DNA of 64,000 nt from Owenia fusiformis. Its lineage: Eukaryota > Annelida > Polychaeta > Sabellida > Oweniidae. The stretch lies in assembly GCA_903813345.2 (NCBI GenBank), contig CAIIXF020000003.1, positions 31,931,151-31,995,150 of the forward strand. Reading direction: 5' to 3'. Under the pieces are notes generated by a model. The model ran no database searches, was not told the origin of the DNA, and saw only the letters and a list, made by a program, of their open reading frames with translations. Shown in pieces: positions 1-64,000 of the stretch (positions within the stretch are counted from its first letter, which is position 1; every line of letters starts with the position of its first letter). The translations under genes were made by a program, and so were the position numbers.

Positions 1-3000
1 AAAAGCCATATTTGATTGGTTTAAGCAAAATAATTTTTCAATAGTCTTTCTTCAAGAAACACATTATAGTGAGAACATTCATAATATCTGGAGAATGCAA
101 TGGAATGGTGAAATTTATGGGTTTGCTGGTTCAGCACACAGTAAAGGTCAAGTGATTCTGATTAATAAGAAATTGGATGTTGATATACTTGAAGAGCCAA
201 AACAATATGAACAAGGTAGAATTCAAGTTATGAAAATAAAAACTGAGGGTACTACTACTACTGCATTGGTAAATTGTTATGCTCCAAATAGAGACAATGA
301 AAAGATAGAATTTTTGCATAGCCTTAATGGATTGGTAGATAAGATAAATGATGAGAATATTGAAATTATAGTTGGTGGTGATATGAATTGCGTCATGAAT
401 AATGATATTGATATTATATCTGGTAAAAAACATAGCACAAAGGTAGTTGAACATCTTAATAGGTTTGTAAATGTTAATAATCTTAATGACATTTGGCGTA
501 ATCATAATGAGGATGTTAAAGAATACTCTTGGTGTCAAAAAAATCCATTTATAGCTAGAAGGTTAGATTATTTATTTGTTTCTAATGGATTAGCGAATAA
601 GACTGTGAGTGCAAATCTATATCCGTGTGCAAAATCAGACCATAAAACAGTATGTGCAAATGTAATTTTTGGATCAAAAGATAGGGGAAAGGGATCTTGG
701 AAATTCAATAATAGCCTTTTGAAGGACAAGCAATATGTATCACTTATAAATAATTTAATTGAAAACATCACTCAAGATTTTGATCAGCTGAATCCTCAAA
801 CATTGTGGGATGCATGCAAAAGTGAAATCAAACAAAAAACTATTTTATTTTGTCAAAAACGTGCAACAAGTCAAAAAAATGACCTGAAACTCTTGGAACA
901 TGAGTTGAATTTAGCACAAATGAGGTTGGCAAAGGCCCCCAATGACCCAGAATGTAAAAAAATTGAAAATAAATTAAATTTGAAATTTGAATTAGCAACA
1001 GATAATAAAGCAAAAGGTGCTCAGATTCGTTCAAAAATTGATTGGGTAGAAAAGGGTGAAAAGAATACAAGCTTTTTTCTGGGAATTGAAAAGTTTAATG
1101 CAAAAATGAAAACAATTGAGCATTTGGAAAAAGCGGATGGAACACTGACATCTTGCACAAGCGAAGTACTTGATACCTTATTTGAATATTACAAGAATTT
1201 ATATCAAGTGAATGATGACATAATATATACATTAAATGATTTTATTGAAGATATCAATATTCCAAAACTCAATAATGATGATATGAAACTATGTGAAGGT
1301 GACATATCTTTGGAAGAATGTGCAAAATGTTTAAAAAATATGAAAAATGATACAAGTCCTGGTATAGATGGACTTACACCAGCCTTTTATAAGGTATTCT
1401 GGTCGAGAGTCAAAATGCTTCTAATAAACTCTTTAAACTTTGCATATCAAAAAGGACAACTGTCATGCAGCCAGAGAAAGGGTATCATTACATTGCTTTT
1501 AAAGGGGAAAGAACTACCAAGGAATAAATTAAAAAGTTTTCGCCCAATTTCATTGACATGTGTTGACTATAAAATAGGAGCATCGGTACTAGCTCAAAGG
1601 TTACAAACAGTAATTAAAAAATTGGTTGAATCTGATCAAAATGCGTACATGAAAGAGCGAGGAATTCATCTTAATCTTAGACTTATTGATGACGTATTGA
1701 ATTATATTGAAACAGATAACTTACCAGCAATGATTGTTGCATTAGATTATTCCCGGGCATTTGACTCAATATCTAAAACGTTCATTTTTGACATGTTGAA
1801 AAAGTATAATTTTGGGGAAAGCTTTATTAAATGGATTCAGGTTTTTAATAAAAATACAACATCAGCAGTAACGAATAATGGGTATTTTACTCAGTGGTTT
1901 GAACTAAAACAAGGTCTTCGCCAAGGCTGTCCTTTAAGTGCACTGATTTTTATATTAGCTACAGAGATATTTTCAAGCAAAATTAGGCAAAATGATAATA
2001 TTAAAGGGATAAATATAGAAAATGAAACTGTTGTCAAAATTACCACATATGCAGATGATGCTACAGTATTTCTTAAAGACAGCTCATCACTTAAAGAACT
2101 CATGAAAGAGTCTGACAAGTTCTATTTGACCACAGGTTTAAAGCTAAATAAAGAAAAATCACAAGCAATGTGGCTTGGGCAAAATAAAAACTCTAGGGAT
2201 TCACCAGGTAATATAACTTGGAAACATGGAGAAAATGCCAAATTAAAAATTTTAGGAATCACATTCTCTAATTCATGCGAAGCTAGCAAAATTGAAATGA
2301 ACTGGAACCATAAAATAAATAGAATGAAAGAATTAATAAAGTTGTGGTCAAAAAGAAATATAAGCCTCATTGGAAAATTCACTTTAATCAAATCTTTAAT
2401 AGCATCCCAAATAACAAATATGCTGATGGTATTTAAAGCACCTCAAAAAATATTAGATAGCATTAATCACATGTTATACCAATTTTTATGGAAAAATAGT
2501 AAGGGGACAGGAGGTGAACGTATAAAAAGAAAAATTCTTCGGCAAAAATGTGTAAATGGGGGTATAAATATGATTGATATGAATGTAATCTAAAGCACAA
2601 TGATCATGACCTGGGTAAAGAGATTTTCTCTTACACAACGAGCAACTTGGCACAATTTGTTTAAGCATTTTTTGAAAGTATCTGGACATGGGTCACTTAT
2701 ATTTGAATACCAAACAAATTATCAGAATCTCAAAAGTAAAGTAGAAATAGAAAAACTTCCAGAGTTCTATAGATATTTAATCAAAGAATGGCTCAACAAT
2801 AGAGACATCAAGGTAAAAAATAGAGTTTCAAAGCAAGATGTTTTATGGAATAATATGAACATACAATTCAAAAGATCAAATGTGTATTTCAAAAAATGGA
2901 TTGACCAAGGTATTGTAAGGGTAGGAGATTTATTTAATCAGGATGGTAATATGAAAAGGTATGATGAAATTGTACAGATTGTTGGACAAACTGCTGCAAT

Positions 3001-3648
3001 CTTACTACAGTACAATGTAGTCAAGAATGCACTTTTGAATACCAATGTTGATATTCAAGACAAAGAAATATCATTCAAATATAATAAAATGTTTGTCAAA
3101 GATACCACAGCAAAACATTTTAGAAATATGATTTTGGCAAAAGAATTAGTGATTCCCAAAGTAGAAGAAAAATGGAACCAGATTTATCAAAATTTGAGTT
3201 GGAAAACTATATGGTATAAATTTTCAAACATCAGAGAGCCGAGACTCAAAACATTGCAATATAAAGTCTTACACAAAATTTACCCTACAAACATGTTATT
3301 ATACAAAATGAAAATTTCGGAAAATGAAAACTGTAAATATTGTATAACTATAAAAGACACATATGAACACTTCTTTGTCAATTGTAAAATGGTTAAAGGA
3401 TTATGGAAAGTTGTACAAGACAAGTTCAATGTAAATCAGAACAAAATATTACGTTTGTCAACAAGGGATATACTGTTTGGAACGGCAAATGATGTTATGA
3501 ACAATTTGGTTTTGATAGCCAAAAATTGTATTAGCAAATATAAATACGGTAACTATGCAAACCTAGAAATGTTATATGAAAATGAACTATATGTAAGAAA
3601 ATTGTATGTAAAATGAACTGTATGCTAAATATTGTATGTTTAATAAAT

Positions 3649-3686
<38 letters not shown>
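1..3686 (+). mobile_element. L1/Tx1-like LINE, 5' end outside window
   Basis: A non-LTR retrotransposon enters from the left edge already inside the endonuclease domain and ends in a long A-run (about 3652-3686) after the last codon at 3616. The open frame covers endonuclease, reverse transcriptase and a C-terminal Cys/His region. The poly(A) tail and the RT style (a PISL block followed by a DYKI-like segment, and a YADD box) fit the L1/Tx1 branch better than CR1. Only one lesion is visible, so the copy looks young. Clade assignment is from recognised motifs, not a tree. Confidence 0.88.
2..3616 (+). pseudogene. LINE ORF2 (endonuclease-RT), one in-frame stop
   Basis: The reading frame is open from base 2, so the true start lies upstream of the window. 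Order of domains: APE-type endonuclease (LQETH near base 50-65, GGDMNC near 370-390, SDHKT near 635), then RT with YSRAFDS (about 1745-1770), LRQGCPLS (about 1915-1940) and the catalytic YADD (about 2048-2060). The C-terminal part contains a CxxC...H...C finger-like stretch around 3332-3385. A TAA at 2591-2593 interrupts the frame; reading continues in the same frame to 3616 and the downstream part looks like normal LINE C-terminus. This is a single nonsense change, not a frameshift. Function if intact: nicking of target DNA and target-primed reverse transcription. Confidence 0.85.
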
Positions 3687-3688
<2 letters not shown>

Positions 3689-4746
3689 TTTCATACCAGG
3701 CACCCACTATTTACGTGACATGTATATCCATGTCATGTGATTGCACCTACATGTTATATGACATTAATTTTCCTAGCATGTTACATAGTGAGCAGTCATG
3801 TATACATTGTTATCACTAATTGGTATATTGAATCAAATGTTGTACAAGTTATTGTCATAGTGATTATTTGGTATGTTTCACCCAAGCTTGTGAATACATA
3901 TTGTTACGTTGATATTCCGAGTTGGTCTTACATTTTGTCAGTGGTTGTACTTAGGTACATGTCGTACACTCCCGGGTGCCAGTTGTTGTTCTCATTGTCA
4001 TAGGTTGTTTCAAAGTCATGGTAATACATATTGCCATGTATGTTTATTTGGTCACCAGTTGTGTCACACACTCTTCCAGATGAAAGTATTGTATGTTATA
4101 TGTGAAGTTAATGTAGGATTTATGAATAATGTGTAATTGCAGTATCAGCTTCTTTGTAATTATGTAATCTTACTTAAGTATGTATTTAACTTGATGGGAA
4201 ATACTATGTATATTATCGTAACCACATATCAAGGATCTTAATTGCATAACGATCCACCTTTGTGCATTATCCTTGAATATGGGTACCCGTTGTCATTGAG
4301 TAACGCTGCACTATATATCATTCAGGTATTACAATATCAGAACTTTTTTTTCATATATATATATATTTCCACACTATGTGTGTAATTGTCATAATTACTA
4401 TACTCACTTTAAAATCACATTGTAAATAAACCCATAATTATGTTATTTATATTTAAACTAAATCATCTGTTTTGTCATTTAGGTGTATGTTTTATGTCGC
4501 AGTGCGACATACTCAGCCATTTGCCATTCAACCAGTCATGTCTGTGAAACCCTTGAGAGCATATACAAACACAACATGGACCCGGTAATAATTAGTAATA
4601 ATGTGACGATTCTTCCACTCACTCATAAACCCTTTAACGCTACCACTACCTTTTGCGCTTATCATGCAAAGTGAGGGTCGTTACACTCCTTAAGCCTAAT
4701 CACTACGGAATTCGCGGAAACAACTTGAGCTGGCTCAGATCTGAGC
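3687..4746. other. No gene recognised
   Basis: Between the LINE poly(A) tail and the Harbinger-like element I see AT-rich sequence with a short TA dinucleotide run near 4355-4366. Small open frames here (for example 3737-4003 and 4483-4674) have no recognisable domain or coding signature. Confidence 0.5.
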
Positions 4747-5171
4747 CCTCATTATCCGGTCAGCGCTAAATTAGCGTTGCGATTTGCGTTGCGCTTGCGA
4801 ATCAACATTATTCGCAAGCGCAAGTCATGGTTTGCGTCGTATTACGCGCTTCACGCAAACGCAGACGCAACGCAGACGCAACAGTATGCTAATCGCAAAT
4901 AAATTGGAAACGCGGGAAATTTAAACTTAGAGCTCAAAATAGATTTATCGATTTTTTAATGTCTATGTATATGTTTACGCCAGTGCGGATGTGTCAATCA
5001 ATGTTATCTATTTCAACTGGACTCAAGGAGGATTGGAAGCCAGGGTTCCAACTCGATATTCTTTAATCTCCACGCATGCGTCATTTGCTATTCGTGTCTG
5101 TATAATTTGTACGACTGCATGGGGAGGTGGACTTTGCTATTATTCCTCACAATCTACTAAGTATAGAATAA

Positions 5172-5318
5172 ATCAGTTATTAAATGCTCGATTTTTGATA
5201 CAGGGTATATCCCTCGGTAAACACAATATATCAACCCTCGGTCCCTACGGTCCCTCGGGTTGATATATTGTATTTCCCTCAGATATACCCTGTATCAAAA
5301 ACCTCCCATTAAATAACC
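5172..5318. repeat. Foldback (hairpin) sequence
   Basis: Two arms of about 65 bases are near-perfect reverse complements (TTTTTGATACAGGGTATAT on the left, ATATACCCTGTATCAAAAA on the right) around a GC-rich centre containing GGTCCCTACGG. It interrupts the Harbinger-like element. Confidence 0.8.
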
Positions 5319-6054
5319 TCTATATATTTTCATCAGCAGTCAGATATAGCTATACGTCCCGCTCTGAGCGGGCAGATATAGTATATCTGCCCGCTGACGT
5401 CATAATCGCCGTTCGCATATTGGTTCATTTTTGTAACATGCGCATAATTACTGTAATCTGCAATCGCGATCTGTTTGAAGGAAGGAAATGAGCGTATCCC
5501 TCTTAAACAAGGATTTCAGAAATAAATGTGGATGAATATCTGAAAATCAGGCTATTCTAAATGAATTCTTACGGTTTGTTGGACATTTTCTGAACTCCGG
5601 CCAATTGAACAGCGTGAACAAAATGACCAAGATTGGTATGGGATAAACAGATAATCCTATAGTTCAATATCCTGAACCTCATATAGGATAATCTCTATTT
5701 ATCCCATGATACTACTAATTCCCGATGAATAACCGGGAATATTTTTGATATTGAGAAAAAATCGTATTGAAAATTTTTGCCAAACAAAGCTTCCTCTTTC
5801 AATCAGTTGGGTCGATATAGCATGCTAAAATGATGTTCTTATGTGAAAAACGAATTCCAGTTTTGTATTGCTGAATGTTTTGATGTTGATGTGTTTATGT
5901 TACACATGTACAATAATTTTTTTATATTTAAAAATATCATAAAGCTAAGTCATATTTTCTTAATTAAATATACCATTTTTTCATAGAAAAATCTAACAAA
6001 TGATTTTATGAAGACAGTTATGAATATCATGGAATAAAAAGCTAATTTACTGGT

Positions 6055-6192
6055 CGGGATTAAATATGGGTTTATTCCTCATGACAATTTATATTTCACA
6101 TATTGTGAGGGACAATTTGGTATTTCCCTCTGACCCTCCGGGCTCTCGGTAAATATCATATTGTCCATCATAATAAAACCCATATTGAATCC
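6055..6192. repeat. Foldback (hairpin) sequence
   Basis: The arms run inward from GGGATTAAATATGGGTTTAT on the left and from the complementary AAAACCCATATTGAATCCCT on the right, around a CCTCCGGG centre. Same design (AT-rich arms, short GC-rich tip) as the hairpin at 5172-5318, but a different sequence. Confidence 0.7.
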
Positions 6193-6304
6193 CTCCCACT
6201 ACATAGCCTATATATATCTTGCGAAAATCTAGATCTGTCACTGGAAGGCAACCCATCTTGAAAACAAGACACGGTGTCTTTGTAATTAGTCCGACTGATA
6301 TAGC

Positions 6305-6637
6305 CTACCTAGAGAAAACGGCCGATACCTCAGCAACAATGTTCGAAACAGTAGGTTGGGATACCCCGAATATATCTCCATTTATCATTTGCATACAACC
6401 TGTAGCATAAAATCGTAATGAAATGAATACTTTTAGCTGACATGGAATTGCCTGAGGATTCCTTGTTCTTGACGCTAGATCCCCATCTAATATATTAATC
6501 AACTCAAGAATGAGTGGCCTCGGCATGCGATATCTGTTTAATATCTCATCGTCAGTCATCTCTAACGGCTGACTCCTGTCTCTGAATAAGCGTAAACCCC
6601 TTCTATTGTGAACATCCTGGAATAATATGCGCCACAT
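6305..6637 (-). pseudogene. Harbinger transposase (HARBI1-like) N-terminal exon
   Basis: The 110 residues begin with MWRILFQDV and contain the arrangement typical of the HARBI1/PIF transposase N-terminus: an MTDDEILNRYRMPR segment, then a helix-turn-helix part with LRFYATG followed by GVSQPTVSNIV. The reading frame ends at a possible splice donor (TCTCTAG then GTAGGC on the minus strand), so this may be a first exon. Downstream on the same strand no catalytic DDE exon is recognisable, and foldback sequence has been inserted there. I call it a truncated transposase rather than a domesticated host gene, because the rest of the protein is missing and it lies between matching inverted termini. 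Confidence 0.65.
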
Positions 6638-7472
6638 TTTCCAGCTTGATCGAACCCTAATATTTTAATTTTAGCAGACGATATTTGCGAAATGGAATTG
6701 CGATATTTATTATAGATTTCACAAAACCAAGGTAGCATAATCGTGCACTTTCAGACTTGATTTTGATAAGTTTTGGTTATTTGTGTCTCTAATGTTTTTC
6801 AACCTATTTTTAGTTGGATGTCTCAAAGGGCACTTCCTAGATTTCTACAACGATAATGTTAATTTAAATAGGAAAACTATCAAGATTCTTGATGATATGT
6901 TTGCGATTTATATTGCGGCAGGGTCAGGGATGCCGCAAATAAAGTGGAGTTTGCGACATAAAAATCAACTGATTTACGTGGACGCAACTGTGCGATGACT
7001 GCATAATACCAATTTGCGTGCGGTTAGCAGTATATTTGCGATGCGAAATGAAAATAGCGATGCGTCTACCGTGTAATAAGAAAACTGCGATTTGCGCTAA
7101 AGACGCAAAACGGCAATGAATTTGCGCTAGAGTGCCTTTGAGATGACCTCATAATATCGTTTTGCGTACGATTCGCTAAATATTTACGTTGCGATTGCGA
7201 TTTGCGGTGCGTCGACCGGATAATGAGGCCTCTGGACTCGTTGGAAGGTCCCAACAAGTAGTACTGGATGGAGAATCTAGTACAAGAACACAAGTGAAAT
7301 TTTTTTTATTTATTTTTTTATATTGTATTTCTTTATTTCAAATTATTACAATAAACACAAATACATTAGCGGCTTTGTACGGTACATTATAAGCCACTTT
7401 TAGGATGATGATTCACAAAACTAGGTCTGCAAATGATCTGATAGTTATGATACTATTAAGCATAATAGGTCA

Positions 7473-10400
7473 CTAGACTGCCTGGGGTCCCTCAACACAG
7501 TTCCTGATAAACACTGCACTCAACTTCAAAATATCAATGTTTTGCTCTTTCTTAAGTGTTTCGTGGCCATAAAGAATAAAGTTTAGTTTTTCCTGCCTGT
7601 TCTTACATAAATTTCTGTATCCAATATTTAGATCACAGAGTTGTTGTTCAAAAGTAATAAAATAATTCTGTCGAATGGGACAGGAGAAAAACACATGAAT
7701 TGTGGTTTCATTTGTGTGGCCACAAGCACAATCTGGCGAAAGAATATTTACAAAGTTATGTGCATGTAAATGAGCTTTAAATATAAAATCCACTCTTATT
7801 CTGTTTAAATAGATTTCAAGTGATCTACTGACATTGATATCAGATGCCAAAGTTATGTTTGTGCTCATCAAACTCTTTGTCAATGCCCTCTTAAAGGAAT
7901 CTATGTTAATGCACTCTCTTAAAGTTGGCTCAAGTGAGTTCCACTCTCCTAAACAAGAAAAAACACATGATCTATTTTGGATTGATGATCTTTTCGCGGG
8001 GATGTGATATGGTAAGGTTAATCTTAGATCTCTTATAGGTGCTCTTTTAAACTTTGCAAAAATAGAGCTAACATAATTCGGAGCATTACCCTTATTAACT
8101 TTAAAAACTAGGAACATCCTATGTAATTTCCTACGGATTTCGAGTGATGGCCAATTTAAAGTATGGAGTGTTTTGATGGTGGATGATCCGTGGATGACAC
8201 CTGAGCAAATCACAGCAGCTTTATAATATAATTTATCCAGGCATTTTAGAGTCAAGGAGTTTGCACAGCCATAGAGTATATCATAGAAGTCAAAATGTGG
8301 CAAAATGTAAGAATTAAACATGAGTTGAAGATGTTTTCCACTGAGTTTTTTTGATAAACTTTTCAAGTGGTTAAGTAGCTTGTCAATTTTGTTTGAGGCC
8401 TGAATAATGTGCGGTTCAAACGACAAATTTTGGTCAAAAGTAAAGCCAAGGTGCTTATGTTCATTGACTTTAGGAATTATATCACCACCAAGTAACATTG
8501 GTGGAGTTTGTAACTCTGATTTTCTTTGGTCAAAAAAAAGTTAGTTCTGCACTTTTGCTGGCCTTAAATTGCAATCTCCATTTTTGTGACCACTCATAAA
8601 TATTATTAAGGTCAGTCTGCAGTAGAGCCATCTTATTATTTAGATCATGCTCTTTGAAGGATTGATAAATAGAAGTGTCGTCAGCAAATAAGTAACATTT
8701 TGAGCTAATATTGTCGGTAATATCATTTATATACAAAAGGAACAGTAAAGGGCCTAAAATAGACCCTTGAGGCACTCCTGAATTTATATAGTTCTCATCA
8801 GACCATTTAGATTCTTGGCCATCGATCACAACTCTTACCCTACGATTTTCCAGGTAAGATTTAATTAGGAAACAGATATTTTCCCCAAAACCATAACTTG
8901 CAAGCTTACTTAATAAATGAATGTGCGGCATTGAATCAAACGCAGCTGAAATATCTAGGAAAATACTTTTAACATTGTTACCATTATCTAAGCAATCTGT
9001 GATATAGTCAATTATGGTTAAAAGCTGGAGCTGGGTTCCATGACCAGGGATAAATCCACTTTGTAAGTTGTAAAGAAGGTTCTGATCCTGAAGAAATTGA
9101 AATAATTGATTAAAAATAATTCTTTCCGTAACCTTTGAAATACAGCTTAGTAGTGTGACCGGTCTATAATTTGAGGGAGTATTCTTATCGTTCTTTTTGT
9201 GGATTGGTGTGATATTACCAAGTTTCCAGCATTCGGCGAACTGGTTGGTCAAAAATATTTTATTGATTAATTTAGACAAAGGAAATGCGAGAGCAGGTGC
9301 TGAAAGTTTAAGCATCCTATTACTGATCTGATCAGGCCCAGATGCTTTATTAATATTTAGAGACATCAAAGCTATATAAACCTCATCTCTATTTGATGAA
9401 AGTATATCAAAAGATGCATTTGTACGTTTTTGGTCAAGAACAACAGGGTCAAAATGATCGCCGATGTGAAAACTTTTAATAAAATGAGCTAAAAATATAT
9501 TTGCCTTCTCTTTACCAGTCATTACATTTTCGCCATTTTGGTCGACTAAGACAGGAATAGAGCTTAAACGTGTCCCTGTGAATAATCTTGAGGCAACATT
9601 CCAATATGATTTAGATCCAAACTGTTGGGTTTCCATTTTATCTATCATGCGTTTTTCATGCTCATCTTTTGCTTTAGAGATTGCATCATTGACTATGGCA
9701 CACTGATCTTGATACTTCTGATAATGTTCTTGACTGTTAGAGTGTCTGAATTTGTAATGGTATTTATTTCTTTTGTTAATCTGAGTTCGAATTTGATCAT
9801 TAAACCATGGTTTATCATTTGATTTAACTTTAATAAGCTTGTTGGGAATACATTTGGAATATATATCAAATAAACAATTGGAGAAATTTTCACCAACATG
9901 GTTCATGTCATTTGAATTTTCGATGATATTGCAAAGGTTACTGTCGCGTATAGAGTCATTTAACACATTTACATCAACATTAGAATATTGCCATATTCTC
10001 CGAAAATATATTGGATTTTTCACAGTGCCCATTAACATTTCAAAACTTAGGGTACTATGATCTGTGTTGCCTACTGGAGGCGTTACGGTTTGAGATACAA
10101 TCATGTTAGGAATGTTAGAAATCAGGAGATCAATGCAAGATCTGCTCGTTAACGTAACTCGCGTTGGTTCATTTATCAGTTGTGTCAGGCCAAGAATTCG
10201 CAATGAATTTAGTAAAATGTCACCTTCATATTTGTCAATGTCACCATTCCACCAATGCTTACTCCGTGCATTGAAGTCACCATTAATAACAATAATATTA
10301 GAAGTATTCGATTTTGCAAGTGAACAGGTGTCTTCAAATCTACTAAAATAAGCTTCAGTTTCTTGGCGACTCATTGAGGGCGAACGATAGAACAGTCCAT

Positions 10401-10881
10401 ATGTTATGACCTTGTGATTAACCTTGATATCAATCCACAAAGCATCATTATAATGATTCATTAAGTCAGGTCTGAGCTTTGGTTTAGGGATTTCTTCACT
10501 CACATATATGAGCAAACCTCGGTTATCATTTACATAGATAGGGGGATGAAACCCTTTGATACTATATTTATGACTGATGTCATTTTTAGTGAGATTGCCA
10601 ACTTCACAAAGACCAATAATCTTAAAATTATCAATCTCGATTCGATTCTTGAGAGCACCAAACCTCGACATCTGATGAGCACCTAAACTATTAATATTAG
10701 AAAACATGAATTTCAATGGAATAGTTCCCAAGACTGGCCCTGGGTTTAACTCAATGTCACCAGACATAATCAATAATGCAATTATAGTATTGGGTATAAA
10801 ACACAATAGACAGCTAAACCAGGATATAAATATAGATATATTACAAATAAGATGCACTGATTTTTTTTGAAATTTTTTCAT
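7473..10881 (-). pseudogene. LINE ORF2: 2A-like leader, endonuclease, RT (frameshifted)
   Basis: The first frame (10881 down to 8530, 783 residues) starts with a hydrophobic leader of about 39 residues, then GDIELNPGP, an APE endonuclease (FSNINSLG, NGDFNARS, NTDHSTL) and RT with LDISAAFDS and an intact FADD. It runs out of frame at an eight-base A run (8532-8539, T on the coding strand). The rest continues in another frame from 8498 to 7473 and holds the C-terminal finger CACGH...H.FFSCP. A single homopolymer indel therefore separates the parts; it could also be a sequencing error. Known role of such proteins: target-primed reverse transcription. Leader and 2A are discussed separately. Confidence 0.85.
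10735..10758 (-). other. 2A-like ribosome-skipping motif DIELNPGP
   Basis: Residues 42-49 of the LINE ORF2 read DIELNPGP, which matches the 2A consensus D(V/I)ExNPG/P. At such motifs the ribosome skips the Gly-Pro bond. Here skipping would release a ~48-residue hydrophobic leader from the endonuclease-RT protein. 2A-like motifs at this position are known in APE-type LINEs of sea urchins and other marine invertebrates. The upstream residues (hydrophobic, ...IIALLIMSG) differ from viral 2As, so activity is inferred, not shown. Confidence 0.8.
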
Positions 10882-11200
10882 CTTGGCACATCTGTAGATA
10901 TAGACATTTAAGTCCCAATGGAAGCATACGACCTACAACAATGCAGTAGCAGAATAATACAGTTGAGATAATTAGTAACACAACATTTTGACGATTTGCC
11001 TTAAATAAAAGGGTAAGAAGTAAAAGTGCAATAACCACAAGTTGGGACTTCTCAATTGTCTTTGCAGTTATATACTTCCATGAAGAAGTGACCAAGTTTA
11101 AAAACAGCACTTCAGGTGAAATGCATGTACTGATTTTCCCATTACTTGCACAGTTAAAATGACCAATTGTTCCTCGCCATGAATTAATATCTATACCCAT
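10841..11200 (-). CDS. Small hydrophobic ORF upstream of LINE ORF2
   Basis: This 119-residue frame overlaps the start of the 2A-bearing ORF2 by 41 bases in another frame. It has a polar first half and two adjacent hydrophobic stretches (around residues 53-66, VVIALLLLTLLF, and 72-88, VVLLIISTVLFCYCIVV), suggesting a membrane hairpin. I do not recognise the family. Its position just 5' of ORF2 on the same strand suggests it is either the LINE's ORF1 or a chance frame in the 5' UTR. No zinc knuckle or coiled coil of a standard ORF1 is seen. Confidence 0.35.
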   Translation of the reverse strand: MGIDINSWRGTIGHFNCASNGKISTCISPEVLFLNLVTSSWKYITAKTIEKSQLVVIALLLLTLLFKANRQNVVLLIISTVLFCYCIVVGRMLPLGLKCLYLQMCQDEKISKKISASYL

Positions 11201-11470
11201 AATCTAAATAAAGTAAAAGTGCATGTTTACCAGGTTATATTATTTCTCAAGTTAAAATATGAACAGGTAGTCTTTAAAGTAAATATGAACTGGTCAGATA
11301 CACTTGATCAAGACTATGATTGAGCAAACCCCAGGCAATCTAGCTCCCTTTATACAGATCAAACAGGTAAGAAAACAAATGGTGGAAAAAATATGCGAGA
11401 GGATAAAAACAAAACAAATGCCATATATTAAGTAATCAATACCATAATATTAACATTTGCAACATACACA

Positions 11471-11790
11471 TACATAATTAATATAATACTTTGAAGAAAT
11501 AGTATTGAACTCAATGATTCACTTTCACTTTCAATGATGAATTACTAAAGCTAACAGCTACTCCATCTGGTGATGAACTAATGAAAAAAAACATGTAGCA
11601 CTTAAGCTTTAGTAGCCAGTACCCTTATAAATATATTCAAGACATTTCTATGCCTACATAATTAATACCCTACTTTGGAGAAATAAGTTTGAAATTAAGT
11701 AAAAGTTCACTTTCAGTGATAAATTACTGAGATCAACAGCTATTCCATCTGGTGATCAAATAATGAACATAACATATAACAGTAAGGTTA
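11471..11790. repeat. Imperfect tandem duplication, ~185-base period
   Basis: A segment beginning TACATAATTAAT at 11471 recurs at 11655, and both copies carry CCATCTGGTGAT and a TTCACTTTCA stretch. Divergence is substantial, so the duplication is old. The surrounding 11.2-12.35 kb has no recognisable gene. Confidence 0.6.
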
Positions 11791-12351
11791 TAGCTAGGAT
11801 GAAGTTGAAAAACCCTTGCCCATAGTCATAACAGACTCTCTACCTCACAAGTAAACAAACATACTGCTAAGCCAATGAAAGTCAATGTATAGCATATCTC
11901 CAAGTTGATTGGTTAGATGAGTAGACTAGTAATGAGCTTAAGGTGGCTAAAGAGTGACATAAGCTGTTCATAGTAGTTCAATGAAATAAGTCCCTAAGTG
12001 AGTGAGTATAATAGCTGATATCAGCAAGAGGCAGATCATGGTAGTACTATACAGTATTATAGTATTTATGCAATGTTGTAATCCTTATGTCACATTCAGA
12101 GCATTTCGCTTGATTTCCACAAAGAAATAAGTCAGTGAACAGTCTGTCCTTGGAAAACATTCACCCACATTGAGTAAAATCATGAAACATGTGGATTAAA
12201 AGCTGTAGATTGGCTGATTATTGTTTATAGTTGCTCACCAATATACAAGTACATGTAAAGTACATATGTTTAGTCTACATATAGGTCACTATAGTGCTGA
12301 CAGGTTATCTCCAATAGTGAATGACCTTATTGTACCATTGTGTAGCTTCCC

Positions 12352-13603
12352 AAGGATCTTTCCATTGTTGCTCCAAGCTTGAAATCGGGTGTCCCTCAAG
12401 GAACTGTGCTCGGACCGCTCTGCTTCCTTGTCTATATCAATGATATGGGCAGCGACTTATCAACAACAACCAGCCTCAAACTATTTGCAGATGACAGCCT
12501 CCTCTTCATGTCTGTCGAGAACCAAAAGGATGCACTGACACTCCAGGATGACTTTGACAAACTGGCCTCCTGGGCAAATACATGGCAAATGAAATTCCAT
12601 CCCTCAAAATGCTATGTACTGAGTATTCACAGACGTAAATCACCCATCAAACACAAGTACATTATGTTAGGAGAAGAACTAAAATCTGTGACCCACATTC
12701 CATATCTAGGGATCGAAATCACAAACAACCTAAACTGGACGACACACATACAAACAGAAGTATCGAAATCTAACAAGGTACTAGGCTTCCTCCGGCGCAA
12801 CCTCCACCAGTGCCCAGAGAACATTAAAGCCCAGGCATACAAGACACTAGTACGGCCTAACCTAGAATATGCTAGTGCAGCATGGGATCCTTACCGCCAG
12901 AAGGATATCAACATGCTGGAACAGGTACAAAGGAGGGCAGCCAGATTTGTTACCAAATGTCACTCTAGGGAACCAGGCTGTGCCACCCAAGCTCTCCAAC
13001 ACCTGCAATGGGAATCACTACAATCCCGTAGGGAGGCTACTAGACTTTCCCTCTTCTACAAAGGAACTCACAACTTAGCAGCCATCACTATACCCACATA
13101 CTTCAGCCCTCAAATAAACACAAACACTAGACAGTTCCATCCGTCCAAATTCATCCAACCAGCTGCCAGAACGGACGCATACAAGTTTAGTTACTTTCCA
13201 AGGACAATAGTAAAATGGAACACTCTACCCAGTGATATTTTAGACAGTGATAGCCTATCCAGTTTTAAATCTTCTGTCAGCAAGCAGCTTAACAATTAAG
13301 CTCAGTTGTATTTTAGCAATAGGTCTATGGGACATTCTTAAAATTTGTTTTTGTTCTATACAAATGATTTTTGAATATGGCCTACTTTTCTACGAACGGG
13401 AGCATCGACCTTGGGGAAGATGCCTCCTTAAGTGGAGAAGTGTTTCATGATTTCAGTGAACATTTTAAAATGAGTTGTAAACCATAGATCTATTTTTAAA
13501 TGTTAAGGTTCAAATTGTATTCTATTCAAATTATATCACTGTTAAACTATATATCTGCTTTCAATGGGCTTATTAGCCTTTTGCGGATTATTGATGTAGA
13601 TGT
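12352..13603 (+). mobile_element. 5'-truncated LINE (CR1/jockey-like)
   Basis: Only the C-terminal RT region and 3' UTR remain. The tail reads GGGCTTATTAGCC...TTGATGTAGATGTAAAAA and stops where homology between the two inverted-duplication arms begins. A near-identical tail is found around 29045-29075 plus 31982-31990, defining the 3' end of this LINE family. Confidence 0.85.
12379..13299 (+). pseudogene. LINE RT C-terminal fragment
   Basis: The open frame starts in the middle of RT at SGVPQGTVLGPLCFLVYIND, includes the catalytic FADD, the YLGIEI block and the typical C-terminal helices (ARFVTKCHSREPG, RRAARF). It ends at a natural stop. The N-terminal RT and the endonuclease are absent. Codons upstream of 12379 are still compatible back to about 12352. 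The fragment is uninterrupted, which suggests a fairly recent, 5'-truncated insertion. No function is expected. Confidence 0.85.
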
Positions 13604-15964
13604 AAAAACAAATATCAGACCAGGCAATTCGAGGGCACATCTGGGGTCAATACACACTTAGTGCATGTCGTTTAGTAGTTTCGTTATGTAAGGAATAGTT
13701 ATATTTTGATAAGATTTGTCCTACAGAATGATATTTCCAATTCCAAGTTTTTATGAAGGAAATGCTTAGATATGCATACAGGGTGTTACAATGTACATCA
13801 AATTGAATACATTGATGCAAAACAGGTAATACCGGTGTCTGGTGATTGTAGGGTTAAAGTATACTATTATATTTTTACTGCTACACCTGATGTCGCGAGC
13901 CACCAATTTATAAGGTGTCTCTCATTTTGATAAATAGAAATAAATGTAGGCCTATGGGTAATAAAACTGAATTTAGGACAGTAGTTTTGCTATGCACTAA
14001 ATAAAAGACAATTAAAACGAATTCCATGGACGTAGCGAGGAAGCTGGTAATAAAGCTCTTGTAGCCTAAATATATTTGCCTTGCATATTTATGTTTGATC
14101 CTGTCTATGTCAAAGAACATTTAAACATTCATATACATTCATTCTTTATATTTTACTATACCTTACAGTATCATTTTTTCTTTACAAATCAATTATAAAA
14201 TCGGTTAATGTTATCGATTGATTTATTCGAATTAGATATGTTTCTGTTTGCTACAAGTTCGTATAAGTACCCTAATTTATAATAATTAGAGGTATAACCG
14301 TCACAAGATTACATATATGTACATTATTGAACTTGGATAATCTTGGATAAATAATAATTGTTTGTTATATATTCAGCTTAGACTGGTTAACTGGTGTTCA
14401 AAATATAGAGGTTCTTATATGAGTAAGCCTACCTGTGCAAGATCGTTCATTCTTGATGAGCTTTGATAATTCTTCTTTATCGAGTCGTTTGCTCATATGA
14501 CTTTGTATTATGACGTCACAGCCAAGTTTTGTAGAGTGAGCATGGATACGCATAACAACGCTGTACTCGTTGCCATGTTGTTGATGTTTATAAACCAGTG
14601 ATGTCACAAGTAAATGTCATCTTGCACGTGTAACTTTTTAGGATGAAAGATGGCAATATCTTGCATGGGGTAATGAATCAATGATGGCTGTATCTTTGTT
14701 AGTCAGATGGGAAAATGCCATTCTGTCCGGTCTGCAGAAATTGAAATTAAAAGATGAATACATTGTCTATGAGTTCACCATTGCTTTAATTGTGTGTGTA
14801 TTTAATGTAGACCAATAGGTATCCAACGATGAATGTGAAGAATTAGTTCTTAAATGATTAAATGATTTAGCATTTTCAGTATTTTGCAGCACATATAGTC
14901 ATCTGGCAAATCTATTATTGCTTTTTTAATTACGATAGAAAAAATGTGACAAGTCAGTCAGAAAAGTCAGTAATTGTCTCTGTAACCATTGTTGTACTTG
15001 TTGTAGCAACTGCTTTACATCTTTACATCTCTGCAAAATATAAATATGTACTTACTTTTTAATTTACATAAGGTATTTATAACATGCTAAATATCACTAC
15101 CTACAGTTTGTAATTACTGATGCCGATTTCCGAACGCCGAACACCAACCGCGTGTTTTAATCTTTCCATATTACTGTCAGTTTCACGGTATATTATACCT
15201 CACTATAGTGGAAAACTGCCGAGCCTTACCCAGCTGTCTATTATGAGCAAATCACTCTAACGGTTGACTGAACCCTCCATCCATTCGAATATATCTCCCA
15301 TGTCATCGCTTTCTCTGGATACTCAACGATGGTGGCTGACTTTACCGATGCACTGTTACTAACATTTAATATTGTTCCAATAAGCCAGAACCCAAATTTG
15401 TAGTACATATACAGGCGACGTGACGTATGCTTATATGAAGCTCTGTAGTTGAAGACGCTTCCAGTGATGGCATACTGGCCAATGAATTGGGCACTAGTGC
15501 CGCCAAAACCACTGACTAGAAGGCGTCGACAGGATGTGCGACCTAGAATACAGAACATGCATAAAGGCTCCGAGTGAAATAAGGATAGTCATCAATTCAT
15601 AAAATGATGGCAAGCGTGGCCCACGTAAATTGTTTATTTAATCTTCTCAATTATCACCACGTTGCAAGGCCTGTTTCCAGGGTATTAGTACCAGTTTCAT
15701 CGACCCCCACCTGGTTATAGAGACGTTACGTTACCGGCCATTTTGAATTGAGTAGTCATTTTGAAAATTCCTCTTTATCAGATTTTTATGTCCACACGGC
15801 ATCGGCAAATAAAAGCTGAGCCAACTGACAAATGGTATTTGTATGAGTTATCAAAAATATATATTATATGATTTATAGATGGCATTAGCAATATAATAGT
15901 CATGATTACATGTCAGTAAACATTTATACATGTCATTATGTAATATTTACTTCCCTTTCCTCTT

Positions 15965-16400
15965 GCCTTGTTCGCGCTTTTCGCGAGGGTGTTAAAATCG
16001 CGAAAAATAATCGTCGCGAAATTGCCAATTAAATCCCCGGGAATTTGTTTTTACCCGGGGCTCTGATGCATTTCGGTAAAGTTATTATGGGAGCCACGCA
16101 CTTTTGCTTTAATATTAAAAATGACGATGCAATAGAGGTTGATATGCATCTTGCCGATGATAAAGATCCCAGTTATTGTAAATCTCATCCAAATATGACA
16201 TCAGTGCAATTACTGTACATCTAACTTAATTTACACACGAGTAGCTCGAGAATTCCTGGAATAGTAATGATAAATAATAGTAATGAATTTCAAACTTGTG
16301 AAATTCGCGAAATTTAATAGCCGCGAAATCGTGTTTTCGCAAAATTTGCGAAATTAAATCTCGCGAATAATACCGGGCGTACAGTATTCGTTGCGGATTA
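15965..16400. mobile_element. MITE-like insert unique to left arm
   Basis: Where the arms should match, the left arm has a block rich in CGCGAAA and TTCGCG strings, with inverse-related ends (TTCGCGCTTTTCGCGAGGG near 15970 and TTCGCAAAATTTGCG near 16336). The right arm has different sequence. No coding capacity. Confidence 0.5.
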
Positions 16401-16553
16401 TGGCATATTTTGTATCGCGTTTACGCCGTAACAAAGTACTGTATTCAATTAGTCAAAGTCACAGTTAATGAATGACTCAGTTTAAATTGTTTCTAAAATT
16501 AATATGACTTGTTGTATTTGATCATACCTGTGCATTCATTGCTTGGTCTTTTT

Positions 16554-16563
16554 TATATAAAAG
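16554..16563 (+). promoter_or_regulatory. TATA box of left glycosyltransferase-like gene
   Basis: TATATAAAAG lies 205 bases upstream of the ATG. It is a near-consensus TATA box, and a transcription start about 30 bases downstream would give a 5' leader of roughly 180 bases. The right-arm copy has TATGTAAGG at the matching place (52615-52623 on the minus strand). Confidence 0.55.
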
Positions 16564-16767
16564 TGCCCCCTGGCTCTGCATTTTAATTACTTCACTAATA
16601 AATACGTATATACGCAACATCCTGTTGTTCAAATGTACGTTAACAACTAATTCAACAGATCCAAGCTCGAGCTCACATAATTTGGACAAGGAAAACAGGA
16701 CTGTGAGAAATGCAAATAGTAATACTAATTAAAAGCAGGAATAAAAGAAGAATTTATTTTTGTCAAA

Positions 16768-17883
16768 ATGACAAAATTGTCCTGTTTTGGAAATATGTCG
16801 AGGGAGAGAAGTTTCTCTGTTCCAGTTTTCTTGATTTTGACGATGACTTTGTCAGTTTATTGGGGATTTTCAGTAAAAACAATAGGGACTTGTATAAGAG
16901 CCTTGCTTTCAGCAGACACGTCACCTAGAAGAGCACACATATCGACGGCAGGTGATGATTTCCTGAAAAACTTTCTTTATATTGTGAATTCTTATCAATG
17001 CATACGCGACTATCTTGTACAGTTGGACACGTTGGGAGATCCAAAGAATTTGGACGTGCTAGTATTGAGTTATAAAGCGCCCTGTAAAGACTCGAAGTTT
17101 GACCATGTTAAGTACATATATGGTCCAAATACAACTTGGACATCTGGAAGAAACCTTGCTTGGACATATGCGCAGAAAAATCTTGGAAAATATGTGTATT
17201 ACGTTTTTCTTGATGAAGATATCATATTGAAACCAACGCTGCCAAGAATTTTGAGTAGAAATGTGCTTAATAAACTGAAATCAAATACTTCCATACTGAG
17301 ACAATTTGAAGATTGTCTGCTTGAAACACAACCTGCAGTTGGAGCGCCTATGTTTTCATGGAGTGACCCTTTGCTTATTTCCGACGAATGTCAACTTGAT
17401 AATTATAGCAAACAATGGAATCTCCCGGAGCGAGTTCCAATGATACTCTTTGATATGATTTTTGTAGCATTCCATAATAAGGCTATTGAGCATTTAATGC
17501 CACTAGATGTACAATATGACAAACAAAGTTGGTGGGCATCAGGACAATATTTGCAAATGAAATCCTATTATTATTTTCATCGTCAGGTTGCACGGTATAC
17601 CCTCATGACCGTGCATAACAATCAGCATAAACGTTATCCCCAAGGATATGTTTCATATGCCGATATAATTAAGGACATCAAATCTAAAGTTCCAATGTCT
17701 TACAGAAATGCAACAATATTTACGCAGGACATAAAGGTAATGGAAGGTAATAATGTCTGGAGAAAACATATGCCATTTAACCCATTGAAACCAGCTTTTG
17801 AATTGGCTCCTAAAAATGATGCTATCGCTCCTTTCAAATATATTGAGCGTAAGAACAACTCATTTGAGAATAATGATTGCTAA
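16768..17883 (+). CDS. Type II membrane glycosyltransferase-like protein (left copy)
   Basis: This is an intronless frame of 371 codons. A short basic N-terminus is followed by one hydrophobic segment (about residues 17-36), as in Golgi type II glycosyltransferases. Further on are TSGRNLAWTYAQ (126-136), resembling the nucleotide-sugar contact region of GT-A folds, and FLDEDI (147-152), a DxD-like metal-binding motif. A Trp-rich QSWWASGQYLQM segment follows. I cannot name the CAZy family, and donor and acceptor are unknown. Met10 is an alternative start; the upstream Met is shared by both copies. It differs from the right copy at about 30 residues and has no stop or frameshift, in contrast to the dead protease exons around it. 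Confidence 0.7.
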   Translation: MTKLSCFGNMSRERSFSVPVFLILTMTLSVYWGFSVKTIGTCIRALLSADTSPRRAHISTAGDDFLKNFLYIVNSYQCIRDYLVQLDTLGDPKNLDVLVLSYKAPCKDSKFDHVKYIYGPNTTWTSGRNLAWTYAQKNLGKYVYYVFLDEDIILKPTLPRILSRNVLNKLKSNTSILRQFEDCLLETQPAVGAPMFSWSDPLLISDECQLDNYSKQWNLPERVPMILFDMIFVAFHNKAIEHLMPLDVQYDKQSWWASGQYLQMKSYYYFHRQVARYTLMTVHNNQHKRYPQGYVSYADIIKDIKSKVPMSYRNATIFTQDIKVMEGNNVWRKHMPFNPLKPAFELAPKNDAIAPFKYIERKNNSFENNDC

Positions 17884-18097
17884 ATGCCATATTGCTTGAT
17901 AATTAAAGTCATGTTTAAAAGAAACAAATGAATATATTATGTATGTATGTTATAATGAATATTTGTCACTTAATACAAGGATATACAAACATGTTGGCAT
18001 ATGGGCATCTCATGTGAATGTGACACTCTCTTGCTTTTGAAACGTGTCGTGTTGCGACATGTGAATGAAAGTTGAATTCACCCTCAAGGCAAATGAA

Positions 18098-18310
18098 AAT
18101 CAGTAGCCCCATAATGTGGATGGTGCTATATTTGAAAGCAACGTAATGTGGATGTTGCTTGGTTCGGAAAGCTCCACAATGTGAATGGTGCTGGTATCTG
18201 GGAGCGCCACAATGTAATGTATATGGCGCTCGAGTCTAAAAGCCGCATAATGTGGATGGTGCTTGGACGATTGCTCCATGATGTGGATGGCACACGAGTT
18301 TGAAGCGCTT
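18098..18310. repeat. Minisatellite, ~33-base units (left arm)
   Basis: About six degenerate units share the core CCACAATGTGGATGGTGCT or a variant. Each unit is partly self-complementary around CATTATG/CATAATG. The array lies about 200 bases after the stop of the glycosyltransferase-like gene and matches 50955-51155 in the right arm, so it predates the duplication. Confidence 0.75.
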
Positions 18311-20990
18311 TTGAACCTTGATCTTTTGATCAACAGCCCATTGTAGAAATGTTAATGGATTTTAAAACTGTTGGGGTCAATGCCCCTGAATGTGTGGCGT
18401 TACCTGTTATGCATTTTGCTTTCAACGTTGGTGCCAGTGACCAAGTTCTGCCAGCAAAAACGGACCACGGTGTACCAATCGCTTGTGGCGTGAACAAGCG
18501 GGTATTTCTATATATTCCAACAAACGATGTCCGAATTGAACTTCCAATGAACCACATACCACTTGAGGCACTGTAGAATATTTAATCATCACCAGATTCG
18601 TGCTTATATATTGGACGGTGGTTGAATGTTTTAGGTGCCAGAAAGTAGAGTCCTTGGCGTGCAGTCTGACTAGGGTTACTCCCGAATAAGATCTTTGCAC
18701 AGGGTGTGGGTGCTAAAAATTGAATATGGCAATCACGTGACTATTTACATATTGATCAAAGTAACTGTAACTGAAATACTTTCAATGGAAATTCAATTAT
18801 TTACCAAAGCGTCTGTTTAGGTATGTCAATCAATTCAGTAATGATTTGTTCAACGGTGTTGTTGTTGATGTTGTTTAAATTGGGATAGTAATATTGTTTC
18901 TCGGGTGATATGGTCATTCTTTACGCATTTGAACATAATTTAGGAAATAATTGGAAGAGCTATAGCTAGTCTTTTTCTTTTGACTGGTTAGACATGTATG
19001 CTTTATTTTTGCTTTGGCCCATGTACTTCTATAATTTTTGGTCGTTTTAAAAAGTTACCTTTAAAACACAGCACGGTCCATTTTGAGTCATCCACGAAGC
19101 CGAACCCATTAAACATTTTCCATGTTGAAGAAACGTCGTAAGGAAGTATTGCTCTGTCCCGCACGTAAGCACCAAACGAAGATCCACCTATAGCAGGACC
19201 GATGGCCCAACCATCTACGTTCGAACTTACCTGTATATACAGGAATGAGTCTCCGGATTCGTGCATATAAACTGGACGGTAATTCAGTGACCTTGCTCTT
19301 AGTACATAAACACCCTGACGGGATCTCTGTAGAGCACTACCAGAGATGAATAGTTTCTGACATGGGGTTATATCTAAAAGTAAAAATGAATAGTTTACAT
19401 TCATATATAGAAACAAAAATTATTTCGTCAATTTATTTAATCGTTAACCAGCAAATGGAATTAAGAAATTATGAAATTGCTAAATACTTTTCTCTATTTC
19501 CATATTTCATTTTACTTAATAGTAGAGTCCGTGTTGAGGTTATGCCATACTGTAATATTTATTTTTCCCCATAATGAAAATGCCTCCAAATTTTATTGAT
19601 ATTCTTTTCTAAAGTTATATAATTAATTACATTTTCATTTATATTTTTTTGTCCTTTTGAATTACATTACTTTTTCAATCATAATTTGAGAACGAGTTCA
19701 TGTAAATTTAATTTTAGTTTATCCATTTAGACCTACTGTATACCATCATTTATATATCTAAGTCATTGTTTCTGTTGCAAGTACAAATATCAAAGCGGGC
19801 ATTTTCTCCATTTCAATACTTTCTGAAATTCAGCCATTACTCTCAACTGTTCCTCTGGTAATGATATTAATTTTGAACCCATTACGGACATAAACTTGAA
19901 TTCATTTAATTCGATTTACACAATTCAATATTGTACCTATATTGTAAAATGTGTACGCACCCAGGTTAACGCAGTCAGGTGAAACTGTTTTGACTGTCTT
20001 CCATTGCAGATTGATTCCATTGAACAGTTCCCACGTGTCGGCCATGATATTCTCGAGAACCATAGCTGTGTCTGAGACCCTCACGCCCACGCTGCCCTTC
20101 ATGTCTCGGCCAATGAACCAGTACCTGATACCTTCACCAAAGATACCGTAATACATAAAGTGTTTTCCAGTCTCGTGGGTGTAGACGGGACGCCCGTTAA
20201 ATAATGATCCTTCCAAGAAATAAAGCCCGTTTCGAAGTGATTGGTAATTTTTGATCCCCGTCATAAGAATAGAATCACATGGTATTGTACCTGAAAGAAT
20301 TCGTGTTGGCTTTAAAAACATTGCTCGCGAGCACTTGTTATAATTTAAAAGCTCTCCAAGTATAGGTATGAGTGTGATTTTTCTAATATTTACAGAAATG
20401 AAGGTTTGTTTAAATATCTATTAATGGTGTAAAATTATTAAGTTACATTTATTCTGAATTATTTTTGATTTAGCTGTATTTTATATAAGCCATAACCATC
20501 GAGCCCCTTTAAACAAAAATTGTCATGAAGGTCATTGAAAGTGAAATCTCAATTTAAGTAAAGTAAGATTTGAACTTCTGAGAACTTGTAGATTTTGAAA
20601 AAATCGGGTCAATTTGAAGCAAGTTGAAAAATACCTTTTTGACCTTTTCTTAACCTTTGTTGACCTTGAAAAGGTCATTGGTGACATTAAAAGTTGGACC
20701 TGAAATAAAATTAACAGCACAAAAATGTTGATATGTCCTGCATAATGTTACACTCACCAAAATAACACTCAATTTTTATTTTCTTATTGCCAATTAACCA
20801 CGTATTCGGTATTTTTGCTGGATTTGTTTCAGTCGTAATAAAAGGTGATACCAAAGTGTGGGAATCAGACTTAAACTGCCATTTATTTATACCGATCATG
20901 CTTAATGTTACATCCCCATTAGAGGAGGTCCTCTTTTTATATACTGGCGCACCATTATTGTCCATTTGGGAGAGTGCATAGGCTCCATTT

Positions 20991-21540
20991 AGGACCTACA
21001 TACATCCCCAAACCGCAACATCATCTTGCAGCGCTGTAATCAGTACCGAACAGTGCAGTTAGTGTACTGCGCTGTACAGCAATGTACAGTGCTATTCTAG
21101 CATCACCTGTTTTGAGCAGCGTAATACAGTACTGTTTTTGAAAACTCTGCTTGACTGACTCTGCTTGACTGATTCATTATAAATTTATTTGAGAGTAATA
21201 TTATTGTTTATTGTATCTTTATTATCAGAGATACGGAGCAAAAAACAATTTTACATATAAAATATCAGATCCAATTATAAATACATGGAAAATACATAGA
21301 ATAAAAAGAAGAAGAGTATTTACATATCATAATTTTTAAAAGAGACTGAACATATGCAAGTTTTTGCGCTACAGTTATGACATAGTTTTCATATGTTGAT
21401 TCATCTCAATTAAATAACACATCAGTCGAACAGCCCAGTAAGATCTCTTAATATAGTTCATTACAAGTAAGTTTAAGCGAAAGTACGTCTCATTGGGATT
21501 CAGGAAGCGCTGCCACCCCCTCACACATTTATCTGAAAAG
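20991..21540. other. Foreign segment replacing part of a protease exon
   Basis: Homology to the right arm stops at CTAAATGGAGCC (about 20990) and resumes at GGAAATCCTTGCCCC (about 21540). The 550 bases between are unrelated to the exon part and intron they replace. A weak minus-strand frame with a Trp/Leu-rich stretch is present, possibly a LINE or transposase remnant that I cannot identify. Confidence 0.6.
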
Positions 21541-22424
21541 GAAATCCTTGCCCCACGTGTATAAATGCTGAGAAAAGAGTTTATTGACCATTCGAATATA
21601 ATTATAAAGGTAAATTTATTTGAAATACAAAAACATACCTTCAATAGAAGAATATTCAAGTTTGAAGCCAGTTCTCTTGCCTTTTCCAACAAAAACGTTG
21701 TTTGATTTCAGAATTATCATCATTTCGTTTCCAATTGACACAAACGTTTTGTTCGGTCCTTCGGTGCAACAAAACCTATTACAGAATGTACATAAAGCAA
21801 TCTTTCTTCACGTCATTAAAACCAATATAATATAAATATCACCAGGCTCTTTACATGCAATTTTTATGATAACTGAAGTTTATATCGTCATAATGTTGTG
21901 AAAAACTGATTATTACGCATCTGAAATACAAATATATACTATCGTATATAGTGTTATTAAGTGTTATTCCTCCATTTGGTTTATATACTAGGTTCAAGTC
22001 ACTTAGTTTTCAATGCAAATAAGCAGATGAGTTTATGATAATAAATTTGATAGGAATTCTTTCTCATCGTGGAGAAATAAATCATCATCAGGAATTTTAT
22101 TAAAACTCATTTTTGCATGCCATATAATACACTTATATTTCACATCTAATTTTCGCGTTTTCGCGAGGTATACAGTAATCATCAGTAATTGTGAAATTAA
22201 AATGCATGTCTATTAGACGTTTTAATATAAATACGTCGGACTAATTTTAGGCAACAGATAGTAGAACGCACACTGACACAGTGTTTAATTGGTTTTGCCC
22301 TTTCGCTTTTCTAAATCGACTCATGATGCCTTGTCTCAGTAGTAACTTAATGTAAAGATAAACATTTAAAAGTTTTTTTCAGTTCAAGAGATATAAAAGA
22401 AAAATTGACTGAATTTGATATTAT

Positions 22425-23406
22425 TGTAACGGTCTGCTTAACGAAATTATTAATACATAAAGCCTTCGCAGTTGCGGTAGTATGATATTTTAAAGTCTAT
22501 TTCACTGAAACACAAAAATGGAGAAACACTTTACATATGAATCCTGTGTGGTAGACTAATAGAAAATAAACCGGTTTTGTAACTTCGAAGAAGCAAACCA
22601 CGACGGAAAACGCAATTCGAACGCGAGTTGGAAATATTTATCTATAATCTGATTGGTTGATTTTGTATCAACTCACGATTGAATCGAATGTTAGATCGCC
22701 AGCGTTGTAGGTCGTCAGACGATATCGGGAGGCACGACAAGGTAGGGCTATGCACATTTTCTAGGTGAACAACATTCCTGTTTCTGGACTGGGCGTTACT
22801 TGGGCTTACAGACTTCATCAACAGCAATATGCAGCAATGAGCAACCCAAGATAAGGATTCGTAAGCTGTGAATCTACAGCAGTCCATTGGGGTGCCGTAA
22901 CGGCTGGAATTCGCTGAGGGAATAGCGTCACCTCGGGAGTTGAGACTACACAGTCAGCCAAGCCCATCAAGAGCAGCCAGTCTCCGAAAGTCGAGAACCT
23001 ACACTCTATGCAAGTCCCCTATCATCGTGATCAAGTCCACGACGACTTCAAGGGCCAGTCCCACAACCGGTTGCCTCTTATCGTCTCGCATAGCTTTTAT
23101 TATCTTTTATAGACATTTTAAATAGACATTTCTGTAGTAGTATTTTGAAAGACATTTTATAAAGACATTTACATATCTAGAGTAATAGATTAAATTAAAA
23201 GCATCATAAATACCATTGTTCTTTCTCTCTGTGCAATATTACTATTTTGATCATTATGTTCTCTATGTTGATTTTAAATAAATAAACCTTGTACATATTG
23301 TTATATTTTACATCACTCGTCGTGTTGCATATGTGTTGCATGTTGTATTTGATTTATTAGGCTCTGTTTAAAAGTCCCTTTCCCTTCCCCGTTTCGTCCG
23401 GTTACA
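22425..23406 (+). mobile_element. Probable solo LTR
   Basis: The segment begins TGTAACGG and ends CCGGTTACA, i.e. TG...CA with short inverted termini. It is flanked by TTAT on both sides (22421-22424 and 23407-23410). An AATAAA signal is present near 23277-23283, followed by T-rich sequence, placing the R/U5 part to the right. No gag-pol or second LTR is nearby, so it is interpreted as a solo LTR left by recombination. A GC-richer stretch at 22.85-23.09 kb has no credible long ORF. Confidence 0.55.
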
Positions 23407-23805
23407 TTATTCAATTTTGTTTATTGTTCTTTTAATGTTAGACATAATTTTGTTTATATTGTTTTGGTTTTAATTTTTGCAAGGGATGACTTGATCGTGG
23501 TTCATTAATGCATCATTAGAAACTTTCCTCGAATTAACGTAAGGAATTTCAAGTTTAGTACTCCGAGCACATGGGCTTGAGAAAATTTATTCGATTATTT
23601 CAGTTGTGTTATTAATGGGATAAAGGGAGATTAAAATCATATTTAATAGATTCTACGCCATTTGTCTTCAATATTGTATCTACCATAATCTAAAATTCCC
23701 GTCCATACTCTCTGCAAAAAGTGGTATTATTATTATTATTTTATTCACCTTTATAACGGTGGCACACCTCAAAAGGGTGCTATACATATATAAAACATTT
23801 TACAA

Positions 23806-26800
23806 TCAATCTTTCAATTTAATGTAAACTTTGTTTAAAAATCTCTTGGTAAGAGAATCAAATATAAAACCAATTTCATGCCCATAATTCAAAAATACAT
23901 CATTACCAAGCAGCCAATGTAGTTTTGAGTCTTCTGGTAAAGTTAAAAATTCATTCCATACAGGAGATGGAAGAGTTGATTTAAAATCATTGAATAGGGC
24001 AAGGCGTTCAGGATTGAAAAAATGACATCTAAGCAATCTGTGACGTAGGTCATCCCTACATTCATCATTGCATAATAGACAAATGCCAGTTCCCTTGCCC
24101 CATCTTTCTAAATCAGCCTGTAACATAAAACAGCCAGTCCTGGCTCTAAATTTAAGCTGGGTGGGGTAAAAATCATTTTTATTGTTCATATATAGCTCTA
24201 TACCAGGGTGTTGTTTGACATCCTTATAAAAACTAAGTGAAGACTGGGTTCCAATCTTTTCTTGAAAATTAAAGATATCTTGATCATCTGAAATGACCTT
24301 ATATGAATGGACCCAATCCACATCATTTCGGAACATAACACCTTCAAGACCCCTGTCCATTAAAATATCATGCACATTATTCATATATTTCCAAGATAAT
24401 ATTTTGCCTTGATTATGACATTTAAGCATACTTTGAAAAACTACATCTAAAAGGCTGTTTCGAGTGTTCATCTTGAGGTATGTGAAATATTCAATTTGTT
24501 TGTCTTCAATTTCACGCATGATTGGTGTCCAGCCCAAGTCACCAAAAAGGGCATTTGTGGCTGGTTTACATCGAAGTTGTAGGAGTGCTCTAGCAAGGTT
24601 ATATTGAGCTGACTTAAGGACTTGCTTACTAGTTTTATTGACCAGCCAGACACCACAGCCATGTGTCAGAGCTGGGAGAACCATGGTTCTGTAAATACTT
24701 TGTCCAAAATTAAGCCTGTTAACATTGTTATGCTTGGCTAATGTATACCTCATGTAACCAGTCATTTTGGAAGCTTTTTTTGACAGATAATCCTTTACAT
24801 GAAAAGTGTCATTGAACAATTTATCAACATATGTACCAAGATATTTATATTCCCGAACTTCATTGATATGGGCTGACCCTAGTGACCAATTTTTCGAAGA
24901 ATCTGTTCTTTTACCAATGATCATGACTTTTGACTTTTTTTGATTGAAGTTCAAGCCCCATTTAATTCCAAATTCAGCTGCGGTATTAAGCATATCTTGT
25001 AATTCATTTTCATCTGCAAACAACAGTGAAGGAATATATTCGTTTTCATAGTTTATACCCTGTTTCTTTGATGAGAGCATGTCAATTAAATCTGTGATAA
25101 CTATCGAAAATAACGTGGGGGACATGTTACAGCCTTGCTTTAGACCGTATTTACTGTCATAAAAGTCAGTTTCAAAACCGCCAAATGAGACTTTATTTTT
25201 AGGACATTCATATAGTTTACGTAAAATTCTCCATGATTTGCCCTGAATTCCTTTGTCCCAAAGATGTGAAAATAAAATATTATGATCTAAAACATCAAAT
25301 GCCTTGGAAATGTCAAGGAAAGCAAGAAATGTTTTCTTTCCTGTACTTTTCCTTAGACAACAGAGGCCCTTAAGAATAAATATATTATCTTCAAGACGGC
25401 GCTTTTCACGAAAGCCTCCTTGAAGGTTTCCGAGTATATTCTCGCGTTCAATGAAATGTCGAATCTCTTTATCAAGCATATACCTTATACACATTAGAAG
25501 TGACTGTTATACCACGATAATTATCCAAAATTTCAGTGTCCCCATCCTTATGTAAGGGCTTTAGGATACCCTCTTTCCATTCAGAAGGGAAAGACTCTGT
25601 GTATGTAAAAAATTGAAACATATCGAGTAACGAATCGCATAAAATCTGCCCGCCATATTTTAAAAACTCATTCATAATACCATCGGTACCACACATTTTA
25701 CCATTTTTAAGACTTTTCAAACATTCATTTAGTCTCACTTTAGTAATAGAGAATGTATCCAGACCTTCCGTCTTACATTCTTCATGTAGTTGTTTCATTT
25801 TATCATTTATATCAATGAAATTTGAATCTTTATTCCTGTGAGTATTACCTAAATTGCCCCAATATGTCTTTAATGTTTCACACACTACTTTTGGATCTGT
25901 GATCAATTGAGTTGGATCGGAAGGGTTTTTAATTTGGATTGGATATTCTGCCTTTTTATTAAACATCTTTAAAGATTTCCAGTATGATTTTGAACTTTTT
26001 GACTTCTTCATAGCATTTCTAGTCATGTTTTTAATGTGGTTATTGACAATTTTTTCTTTGATTTTATGCTGAACTTTCTGTTTACGCTCAATATATATGT
26101 TCCATAGCTCTTCCAAATAACTAGGATCCCCCACCCCAGACTTTTCCCAAAATCGAAAAAACCTGTTGGCTTCTTGCCTATTCTTGATCAAATTATTAAT
26201 TTCCTTATCCCAGAAAGATCTACAGTGGTGTGATACATTTTTAGACCCAATTTCATTCTCAGCTGTGTTTAGTAAAAGTTGTTTCCACTGACTCCACATG
26301 GATTCAGCGTCGGTAAAATTGTTTGAATTCCATGATTTAAAAACATCACTTACCTTTACATTGAAACTTTCCCAGTCTGTATCATCAGTTATATCCCATT
26401 TTACATAGGTCTTGGATTCTATTTTGGCAAGGGGTGGATAAATATTATTTGAACACCCTGTAGAAAAAGTAGTTAAAATCATAGAATGGTCACTGCCAAT
26501 ACTGAAGTGGCCATCTTCATCGACGATCATACTTTTACATTGTGAAGAAGCAGTTTCATTACTTATGACATAGTCGATTGTTGATTGAAGATTATTTCTT
26601 TTCCATGTTATTTTTCCTTGGCAAATATTCATAGTGTTTAATATGGAAGAGTTTGTCACTTCACACATATGCTCAATAAGATCACCATTAAAACTTGTTT
26701 TGCCATTCTCCCTGAATTTAGATATTTTCCCATTACAGTCACCCATAAGAATAGTATATTCAGAGTCATTTGATAATTCTGCAAAGTTATTAATCAACTC

Positions 26801-27271
26801 ATCACAAAGCGCTTGACTTTTTTCAGTGTCAATGCCATCCTGGGGAAAATATACTACACAGAGATTGAAAATCACCGTTTTAATCTTCACCTTTACCCAA
26901 TATCTCTCGAGATCATCAGACCTAGAATCAAGAAGATTATCGTTCAATATCCGTACGTTCTTTTTGATGAAAAAACCTACTCCACCTCCAAGTTTATTTT
27001 TCCGGTCTTTTGGCAAAAATTCATAGTTATTAGGTAGGATTGAAATATCGCGGCTTTCATTGAACCAGGTTTCTGTTACCCCCATAATCGTAAAACCTTC
27101 AGTTTCTAAAAGCTTAGCTAATTGGACCTGCTTGGCCTGCCCTAGATTTTGTACATTATTGAAACACATCCTAACATTATTAGAGTGGTGTTTTCTATTA
27201 CCACGTCGTATCTTTTTATGCATGTGGCTGCTTGGTTGAGATGGATTTTTGCATTGGGTGCTGGCAATCAC
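23806..27271 (-). pseudogene. LINE ORF2 (endonuclease-RT), frameshift plus active-site loss
   Basis: From 27271 the endonuclease is readable: FNNVQNLG, GVTETWF, MGDCNGKIS and SIGSDHSMIL. The frame switches in the overlap of 25472-25494, in the middle of the RT N-terminal part. The second frame carries GGFREKRR, LDISKAFDVLDH and LKQGCNMSPTLF, then LLFADENELQDML. The expected FADD is FADE here and the following residues look joined by a small deletion, so catalysis should be lost. A Cys-rich CLLCNDECRDD...H..LRCH finger follows near 24050-24100. Two independent lesions make this a dead element. Confidence 0.85.
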
Positions 27272-27283
27272 TTTGCCAGTGAC

Positions 27284-28420
27284 CTAGTAATTGTTACCAT
27301 CTACATCATTGTCCAAAGCACTGAAGGAATTATGGCATATTACTGATTTATGACCCAGGCCATTACAAGTGTAGCATCTCACAGTCTGGGGGTGCCAACA
27401 TGTTCGGGTCAAATGACCTGTCATTCCACATTTTTGACATGCTTGCCCCCGCAGATCGTTAGATTGCTGATTATTGCTGTGATTAATATTGTTGCCATTA
27501 GAAGCTTGACCAGAATTTCTGTTCTTGTTGGACTTAGCTTGCCTCCACTGAGTGGGGCGAGGAATGTTAATAGAAACCATACGTTGGGGTGCTGCTGGTA
27601 AGGGTACATTAATGTCAGATTGGGTCATGTGCGTAGGTGTGGGAGTATTAGGGGCTATAGCATTTGTTGGTGGCATTGTGCTTTGGCTTATTCCTCCTCC
27701 TATTCCTAGGCTTAGCGACAGATTTCAAGTTAGTGTTAAGCTTGAGATTAACCCCAAGACGATTTGTCCCTGCATCAGACAAATGAAGTCCATCTGGCAG
27801 CAGGTATCCTGCATTAACAGTCCCATCACGGAGCTTGAAATCAAGGTCATTATTTACGAAGGTACAATTCTCGTCCTCGGCAATTGTTACTAGACCTGCA
27901 TTTATTAGATCGATTGTTGCTTGGGCAGTGTCATTGTCTGTACGTGGTGTAATACTGGATATGATGACATTGTTGGTGCGTTGTTTAGCGCCCTTTACAA
28001 GCATTTTGTAGTCCTCAGCTATTTTATCCAGGTCCTCACATTTGGCACAATCGTTGCTTCCTACTTGTAGTATGATAGATTTATAGGAACCAGATTTTTC
28101 GGCAATTGTACGGTTAGCATCAGCAATTTTGCCACCGCTGATACTTATCACTTCAGTGTCTAATAATCTGGTCTCATCAACATCTCTCACAATGGACGAA
28201 CCAATGAGTAGAGATTTCTGGCAGCGTGCGTCCTGTTTCGTTGAAGGCTGATCTGCAACAAGTAAACGGTTACGGAGCTGCATGTTTTCCTTGTTAAGTT
28301 CAATACAGTCAGCTGTCTTAGAAGCAAGCTGCTTCACTAGATCTGTGTTAGTGGACTGAAGGGCATCATTTGTACGTTGTAAAGCATCCAATGAAACTTG
28401 TGTAGCCTTCAGAGTAGTGT
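27284..28420 (-). pseudogene. LINE ORF1: coiled coil, SGNH hydrolase, CCHC knuckles
   Basis: The frame from about 28420 to 27648 has a heptad-like helix (residues rich in L, N, D, Q), then an SGNH/GDSL-like esterase: LLIGSSIVRD (block I with the nucleophile Ser), LQVGSNDC (block III) and LPDGLHLSDAG (block V, Asp/His). A different frame (27676-27284) carries two zinc knuckles, CQKCGMTGHLTRTC and CYTCNGLGHKSVIC. They probably formed one ORF1 that is now frameshifted near 27660. The 5' few codons up to 28478 belong to the adjoining repeat, not to the LINE. Known role of such ORF1 proteins: RNA binding; the esterase role is not understood. Confidence 0.8.
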
Positions 28421-28445
28421 GCATTGAAGTAAGAATGTTTGTCAA

Positions 28446-28628
28446 CAACAACAGCTCAAATATAATGGACCACATCAAAGCTTACAATAAATTATTTAAA
28501 AAATATTTTCGACCTGTCAAGCTTTTTTATCAAGTTTTTATCAATTTCATTGAAAGATGGCAAAGTTGTTTGTATTACATGATACATTTATTTTTATATA
28601 AGTGTCGCCATCTTTTAAATCAATAGTA
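28446..28628. repeat. 183-base repeat copy joined to LINE 5' end
   Basis: This block matches 29268-29450 over its full 183 bases, with no difference noticed by eye. It begins CAACAACAGCTC exactly where the minus-strand LINE 5' end stops and ends CAATAGTA. Confidence 0.85.
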
Positions 28629-29075
28629 TAAACCTGGAACAATATCCAGTGGATATTGGTATCCTGGTTGCAAACCCATGCGTATGATTAATTACAATGT
28701 TAAACATTTACAAAACTAAATTCACCTAACTTTTTTAAACCACATGATTGTATTTTCAAATGTTGGTAATATTTCCGAATAAAAAGTTGAGCAAATGGAG
28801 TAAGTCAAAACCAAATAACACGACTAATGAATATTAGTTAACTACGTATTTAAGTAAAGATGTTGTAAATATTTTTTTAAACAGAAAATACTACTATTAA
28901 TTTGTTTTGTGCATATATTCCTGTATTATCTTTTTATCTTATACTTTGCCGCCAATGTTATTTTAACAATGCTATATATTTGTACATGTACTTATACTCA
29001 GGAAACATAGATAAATTGAAATTGAAAAAACAAAACAATTGTATGGGCTTATTAGCAATTAACAGAATATTGATG

Positions 29076-31981
29076 TACACTCCCCTCCATAAGTTTGGCA
29101 ACCTTGGCTCCCCCATTGAACTACGTGTTAAAGCCTCTTTACCTTTGAATTTTTATTTACTTAAAGGCCCACTTTGGGAATTCTCAACATTTTTGGGCAA
29201 AATAAAGACTTACATTTAAATTTCATAGTATGTCCAATGTATTTGAACCTTATCTTTCATTTGACACCAACAACAGCTCAAATATAATGGACCACATCAA
29301 AGCTTACAATAAATTATTTAAAAAATATTTTCGACCTGTCAAGCTTTTTTATCAAGTTTTTATCAATTTCATTGAAAGATGGCAAAGTTGTTTGTATTAC
29401 ATGATACATTTATTTTTATATAAGTGTCGCCATCTTTTAAATCAATAGTAATTTAAAAATGGAATTATTACACCAAAAGTTGTGCGAAAATGGCCTTTTC
29501 ACGTGTTGGCAAAAAGTTTTGATGACATTTAAAGACATAGACATATTTTTATTTACTTAAAGGCCCATTTTGGGAATTCTCAACATTTTTGGGCAAAATA
29601 AAGACTTACATTAAAATTTCATAGTATGTCCAATGTATTGATAAGAACCTTATCTTTCATTTAACACCAACAACAGCTCAAATGGACCACATCAAAGCTT
29701 ACAATAAATTATTTAAAAATATATTTTTGATCTGTCAAGCTTTTTTATCAAGTTTTTATCAATCTCATTGAAAGATGGCAAAGTTGTTTGTATTACATGA
29801 TACCATGGGCTTTCAATTAGAGTTGAAAGCCCATGATGATACGTTTATTTTTATATAAGTGTCGCCATCTTTTAAATCAACAGCAATTTAAAAATGGAAT
29901 TATTACACCAAAAGTAGTGCGAAAATGGCCTTTTCAAAGTTTTGATGACTCTTCGTTCCGTGGTAAAGAAAAGCTATCAAGCATTGTCTGAAGAGCAGAT
30001 TTATCTTCGTAATTCTACTTTTAGCATGGCGACCTTGACCTTGAAAAAATATAGGCATTTGGGCGATAATAGGTGATTCAAAAGTGAAAATGAGTGCTTT
30101 TTCCCTAGTTTTACCACGGGGTTTCAATTAGAAGGGTATGCAACTCTCTGTAATAACGTGAGGCCTTCAAAATGAGCAATGCCATGCTACCCTTTTATGG
30201 TAATATTTCAAAAAGAATAAGATAAATGTGTATGTTTCAGTATTATTGTGAATAAAAATTTTCAATATGATTTAAGCATAAAATATAAATATCATGTAAA
30301 AGTAAACAAAAAATACCAATAAGAATAAAAGGAATCAAGATGTTCTCTTCGAGTATTGCACTGTGGGTAATTATTCAAGAACACATTCCAATAAAAACAT
30401 AATTTGTGGGAGAATGTTCACTTTCTGTATTGTCATAATTATTATGAATTCCATTTTTTATTAAATTATCAACATGTATGGAGATAATCATGTTTTTGTT
30501 TTTGATTTATTTCTTTAAATCATCAATATAAAGTACAAAATAAGATTTTCTTGGAATGTGTACATTCTCCAATTTTGAAAACCAAGGCAATGCTTATGCA
30601 TGAAATATGGGAAGTTGCCTACACTTCTAATTGAAAGCCCATAGTTTTACTTTGACCAAGCCTAAAAATCGAAGTGGTAAACCTACCACCGATTTTTGAC
30701 ATTTTTGTTGTCTAGAAGTGTCTTAGATGATATCAAAGTTTAAGTAAATTTGTATGTCTAGAAATATTTTATAAATTAGTGCCATTATGGTGGTTTTTGG
30801 TGCTTTTTTGCTCTCATTCTTTACCCCATTACTACGGTTGCCATGGCAACTAATAGGCTTTGGTAACCATGCCAACTTGATTTTTGAAGGACATCCACCT
30901 GATAGTAGTTTGGCCAAGTTTAATGGAAATGGGCCTGGTTTGATATACTGGCAGTGAGGTTGATTGTGGCAAGTAGTAAAACGGCAAAACAATGGGAAAG
31001 TCATACCACATGCACTTTGTTTAACATGCGCCTGCATGTCCAATTATCTCTGAACTTCAAATGCTTTTTTCTATGTGAGTTATTTTTTTCTTACTTCAAT
31101 CAATATTCAAGCAAATCAAACTTTGTGTCATATTTGAGGGAGTGCGTGAGTAACATGTTTCAATAATTATTTTTTATTTTTTCTTCTAAATTAAGTATAG
31201 TGCGCCGTTATCCTGCAATGAAAATACTTATAGTATTGATGGAAACGTAATTTTACTTTATTCCAATACCTCCAAATTTTCTCAATTTTTTCCTTAATTA
31301 GAATAGGTCGAAAATTGATGATAGATTTGATGAATTTTTGAAAATCGACATTCCCATGTTAACCAATAGGAAATGGTAGGTTTGCCGCAAGTCATATGAC
31401 AGAATATCCATTCATCCGAGTCCTTGCAAAAAATACAAGTTAGGTGGGAAATTGAATTTGCTAACTTTTTTTAACAAGAAATTGATAAGTCTCTTCATGT
31501 TCAACAAAGTTATAGGTCTTTAAAGTCAAAATTATTTTTCAAAAAACCATCCCCATTGAAACAACACAGGAAGCGAAAAATGATTTTCAAAAATGACTTT
31601 GAAGCTCTGTAACTAAATTATCAAGTAAACTAAATACTTAGTGTACAAAAAAGTTAGACAATTCAATTTTTTGCTGAATCTTTTACTATACTGAATAGAT
31701 ATCCGGATTTCTGATTTGCCCCGAACCCACTATTTTCCATTGGTTTACATGGGAATGACGATTTTCAAAAATTCATCAAATTTATCATCACTTTTCAACC
31801 TATTGTACTTGATGAAAAAATTGCGAAAATTTGGAGGTATTGGAAATAAAGTCAAGTTACGTTTCAATATTATAAGTTATTTCATCGCAGGTTAAGTAAA
31901 TAAGAATTCAAACGTAAAAGTGGCTTTAACACGTAGTTCAATGGGGGAGCTAATGTTGCCAAACTTATGGAGGGGAGTGTA
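29076..31981. mobile_element. TIR element, 2.9 kb, TA target site (Tc1/mariner-like, non-autonomous)
   Basis: The left end reads CACTCCCCTCCATAAGTTTG after TA; the right end is its reverse complement before TA. The inverted homology extends further in (ACTACGTGTTAAAGCC; also 31238-31372 against 31738-31870). No transposase frame is present. Inside are three related blocks of a ~390-base direct repeat (about 29150-29540, 29550-29930 in part). The element interrupts a LINE 3' tail precisely between TTGATG and GATGTAAAA. A sister copy is at 55512-58299. Confidence 0.82.
29797..29842. mobile_element. 32-base palindromic insert with 7-base direct repeats
   Basis: Compared with the other copies of the internal repeat, this copy has 32 extra bases: two complementary ends (CATGGGCTTTCAA and TTGAAAGCCCATG) joined by a few bases and flanked by ATGATAC on both sides. 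It looks like the two termini of a DNA transposon that lost its interior, plus target duplication. Confidence 0.6.
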
Positions 31982-32372
31982 GATGTAAAATGCCAAGGGG
32001 GGTTCACTTTTTGAAAAATTCCAGGGGTTCAATTTTTGATAATTTTGGTCCAAAAATGGCCCAAATCCCTTGGAAAGTGCTAAGAATGGTGAAATACTGC
32101 ATGATTTTGAATTTATTTTGGCCAAGGGGGAGGGGGTTCTCTCGAATCCATCGACTCGCAGAACACGACATAAATTCAGAAGGGGGTATCAGTTTTTTAG
32201 TCGATCTCATATCCACGATTATTCTATATTGTGATATTTTTAAAATGTTTATAATGATCCATATCAATCAATGTCTTAAATATACATACGAATCCTGCTT
32301 ACAGGTAAACTACCTTCTATATGAATCCTGTACGAATCCTGAAGGCTGGATTCATTTGTGCTTGAATCCTGG

Positions 32373-33926
32373 TAGCCTTGCCCAAGTCGGTCTCTTTTAC
32401 TATCTTGATTTCTATTATGACCGCCTTGTACCAAAGAGAAAGCCACGTGCTTTACCGACTCAATGTTTATGTCGGTAAAATTTGACCAATCAACGACGGC
32501 CCTGCAGCGTTAGCTCATTATTATGCGCGGTCAAAAACAAGTACACTTTTTACTTTTCGCCGGGACTTTTCACGGACAAATCTTGCATGAATTCATCATG
32601 AAAATACAAATATTTTATCAGATAAATATCAATCAGAGTTTAGTGGATGCCGGAGCATCGATCGGTAACCGGAGGTGAGAAGATTTCAACAATAACCGTT
32701 GAAACGATCGCTGAATTCAAATGAACATGTAGCTGAGATTCAATCACTGATCGACTACATGACCCGCTACATTGGACTCGGTCTTGCATTTTCATCGCGA
32801 AATCAGTTTTAAATCTATTGCATGATTTAATTTATATTAATGACTCTTACATTCCCTATGTACAGGGTGTTCAAAAAAACGCAACCCAAAGAAATCGCTA
32901 TATCTTGGAAAATAATAATGCAATCATGTTCATTTTTTCAAGAAAGAAAGAAGAGACTGTGTATGTATAGCTCATGTAGTTGGTTAGTTATAAAACATGA
33001 TGCCTTAGACACCTGCTCAAAAGATATTAGAATTGGAAAGATACGAAAAACACAGGGGGTGACTGCCACAGCAATAAAACCGAATAACTTTCTAATTATA
33101 GTGTTTTAGCTCTTCAAATTTGGCACAAATCATCTTCATTCAAAGTATGGTAAATCTGTAGAGTGAAATCAAAATCACTCCTTGGACTTTACAGTTATGG
33201 TCGAAATGCATTCAAAACGCAGTCAAACGCCCTGGTTCAGGCAGACTTAAGAAGGCATTTTGACCATGACTCTAAAGTCCCTGGAGTGATTTTGATGAAA
33301 CTCCACAAATTCACCACACATTGAATGAGAATAATTTGTGCCAAATCTGAAGTGCCAAAACACTATGGTAAAAAGTTATTCAGTTTTATTGCTGTGGCAG
33401 TCACCTTTGACTGCGTTTTTTGTATCTTTCTAATAGTAATGTATTTTGAGCAGGTGTCTAAGGCTTCATGTTTTACAAGTAAATAACTACAGGACCTCTA
33501 CATGCACAGTCTCTCCTTTCTTTCCTGAAAAAATGAGTGCAATTGGATAAGTATTTTCTAAGATATAGCGATTTCTTTGGGTTGCGTTTTTTTTTAACAC
33601 CCTGTACATTTAATTACATAATATATTGTTACTCTAAAGAAACGATCGATCAGATCATTGAATTTCAAATCGGGAAGATTGCTTTGCTTATGCAGGTCAA
33701 CCTGATAACGTTTTGATTGGTCAATCAGCCTGAAGTCACACGTCGTGTCCACGCGTATATATGTTAATCAATAAGGTTTCGCGATACCCCTGATAGCGTA
33801 GGTATTATGGAAATCTCGAAACCGTTGAATAACTCTGCATAATATCAGCGCAGGTGTATTGGATTGTACAAGGCGGTAATAATTCAAGATCAGATAAGTA
33901 AAAAAATACCGACTTGGGCAAGGCTA
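32373..33926. mobile_element. TIR element with 9-base target duplication (Mutator-like?)
   Basis: The ends TAGCCTTGCCCAAGTCGGT and ACCGACTTGGGCAAGGCTA are inverse, and weaker complementarity continues for about 60 bases (to a GTACAAGGCGGT string). GAATCCTGG flanks the element directly on both sides. Removing the element and one flank restores a normal satellite unit, which fixes the insertion site. A nine-base duplication fits Mutator-like elements; no transposase is present. Confidence 0.65.
32861..33606. mobile_element. Near-complete foldback element, TA target site
   Basis: TACAGGGTGTTCAAAAAAAC at the left and its complement (...AACACCCTGTA) at the right frame two arms of about 340 bases that pair almost throughout, with the centre near 33235. 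It sits inside the 32373-33926 element. A related family member is at 59055-59984. Confidence 0.82.
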
Positions 33927-34625
33927 GAATCCTGGCTACAGGATCCATTTGTTAACTACCCTCTATATGAATCCTGCACGAATCCTGAAGGCTGGATTCA
34001 TTTGTAAACTATCTTACATATGGACCCTGCTTGAATCCTGGCTACAGGACTCATTTGTAAACTACCTTTTGTATGAATCCAGTGCGAATCCTGAAGGCTG
34101 GATTCATTTGTAAACTACCTTACATATGGACCCTGCTTGAATCCTGGCTACATGACTCATTTGTAAACTACCTTTTGTATGAATCCAGTGCGAATCCTGA
34201 AGGCTGGATTCATTTGTAAACTACCTTACATATGAATCCTGTACGAATCCTGAAGGTTGGATTCATTTGTAAACTACCTTACATATGAATCCTGCACGAA
34301 TCCTGAAGGCTGGATTCATTTGTAAACTATCTTACATTATGCACCCTGCTTGAATCCTGGTTACAGGACTCATTTGTAAACTACCTTTTGTATGAATCCA
34401 GTGCGAATCCTGAAGGCTGGATTCATTTGTAAACTATCTTACATATGAATCCTGCTTGAATCCTGGCTACAGGATTTATGTATAAACTAGCTTCTATATG
34501 ATTTCTGCACGAATCCTTAATGCTGGATTCATGTGTAAGCTATCTTACATATGAATCCTGCTTGAATCCTGGAGGCAGGATTCATTTGTAAACTATCTAA
34601 ACCGCGAATCCTGTATGAATCCGCT

Positions 34626-35830
34626 GCGTTGCGCCCCCTTCCACAGCATAAACTTGGACATTCCTGTACATTCTACATTAGTCCAACAACACTAGACCTA
34701 GCCCGGGCCTCGTTTCTTATCTGACATGTGTTATGGCCCGGCTAGGTCTAACCTCCATGACCATTTTGCCTTTGATGCGTTAATTTAATCGTTCAGCAGG
34801 TTTCGACAAGCGGAACTAATTGAACCCTGAAAACATGGCAATAGTATATACACAAAGAATGTGATTCAAGCATGCATACATACCTTATAAACACATACAC
34901 CCCGTCCCGTATCCCCCTTAGACCCTATTGATGCATAATTACGAAAATAACATCGAAATTGCGAATCGTTTCAGGAATTAACCGTCATCACGGCACTGCA
35001 TTAACGAACAGTTGGTTTGCAATTAATAACTATTTTGCGTGTATATACGCGCTATATAAATTAATCAAATTGATACCTGTTATCCTCAAAATTGATCTTT
35101 TTATCCCGAGTAATCGCGATAATAATTATCAATCTATTTGACAACAATTTCGTTTCGCTGGTAGTTTAATTTTACGATCCGGGACACTCAGACGAACAGA
35201 CACAATGACAGACATGCGGAAATGTCACTTTAGAGATTGGTAAGTGTAGCCTCATTTTACTCGTATAAATGAACATTCAACACAATAATATTGTGTTAAA
35301 TCGCTTGATGTTATGTGTTTTTATATTATTGTCAAGTATCAGTTGCACGTTATCGCGGAAAAATGGTTTCGATGGATTCAGAACTTGCATCAAAGGAAAG
35401 AATAGTAAGGAGGTTAAACTCAATAATGGCCCCAAGAAAATTCCTAATAATAAAGAACGCCGTTATTGAGTTTAACGACGTTGAACTAATTCTACATATG
35501 TCATTGGCAAATTGCATTCAATTCTGGATAAAAACATTTTTTTTTTTAAACAATAGGTTTATTTCATTGATATATTTTTCATGGCATAGTACACAATCAT
35601 GCGGCAAATCGCCTTCTGGCATTTTATGTCCGCTTTCAATTACAATGTTACATATAAATATACGAAAAATTCAAGAAAAATAAAACACACCCACTGTTTA
35701 GATGTGGCATGTTATAAATGAAGTGTACTGACGGGGACCTGCTGCAACATAGATGGGGCGACCAATTACACATAGGGGTTGAGTAAGTGGGGTCTAAGGT
35801 AGTCAGATTATGTACGACCATACACAACCA
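34626..35830. other. No gene recognised
   Basis: AT-rich sequence with scattered short frames. The frames at 35269-35469 and 35315-35683 show no domain and overlap each other in different frames. I see no repeat structure here. Confidence 0.45.
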
Positions 35831-36943
35831 TTAACAGTTTTCTAAAAGAAATGTTGCTGTCAACTGAAATAGTTTGTCTAATTTATCATTGGTGAGTTCG
35901 GGATCACCAAAGAGATATAAATCAATTTTATCCTGTTGGGTTTTATAACGTGATATATCATCCACAATTAACTCAATGGCTTCATTGAATTGATGGAGTT
36001 TATTCATTCTCATGGGGCAGCTAAAAAATAAATGTCTAAAGGTCTCAGGGGACCCACACTCACAGTTTGGGGAGTCAACATTATTCCAGTTGTGAGATAT
36101 CAATTGGGTCTTCAAAATAAGGTCGACTCTGGCTCTGTTGAGGTACATCTCTTGCCTGCGATTTAGTATATTAAGGGACACAGTAGATATAATCCCAGGG
36201 AACATTTCGATTTTTAGTCTCCTTTTAAAGGAGGCCAATGAAGGAAGGGACTTCAGATAAGGCTGATCACGTTGTACATTGTTCCATATCTCGACCATCT
36301 TGTATATTGGTGATTTTCTGGGATAATTAATAGGCATGATATAGTCTCTGTTAAAACGCGTATTTCTAATATTGACTCTTTTATAAGGAATGAATATGTC
36401 TGTTATATATGATGGAATGAGGGCATTGTCGACTTTATACATAAGACTCTTAAAATGAAAATTTCTACGATCAAGTAAGCAAGACCAATTTAAAATTTTG
36501 AATACTTTACAGGCACTTGATCCTGACAGAGCTCCAGACACAATTAGACCAGCTTGGTACTGTAAACTACTAAGCTTTTTTAGGTCAATTTGGCTTGCAC
36601 CATCATATAGAACATCACAGTAGTCAAAGAGTGACTGGATATAGGCATTATACATGATATTGAGATGTTTGGACTCCAGTCTTCCTTTCAGAGCTTTCAT
36701 TGGATTAAGTGCTGTCTGGATCTTAGAGGCTAAATAGTTGATGTGAACTGATCCACATAGCTTATTGTCAAAGTAGTAGCCAAGATGTTTGTGGGTGTCA
36801 GTTCTTGTGATTGCGTGGCCATTTAACATAATTGGAGGATAATTATTTGCATTATTATTTTTAGAAAAAATCAACTCTTTGCTTTTTTCTGGCTTAAATT
36901 CAAGTTTCCAGATGTCAGACCAATTTTCTACCTTTAAAAACAT
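35831..36943 (-). pseudogene. CR1-like LINE RT C-terminal fragment
   Basis: The 370-residue frame begins after the RT active site and includes WKLEFKPEKSKEL, HLGYYFDNKL and the C-terminal finger CECGSPETFRHLFFSCP. The last motif and general layout match the C-terminal part of the LINE at 7473-8498, so both belong to related CR1-like families. The endonuclease and catalytic RT are missing, giving a 5'-truncated insertion. The remaining frame has no stops. Confidence 0.85.
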
Positions 36944-38861
36944 AGATGAGCAATGTCACATATTGCTACATATTTTCACACGCATTTGAAATGTACTAGT
37001 ATAGTGCTATTTTTATTGATTTTGAAGAAATCTTCCATAGACTTTTTGGTATTCAATCATTGATGTATAAACGGGCAACAGCACTAACTTGAAAGTTGCA
37101 GGACACATGGGGTCCATATAAATGGATTAAGAGCAACTTATGGAAGCTGAAACTACAGAGAACAGATATTCGAAAGATGCTCTGCAAATTAACCTCTAAA
37201 AGAGATGGTCATACTCAATTTTAAAAGTTATTTCAGAAATATGTCTTATTTTCTATCATACATCTTCATCTTTTCACACGACAAAACATTTAAAAATGCT
37301 CTTTCCAACGGTATATAGTATATTTGTGTACCTCTCCTAGTCAATGTTGCGGATGGGGGCACAACGCCATTTGACACCCTGTATCGTCTAAAAACGTGAT
37401 ACAGCGGTATTGAGCCAGCTTCAGACACTGCGTATAGATATCTCTTTGATACAACTTCGCACGTATACCTGCATTCATTTACATGCCACGAACAAAGTAA
37501 AGTAGTAGCAGTTCGAAACGACACGTTCAACGAAAGAAAAAGATAATTGGACTGATAAATGGCTTAGCTACGCCTCTGTTATCCATGTCTTTTACTTCAC
37601 ATGCCAATGTAGCATCCTGGCTATCATGCAAGTTTTATTTACTTCTCGTAATGGCATTTAAACAGGAAAGTATCAGGTACATATAAGGGGGGTTGAGTTG
37701 AATTTAACACGTAAGAAGTGGATCTGAATTTCATGTTTGAACTTGACCGATAAATTGTAAGATTCTATAATATTTTCACGAAAAACATTGTGATCTCTCA
37801 AAGTGAAAAAAATTGAAATCCCACTAAAGTGATGAAGAAATTAGCTATGAATAAAAAAGCCATGATAAATACACCTGTCTTTCCTCTGTAGGGGTTGCAA
37901 CTATGGTTCTTGGATTCAAATCAGAGTTCTGTCGGCCAATTCGATGTACTTTACGGAGTTTCATGACTAGATTCATTCAAATGTCAATTCTGATGAGTAG
38001 TTCAAGGCTCAATAAACATTAGTCTTTAAATTCTGAACTCAATCGTTGGGATATATTTACTTCTCATTTCGCAACATTCAATTATAATTGTTGTTGTTGT
38101 TATACATTTTATTTCATGAATTTTGTCATCAATCTTTTCATGAACTTAGTCAATAGAACCAACATCCTGACGCCATTAAATGTTTCTCAGCGTTCCAAAT
38201 CATACACTTTGAATGGACTGTTTGAAACATACATTTACCATCTAAATTTATGATGTGAACAAGGATGATAGGACGGATTTGTTTTTGAATAAACAAAATA
38301 CATAACATTAGAATTCGAGGATCTGTTTCAAACAATACATTCTTCAGTTCATGAAAGCTATCTCTGCCACGTTCATATGCATTCCGACATTATAGTCTTT
38401 CTCTAGGTCGACGAAAATGAGGTGTCTTTCTATTACTTTTTCAATCCTCACTGTCTCTTTTCAGTGGCACGGTGACATTGATATAAGATTGTGTATACTA
38501 TGAACACGGTGATGAAGTGCAAGTTTATTAACAATTCTCATTTTTCAATTTTCAAGGTGATTTTAACAAAACGTGAATTTTCTCAAAATTATGAACGCTT
38601 TTCTTTGATAGTATACATTATGATGTTTTTAAACATTGACTGGACTAACCCACAATTTCAAGAAACTGATATTTTTGAAAACTGGAGAAGTCAGGTAAAG
38701 ATTCAGGTCAACCACCTGGTTTATACCATATAAACAAACCAACATTACACAAACAATCTACTCTATTCAATCGTACGCTTGGGCGTTTTATGTAAAATAC
38801 ACTGTCAGACAAACGGTACATCATTATCCCAGGGAAGCTCAAAAACAGAAAGCACGAGGGT
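36944..38861. other. 5' flank of the protease gene
   Basis: No gene or repeat array recognised. A segment at 38391-38455 is repeated in intron 1 of the protease gene (39927-39988) and may be an upstream exon candidate or a small dispersed repeat. No clear TATA box was identified. Confidence 0.4.
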
Positions 38862-39561
38862 ATGATGCTTACGGGTATCATGATTCCAACACTTTCGAAG
38901 ATGTTATACTTGATTTATTTTGCAACAATCATTGCAGCCATTAACACCGAGAAACTGCAAGATGACAGCAAAAGTGAAGTAGAACCCACGCCAAATTTAT
39001 ACACAAATATTACATTTGGCGAAGAAATGGTCAATGGAACTGCAACATTAGCTAAGGATGAAGACGACATTGAGAAAGCACTGAAGACAAACTTACAATC
39101 GAAAGAAGAATACAGTCAACTTCTTGAAAAAGCTATCAACAGCATCCACTCTAGCGAATCTGATCTGGATGATTTCCTAAACGCATTGTCTGATTTAGAA
39201 CTCAAGGAACTCCTTGAAGCTGCGAATGAATCGAAAGAGAACTATGACGGAGATATTGATCTATCGAGAGAACAAATTATTAAACTTATTCGACTGCTCG
39301 AATTATTGGAATCTTCAAAAGAAATCAAATTATCGGGCAGTATCAATAATGTAGAGATGCACAGTCAAGAGGAGAAAGTTGTTGAAGAGGAACTTGTTGA
39401 ACACAAACCAATCGAAAATAAAATGAAGGAGATAAAACAAAAGCATGAGAGAGTACAAGATCCAGCTAAACACCGTGTAAAAAGGAAAATGTTGAGACGT
39501 TTTAAGAGTAATGAAACATGGACATTCCCCATCAATTATTACATCTCCCCGGGATTCTTTT
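38862..39561 (+). CDS. Astacin gene exon 1: signal peptide and propeptide
   Basis: The exon encodes 233 residues and ends in phase 1 at a GTAAGT donor. A hydrophobic stretch (about residues 14-27, MLYLIYFATIIAA) serves as signal peptide. The propeptide is long and acidic, with YDGDIDLSREQ at 128-138, which matches the astacin aspartate-switch motif FxGD that occupies the zinc in the zymogen. A basic HRVKRK site (204-209) would allow furin-type cleavage shortly before the catalytic domain. Two adjacent ATGs begin the frame; an internal Met14 is an alternative start. Confidence 0.82.
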
Positions 39562-42500
39562 GTAAGTTGTTTTTTATTTGATTTTGTTTTTTTCATCTTA
39601 CATAATACCACATCTAGTTTTGTTTTGTGCATTAATCCCACGATTGTTGTAATTTATAGAAGTAGGTAAGATGAATATTCCATGTGAATATTAGAGTAAA
39701 ATCAAAACAATTGTTTTGGGATAATGGGTAGTAATCCCGAAGATATATGTGGTATTTTGAGGATCAATCGTTTCCTTCAAATTACAATGTGTTTTTTTTA
39801 AACTTTTCAGCATGAATATAGAGTTGGGACCTCAAAACCACAGAATGCCAGAGCGGCAACTCTCTACAGACCATTTCTCATACCCCCCTAATGAAATCTA
39901 CAGGGGGTATTATTAAGACGTCTTTTTAGTCTTTCTCTAGGTCGACTAAAATGAGGCGTCTTTCTATTACTTTTCAATCTCTTACTATTTCAATCCTGAG
40001 TACTTGTTTTTTTCTGATTGTAGTTTCAAATGCTAAGAAACTGATCAGAGATAATTTGCAAGTCTGGGAGGACCAAACATGTGCAAGCTTCAATGAAGTG
40101 TTTTTGCCTACAAAGTCACCTGGTATTATATTCAAAAATGGAAAGGGGTACGTATTTCCTGTGCATATTAGTCATTAAGCTATTTAAATGGATTGTTTAG
40201 TATGTGCAATTTACAATAAAACAGACTTTTATATTTGATTTATTTTGCAGATGCAATTCAATAACAGGTAAAACCAGTGAAGTCGCCATGAGGGAAATAG
40301 TTCTAGAACTACCCAATTGTTTCCTCGTAAGTATACATGAAGTTCTAGAACTGCCTAATTGTTTCCTCCTAAGTATACATGTAGTTCTAGAAGTACCCAA
40401 TTGTTTCCTCGTAAGTATACATGTAAGGTAGTTCTAGAACTACCCAATTGTTTCCTCGTAAGTATACATGAAGTTCTAGAACTGCCTAATTGTTTCCTCC
40501 TAAGTATACATGTAGTTCTAGAAGTACCCAATTGTTTCCTCGTAAGTATACATGTAAGGTAGTTCTAGAAGTACCCAATTGTTTCCTCGTAAGTATACAT
40601 TTAGTTCTAGAAGTACCTAATTGTTTCCTCGTAAGTATACATGAAGTTCTAGAACTGCCTAATTGTTTCCTCCTAAGTATACATGTAGTTCTAGTAGTAC
40701 CCAATTGTTTCCTCGTAAGTATACATGTAAGGTAGTTCTAGAAGTACCCAATTGTTTCCTCGTAAGTATACATTTAGTTCTAGAAGTACTTAATTGTTTC
40801 CTCGTAAGTATACATGAAGTTCTAGAACTGCCTAATTGTTTCCTCCTAAGTATACATGTAGTTCTAGTAGTACCCAATTGTTTCCTCGTAAGTATACATG
40901 TAAGGTAGTTCTAGAAGTACCCAATTGTTTCCTCGTAAGTATACATTTAGTTCTAGAAGTACTTAATTGTTTCCTCGTAAGTATACATGTAGTTCTAGAA
41001 CTGCCTAATTGTTTCCTCGTAAGTATACATGTAGTTCTAGAAGGTAACTGGTCAACTCGTACCCAAGACAAGTCGTACCCAAGACAACTCGTACCCAAGT
41101 ATATATTTTGTTTTGAATCAAGCATTGGACTGGGAATGTGAATAGATATACATATTATAATTGTAACATACTGTTCAGAATAGTTTAAAGTTTGAAGAAG
41201 AATTTTCGGAAGAAATTGATTTAATTTTGTGACATTTTGAGCTGAGTGTCAATTTATATTTAATATGACTATTATTTTATATTGGTCAGATTCAGGATGT
41301 TTGAGTGAAGAGACATATGTTTATAATCATTTTTCAAAATATTGTATGTTCATGAGTGTTTGGAACAAGTGTCAGATCTAATGTTGTAATTATTTTATTT
41401 ATATATATGTTTGACAAAAAAATGTTGAGAACAAGCGCTTCAAGCACTTTTTTATTTAATAAAAAATGCTTTACTGATCCATTGAGAAAAAATGTCGTCT
41501 AAATTCAAAAAAATATTCACATTATAACATGAAAGCATTACAAATTCAATTTTTTCCCTAATATGCACCCATAATACTGAAAATAAGCTTGGGTACGAGT
41601 TGTCTTGGGTACGAGTTGTCTTGAGTACGAGTTGTCTTGGGTACGAGTTGACTAGGAAGCTGTGACTACATAGCCATACTATTCCGTGTGTTAAGTCGGT
41701 ATTTAAGAAACGTTAATACTTGAATTGAGGTGGTGTCTATAGTTTAAGATTTAATATCAACGTTTTATCGTACCAGCCAGGGACGATTCAACATGAAATC
41801 GGACATGCTTTGGGTCTTGTACATGAACACGCCAGACCGGATCGAGACTCCTATGTTACTATATACAACAGTAGAATTCTCCCAGGAGCCAACGTAAACT
41901 ATGTGTCGTTTAATTGGTTTGAATCTTTGACGGAAAACGTGGAGTATGATTACACTTCTGCAATGCAGTACGGTGGAACGGTAATTTCAATTTTATAATA
42001 TAAAGCTCTGTGGAAACTTTATCAGTTTACCTCATAATTACTTTTTTCGCGCACCCCTTTCGTTTTTCCATTAACGTCTATTCTCTACACTGAATACTAT
42101 CGATATGATGTTTTAGTTGACATGATCATATTCCTTTTAACTTTCTTTTTCTTGATCTTGAATGATAATCCGGAAACTAACGTTCTTTTGTTTGAAGCGT
42201 GTTAACAAAGTTTAAACCTCCATTTTGTTTATGTTACCCACACGTGGTCAATAAATTTCATTCGGCCAAACAGCTGAAATGCGTGATGATTGTCAAGGAA
42301 GTCATTTTAATTCAAGTTGTCATCATGTGGAACTGCCTTATTTGATTTGAAAATAGGAAATCGGTTGACTGAAGTTGAAATTGACCCAGAAGCCTGAAAA
42401 TGGTTTTAAAAAGGTGCTACGAGATGGAAATTCAATTTGATATACAAAGTATGAGCTAGGATAGTCTCCGATTTGATAATCTGAAAATATTTACATTTTT

Positions 42501-45500
42501 TTGTAAAATGAAAGGGCGCTATTTTTTTCAAAATGTAAAAATGTTAACCTCTGTATGGGGTATACAATTAAGGAGGCGTTTCCTAACATCACAGAAAGTT
42601 CTTCAGATTTATGTAAATATAATAACTGTATCGTAACATTCGTTATTTCATTTTATTGATACCATCTCGAGATGGAAGATATGAATTTGATATACAAAGT
42701 ATGAGCTGGGATAGTTTCCGATTTGATAATCTGAAAATCTTTACCTTTTTATAAATGACCGAAAATCAAATATCTAAGGGGCAGTATTTTTTCAAAATAT
42801 AAAAATTTTAACCTCTGCATGGGGTTTACAATTAAGGAGCCATATTTTATTTTTAGGCGTACTAAGATTAATTAAGGAGGCGTATCCTAACATCACAGAA
42901 AGTTCTTCAGATTTATGTAAATATAATAACTGTATCGTAACATTCGTTATTTCATTTTATTGATAAATCGATGTAGCATATGGGCAACAGAGAGGGCACT
43001 GTGGTCATGAAGGCAAAGTTTGAGGAATACCAAAAGACAATGGGGCAGAGAATGGGACTTTCATTCTTAGACGTGAAGATCTTTAATTATCAATACTGTA
43101 GAGGTAAAAACACAATAATAATGTGTTGATTTACATGATTTGCCATAATCGAAGAATATTCAGCTTAGTCATATGTTACATTTGTGTATTTTTTGCGCAA
43201 CATTATTGTATGGAGATATTTTAGTTTGGGCATATTGTTACTCTGTCATATTCAAGACGAGGCAATAACATACAAAATGTCACCACCTGCCATTTGTTAC
43301 AGACGCCGAACACCAACCGCCGAACACAGTCCACAAAGTTGGATACTATAACTACTTTCTAGTGGTGACAGAAATGTCAAACTTGGTTCTCGCTGTCATT
43401 ATTTAACCAACAAAATTTACATTCTTAATATTTTTGAACAAGCTTTTCAATCGGCCTACAAGATATCTCGACATCTGATATTATTATATCACTATCTAGC
43501 TAGCGACAGTATGATTGGTCAAAACCGGGTCACATGTCGTGGGATATCTGGCGATATTCAATGGCAATGCTAATCAGATAAGACAACCGTGAGATATCTA
43601 GCGATATCCCACGCTCCCGGGAATTTTCAAATAATTTGTTTTCGTTCAGTGTAAATAATTAAGTTCAGTTTAAGTCAAAATGGCAGACGAACCGAGTAGA
43701 TTCGTAAAAATAACTGAAGACTTAATGACTTAATAATATTAGGGATTAAATAGATTAAAATTCCTCAATTCACTAACCTTTTATAGCAATACTATCTAGC
43801 TTTCGACAACACCTGTTGCCTTTCTCAAGATGTCTGAATTTGGCGGGAAACTGGTAGATTTGACCTTGACTTGATCTTTGACCTAGCAACCTCAAGTAGA
43901 CTCGGGGAAACCTTGTATCCTAAGTCTCTGTTAAGTTCAGGTTTGTATTTATGAATATGTATCGCTTCCTTTATCTTTCTATCAAAGTATTTAGACTCTG
44001 AGTCAATAAGTCTATAATCCCAGTTTATCTTATGCGCTTCATCAAATGAATGTTGAGCGATTGCTGACTTGTCTGGGTTAATTCTTAAGGCGTCTCTGTG
44101 TTCTTTTATTCTAGTTCCTATGGCTCTCCCTGTCTCTCCTATATACTTCTTATCACAATCTGAGCACTGGATTTCATATATGACTCCGGACTTAAGGTCC
44201 TTGGGAGTGGGGTCTTTGGGTGCAACTAACGCTTGTTTGATAGTTTTTACTGATTTGAAACAAGTCTTAACTCCAATGTCTTGAAAAACACGTTGAAGTT
44301 TGGGAGCGATCGAACTCACATAGGGAAGAACTACCTGAATATCCCTATCTTCACTGTCTCTAGCAGGATCCTGTTGCCTAACTGTGTGATTCTGAGCTTG
44401 GTTTAACATCCAAGATGGATAACCACACCGGGCTAATGCTTTATTAATATGGGTTTTCTCTGCTTCTAGCTCTGCGGGATTTGTAATAATTTCATTGGCT
44501 CTCTTGTGTAAAGTCTTAACGATTCCTTTCTTTGTTGAAAGTGGGTGATGTGAATCAAATTTTTAGTATAAATCAGTGTGTGTGGGTTTTCTATACACAC
44601 TAATGGACAAAGATCTATCCTTCTGACTTTACACAAGAGAGCCAATGAAATTATTACAAATCCCGCAGAGCTAGAAGCAGAGAAAACCCATATTAATAAA
44701 GCATTAGCCCGGTGTGGTTATCCATCTTGGATGTTAAACCAAGCTCAGAATCACACAGTTAGGCAACAGGATCCTGCTAGAGACAGTGAAGATAGGGATA
44801 TTAAGGTAGTTCTTCCCTATGTGAGTTCGATCGCTCCCAAACTTCAACGTGTTTTTCAAGACAATTGGAGTTAAGACTTGTTTCAAATCAGTAAAAACTA
44901 TCAAACAAGCGTTAGTTGCACCCAAAGACCCCACTCCCAAGGACCTTAAGTCCGGAGTCATATATGAAATCCAGTGCTCAGATTGTGATAAGAAGTATAT
45001 AGGAGAGACAGGGAGAGCCATAGGAACTAGAATAAAAGAACACAGAGACGCCTTAAGAATTAACCCAGACAAGTCAGCAATCGCTCAACATTCATTTGAT
45101 GAAGCGCATAAGATAAACTGGGATTATAGAATTATTGACTCAGAGTCTAAATACTTTGATAGAAAGATAAAGGAAGCGATACATATTCATAAATATAAAC
45201 CTGAACTTAACAGAGACTTAGGATACAAGGTTTCCCCGAGTCTACTTGAGGTTGCTAGGTCAAAGATCAAGTCAAGGTCAAATCTACCAGTTTCCCGCCA
45301 AATTCAGACATCTTGAGAAAGGCAACAGGTGTTGTCGAAAGCTAGATAGTATTGCTATAAAAGGTTAGTGAATTGAGGAATTTTAATCTATTTAATCATA
45401 CACCTAACCAATGAACAATTTCGGATAAATATTAGGGATGTTTAGCTAGACAGTGATATAATAAAACAAATATTTCACTCTACTTTCGGTGAATACCTGT

Positions 45501-48500
45501 AGCACTTTCACAAGGTGATATTCCACTTGCCCTTCGGGCTTCGTGGAATATCACTTGTGAAAGATGTACAGGTATTCACCTCAATAGAGTGAAATATTTG
45601 TTCAATATTGTACCCTCGAAGAAAACCTGAAGTCGATAGTGCAGATTGCTTGATAATGAAATAGGTGAATAATATCATTTTTACACAGAACGGTGTCCAG
45701 GATATGACACATTGGAATGGTCGGAGTGCCAACATGGCGGATACAGAAACCCACTCAATTGCAGCGTGTGTCGATGTATTGATGGATGGAGCGGAGCAAA
45801 ATGTGAAAATCTCGAACCGTCTTCAGAAGGCGTCACTCCTCACTTACGAAAGAGGCAAACCATCTCAAATGGTATGAACCATTTCCATCCCCGAATATCC
45901 TTTGTTCCACACTCACAGCTACTAGATTTAAATTCAAACAAAAAGTAAATTATCATCATCATCATATGTCATCATCAATACGGTCGCAAGACGTATTTTC
46001 ATGCTGTGTTTTATAAATCTTTAGTCTTACAGTACCCGTATGCACAGGGCGCGGCAACAGTAAGCTTAAGGTACAACACAGGGAATTGGAATTTGCGTTA
46101 TACCGTATCTTACCCGCGCGTTATACCGTAGGCCCTATACTACATTCGGAAAATCTGCAGGTCAACAATTAAATTCATTGTGAAGTTCACTGTCTAGGAT
46201 ATTGTTACAGACATTCACATACAAAAATATCTATAAGTTAGACCAGATCTTTCTGAAACGATGAAAACATCGGTTCGCTCAAATTGCATCACCCTCGTGT
46301 TGTACCGTACCCCGCGCGTTCAACTGTCACGCTTAATTTAGTACGTACACGTAGTATGGCAATTGTGTAACACATACATTAATGTATATTTGTTCCTACT
46401 TTCAGCTGTTTGTGGTGGAACATTCTCTGCTGATCCAAGTTCAAAATCTTTGCTCAGTCCTGGTTACCCATTACCGGGATATAAACGCCATGCCACGTGC
46501 ACATGGCTTCTTCAGGTCAGACAATATAGATTATAGAACCTTCTCAAAATGAATTATATTGTGGCAGAAGGCTCGATGAATAAATTATGCATGAATTTTC
46601 ATAACACACATTCTTACAGAATAAATACTATTATGTTTTTTGCTTGTATTACTGCAAAATATATTTTTGAAATATGATCTTACACTACAGAAATGTAGAG
46701 TGTGTATTACCAATTTACATATTGTATCAAAAATCCTCGCTTTTCTCATTAAATTCGCTAGTTTTAGAGTCCTAGATCAAGACACTTTCGAATACTTTTC
46801 TGAATTTACTTGATTGATTTGTTTTAGGCACCGTTTGGGCGCCGTGTAAGTGCACGTGTTGTTGGCGACTTTGAAACTGCCTGTTCGGTCGTAAATTCAA
46901 CCATATGTGACCACGATTGGTTTGAAATACGATATACCAATCTAGGTTATCCTGGGCCAAGGTACCAAACATATATATTTGAAATTATCTACACATTATC
47001 AATTGTTTAAATGGATATTTTGCTTTCTTGCATAAAACGTCCAAAAATATAGTAATATCTTTATGCTGTGCAATATTTAGGCACGGAAATTTTAATAATG
47101 AATAGTGGCAGATCCGGGGAGGGGGCATGGGCCTTAAGTGGGCCCAGATAAAAAAAAATCGGCCCCAAAATGTTGTAGGGCTTCAAAAATGGGTATTTGG
47201 GGCATAATTTGGTCTTTTGGGACAATTTATCAAAAATGGGCCTTAATTTTTCAAAGTTTTGGCCCAATTTTTGGTTTAAGGGGCCCAAAATGTTTTTCTG
47301 CGCAAATGCGGAAATTTTTTTGTTAAAATTTTTTTGTTAATTTCTGGATCCGCATGGTCGCCACCTTTGCATATTTCACAGGTGATACTCCACGAAACCT
47401 CGAGCGCTAGTGAAATATCATCTTGCAAAGAGCCTGGTAATATTTATATTATATTGGTTTTAATGACGTGAAGAAAAATTGCTTGATGTACATTCTGTAA
47501 TAGGTTTTGTTGCACCGAAGGACCGAACAAAGCGTTTGTGTCAATTGGAAACGAAATGATGATAATTCTGAAATCAAACAACGTTTTTGTTGGAAAAGGC
47601 AAGAGAACTGGCTTCAAACTTGAATATTCTTCTATTGAAGGTATTTCAAATAAATCTACCTTTATAATTATATTCGAATGGTCAATAAACTCTTTTCTCA
47701 GCATTTATACACGTGGTGCAAGGATTAAAATAACAATCCTTTTTTGTTTATGTTATCTTCACTACATTACAGGTGATGGAGTCGTTCCCTGTAAAGCATT
47801 GAAGCTGAAAAATGTTGACAATAGCCAACAAAAATGGAGACAAGGAATTTACAAAAAACTGTCCATTCCATGGAATTCTAAACCGGTGTATAAGCACATA
47901 ATAGAGCCATTGTTCTTATACCATCGTTCGGGTACCTGGTTGTTTGGTGCAGTGGTAGGAGGAGTAAGTGCCGGGATGAAAGTACTAAGCAATGCGGCGT
48001 CACCCGACAAAGTCACTGAAACATGGAAGTCGTTTAGTTCGGGAAATTGGATTTCAGAACCTCGATTGTCATTAACATGCGACGATATATGTGACAGTAT
48101 TTGGCTTAGCGGCATTTCAAAACAATCTACATACGGTTATCTAAATGGAGCCTATGCACTCTTCCAAATGGACAATAATGGTGCGCCAGTGTATAAAAAG
48201 AGGACCTCCTCTAATGGGGATGTAACATTAAGCATGATCGGTAGAAATAAATGGCAGTTTAAGTCTGATTCCCACACTTTGGTATCACCTTTTATTACGA
48301 CTGAAACAAATCCAGCAAAAATACCAAATGCGTGGTTAATTGGCAATAAGAAAATAAAAATTGAGTGTTATTTTGGTGAGTGTAACATTATACAGAACAT
48401 ATCAACATTTTGTGCTGTTCATTTTATTTCAGATCCGACTTTTAATGTCACCAATGACCTTTTCAAGGTCAAAAAAGGTTAACAAAAGGTCAAAAAGGTA

Positions 48501-51500
48501 TTTTTCAACTTGCTTCAAATTGACCCGATTTTTTTTCAAAATCTACAAGTTCTCAGAAGTTCAAATCTTACTTTACTTAAATTGAGATTTCACTTTCAAT
48601 GACCTTCATAAGGTCAAAAAGGTCAAAAGGGCCTTTTTCAATTTTAAAGGTCAAAAAATATTCATTATTAAGTTTAATGCCTTGCTAATTATTAACGATT
48701 AATGTTTAAAGGGGCTCGATGGCTATGACTTATATAAAATGCAGCTAAATCAAATATTATTCAGAATAAATGTAACTTAATAATTTTACACCATTAATAG
48801 ACATTTAAACAAAACTTTATTTCTGTAAATATTAGAAAAATCACACTCATACCTATACTTAGTGAGCTTTTAAATTATAACAAGTGCTCGCGAGCAATGT
48901 TTTTAAAGCCAACACGAATTCTTTCAGGTACAATACCATGTGATTCTATTCTTGTGACTGGGATCAAAAATTACCAATCACTTCGAAACGGGCTTTATTT
49001 CTTGGAAGGATCGTTATTTAACGGGCGTCCCGTCTACACCCACGAGACTGGAAAACACTTTATGTATTACGGTATCTTTGGTGAAGGTATCAGGTACTGG
49101 TTCATTGGCCGAGACATGAAGGGCAGCGTGGGCGTGAGGGTCTCAGACACAGCTATGGTTCCCGAGAATATCATGGCCGACACGTGGGAACTGTTTGATG
49201 GAATCAATCTGCAATGGAAGACAGTCAAAACAGTTTCAGCTGACTGCGTTAACCTGGGTGCGTGCGCATTTTACAATATGGGTACAATATTGAATTGTGT
49301 AAATCGAATTAAACGAATTCAAGTTTATGTCCGTAATTGGTTCAAAATTTGTATCATTACCAGAGGAACAGTTGAGAGTAATGGCTGAATTTCAGAAAGT
49401 ATTGAAATGGAGAGAATGCCCGCTTTGATATTTGTACTTGCAACAGAAACAATGCCTTAGATATATAAATGATGGTATACAGTAGGTCTAGATGGATAAA
49501 GCTCAATTATACACACCATGGATCACTTTGCTCCTGCTAAACCAAAATTACATTTTACATGAACTTCGTTTTCAAATTACGATATAAAAAGTAATGTAAT
49601 TCAAAAGGGCAAAAAATATAAATGAAAATGTAATTAGTGATATAACTTTTGAAAAGAATATCAATAAAATTTGGAGGCATTTTCATTGTGGGGATAAATA
49701 AATAATATGGCATAACCTCAACACGGACTCTACTATTAAGTAAAATGAAATATGGAAATAGAGAAAATTATTTATAAATTTCATAATTTTGTTAATTCCA
49801 TTTGCTGGTGAATAATTTTAATAAATTGATGACTTAATTTTTGTTTTTATATATGAATGTAAACTGTTCATTTTTACTTTTACTTTTAGATATAACCCCA
49901 TGTCAGAAACTATTCATCTCTGGTAGTGCTCTACAGAGAGCCCGTCAGGGTGTTTATGTACTAAGAGCAGGATCACTGAACCACCGTCCAGTTTATATGC
50001 ACGAATCCGGAGACTCATTCCTGTATATAAGTTCGAACGTAGATGGTTGGGCCATCGGTCCTGCTATAGGTGGATCTTCGTTTGGTGCTTACGTGCGGGA
50101 CAGAGCAATACTTCCTTACGACGTAACTTCAACATGGAAAATGTTTAATGGGTTCGGCTTCGTGGATGACTCAAAATGGACCGTGGTGTGTTTTAAAGGT
50201 AACTTTTTAAAACAACCAAAAATTATAGAAGTGCATGGGCCAAAGCAAAAATAAAGCATACATGTCTAACCAGTCAAAAGAAAAAGACTAGCCCTTCCAA
50301 TTATTTCCTAAATTATGTTCAAATGCGTAAAGAATGACCATATATCACCTGAGAAACAATATTACTATCCCAATTTAAACAACATCAACAACAAAAACAA
50401 CAGTACAGTTGAACAAATCATTACTGAATAGATTGACATACCAAAACAGACGCTCTGGTAAATAATTCAAATACTAAAGTATTTTAGGTACAGTTACTTT
50501 GATCAATATGTAAATAGTCACGTAATTGCCATATTCAATTTTTAGCACCAACACCCTGTGCAAAGATTTTATTCGGGAGTAGCCCTAGTCAGACTGCACG
50601 CCAAGGACTCTATTTTCTGGAACCTAAGACATTCAACCACCGTCCAGTATACAAGCACGAATTTGGTGATGATTATATGTTCTATAGTGCTTCAAGTGGT
50701 ATGTGGTTCATTGGAAGTTCAATTGGGACATCGTTGGTTGGAATATATAGAAATACCCGCTTGCCTACGCCACAAGCCATTGGTACACCGTGGTCCGTTT
50801 TTGCTGGCAGAAGTTGGTCACTGGCACCAACATTGAAAGCAAAATGCATAACAGGTAATGCCGCACATCCAGGGGCATTGACCCCAACAGTTTTAAAATC
50901 CATTAACATTTCTACTATGGGCTGTTGATCAAAATATGAAGGTGCAAAAGCGCTTCCAAACGCGTGTGCCATCCACATTATGGAGCAATCGTTCAAGCAC
51001 CATCCGCATTATGCGGCTTTTAGACTCGAGCGCCATCTACATTATGTAGCTCCCAGACGCCAGCACCATTCACATTATGGGGTTTTCAATCCGAACTAAG
51101 CACGATCCACATTACGGTGCTTTCAAATATAGCACCATCCACATTATGGGGCTACTGATTATCATTTGCCTTGAAGGTGAATTCTTTCATTCACGTTGCA
51201 ATCGACACGACTCCAAAAGCAAGAGAGTGTCATATTCAATTCATGAGATTAAACGTGACTGTAATTATCAAGCAATATGGCATTTAGCAATCATTATTCT
51301 CAAATGGGTTGTTCTTACGCTCAATATATTTGAAAGGAGCGATAGCATCATTTTTAGGAGCCAATTCAAAACTTGGTTTCAATGGGTTAAATGGCATTTG
51401 TTTTTTCCCGACATTATTACCTTTCATTATCTTTATGTCCTGCCTAAATATTGTTGCATTTCTGTAAGACATTGGAACTTTAGATTTGATGTCCTTAATT

Positions 51501-54497
51501 ATATCGGCATATGAAACAAGACCTCGTGGATAACCTTTATGCCGATTGTTATGCACGGTCATGAGGGTATACCGTGCAACTTGACGATGAAAATAATAAT
51601 AGGATTTCATTTGCAAATATTGTCCTGATGCCCACCAACTTTGTTTGTCATATTGTACATCTAGTGGCATTAAATGCTCAATAGCCTTATTATGGAGTGC
51701 TACGAATATCATATCAAAGTATATCATTGGAACTCGCTCTGGGAGATTCCATTCTTTTCTATAATTATCCAGTTTACATTCGTCGGAAATAAGCAAAGGG
51801 TCACCCCCTGAAAACATAGGCGCACCAACTGCAGGTTGTGTTTCAAGCAGACAATCTTCAAATTGTCTCAGTATGGAAGTATTTGATTTCAGTTTATTAA
51901 GCACATTTTTACTCAAAATTCTTGGCAGTGTTGGTTTTAATAGGATATCTTCATCAAGAAAAACGTAATACAGATATTTTCCAAGATTCTTCTGCGCATA
52001 TGTCCAAGCAAGGTTTCTTCCAGATGTCCAAGTTGTATTTGGACCAAACATGTACTTAACATGGTCAAACTTCGAGTCTTTACAGGGCGCTTTATAACTC
52101 AATACTAGCACGTCCAAATTCTTTGGATCTCCCAACGTGTCCATCTGTACAAGATAGTCGCGTATGCATTGATAAGAATTCACAATATAAAGAAAGTTTT
52201 TCACGGATTCATCACCTGCCGTCGATATGTGTGCTCTTCTAGGTGACGTATCTGCTGAAAGCAAGGCTTTTATACAAGTTCCTATTGTTTTTACTGAAAA
52301 TCCCCAATAAACTGACAAAGTCATCGTCAAAATCAAGAAAACTGGAACAGAGAAACTTCTCACCCTCGACATATTTCCAAAACAGGACAATTTTGTCATT
52401 TTAAAAAAAAGCAAATTCTTCTTTTATTCCTGCTATTAATTAGTATTACTAATTGCATTTCTCACAGTCCTGTTTTCCTTGTCCAAATTAATGTGAGCTC
52501 GAGCTGGGATCTGTTCCATTAGTTGTTATCGTACATTTGAACAACAGGATGTTGTGTATATACGTATTTATAAGTAAAGTAATTTAAATGCAGAGCCAGG
52601 GGCACTGTTAAGCCTTACATAAAAAGACCAAGCAATGAAATGCACAGGTAAGATAAAATACAAGAGGTCATATTAATTTGAGAATCAATTTAAACTGAGT
52701 GCTTAATTAACTGTGACCTTGACTAATTGAATACAGTACATTGTACTTTGTTACGGCGTAAACGCGATACAAAAATATGCCATAATCATAATATAAATTA
52801 TTATATAATGATTACTGGATGAACAGGTCAGTGCCACTGAATACATGAGTTAATACCATTGAATAACATACACCAGTGGTACCTGAATGTTTGATGTTGT
52901 CTATTATGTATGTGTTACACGCAAATACAGTGCACAATGGAAACATTATTATGCATAAATAGACGAATCTACATTCATGGAGCTTATCAGTGACTTTTTA
53001 ACCAAATCGACAAAGACTAGACAAGAACATACAAAATCACGAGTATCCATGTATTGTTGTATTGGAAATTCACGATTTACACATTCCCGATACTTTCAGA
53101 AGTAGCATCCAGCAATAACACGTACAAAACTTACTTAATCAATTCAGGATTCATATATTAATACTTGAAGCGCTAACAATATTGGCAATCCAGCGTAGTT
53201 TTACATTTAGAGTCGATTCAATCGACCAATCAAATCGAAGCTTTCTGTATCACGTCTTCACCTGCGGTATATGGCATATTCCGCAGGTAAGGATGACGTA
53301 TTTTGCAGGTGAGTATGGCATATTCCACAGGTGAGTATCGGGTATTCACTGAAATCTATGTTTCGCATATCCACTGCAATACATGGCATAATCACCTGGA
53401 GAATATGCCATATACCGCAGGTGAGTATGGCATATTCCCCAGTGTCACAAATACCGCACAACCATGAATATATGGCGTATTTGAAATACTTGACTGATTG
53501 GGAACTTTGCTAATTGAGATAACACACTTGGCTTTTAATTGAAGGGGAGATGTGGTATAGGAGCCCCCGGCCCGGGTAGGAGCCACTAAGCCTATACACG
53601 ACCTGAACTATAATACAAATATATTGCTAAGTTTGCTGATAAAATACCAGTTTTGGAAAAATGTACTAAAATATGTGTTGTAATTAACCAATTGATGTAT
53701 GATAAGATATATAAAAGTAAAATGAAAAATGGATGGCTTACCAAATTTAGATATTGTGGTGGATCTTCAGCTAGGAAATACAGTACATAGCGTGTAATCT
53801 ATTGATGTGAACGAGGCTAGAGAAAAAGGAAGTGAATATTGTATAATGACATGTGATCATGACTATTATATTGCTAATGCCATCTATAAATCATATAATA
53901 TATATTTTTGATAACTCATACATACCATTTGTCAGAGATGGCTCCGATTTTATTTGCCGATGTCGTGTGGACATAAAAATCTGCCAAAGAGGAATTTTCA
54001 AAATGACTGCTGAATTCAAAATGGCCGCTAACGTAACTTCTTTATGACCAGGTGGGAACCGATGAAACAGGCCTTGCAACGTTGTGATAATTGAGAAGAT
54101 TAAATAAACAATTTACGTGGGCCACGCTTGCCATCATTTTATGAATTGATGACTATCCTTATTTCACTCGAAGCCTTTATGCATGTTCTGTATTCTAGGT
54201 CGCACATCCTGTCGACGCCTTCTAGTCAGTGGTTTTGGCGGCACTCGTGCCCAATTCAATGGCCAGTATGCCATCACTGGAAGCGTCTTCAACTACAGAG
54301 CTTCATATAAGCATACGTCACGTCGCCTGTATATGTATTACAAATTTGGTCACTGGCTTATTGGAACAATATTAAATGGTAACAGTGCATCGGTAAAGTC
54401 AGCCACCATCGTTGAGTATCCAGAGAAAGCGACGACATGGGAGATATATTCTAATGGATGGAGGGTTCAGTCAACCGTTAGAGTGATTTGCTCATAG
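38862..54497 (+). CDS. Secreted astacin metalloprotease with EGF, CUB and six repeat domains
   Basis: I assembled 14 exons by splice signals: 38862-39561, 40024-40147, 40251-40326, 41777-41980, 42977-43103, 45689-45871, 46406-46515, 46828-46961, 47504-47640, 47773-48375, 48928-49257, 49890-50198, 50546-50854, 54199-54497. All phases agree and the sum is 3,645 bases (1,214 residues). Order: signal peptide, propeptide, astacin domain (zinc site HEIGHALGLVHE, residues 306-317; Met-turn SAMQY, Met 363), EGF (411-471), CUB (472-598), six ~100-residue domains (599-1214). All catalytic hallmarks are present, so an active extracellular zinc endopeptidase is expected. The EGF-CUB tail resembles tolloid/SpAN/BP10-type astacins; the six-domain extension is unfamiliar. 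Expression and exact start are unproven. Confidence 0.85.
40024..43103 (+). CDS. Astacin gene exons 2-5: catalytic domain
   Basis: Four exons (40024-40147, 40251-40326, 41777-41980, 42977-43103) make the zinc protease core. Exon 2 gives KLIRDNLQVWEDQTCASF; exon 3 gives KGCNSITG and ends ELPNCFL at a GTAAGT donor; exon 4 begins PGTIQHEIGHALGLVHEHAR and ends YTSAMQYGGT; exon 5 gives GQRMGLSFLDVKIFNYQYC. The joined C-F-L-P-G-T across the exon 3/4 splice fits the family spacing before the zinc helix, which supports the unusual donor inside a minisatellite. Intron 3 is 1.45 kb and filled by the minisatellite and a MITE. Confidence 0.85.
40302..41045 (+). repeat. Minisatellite built from an exon-intron boundary (17 units)
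   Basis: Units are 42 bases, with every third or fourth unit 47 bases. Each holds GTTCTAGAA(C/G)T(A/G)CC(C/T)AATTG followed by TTTCCTC-GTAAGT or TTTCCTC-CTAAGT. Higher-order periods of 131 and then 173 bases are visible. The first unit contains the true end of exon 3 (to 40326). Thirteen units keep the GTAAGT donor and four have CTAAGT. The array is cut by a MITE on the right. Confidence 0.92.
41051..41652. mobile_element. MITE with subterminal 16-17-base repeats
   Basis: The left end carries three tandem ACAACTCGTACCCAAG-like units and the right end four in inverse orientation (CTTGGGTACGAGTTGT). The termini pair as GTCAACTCGTACCCAAG and its complement. The AT-rich interior has no ORF. It lies in intron 3 of the protease gene and truncates the last minisatellite unit. 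Confidence 0.75.
42415..42965 (+). repeat. Direct duplication, ~250 bases, in intron 4
   Basis: A block with TTGATATACAAAGTATGAGC near 42438 and ATTTCATTTTATTGAT near 42646 recurs at about 42690 and 42949. The second copy contains a small extra piece (GGCGTACTAAGATTAATTAA) between its halves. Confidence 0.7.
43825..44519 (-). pseudogene. Penelope GIY-YIG endonuclease fragment (minus copy)
   Basis: The frame is open through the linker (KRANEIITNPAELEAEK...ALARCGYPSW) and the endonuclease: GVIYEIQCSDC, KYIGETGRAIGTRIKEH and the following His-rich part. This is the GIY-YIG fold with the CxxC insertion characteristic of EN+ Penelope-like elements. The reverse transcriptase that should precede it is absent, so the copy is 5'-truncated. 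Confidence 0.8.
44627..45316 (+). pseudogene. Penelope GIY-YIG endonuclease fragment (plus copy, frameshifted)
   Basis: Same protein as the minus copy, but one extra A near 44864 (CAAGACAATTGG against CAAGACATTGG) breaks the frame between the linker part (to 44874) and the endonuclease part (from 44849). A further difference is Arg-Ile for Arg-Leu in the WDYR(L/I)ID stretch. Apart from these the two copies are almost identical, implying one event or recent conversion. Confidence 0.8.
45312..45340 (+). ncRNA. Degenerate hammerhead-ribozyme-like core in Penelope 3' flank
   Basis: CTTGAGA, then a stem GGCAAC/GTTGTC with an AGGT loop, then GAAA. This copies the hammerhead layout CUGANGA - stem II - GAAA. 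The first core box deviates, so cleavage is unlikely. The inverse copy is at 43801-43829. Hammerheads are known in the terminal repeats of Penelope-like elements. Confidence 0.35.
45467..45603. repeat. Foldback (hairpin) sequence in intron 5
   Basis: CAAATATTTCACTC at the left pairs with GAGTGAAATATTTG at the right; arms of about 60 bases (GTGATATTCCAC / GTGGAATATCAC) enclose a CCCTTCGGGC tip. Same architecture as the hairpins at 5172 and 6055. Confidence 0.85.
45689..45871 (+). CDS. Astacin gene exon 6: EGF-like domain
   Basis: A symmetric phase 1-1 exon encoding RCPGYDTLEWSECQHGGY, then NCSVCRCIDGWSGAKC, the EGF-like module typical of CUB-bearing astacins. A basic HLRKRQ linker follows before the CUB domain and could be a protease-sensitive hinge. 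Intron 5 before it (2.6 kb) carries the Penelope-type inverted pair and a foldback. Confidence 0.85.
46406..47640 (+). CDS. Astacin gene exons 7-9: CUB domain
   Basis: Exons 46406-46515, 46828-46961 and 47504-47640 encode one CUB domain of about 125 residues. It starts AVCGGTF, has LLSPGYPLPGY and CTWLL early, CDHDWFEIRYTN in the middle and FVSIGNEMMIILKSN at the end. Four expected Cys are present, with extra Cys at the FCC site. CUB domains bind protein partners and often confer substrate choice in astacins. Exon 9 is also the first exon included in the inverted duplication. Confidence 0.85.
47105..47355. mobile_element. Small GGCCC-rich MITE in intron 8
   Basis: A GCAGATCCGGGG start and a TTCTGGATCCGC end are inverse-related and enclose low-complexity sequence full of GGCCC and TTTGG/CCAAA strings. 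The right-arm insertion at 54522-54803 has the same style. Confidence 0.45.
47773..54497 (+). CDS. Astacin gene exons 10-14: six copies of an unnamed ~100-aa domain
   Basis: Exon 10 holds two domains; exons 11-14 hold one each; all internal exons are phase 1-1, which suits exon shuffling or tandem duplication. Shared pattern: a Cys near the start (often PC), G-x-Y near residue 25, an NxRPVYxH segment, an F-x-Y-Y stretch, WxIG, then T-W about 35 residues later, a Trp, and a final Cys. Domain 2 is the most divergent. The last domain ends at a TAG at 54495-54497 with no membrane anchor. I have seen similar patterns in uncharacterised extracellular proteins of marine animals but cannot give a family name; a carbohydrate- or matrix-binding role is only a guess. 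Confidence 0.75.
50955..51155. repeat. Minisatellite, ~33-base units (right arm)
   Basis: Six units with the core AGCACCATCCACATTATGG or a variant, inverse partner of 18098-18310. It lies in intron 13 of the protease gene between exon 13 and the 3' end of the nested antisense gene. Confidence 0.75.
51284..52414 (-). CDS. Type II membrane glycosyltransferase-like protein (right copy, nested)
   Basis: Intronless frame of 376 codons, antisense inside intron 13 (50855-54198) of the protease gene. It has the same hydrophobic anchor, TSGRNLAWTYAQ and FLDED(I) motifs as the left copy. It differs at roughly 30 residues, several in the C-terminal third (e.g. RGLV for QGYV), and starts five codons earlier with MLFFK. 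The likely common start is the MTKLSC Met. Its TATA region is weaker than the left one (TATGTAAGG at 52615-52623). Both copies being open, although the surrounding exons of the left arm are dead, suggests selection on this gene. Substrate unknown. Confidence 0.7.
   Translation of the reverse strand: MLFFKMTKLSCFGNMSRVRSFSVPVFLILTMTLSVYWGFSVKTIGTCIKALLSADTSPRRAHISTAGDESVKNFLYIVNSYQCIRDYLVQMDTLGDPKNLDVLVLSYKAPCKDSKFDHVKYMFGPNTTWTSGRNLAWTYAQKNLGKYLYYVFLDEDILLKPTLPRILSKNVLNKLKSNTSILRQFEDCLLETQPAVGAPMFSGGDPLLISDECKLDNYRKEWNLPERVPMIYFDMIFVALHNKAIEHLMPLDVQYDKQSWWASGQYLQMKSYYYFHRQVARYTLMTVHNNRHKGYPRGLVSYADIIKDIKSKVPMSYRNATIFRQDIKIMKGNNVGKKQMPFNPLKPSFELAPKNDAIAPFKYIERKNNPFENNDC
53205..53480. repeat. 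Degenerate repeats with CAGGTGAGTATGGCATATTC core
   Basis: Four or more units of about 29 bases sit in intron 13, upstream of the nested gene, in a block absent from the left arm. Parts match the small MITE at 63574-63804 (for example CTGTATCACGT and CCGCACAACCATGAAT in inverse orientation). They contain many GGTGAGT strings that look like splice donors. Confidence 0.6.
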
Positions 54498-54521
54498 ACA
54501 GTAAGGCTCAGCCGTTTTCCA

Positions 54522-54803
54522 CCATTTTGAGTACTTCTCAAAACATCTTGGATCCAATGAGAACCTAGGGGCGTATCTGGAAACTAACAAAATACTAAAT
54601 AAAAAATCACAAATTTTTGTAAAGGCCAAATATTAAAAAAGGCCCAGTTATGCACACAAAGCCCACGAATTGAGGCCCTAGAACTTTTTTGGCCAATTTT
54701 GTTCTTGGCCTATCCTAGGGGGGGGGGGGGGGCTGCCCCTTGGGGGTGATGCCCCTTCCCCCTAATCCGCATATGAAACGCCCTGGTTTGTCATATCATG
54801 GTG
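54522..54803. other. Insertion unique to right arm, with G-run
   Basis: The left arm reads directly from GTTTTCCAC into the GTGAGGTATAATATACC sequence; here about 280 bases intervene. They include a G-run at about 54718-54732 and GGCCC/AGGCC-rich text like the MITE at 47105-47355. Confidence 0.6.
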
Positions 54804-55600
54804 AGGTATAATATACCGTGATACTGACAGTAATATGGAAAGATTAAAACACGCGGTTGGTGTTCGGCGTTCGGAAATCGGCTTCTGTAATTAGGTAGTG
54901 ATATTTAGCATGTTATAATTATGCCTTATGTAAATTAAAAAGTAAGTACATATTTATATTTTGCAGAGATGTTATTCCCGTAAAGATGTAAAGCAGTTCC
55001 TGCAACAAGTACAACAATGGTTACAGAGACAATTACTGACTTTTCTGACTGACTTGTCACATTTTTTCTATCGTAATTAAAAAAGCAATAATAGATTTGC
55101 CAGATGACTATATGTGCTGCAAAATACTGAAAATGTTAAATCATTTAAGAACTAATTCTTCACATTAATTTTTGGATACCTTATGGTCAACACACAATTA
55201 GCAATATATTCAAGAGTGAACTCATACATGTAGACAACGTTCTCATCTTTTATTTCCAATTTCTGCAGACCGGACAGAATGGTATTATCTTGAACACCAG
55301 TTAATAACCAGTCTAAGCTGAATATATAACAAACAATTATTATTTATCCAAGATTATCCAAGTTCAATAATGTACATATATGTTATCTTGTGACGGTTAT
55401 ACCTCTAATTATTATAAATTAGGGTACTTATACGAACTTGTAACAAACAGAGACATATCTAATTCGAATAAATCAATTGATAACATTAACCGATTTTATA
55501 ATTGATAAACGTACACTCCCCTCCATATGTTTGGCAACCTTAGCTCCCCCATTGAACTACGTGTTAAAGCCTCTTAACGTTTGAATTTTTATTTACTTAA

Positions 55601-56202
55601 AGGAATATTCCTTGCCAGACCCTTTCTCTCTTGATATGGTAGCTATAATCATATATATAGTTTCCTTATTTAGCAAAACATGGGAAAATGTTTTAATATG
55701 GTCAATATTGATCGTTTAAAAATCTAGTGCTTATTTCCAGTGAGCTGCCATCTTTTAAGATTTCTTGCAGGAAGTGATGTCATCAACTCTCAACTTCCAT
55801 AACCTTGCCCATAACAGTATAGGAAAGTAGCACAAAATCACTTCTAGACAAGTGATCATTACTTTCTGTGCAAAAATATTTTCAGGGCTTGTCAACTTAG
55901 AATAAAAGAAGAGATTTTCAGAAGGATTAAATAAGATACAAAGTTGAAAAAGAATATTTAGCTGGTTTTGTAATTCTTAATAGCTCCTCACCTAATGCTG
56001 TATGCAAAGTTGAGAGTCGATGACATCACTTCCTGTGTGAAAATTTAAAAGATGGCAGCTTACTGGAATTGAGCATCACATTTCTAAGTGATCAAATTTG
56101 ACCATATCAAAACATTTTTGCGTGTTTTGCTAAACATGGCAAGCATATATATGGTTATAGCTACCATATGAGGAGAGAGATGGTTTGGCAAGGAATTTTC
56201 CT
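55601..56202. mobile_element. Foldback MITE with TTAA target site
   Basis: AAGGAATATTCCTTGCCA at the left and TGGCAAGGAATTTTCC at the right, flanked by TTAA (55597-55600 and 56203-56206). Arms of about 200 bases pair with mismatches (AGAGTTGATGACATCACTTCC region against its complement). TTAA targeting is a piggyBac-type habit; no transposase is seen. Confidence 0.65.
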
Positions 56203-57561
56203 TTAACCTGCCTGCGATGAAATAACTATAACATTGATGGAAAGGTAACTTGACTTTATTTCCAATACCTCCAAATGACATGTGGCGGTAAATCCCTCTT
56301 TTAGCCCCCCTACAAATCAAGTATATATTGACATGGAATTGAAGAGGAAGTATGACTCATTACTTAAAATGTGATTTCTGAGAGTTTTGACATTTGACCT
56401 TGACACTAGGGTGGTTCAAAGGTCAACTTTGAGAGTTGCTATTTTTGTCAAAATTTTACTGTTTCTAATCCAAGAAATGAGAGCAGTTGGCTTTATTTTG
56501 ATTGTAACTGATAAAAAGACATGTGGATAGAAACAAAAACATTTTTAATAAATTATCACGGGCAATTACCTAAAAATCTTGAGAATAAATACCGATATGG
56601 GCATTTTTTGGGGGACTAAATTTTCTTGTTTCAAAAATGATTGCTCTTGTTGCCTTTTGAGACTCTAACAGTATCCTAAGCATGTTTTAAGAGTTGAGAT
56701 GTGATTATTATTTAAAATGCCCATGGGCAATTAGGATAAAATGACTGAAATTAAATGCACACAAGGGCACTTCAAAAAGAATAGATTTTCTTATTTCAAT
56801 TGCTTCTCGCCAGTTTTTTAAACATGTTTGCCATATTCTAAATAGTTATAGGGTCACTTTTACTAAATGCCCATTGGCATTTGCCATTTTATTTGGCATT
56901 TGAAATTAAAATGTTTGAATGTTCACTTACTTTTAAAGTTATTTGACAATTTGCAGTTCCCATATTTGAAACACAAATAATTCAGAGAAATCCTCTCTCG
57001 ATATATATCATGAAATATAAGGCAGCATCATGTATGAATGGCATGACACTCAAAGGATTGCCTAAAATAATTTCTACTTATTCCCTATTTAGAAAAACAC
57101 TTAGGCCATTCAAATATTTACTTATAATAATGTCACTAAATTCTATGTTTTCAGAAAAAACAAAATGTCCCCATGTACTTTCTACTTGTAATGTATATAA
57201 ATGACAAAGGGAATTGTGATCTTGGATTTTATTGTAGCGAAATGAGTTCCAAGATTGATTAAAAACTACATGTATATAAACTTCATTAACAAGGTCATCT
57301 CAACTCAAGAGGTGTGTTACTTGCTTTGGCACAATGTGTTATTGCATTTTCACTCTTAAATAATATATAAAACCCTTTAAATAAATGAAGGTTTTGTAGT
57401 TTTTAATATAAGGCTCTTCATCAGAATGCCAACATATAATTAATTTTGGATGGCCTAATCTGTACATGCAGTTATGTAGTGTACATGTATGCCCAGGTTA
57501 GCAGCCATATTGAAAACATAAACCAGTCAGGCTTATTTTCATCACAAAAGTTAAGTTTTAG

Positions 57562-57664
57562 TGGTGAGCCCAAACTCCCACAAAAATGATATTTGCAGAG
57601 AAGTTACTTTACAGTCTCTGCATTATACAGTTTCAATATATTTTTTGTGGGAGTGTGGGCTGAC
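57562..57664. repeat. Small inverted repeat
   Basis: GTGAGCCCAAACTCCCACAAA pairs with TTTGTGGGAGTGTGGGCTGAC; about 22 paired bases with a 60-base loop. Confidence 0.65.
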
Positions 57665-59054
57665 GGTTAATTTTTCAATGAAAGGGAATGAGCACCATGC
57701 TAAAACTTGATAACAAAGTGAACGAAAAATGACAATGTTTTCTAGATTTGCATAGGTAAACTACATACATCGCTTGATTTTGTCGATTTTCTTCTCCGAA
57801 TACTTGTATGCCATATATTCCATATATTAAATTCTATATAATGATAAGTTTTGATATTATTTTGATGGTAAACATAATGTGTACCCATATTCAGACAGCC
57901 TTGTGATAGGGGTTCTTACTGCCAATTTTTCAAAGAAACGGAGAACTTATGCCACTTTTTGAAATTGCACATCTCAAGAAGAAAGGTTTATCTACAACTT
58001 GCAATCGGTTTTAAAAGTAAATGGAAGAATGAGTTTTTCAGAAAAAGTCTAAGTGGACCAATAGTCTGTTAAATGGACCTGTTCTTTTCATCAATTTATC
58101 ATCAATTTTCGACCTATTGTAATTGAGGAAAAAATTGAGAAAATTTGGAGGTATTGGAAATAAAGTCAAATTACGTTCCCATCAATAGTCTAAATATTTT
58201 CATTGGAGGTTATGTAAATAAAAATTCAAAGGTAAGGAGGCTTTAACACGTAGTTCAATGTGGGGTCTAAGGTTGCCAAACTTATGGATGGGGAGAGTAA
58301 AGAAAAAAATGATATCGTTAGGTATAGTAAAATATAAGGAATGAATGTATATGAATGTTTAAATGTTCTTTGGCACAGGCAGGATCCATAATAAATATAC
58401 AAGGTAAATATATTACCAGCTTCCTAGCTACGTCCGTTGGGGTTCTTTTTTATTTGTCTTTTATTTAGTGCATGCAAAATATTATCCTAAGTTCAATTTT
58501 TTACCCATAGGCCTACATCTGTTTTTATTTATCAAAATGAGAGACACCTTATTATTGGTGGCTCGCGGCATCAGGTGTAGCAGTAACAATATAATAGTAT
58601 ACTTTAACCCTACAATCACCAGACACCAGTATGACCCGTTTTGCATCAATGTATTCAATTTGATGTACATTGTAACACCCTGAATGCATATCCAAGCATT
58701 TCCTTCATAAAAACTGGGAAATGGAAATATCCCTCTATAGGACAAATCTTATCAAAATATAACTATTCCTTACATAACGAAACTACTATCACTAAGTGTG
58801 TAGTGACCCCCGATGTGCCCTCGAATTGCTAGGTCTGATATTTGTTTTGTTGAATGTTCTATAATTGAACTTTTTTCATTGTCGTGGTCAGGCATTAGGC
58901 AGACGAGACAATGGCCTCGCCAAAGTATGACATAAATATGTTTTTCAAGATAGTGTCAAAAACAATGAATTAAAGTATAGTTAGTATTATATTCCTACAA
59001 TACCTAATGAACTTATTATATACATGATGGGCCGCGTTTTGAAAGCTCATGTTA

Positions 59055-59984
59055 TACAGTGCGTATCAAAAAAACGCAACAAATTGTTATCTCGGAAAAG
59101 CACAAAACCAGTGATAACGGCATTGATTTCATTCAATGTACCATAAAGCCATCTGTCTCCTCTTTCCAATGGTATATCATTCGTTGGTATTGGGTTATGG
59201 TTGGGCGGGTAATCATTCCTTCTGCAAAGTTGGCCAAAATTAGCTTAGGACCAAGTTATAAACATCGCGAAAGTCAGTGTACGGGGCCCGATGCAATATT
59301 GGAAGAAAACATAAAAGCAATGATAACTGCATCCTTTTCATTCAATGTACCAAAAAGCCAAATTTCTCCTTATTGCAATGGAATGTCATTCAGTCACATG
59401 GAGTCATGGATGGCCGAATAATCATTTCGCAAAGTGGGGCAAAATTCAGCTCAGACCGAAGTATAAATGTACGTATAAACATTGCAAAAGTCAGTGCATG
59501 GGATAAGGGCTATTGGAAAAAAGTGTGACAGGTGACAGACAGTAAAGTGTTTATACTCATATTCTTGCAAGAATACGTCCTATACATGTACCCCTCCAAA
59601 ATGGCTACCACTTCTGTGCACTCAAAGATGCGCTCATCTAAGACAATTCTTTCTCGAACGTTTTGCAATTTCTGGTGGAGAAACGGTTAACACTCTGCTC
59701 CTGAGATAGCTCCAAAAGAAAAAGTAATGTCAGGAGGAGTTCCATTAGCACTTAGCCCGACTGAATTTTGCAATATCTGAAACTTGGTCCAGAGCTGACT
59801 TTGACCCACTGTGCAAATGGGAGGATATCTCATCCAATCATGGCCACGTGTGAATGCAAGATATATTATTGCAAAGAAGAGGGATGTGGCTTTATGGTAT
59901 ACATTGAATGAAATTGATGTAGTCATCACTAGTTTTGTGATTTTACGAGATAACCGCTTGTTGCGTTTTTTGATACGCCCTGTA
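59055..59984. mobile_element. Foldback/TIR element, TA target site
   Basis: TACAGTGCGTATCAAAAAAAC at the left and GTTTTTTGATACGCCCTGTA at the right. The left part contains two direct copies of about 220 bases (around 59080-59290 and 59300-59510); a third, inverse copy lies at about 59750-59960. Terminal bases relate it to 32861-33606. No ORF of interest. Confidence 0.75.
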
Positions 59985-60863
59985 TCCAATCTAATATGAA
60001 TGAATTCCTATTGTGTTTATATAATAACTCATTTGGTTTATTTTGCATGGGTGTTTTTAAGTCCTCGATATGATCGTCAGCAGGCCTTTATTAAGATGGA
60101 AATGTTTTTCCAAAAAAGGTGGGCATTCAAAGAGGGAATCAATAGAACAACGTTTCAAATGACATATTTACACAAATTAACAAACGAAATTGTCAATTCA
60201 TTTCAATTCAATTGAGGGAAGAAATCGTAAATATCTAATAATCGAAGAATATAAATTCTTTGGTCGGAGAGAAAATAAAAATATACATTTATTAACGCAT
60301 ATATAAAAAATATTACGTTGTTTTTCAGCAATTGCAATGACGAATCCTTTTCTCGAATGTTTCGCCCAATGACGTATCGAAAAGGATGTGTCTCTACATG
60401 TTAAAAAGGGGGGGGAGATAACTTTTCAATACACCCCTTCAAATAAACACCCATGGGCATATAAGCGAGAAACTCCGGTTCATGTGTATATTCATCTTGT
60501 TATGGAAATGTGTTTCGCGGTTTTATTTTCTTTATTTGAGCAGTACAGTGTTTGAATTTGTGGAATCTAGTGGATCACCCTGTATCATAGGCTGTTTAGT
60601 TTTAATTCCCACTAGAATTGGATCAATTTTAATTTTAATAGATATTAATGGTATGACCTCAAAAAGTTTAACAAATCATATGGAATGATGAAAGTTAATT
60701 TCTAGAAGAAACGAATTCAGCTGACGTAATTTCTACACGCAGGATTCCTACACGTATATCTGATGAAACCGACGGCGACTCTGATTATGTTGATCGGGTA
60801 CTTTATGACAGGTGTAAACTTTTACCCTTTTTGACAGAACTTCCGGTTTAAAATATTCTGAAA

Positions 60864-61790
60864 ATGCAGCGAAAGACGTCTTCATCCGCAATAGGTGGTC
60901 CTAAAAAGCATATACCTGGACCCACAAATTTAAATAGCTTTGTTAAGTTAATGATTTTACATCTCTGTCGCAAAGTTTTGTTCATAGATACGTCGGTAAA
61001 GATTGGAGTGTATTTCGTCGGAATATTTCTGGGATCAATTATCTGTGACTTATTCCCGCTGCCAAGATCTTATTTCTCGAATAGCAAGAACTTCATAAAC
61101 GTCTTCTTTGTGAAGCTAGGATGGGGATGGACACTACTGATTCTGTCTATACATATAATCATGACCACTTTTACCATCACTTGTGGGGACTGGTCAAAAG
61201 TGAAACGACATTTAGGACGACTCGTTGTTGGAACTTTCGTGTGGTATTTCTGGACAACATTATTTGAATATATTGAGCATCAGACTGGTGTCTGTTCAGA
61301 TCGTGACTTTGACAACAAAAAGACATGTTATCGTTCAGGACATATCTGGCTTGGATTCGACATATCTGGTCATTGCTTCCTATTGGTTCACAACCTGCTG
61401 CTAATTTCTGAGGAAGTCAAAGTGCTTAAAAACTGGGATAAAATACCAGAGTTAATTGAGCAGGATGAACATGACGGAATACTTCACCTGACGGAAAAAG
61501 AACTATCGCAACTCCAAATATCATATAGGAATCTAACCCCTTTTATCCGGGTAATGATGGTTGTTTTAACCATATTCACATGGATCTGGGAACTGATGTT
61601 GGTGTCTACTACACTGTATTTTCACAACATGATACAGAAAGTGACTGCTGTTCTCATAGCTATTGTGAACTGGTTTTTGGTATACCAAGTATTATACCCA
61701 TCTAAAAACTCTTCATGGATACCACAATCACCTGGTGTAGGTGGTATACGATATCAAAAGACTTTCATGAAAAGGCAATATACAAGATAA
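60864..61790 (+). CDS. FITM2: FIT2-like lipid-droplet/ER phosphatase (fat storage-inducing TM protein)
   Basis: A single open frame of 308 residues matches the FIT family: several membrane segments (about 45-62, 84-103, 120-136, 165-181, 227-250, 260-277) and the two catalytic-motif histidines, GFDISGHCFLL (His170) and LYFHNMIQKV (His254). FIT2 proteins are ER membrane enzymes of the lipid phosphatase-related type that act on acyl-CoA and promote lipid-droplet budding. Mammalian FIT2 is about 262 residues; the extra length is mainly an acidic loop of about 25 residues (around 195-215) between the two histidines and a longer N-terminus. There is no intron in the coding region. The first Met of the frame follows a stop-rich leader. 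FITM1 is the alternative name, but invertebrates usually have one FIT2-like gene. Confidence 0.9.
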   Translation: MQRKTSSSAIGGPKKHIPGPTNLNSFVKLMILHLCRKVLFIDTSVKIGVYFVGIFLGSIICDLFPLPRSYFSNSKNFINVFFVKLGWGWTLLILSIHIIMTTFTITCGDWSKVKRHLGRLVVGTFVWYFWTTLFEYIEHQTGVCSDRDFDNKKTCYRSGHIWLGFDISGHCFLLVHNLLLISEEVKVLKNWDKIPELIEQDEHDGILHLTEKELSQLQISYRNLTPFIRVMMVVLTIFTWIWELMLVSTTLYFHNMIQKVTAVLIAIVNWFLVYQVLYPSKNSSWIPQSPGVGGIRYQKTFMKRQYTR

Positions 61791-63573
61791 TTTTTTTAAG
61801 AATATAATAATGCTAAGTTCAGTGGTCCTCATATTGTATTACCTTCTACCTTTATTGCCATACGCTCACCATTTGATGTTTTATCATAACGCAATTTGTA
61901 ACAAAACTTAGAATTACTGAGATTTACTCTTTCATGAAATGTCATAATGATAACAAAAATGCTTATTACCTTCCTAGTGCTCTCCCTAAGAATTTTTGTG
62001 GATGATTTTGTTTTTTAGTACAACATTTAAGAATTAAATTTTAACATTTTATGCAACATTTTTCAATTTTGTAAATTTCTGCTCAACATTTTAGTTTTTG
62101 GGGATTTTGGGGAGGCATATTAAATTGAGGTGCATTTTTGTGTTTTGAAAAATATTGAGGTGCTGCGCCTCAATATTGATCTCAATGTGGGAAGAATACC
62201 GCTACTTGTGAGCAGTAATAGGCCTATACATGTTTTTATCAATAAAAAGACAATGTTTTAACCTATGTTGATTTTTAAACTAATATGTAATTGTACAATG
62301 CCTACTTATTTTTGTAGTTTGTACAGAAAAGCCTCTCTATGCCCACCTCTTTAACATGAAAAGTCTTTTCTTGATTCACATTTATTTGTATATCTTGCAT
62401 TGTCTCTCATGTTTTCACTTAAGGGAGTTTTATACTGTATTGAAGGTTTTTCACTGTATTATGTTATGAAGAGTGGTATATATTTATGTTCTATGATCAT
62501 CTTCATCCCATGCAGGGATTTCGTTTACTCCTGATAACATCTGTTGTTATGATATTCATACTTCCCTCAACCATATGTATTAACAATTGGATTATTGTTA
62601 TTGAACTGAAAAGCCAAGATGACCATGAAAATCAAGTCAATGAAATGAGGACTCTTAAAAAAATAGTCCGACATGGATTGATTAAAGAAAGAAACATTAA
62701 ATTAAATGTTCTAAATTCTTAATATAAAATTGTGACAATTTTTCGAGACTCACTCCCTAGTCATTTTGTTCCCTTCTAGTCGTTACAGTGTATATGACAG
62801 TCAATGCAGCATTAGGTTCAGGAGTTTGGGTTTGTTCTCGTTGGGCCATGCGGCCATGCAGCTCAATTATGTTGTATTTATGAACCCAGTTATTATGTTA
62901 AAGTAACCCAGCCCCAGAATAAATTGTTATTAATCCAAAATGATGCATACCAAGTTTTGTTTTGTTTATGAGATTTAAAAGACAAAGAAATATATCAATG
63001 TAAAGATCTTTCCCCCTTAGACAATTAATAAAGAATCGTAAACATCACCTGAGCATTTAATATGAATATTTTGAACCATTTTACTTAAATACAACGTGTA
63101 AAAATAGATATCCGCTTCAAAACTGAAAAACTACTGATTTCACTCATTATTGGTTATTTTAATGATGAATATTAGTACTGTAGTGTAACTCTCAAAAAGT
63201 TGGACCTGTCTAAGCACTGCAGATGGGTAATTCCATGCAAGAAATATCTTATTCGTTTCGAATTTGTGCACTTAAATATCTCGATGTAGTTACTATTCTA
63301 GTTATATTACATATATCCATCTGTAGATAATTGTATGGTATCTTTAAATCATTTAGGCAGCAAGAACTTCGAATGATAAACTCGTTATCAAAAGTTAAGC
63401 CGTGAACAAATCATTCTACGGGGTTGGCTGTCATACCACTGGTCAGTACCAAGCGAATGTAATGGCCGTTACCTCCAAAGGATTGGGATCGATATGGCGA
63501 ACTGAATTCATTTTTTGCTTTTTAACCAATTATTGAAAACATTCTGTAATAAACACGGTCCTTTATGTAATGG
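61791..63573 (+). other. 3' flank of the FITM2-like gene, no further gene seen
   Basis: AT-rich sequence compatible with a long 3' UTR followed by intergenic DNA. AATAAA-type strings occur near 62241 and 62919. A 78-codon frame at 62486-62722 has a hydrophobic stretch but no other support. Confidence 0.45.
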
Positions 63574-63804
63574 TTGTTACGCGGAATATGGCATACATTC
63601 ATGGTTGTGCGGTATTTGTGATACGGGTGAATATGTCACCTGTTCGTTCAATCGATGCAATTGACAATCGCGTTCTTCTGTATCACGTTCTCGTTGGTTA
63701 GTATGTATGTCAACTGCAGGTGAATCTGTCATACACCGCAAGTGAATATGCCATATTCGTTGCGGAATATGGCATATTTTTGTATCGTGTTTACCGCGTA
63801 ACAA
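63574..63804. mobile_element. Small MITE
   Basis: TTGTTACGCGG at the left and CCGCGTAACAA at the right are perfect inverse termini of an element of about 230 bases with GGAATATGGCATA strings at both ends. Pieces of the same family are at 52748-52780 and 53205-53480, and at 16389-16437 in the left arm. Confidence 0.7.
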
Positions 63805-64000
63805 TGGTCACCGATTGACTGTTTTAGTTAACATTGTTTTGTTTTTTGTGTGTGTAACTGTTTTTTGTTCCTTTCTACACATTCTTGAGAATGGAATGAA
63901 ACATATCTATCCCTACCTCATCGGAACAAAATGTGTTTGGGTCTCTCAATATTGTAGTTGTACAAATGAAGGTTTGGTTCATTTAATAAAAAGGATTCAA

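Follow-up and report, generated by a model that had tools for sequence, protein, structure and literature searches.

The window, by which we mean the whole 64,000-nucleotide stretch of DNA that was analysed, contains a gene for an astacin-family protease whose third exon runs without interruption into a minisatellite (Table 1). Exons 1–5, when spliced through the donor of the first repeat unit, join as one open frame. The joined product matches the astacin family (PF01400, M12A) with 147.3 bits over positions 2–188 of 189, that is, over a complete domain, and its HExxHxxGxxH motif reads HEIGHALGLVH. Moreover, two alignments to solved astacin-family enzymes run without a gap across the junction of exons 3 and 4 (...PNCFL/PGTIQHEIGHALGL, the slash marking the junction). 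Since the frame is open, the domain full and the junction gap-free, we take the unit-1 donor to be the natural end of exon 3. Unit 1 is continuous in frame with this exon, and all other units fall within intron 3 of the gene model.

Table 1. Exons of the astacin gene, the repeat array with its donors, and the adjoining element (positions in the window)
Feature	Positions	Strand	Remarks
Exon 1 (start, propeptide with basic cleavage site, first protease residues)	38862–39561	+	Open frame in phase, GTAAGT donor
Exon 2	40024–40147	+	AG acceptor, GTACGT donor, phase 2; paralogs matched by tblastn
Exon 3 (GCNSITGKTSEVAMREIVLELPNCFL)	40251–40326	+	Array unit 1 takes its exonic part from the last 29 bases
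Boundary-spanning minisatellite (G000:C3)	40298–41043	+	TRF: period 42, 17.3 copies
Unit 1, 5' splice site GTAAGT, taken as real	40327–40332	+	Open frame, complete astacin domain, 147 bits
Unit 2, disabled donor CTAAGT	40369–40374	+	Same type at 40500, 40673, 40846
Unit 3, donor	40411–40416	+	If used, would lengthen the message in frame by 84 bases (28 residues)
TAAGG, 5 bases inserted in the C-type unit, followed by TAG (40429–40431)	40424–40431	+	
Eleven further GTAAGT donors	40458–41024	+	First bases 40458, 40542, 40589, 40631, 40715, 40762, 40804, 40888, 40935, 40977, 41019
Transposable element, MITE-like	41043–41660	+	Directly abuts the array; 16-base subterminal repeats
Exon 4 (PGTIQHEIGHALGLVHEH..., zinc-binding helix)	41777–41980	+	Phase 0 acceptor
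Exon 5, end of the astacin domain	42977–43103	+	

The surroundings of the gene hold further features. Downstream of the astacin exons, an EGF-like cysteine-rich stretch (45727–45804) had no match in Pfam. When ten open stretches downstream or nearby were scanned against Pfam, the one match was GIY-YIG, just below the cut-off. An inverted pair at 43744–45397, which is 99.1% identical over 781 bases and matches GIY-YIG weakly (21.4 bits against a cut-off of 22.6), is presumably Penelope-like. Upstream of the gene lies another higher-order minisatellite (33923–34622), with periods of 53, 106 and 319 bases.

Anatomy and origin of the array

The anchor TTGTTTCCTC is present 17 times in the array at spacings of 42 or 47 bases, the longer ones coming after C- and F-type units. 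It is followed by GTAAGT in 13 of the 17 copies and by CTAAGT in the other four, and TRF detected higher-order periods of 131 and 173 bases besides that of 42. The initial annotation, which had listed 17 units, 13 intact donors, four CTAAGT variants and the two longer periods, is thus borne out in these respects. Its 42-base unit also stands, but its division of that unit into 27 exonic bases, the six-base donor and nine more does not: homology to the array begins at 40298, within exon 3, which gives 29 exonic and 13 intronic bases. Likewise, the array is present but its limits, first placed at 40302–41045, shift to 40298–41043, the end lying at about 41043, where an unrelated element starts.

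The array holds 13 GTAAGT sites, whereas 2000 base shuffles gave 0.2 on average and never more than 3. The bases from −10 to +11 around the donor are the same in all 13 intact copies. Sorted by their exact 42-base sequence, the units represent nine types, arranged in the order A-B-C, A-B-C, D-E-B-F, D-G-B-F, D-H-I. Because the types recur in ordered blocks, the array grew by blocks. The four CTAAGT units, correctly counted at first, all turn out to be of the single identical type B, so that the lost donor probably represents one mutation carried along by higher-order duplication rather than four. Units 1–3 and units 4–6 are identical over 142 bases from 40298, and exact block repeats of 142 and 199 bases within the array suggest recent turnover. 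The donor region of the unit core is less variable than the rest of the unit (1 of 24 columns variable, P about 0.015, for a region chosen after seeing the data and with shared ancestry ignored), and this low variation could hint at constraint on the donors.

Judged by exons 2 and 3, the paralog nearest to this gene is L002, whose exon 3 ends in ...IVLKYPNCFS/GTAAGT, and in four others (L001, L003, L004 and L009) exon 3 ends two or three codons past the same cysteine. TRF found no array over the exon 3 boundary in any of these five paralogs. Since the exon end is kept in paralogs devoid of the array, the exon end is the older of the two, and it was from there that the array expanded into the intron. 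The idea, put forward in the initial annotation, that the array nucleated on a true exon–intron boundary is therefore upheld by the gap-free junction and by the same exon end and donor in five paralogs. The unit does extend far into the intron, as it would if the array were an unrelated intronic satellite or if the exon end had been made from the array. Yet the exon end is conserved both in the array-free paralogs and in solved astacins, and a search for the unit-core pattern with up to 3 mismatches in the 498-Mb (498.3 Mb) assembly, its masked stretches read as N, gave 17 matches, every one of them in this array, with no other copy found in the genome. The paralogs and the pattern search thus disfavour an unrelated satellite or an exon derived from the array, and we regard either as exceedingly improbable.

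Tandem arrays are hard to assemble, and this one is known from one assembly. An assembly artefact, however, would have to account for nine distinct unit types in ordered blocks, for flanks made up of a unique exon and an identified element, and for the same kind of structure at several other loci (see below), and is in our view highly improbable.

The element at the right end belongs to a family of which five other copies were fetched, both ends being located in four. Target duplications of 8 bases are exact in three of these four and shifted by one base in the remaining one (L013). For the window copy (41043–41660) no target duplication was found, and a rearrangement beside the element may thus have truncated the array on its right side.

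The most likely course of events begins with tandem duplication into the intron of a segment that spans the boundary of exon 3 and intron 3, with 29 bases on the exon side and 13 on the intron side. Block duplications of 131 and 173 bases, in either order, then brought the array to 17 units, presumably by unequal exchange or slippage. The real exon end, unit 1, still takes part in this turnover, as the identity of units 1–3 and 4–6 indicates.

As a separate observation on the paralogs, HEIGH is changed to RQIGH in L002 (G000:C7:37637500–37641500), so that judging by its sequence this protein is probably not an active protease.

Published counterparts and the choice of donor

Arrays of this kind are known from amphioxus, where 'mirages', tandem repeats over 5' and 3' exon–intron boundaries, were described in Adh3 and globins (PMC3087553) and further ones in troponin C and PGBD5 (PMC3902484). 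Like the array in the window, the amphioxus cases (Adh3, BflGb6, BflGb9, troponin C and PGBD5) are boundary-spanning, minisatellite-like repeats in which many units contain splice signals, with units of 10–160 bases (PMC3087553; PMC3902484). Our array likewise is a minisatellite spanning a boundary (29 exonic plus 13 intronic bases, 17 units), offers a splice signal in many units (GTAAGT in 13 of 17) and, in the gene model, has its copies on the intron side while retaining the authentic exon end. There are also differences. For amphioxus BflGb6, 3 and 6 units are given, against 17 here and more than 20 in two trypsin genes described below. Moreover, the boundary units of BflGb6 are reported to be excluded from homogenisation, whereas here the boundary unit lies within an exact, probably recent, block duplication. 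Mirage haplotypes differ in unit number (PMC3087553), and regular splicing was unaffected by RT-PCR (PMC3087553; PMC3902484); splicing and length differences were tested there, and the present array is described from the assembled sequence. Finally, the lineage is apparently another one, the genome described here being annelid-like.

Other systems share part of these features. In human IFI6 (6-16), a minisatellite provides multiple splice donors (Turri 1995), several of which are in use (PMC4526556). As in our array, its repeat units offer donors at an exon end; however, downstream IFI6 units are used in mRNAs, whereas unit 3 here is in frame and a candidate. The IFI6 unit is said to be about 12 bases long. 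In human segmental duplications, variable internal tandem repeats at exon–intron boundaries have been proposed to create introns (PMC2812944). These concern primate paralogs of recent origin in which exons and introns have become longer, and the excerpted part of that report does not describe multiplication of donors into the intron. The Rogers model of intron gain by tandem duplication of AG/GT sites (cited in PMC3087553, from which we take it) has in common with our case duplicated splice signals as raw material. On the other hand, no new intron flanked by duplicated sites is seen here: the copies lie inside a phase-0 intron that is old, its position being common to paralogs. Among annelids, earthworm metallothionein has minisatellites in its introns and duplications of the fourth exon that the final transcript lacks (PMC12783039); unlike our array, it shows no splice-site multiplication in the excerpted account. 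A search of the open literature, screened mostly at the level of listings, found no report of boundary-spanning minisatellites in annelids.

Which of the donors does the gene use? Because the 13 intact donors share the same bases from −10 to +11, any selection among them has to depend on position or on wider context. Roughly estimated, the energy of the U1 duplex is −7.6 for unit 1, −5.3 to −8.0 for the other donors of the gene and −4.5 for CTAAGT, values that have no bearing on preference among identical donors. Splicing most likely uses unit 1, since only that junction matches the family exon end and since published mirages are spliced normally. The later donors are most likely either silent or leaking into messages that stop early. 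Consistent with the initial annotation, units 1 and 3 are in frame, the frame staying open through the 28 codons that the unit-3 donor would add, and a TAG follows beyond unit 3; all donors from unit 4 on include it. As such donors would give early stops, leakage through them would be wasted. Taken together, we consider it quite probable that we are dealing with a 'mirage' minisatellite, which is tolerated and is mainly a by-product of the abundant minisatellite turnover in this genome, and that the gene still splices at unit 1.

Two functional readings have to be weighed against this. Unit 3, or alleles with other numbers of units, might be used on purpose as an alternative-donor switch, adding 28 residues and yielding a modified or inactive protease. 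Unit 3 is indeed open and in frame with the same donor context as unit 1, and human IFI6 uses downstream repeat donors (PMC4526556). However, the insertion VSIHEVLELPNCFLLSIHVVLEVPNCFL would bring two extra cysteines directly before the zinc helix, and it would split a segment that is gap-free relative to solved astacins. We therefore think such a switch very unlikely. Alternatively, messages from units 4–17 could stop at TAG 40429 and be degraded, in which case the number of units would tune protease output in the manner of a rheostat. Beyond unit 3 there are indeed eleven intact donors with the same context, each including the TAG, as this would require, but the published mirages left regular splicing undisturbed (PMC3087553; PMC3902484), and random capture may suffice to explain the existence of such arrays (see below). 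This second reading appears distinctly unlikely, and a tolerated array with splicing at unit 1 remains our preferred interpretation.

Boundary arrays in other gene families

We next considered how exceptional the array is within its genome. The survey covered 167 loci: 70 astacin, 19 globin, 41 trypsin and 37 kinase loci. Of the astacin loci, 67 were all those of one search apart from the window's own and three came from another; their test was confined to exons located by five query peptides (100 merged coding hits). The globin set comprised all 19 globin matches. The trypsin loci, 41 of 161 and among the matches listed, were hand-picked roughly in table order, skipping whole-domain and most long-frame matches, and the kinase loci (37 of 144 matches) were hand-picked as exon-sized. 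The sets are thus non-random, the loci are not all different genes, and short exons can be missed. TRF arrays were present at 26 of 70 astacin, 17 of 60 globin and trypsin, and 11 of 37 kinase loci, occupying 4.95%, 5.01% and 4.05% of the sampled bases, respectively.

The array in the window is not a one-off: as an array on a boundary, it has about ten counterparts in the 167 loci, seven of donor type and three of acceptor type, eight of them clear and two probable. By set, they affect 1 of 70 astacin, 1 of 19 globin, 7 of 41 trypsin (in five groups) and 2 of 37 kinase loci; in the trypsin tally L095 is counted through L132 and L096 through L137, the last of which was fetched afterwards. Clear donor-type arrays were found at a globin exon ending in ...FKAEYFW/GTAAGT (L094; 171 bases, two copies), at a trypsin exon ending in CVVTGWGTTE (L102/L136; 44 bases, 21 copies including the exon's own, 14 with AGGTAAT), at a trypsin exon ending in TAAHCTSG (L096/L137; 32 bases, 23 copies beyond the exon's own, 20 with GGTGAGT), in the trypsin pair L118/L125 (92 bases, 2.8 and 3.3 copies) and at a kinase exon (L144; 71 bases, two copies). 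The clear acceptor-type arrays belong to an astacin locus (L010; 104 bases, 5.5 copies) and to two kinase loci (L144, 86 bases, 3.8 copies; L172, 51 bases, 4.7 copies). The probable ones, trypsin L132/L095 and L133, are of donor type and degenerate. The independence of these roughly ten events was judged by differing unit sequence and length, without a tree, and L096/L137, L132/L095 and L133 all lie at the same homologous trypsin boundary. Seven donor-type against three acceptor-type events, beside the window, are too few to claim a donor bias.

Several further arrays were rejected as boundary arrays: two lie inside an intron (L006 and L054), five lie before the exon (L040, L050, L062, L044 and L022), one has no shown exon (L008), and three are small and outside the coding part (L161, L166 and L173).

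Some individual loci deserve mention. In L144 (G000:C5:68971–70227) both splice sites of a single kinase exon have been multiplied by separate arrays, at 175–503 and 716–856. In L137 with L096 (G000:C10:13616305–13618400) more than 20 copies of an exon end with TAAHC, the motif of the catalytic histidine in trypsin-like enzymes, extend over some 830 intron bases, most of them with GTGAGT. L118 (G000:C7:37490973–37492134) and L125 (37500694–37501828) are neighbouring trypsin paralogs; as both carry the same kind of 92-base donor array, this array is probably older than their duplication.

Do arrays prefer splice boundaries? We compared observed and random placement at the 19 globin, 41 trypsin and 37 kinase loci, leaving the 70 astacin loci out and letting the ends of Pfam hits stand in for exon ends. 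Among 35 arrays of period at least 12 at these 97 loci, six overlap a boundary, a count that leaves out the L118, L125, L096 and L132 arrays, which touch other exons or are degenerate. Linear random placement, which favours the middle of a locus, predicts 9.5 overlaps (P of at least 6 = 0.95), and circular placement, which does not, predicts 7.3 (P = 0.77). Under a stricter null barring arrays with more than 60 exonic bases, 2.9 overlaps are expected (P = 0.07), the limit being arbitrary, chosen after seeing the data and exceeded, by hit coordinates, by two of the six observed overlaps. Orientation was assessed at the 130 astacin, globin and trypsin loci, where GTRAGT is repeated at least twice in sense in 8 of 52 arrays, two pairs among the eight not being independent and one, L008, having no shown exon, and in antisense in none. 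This is as expected if the arrays stem from real donors; GTRAGT outside arrays is also sense-biased, 151 to 74.

Chance capture of splice sites may suffice to explain these figures, and a modest preference of arrays for boundaries is possible given P = 0.07 under the stricter null. A stronger proposition is that splice sites themselves promote the formation of arrays, with recombination at transcribed boundaries, R-loops or the binding of U1 among the conceivable routes. The occurrence of about ten boundary arrays in 167 loci would fit this, as would the six overlaps against 2.9 expected once deep-exon arrays are barred and the repetition of GTRAGT in sense only. However, the same six overlaps do not exceed the 9.5 or 7.3 expected at random, the 60-base limit was set after seeing the data, and acceptors have been multiplied too (L010, L144 and L172). 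We consider attraction by splice sites unlikely; rather, splice sites would be caught by minisatellite turnover at a rate not clearly above chance.

The kind of array is therefore already known, and what is new is its apparent lineage, the number of units, the fact that an exact block duplication extends to the true exon end and, foremost, its recurrence across unrelated gene families of one genome. We lean, if only slightly, towards the view that the copying of splice sites is not peculiar to amphioxus but, in this genome, ordinary and recurrent, affecting 5' and 3' sites alike, with rows of identical donors tolerated by way of the copy attached to the exon. Work on how the spliceosome picks one of several equal 5' splice sites mostly relies on engineered constructs. 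If this view is true, such genes would offer, without any engineering, a way to see how identical splice sites are told apart by position alone: with 13 donors of identical context behind one exon, and similar rows in other genes, position effects could be read from RNA. The apparent recurrence in another lineage of mirages described for amphioxus and human genes also bears on ideas about intron gain and on errors in gene annotation. Since the arrays recur across families, the tolerance of splicing towards them and any preference they may have for boundaries are both questions worth testing.

In keeping with an annelid and not with amphioxus, the erythrocruorin linker domain, an annelid feature, has three matches on one contig, and four globin matches lie 7–48 kb away from them.
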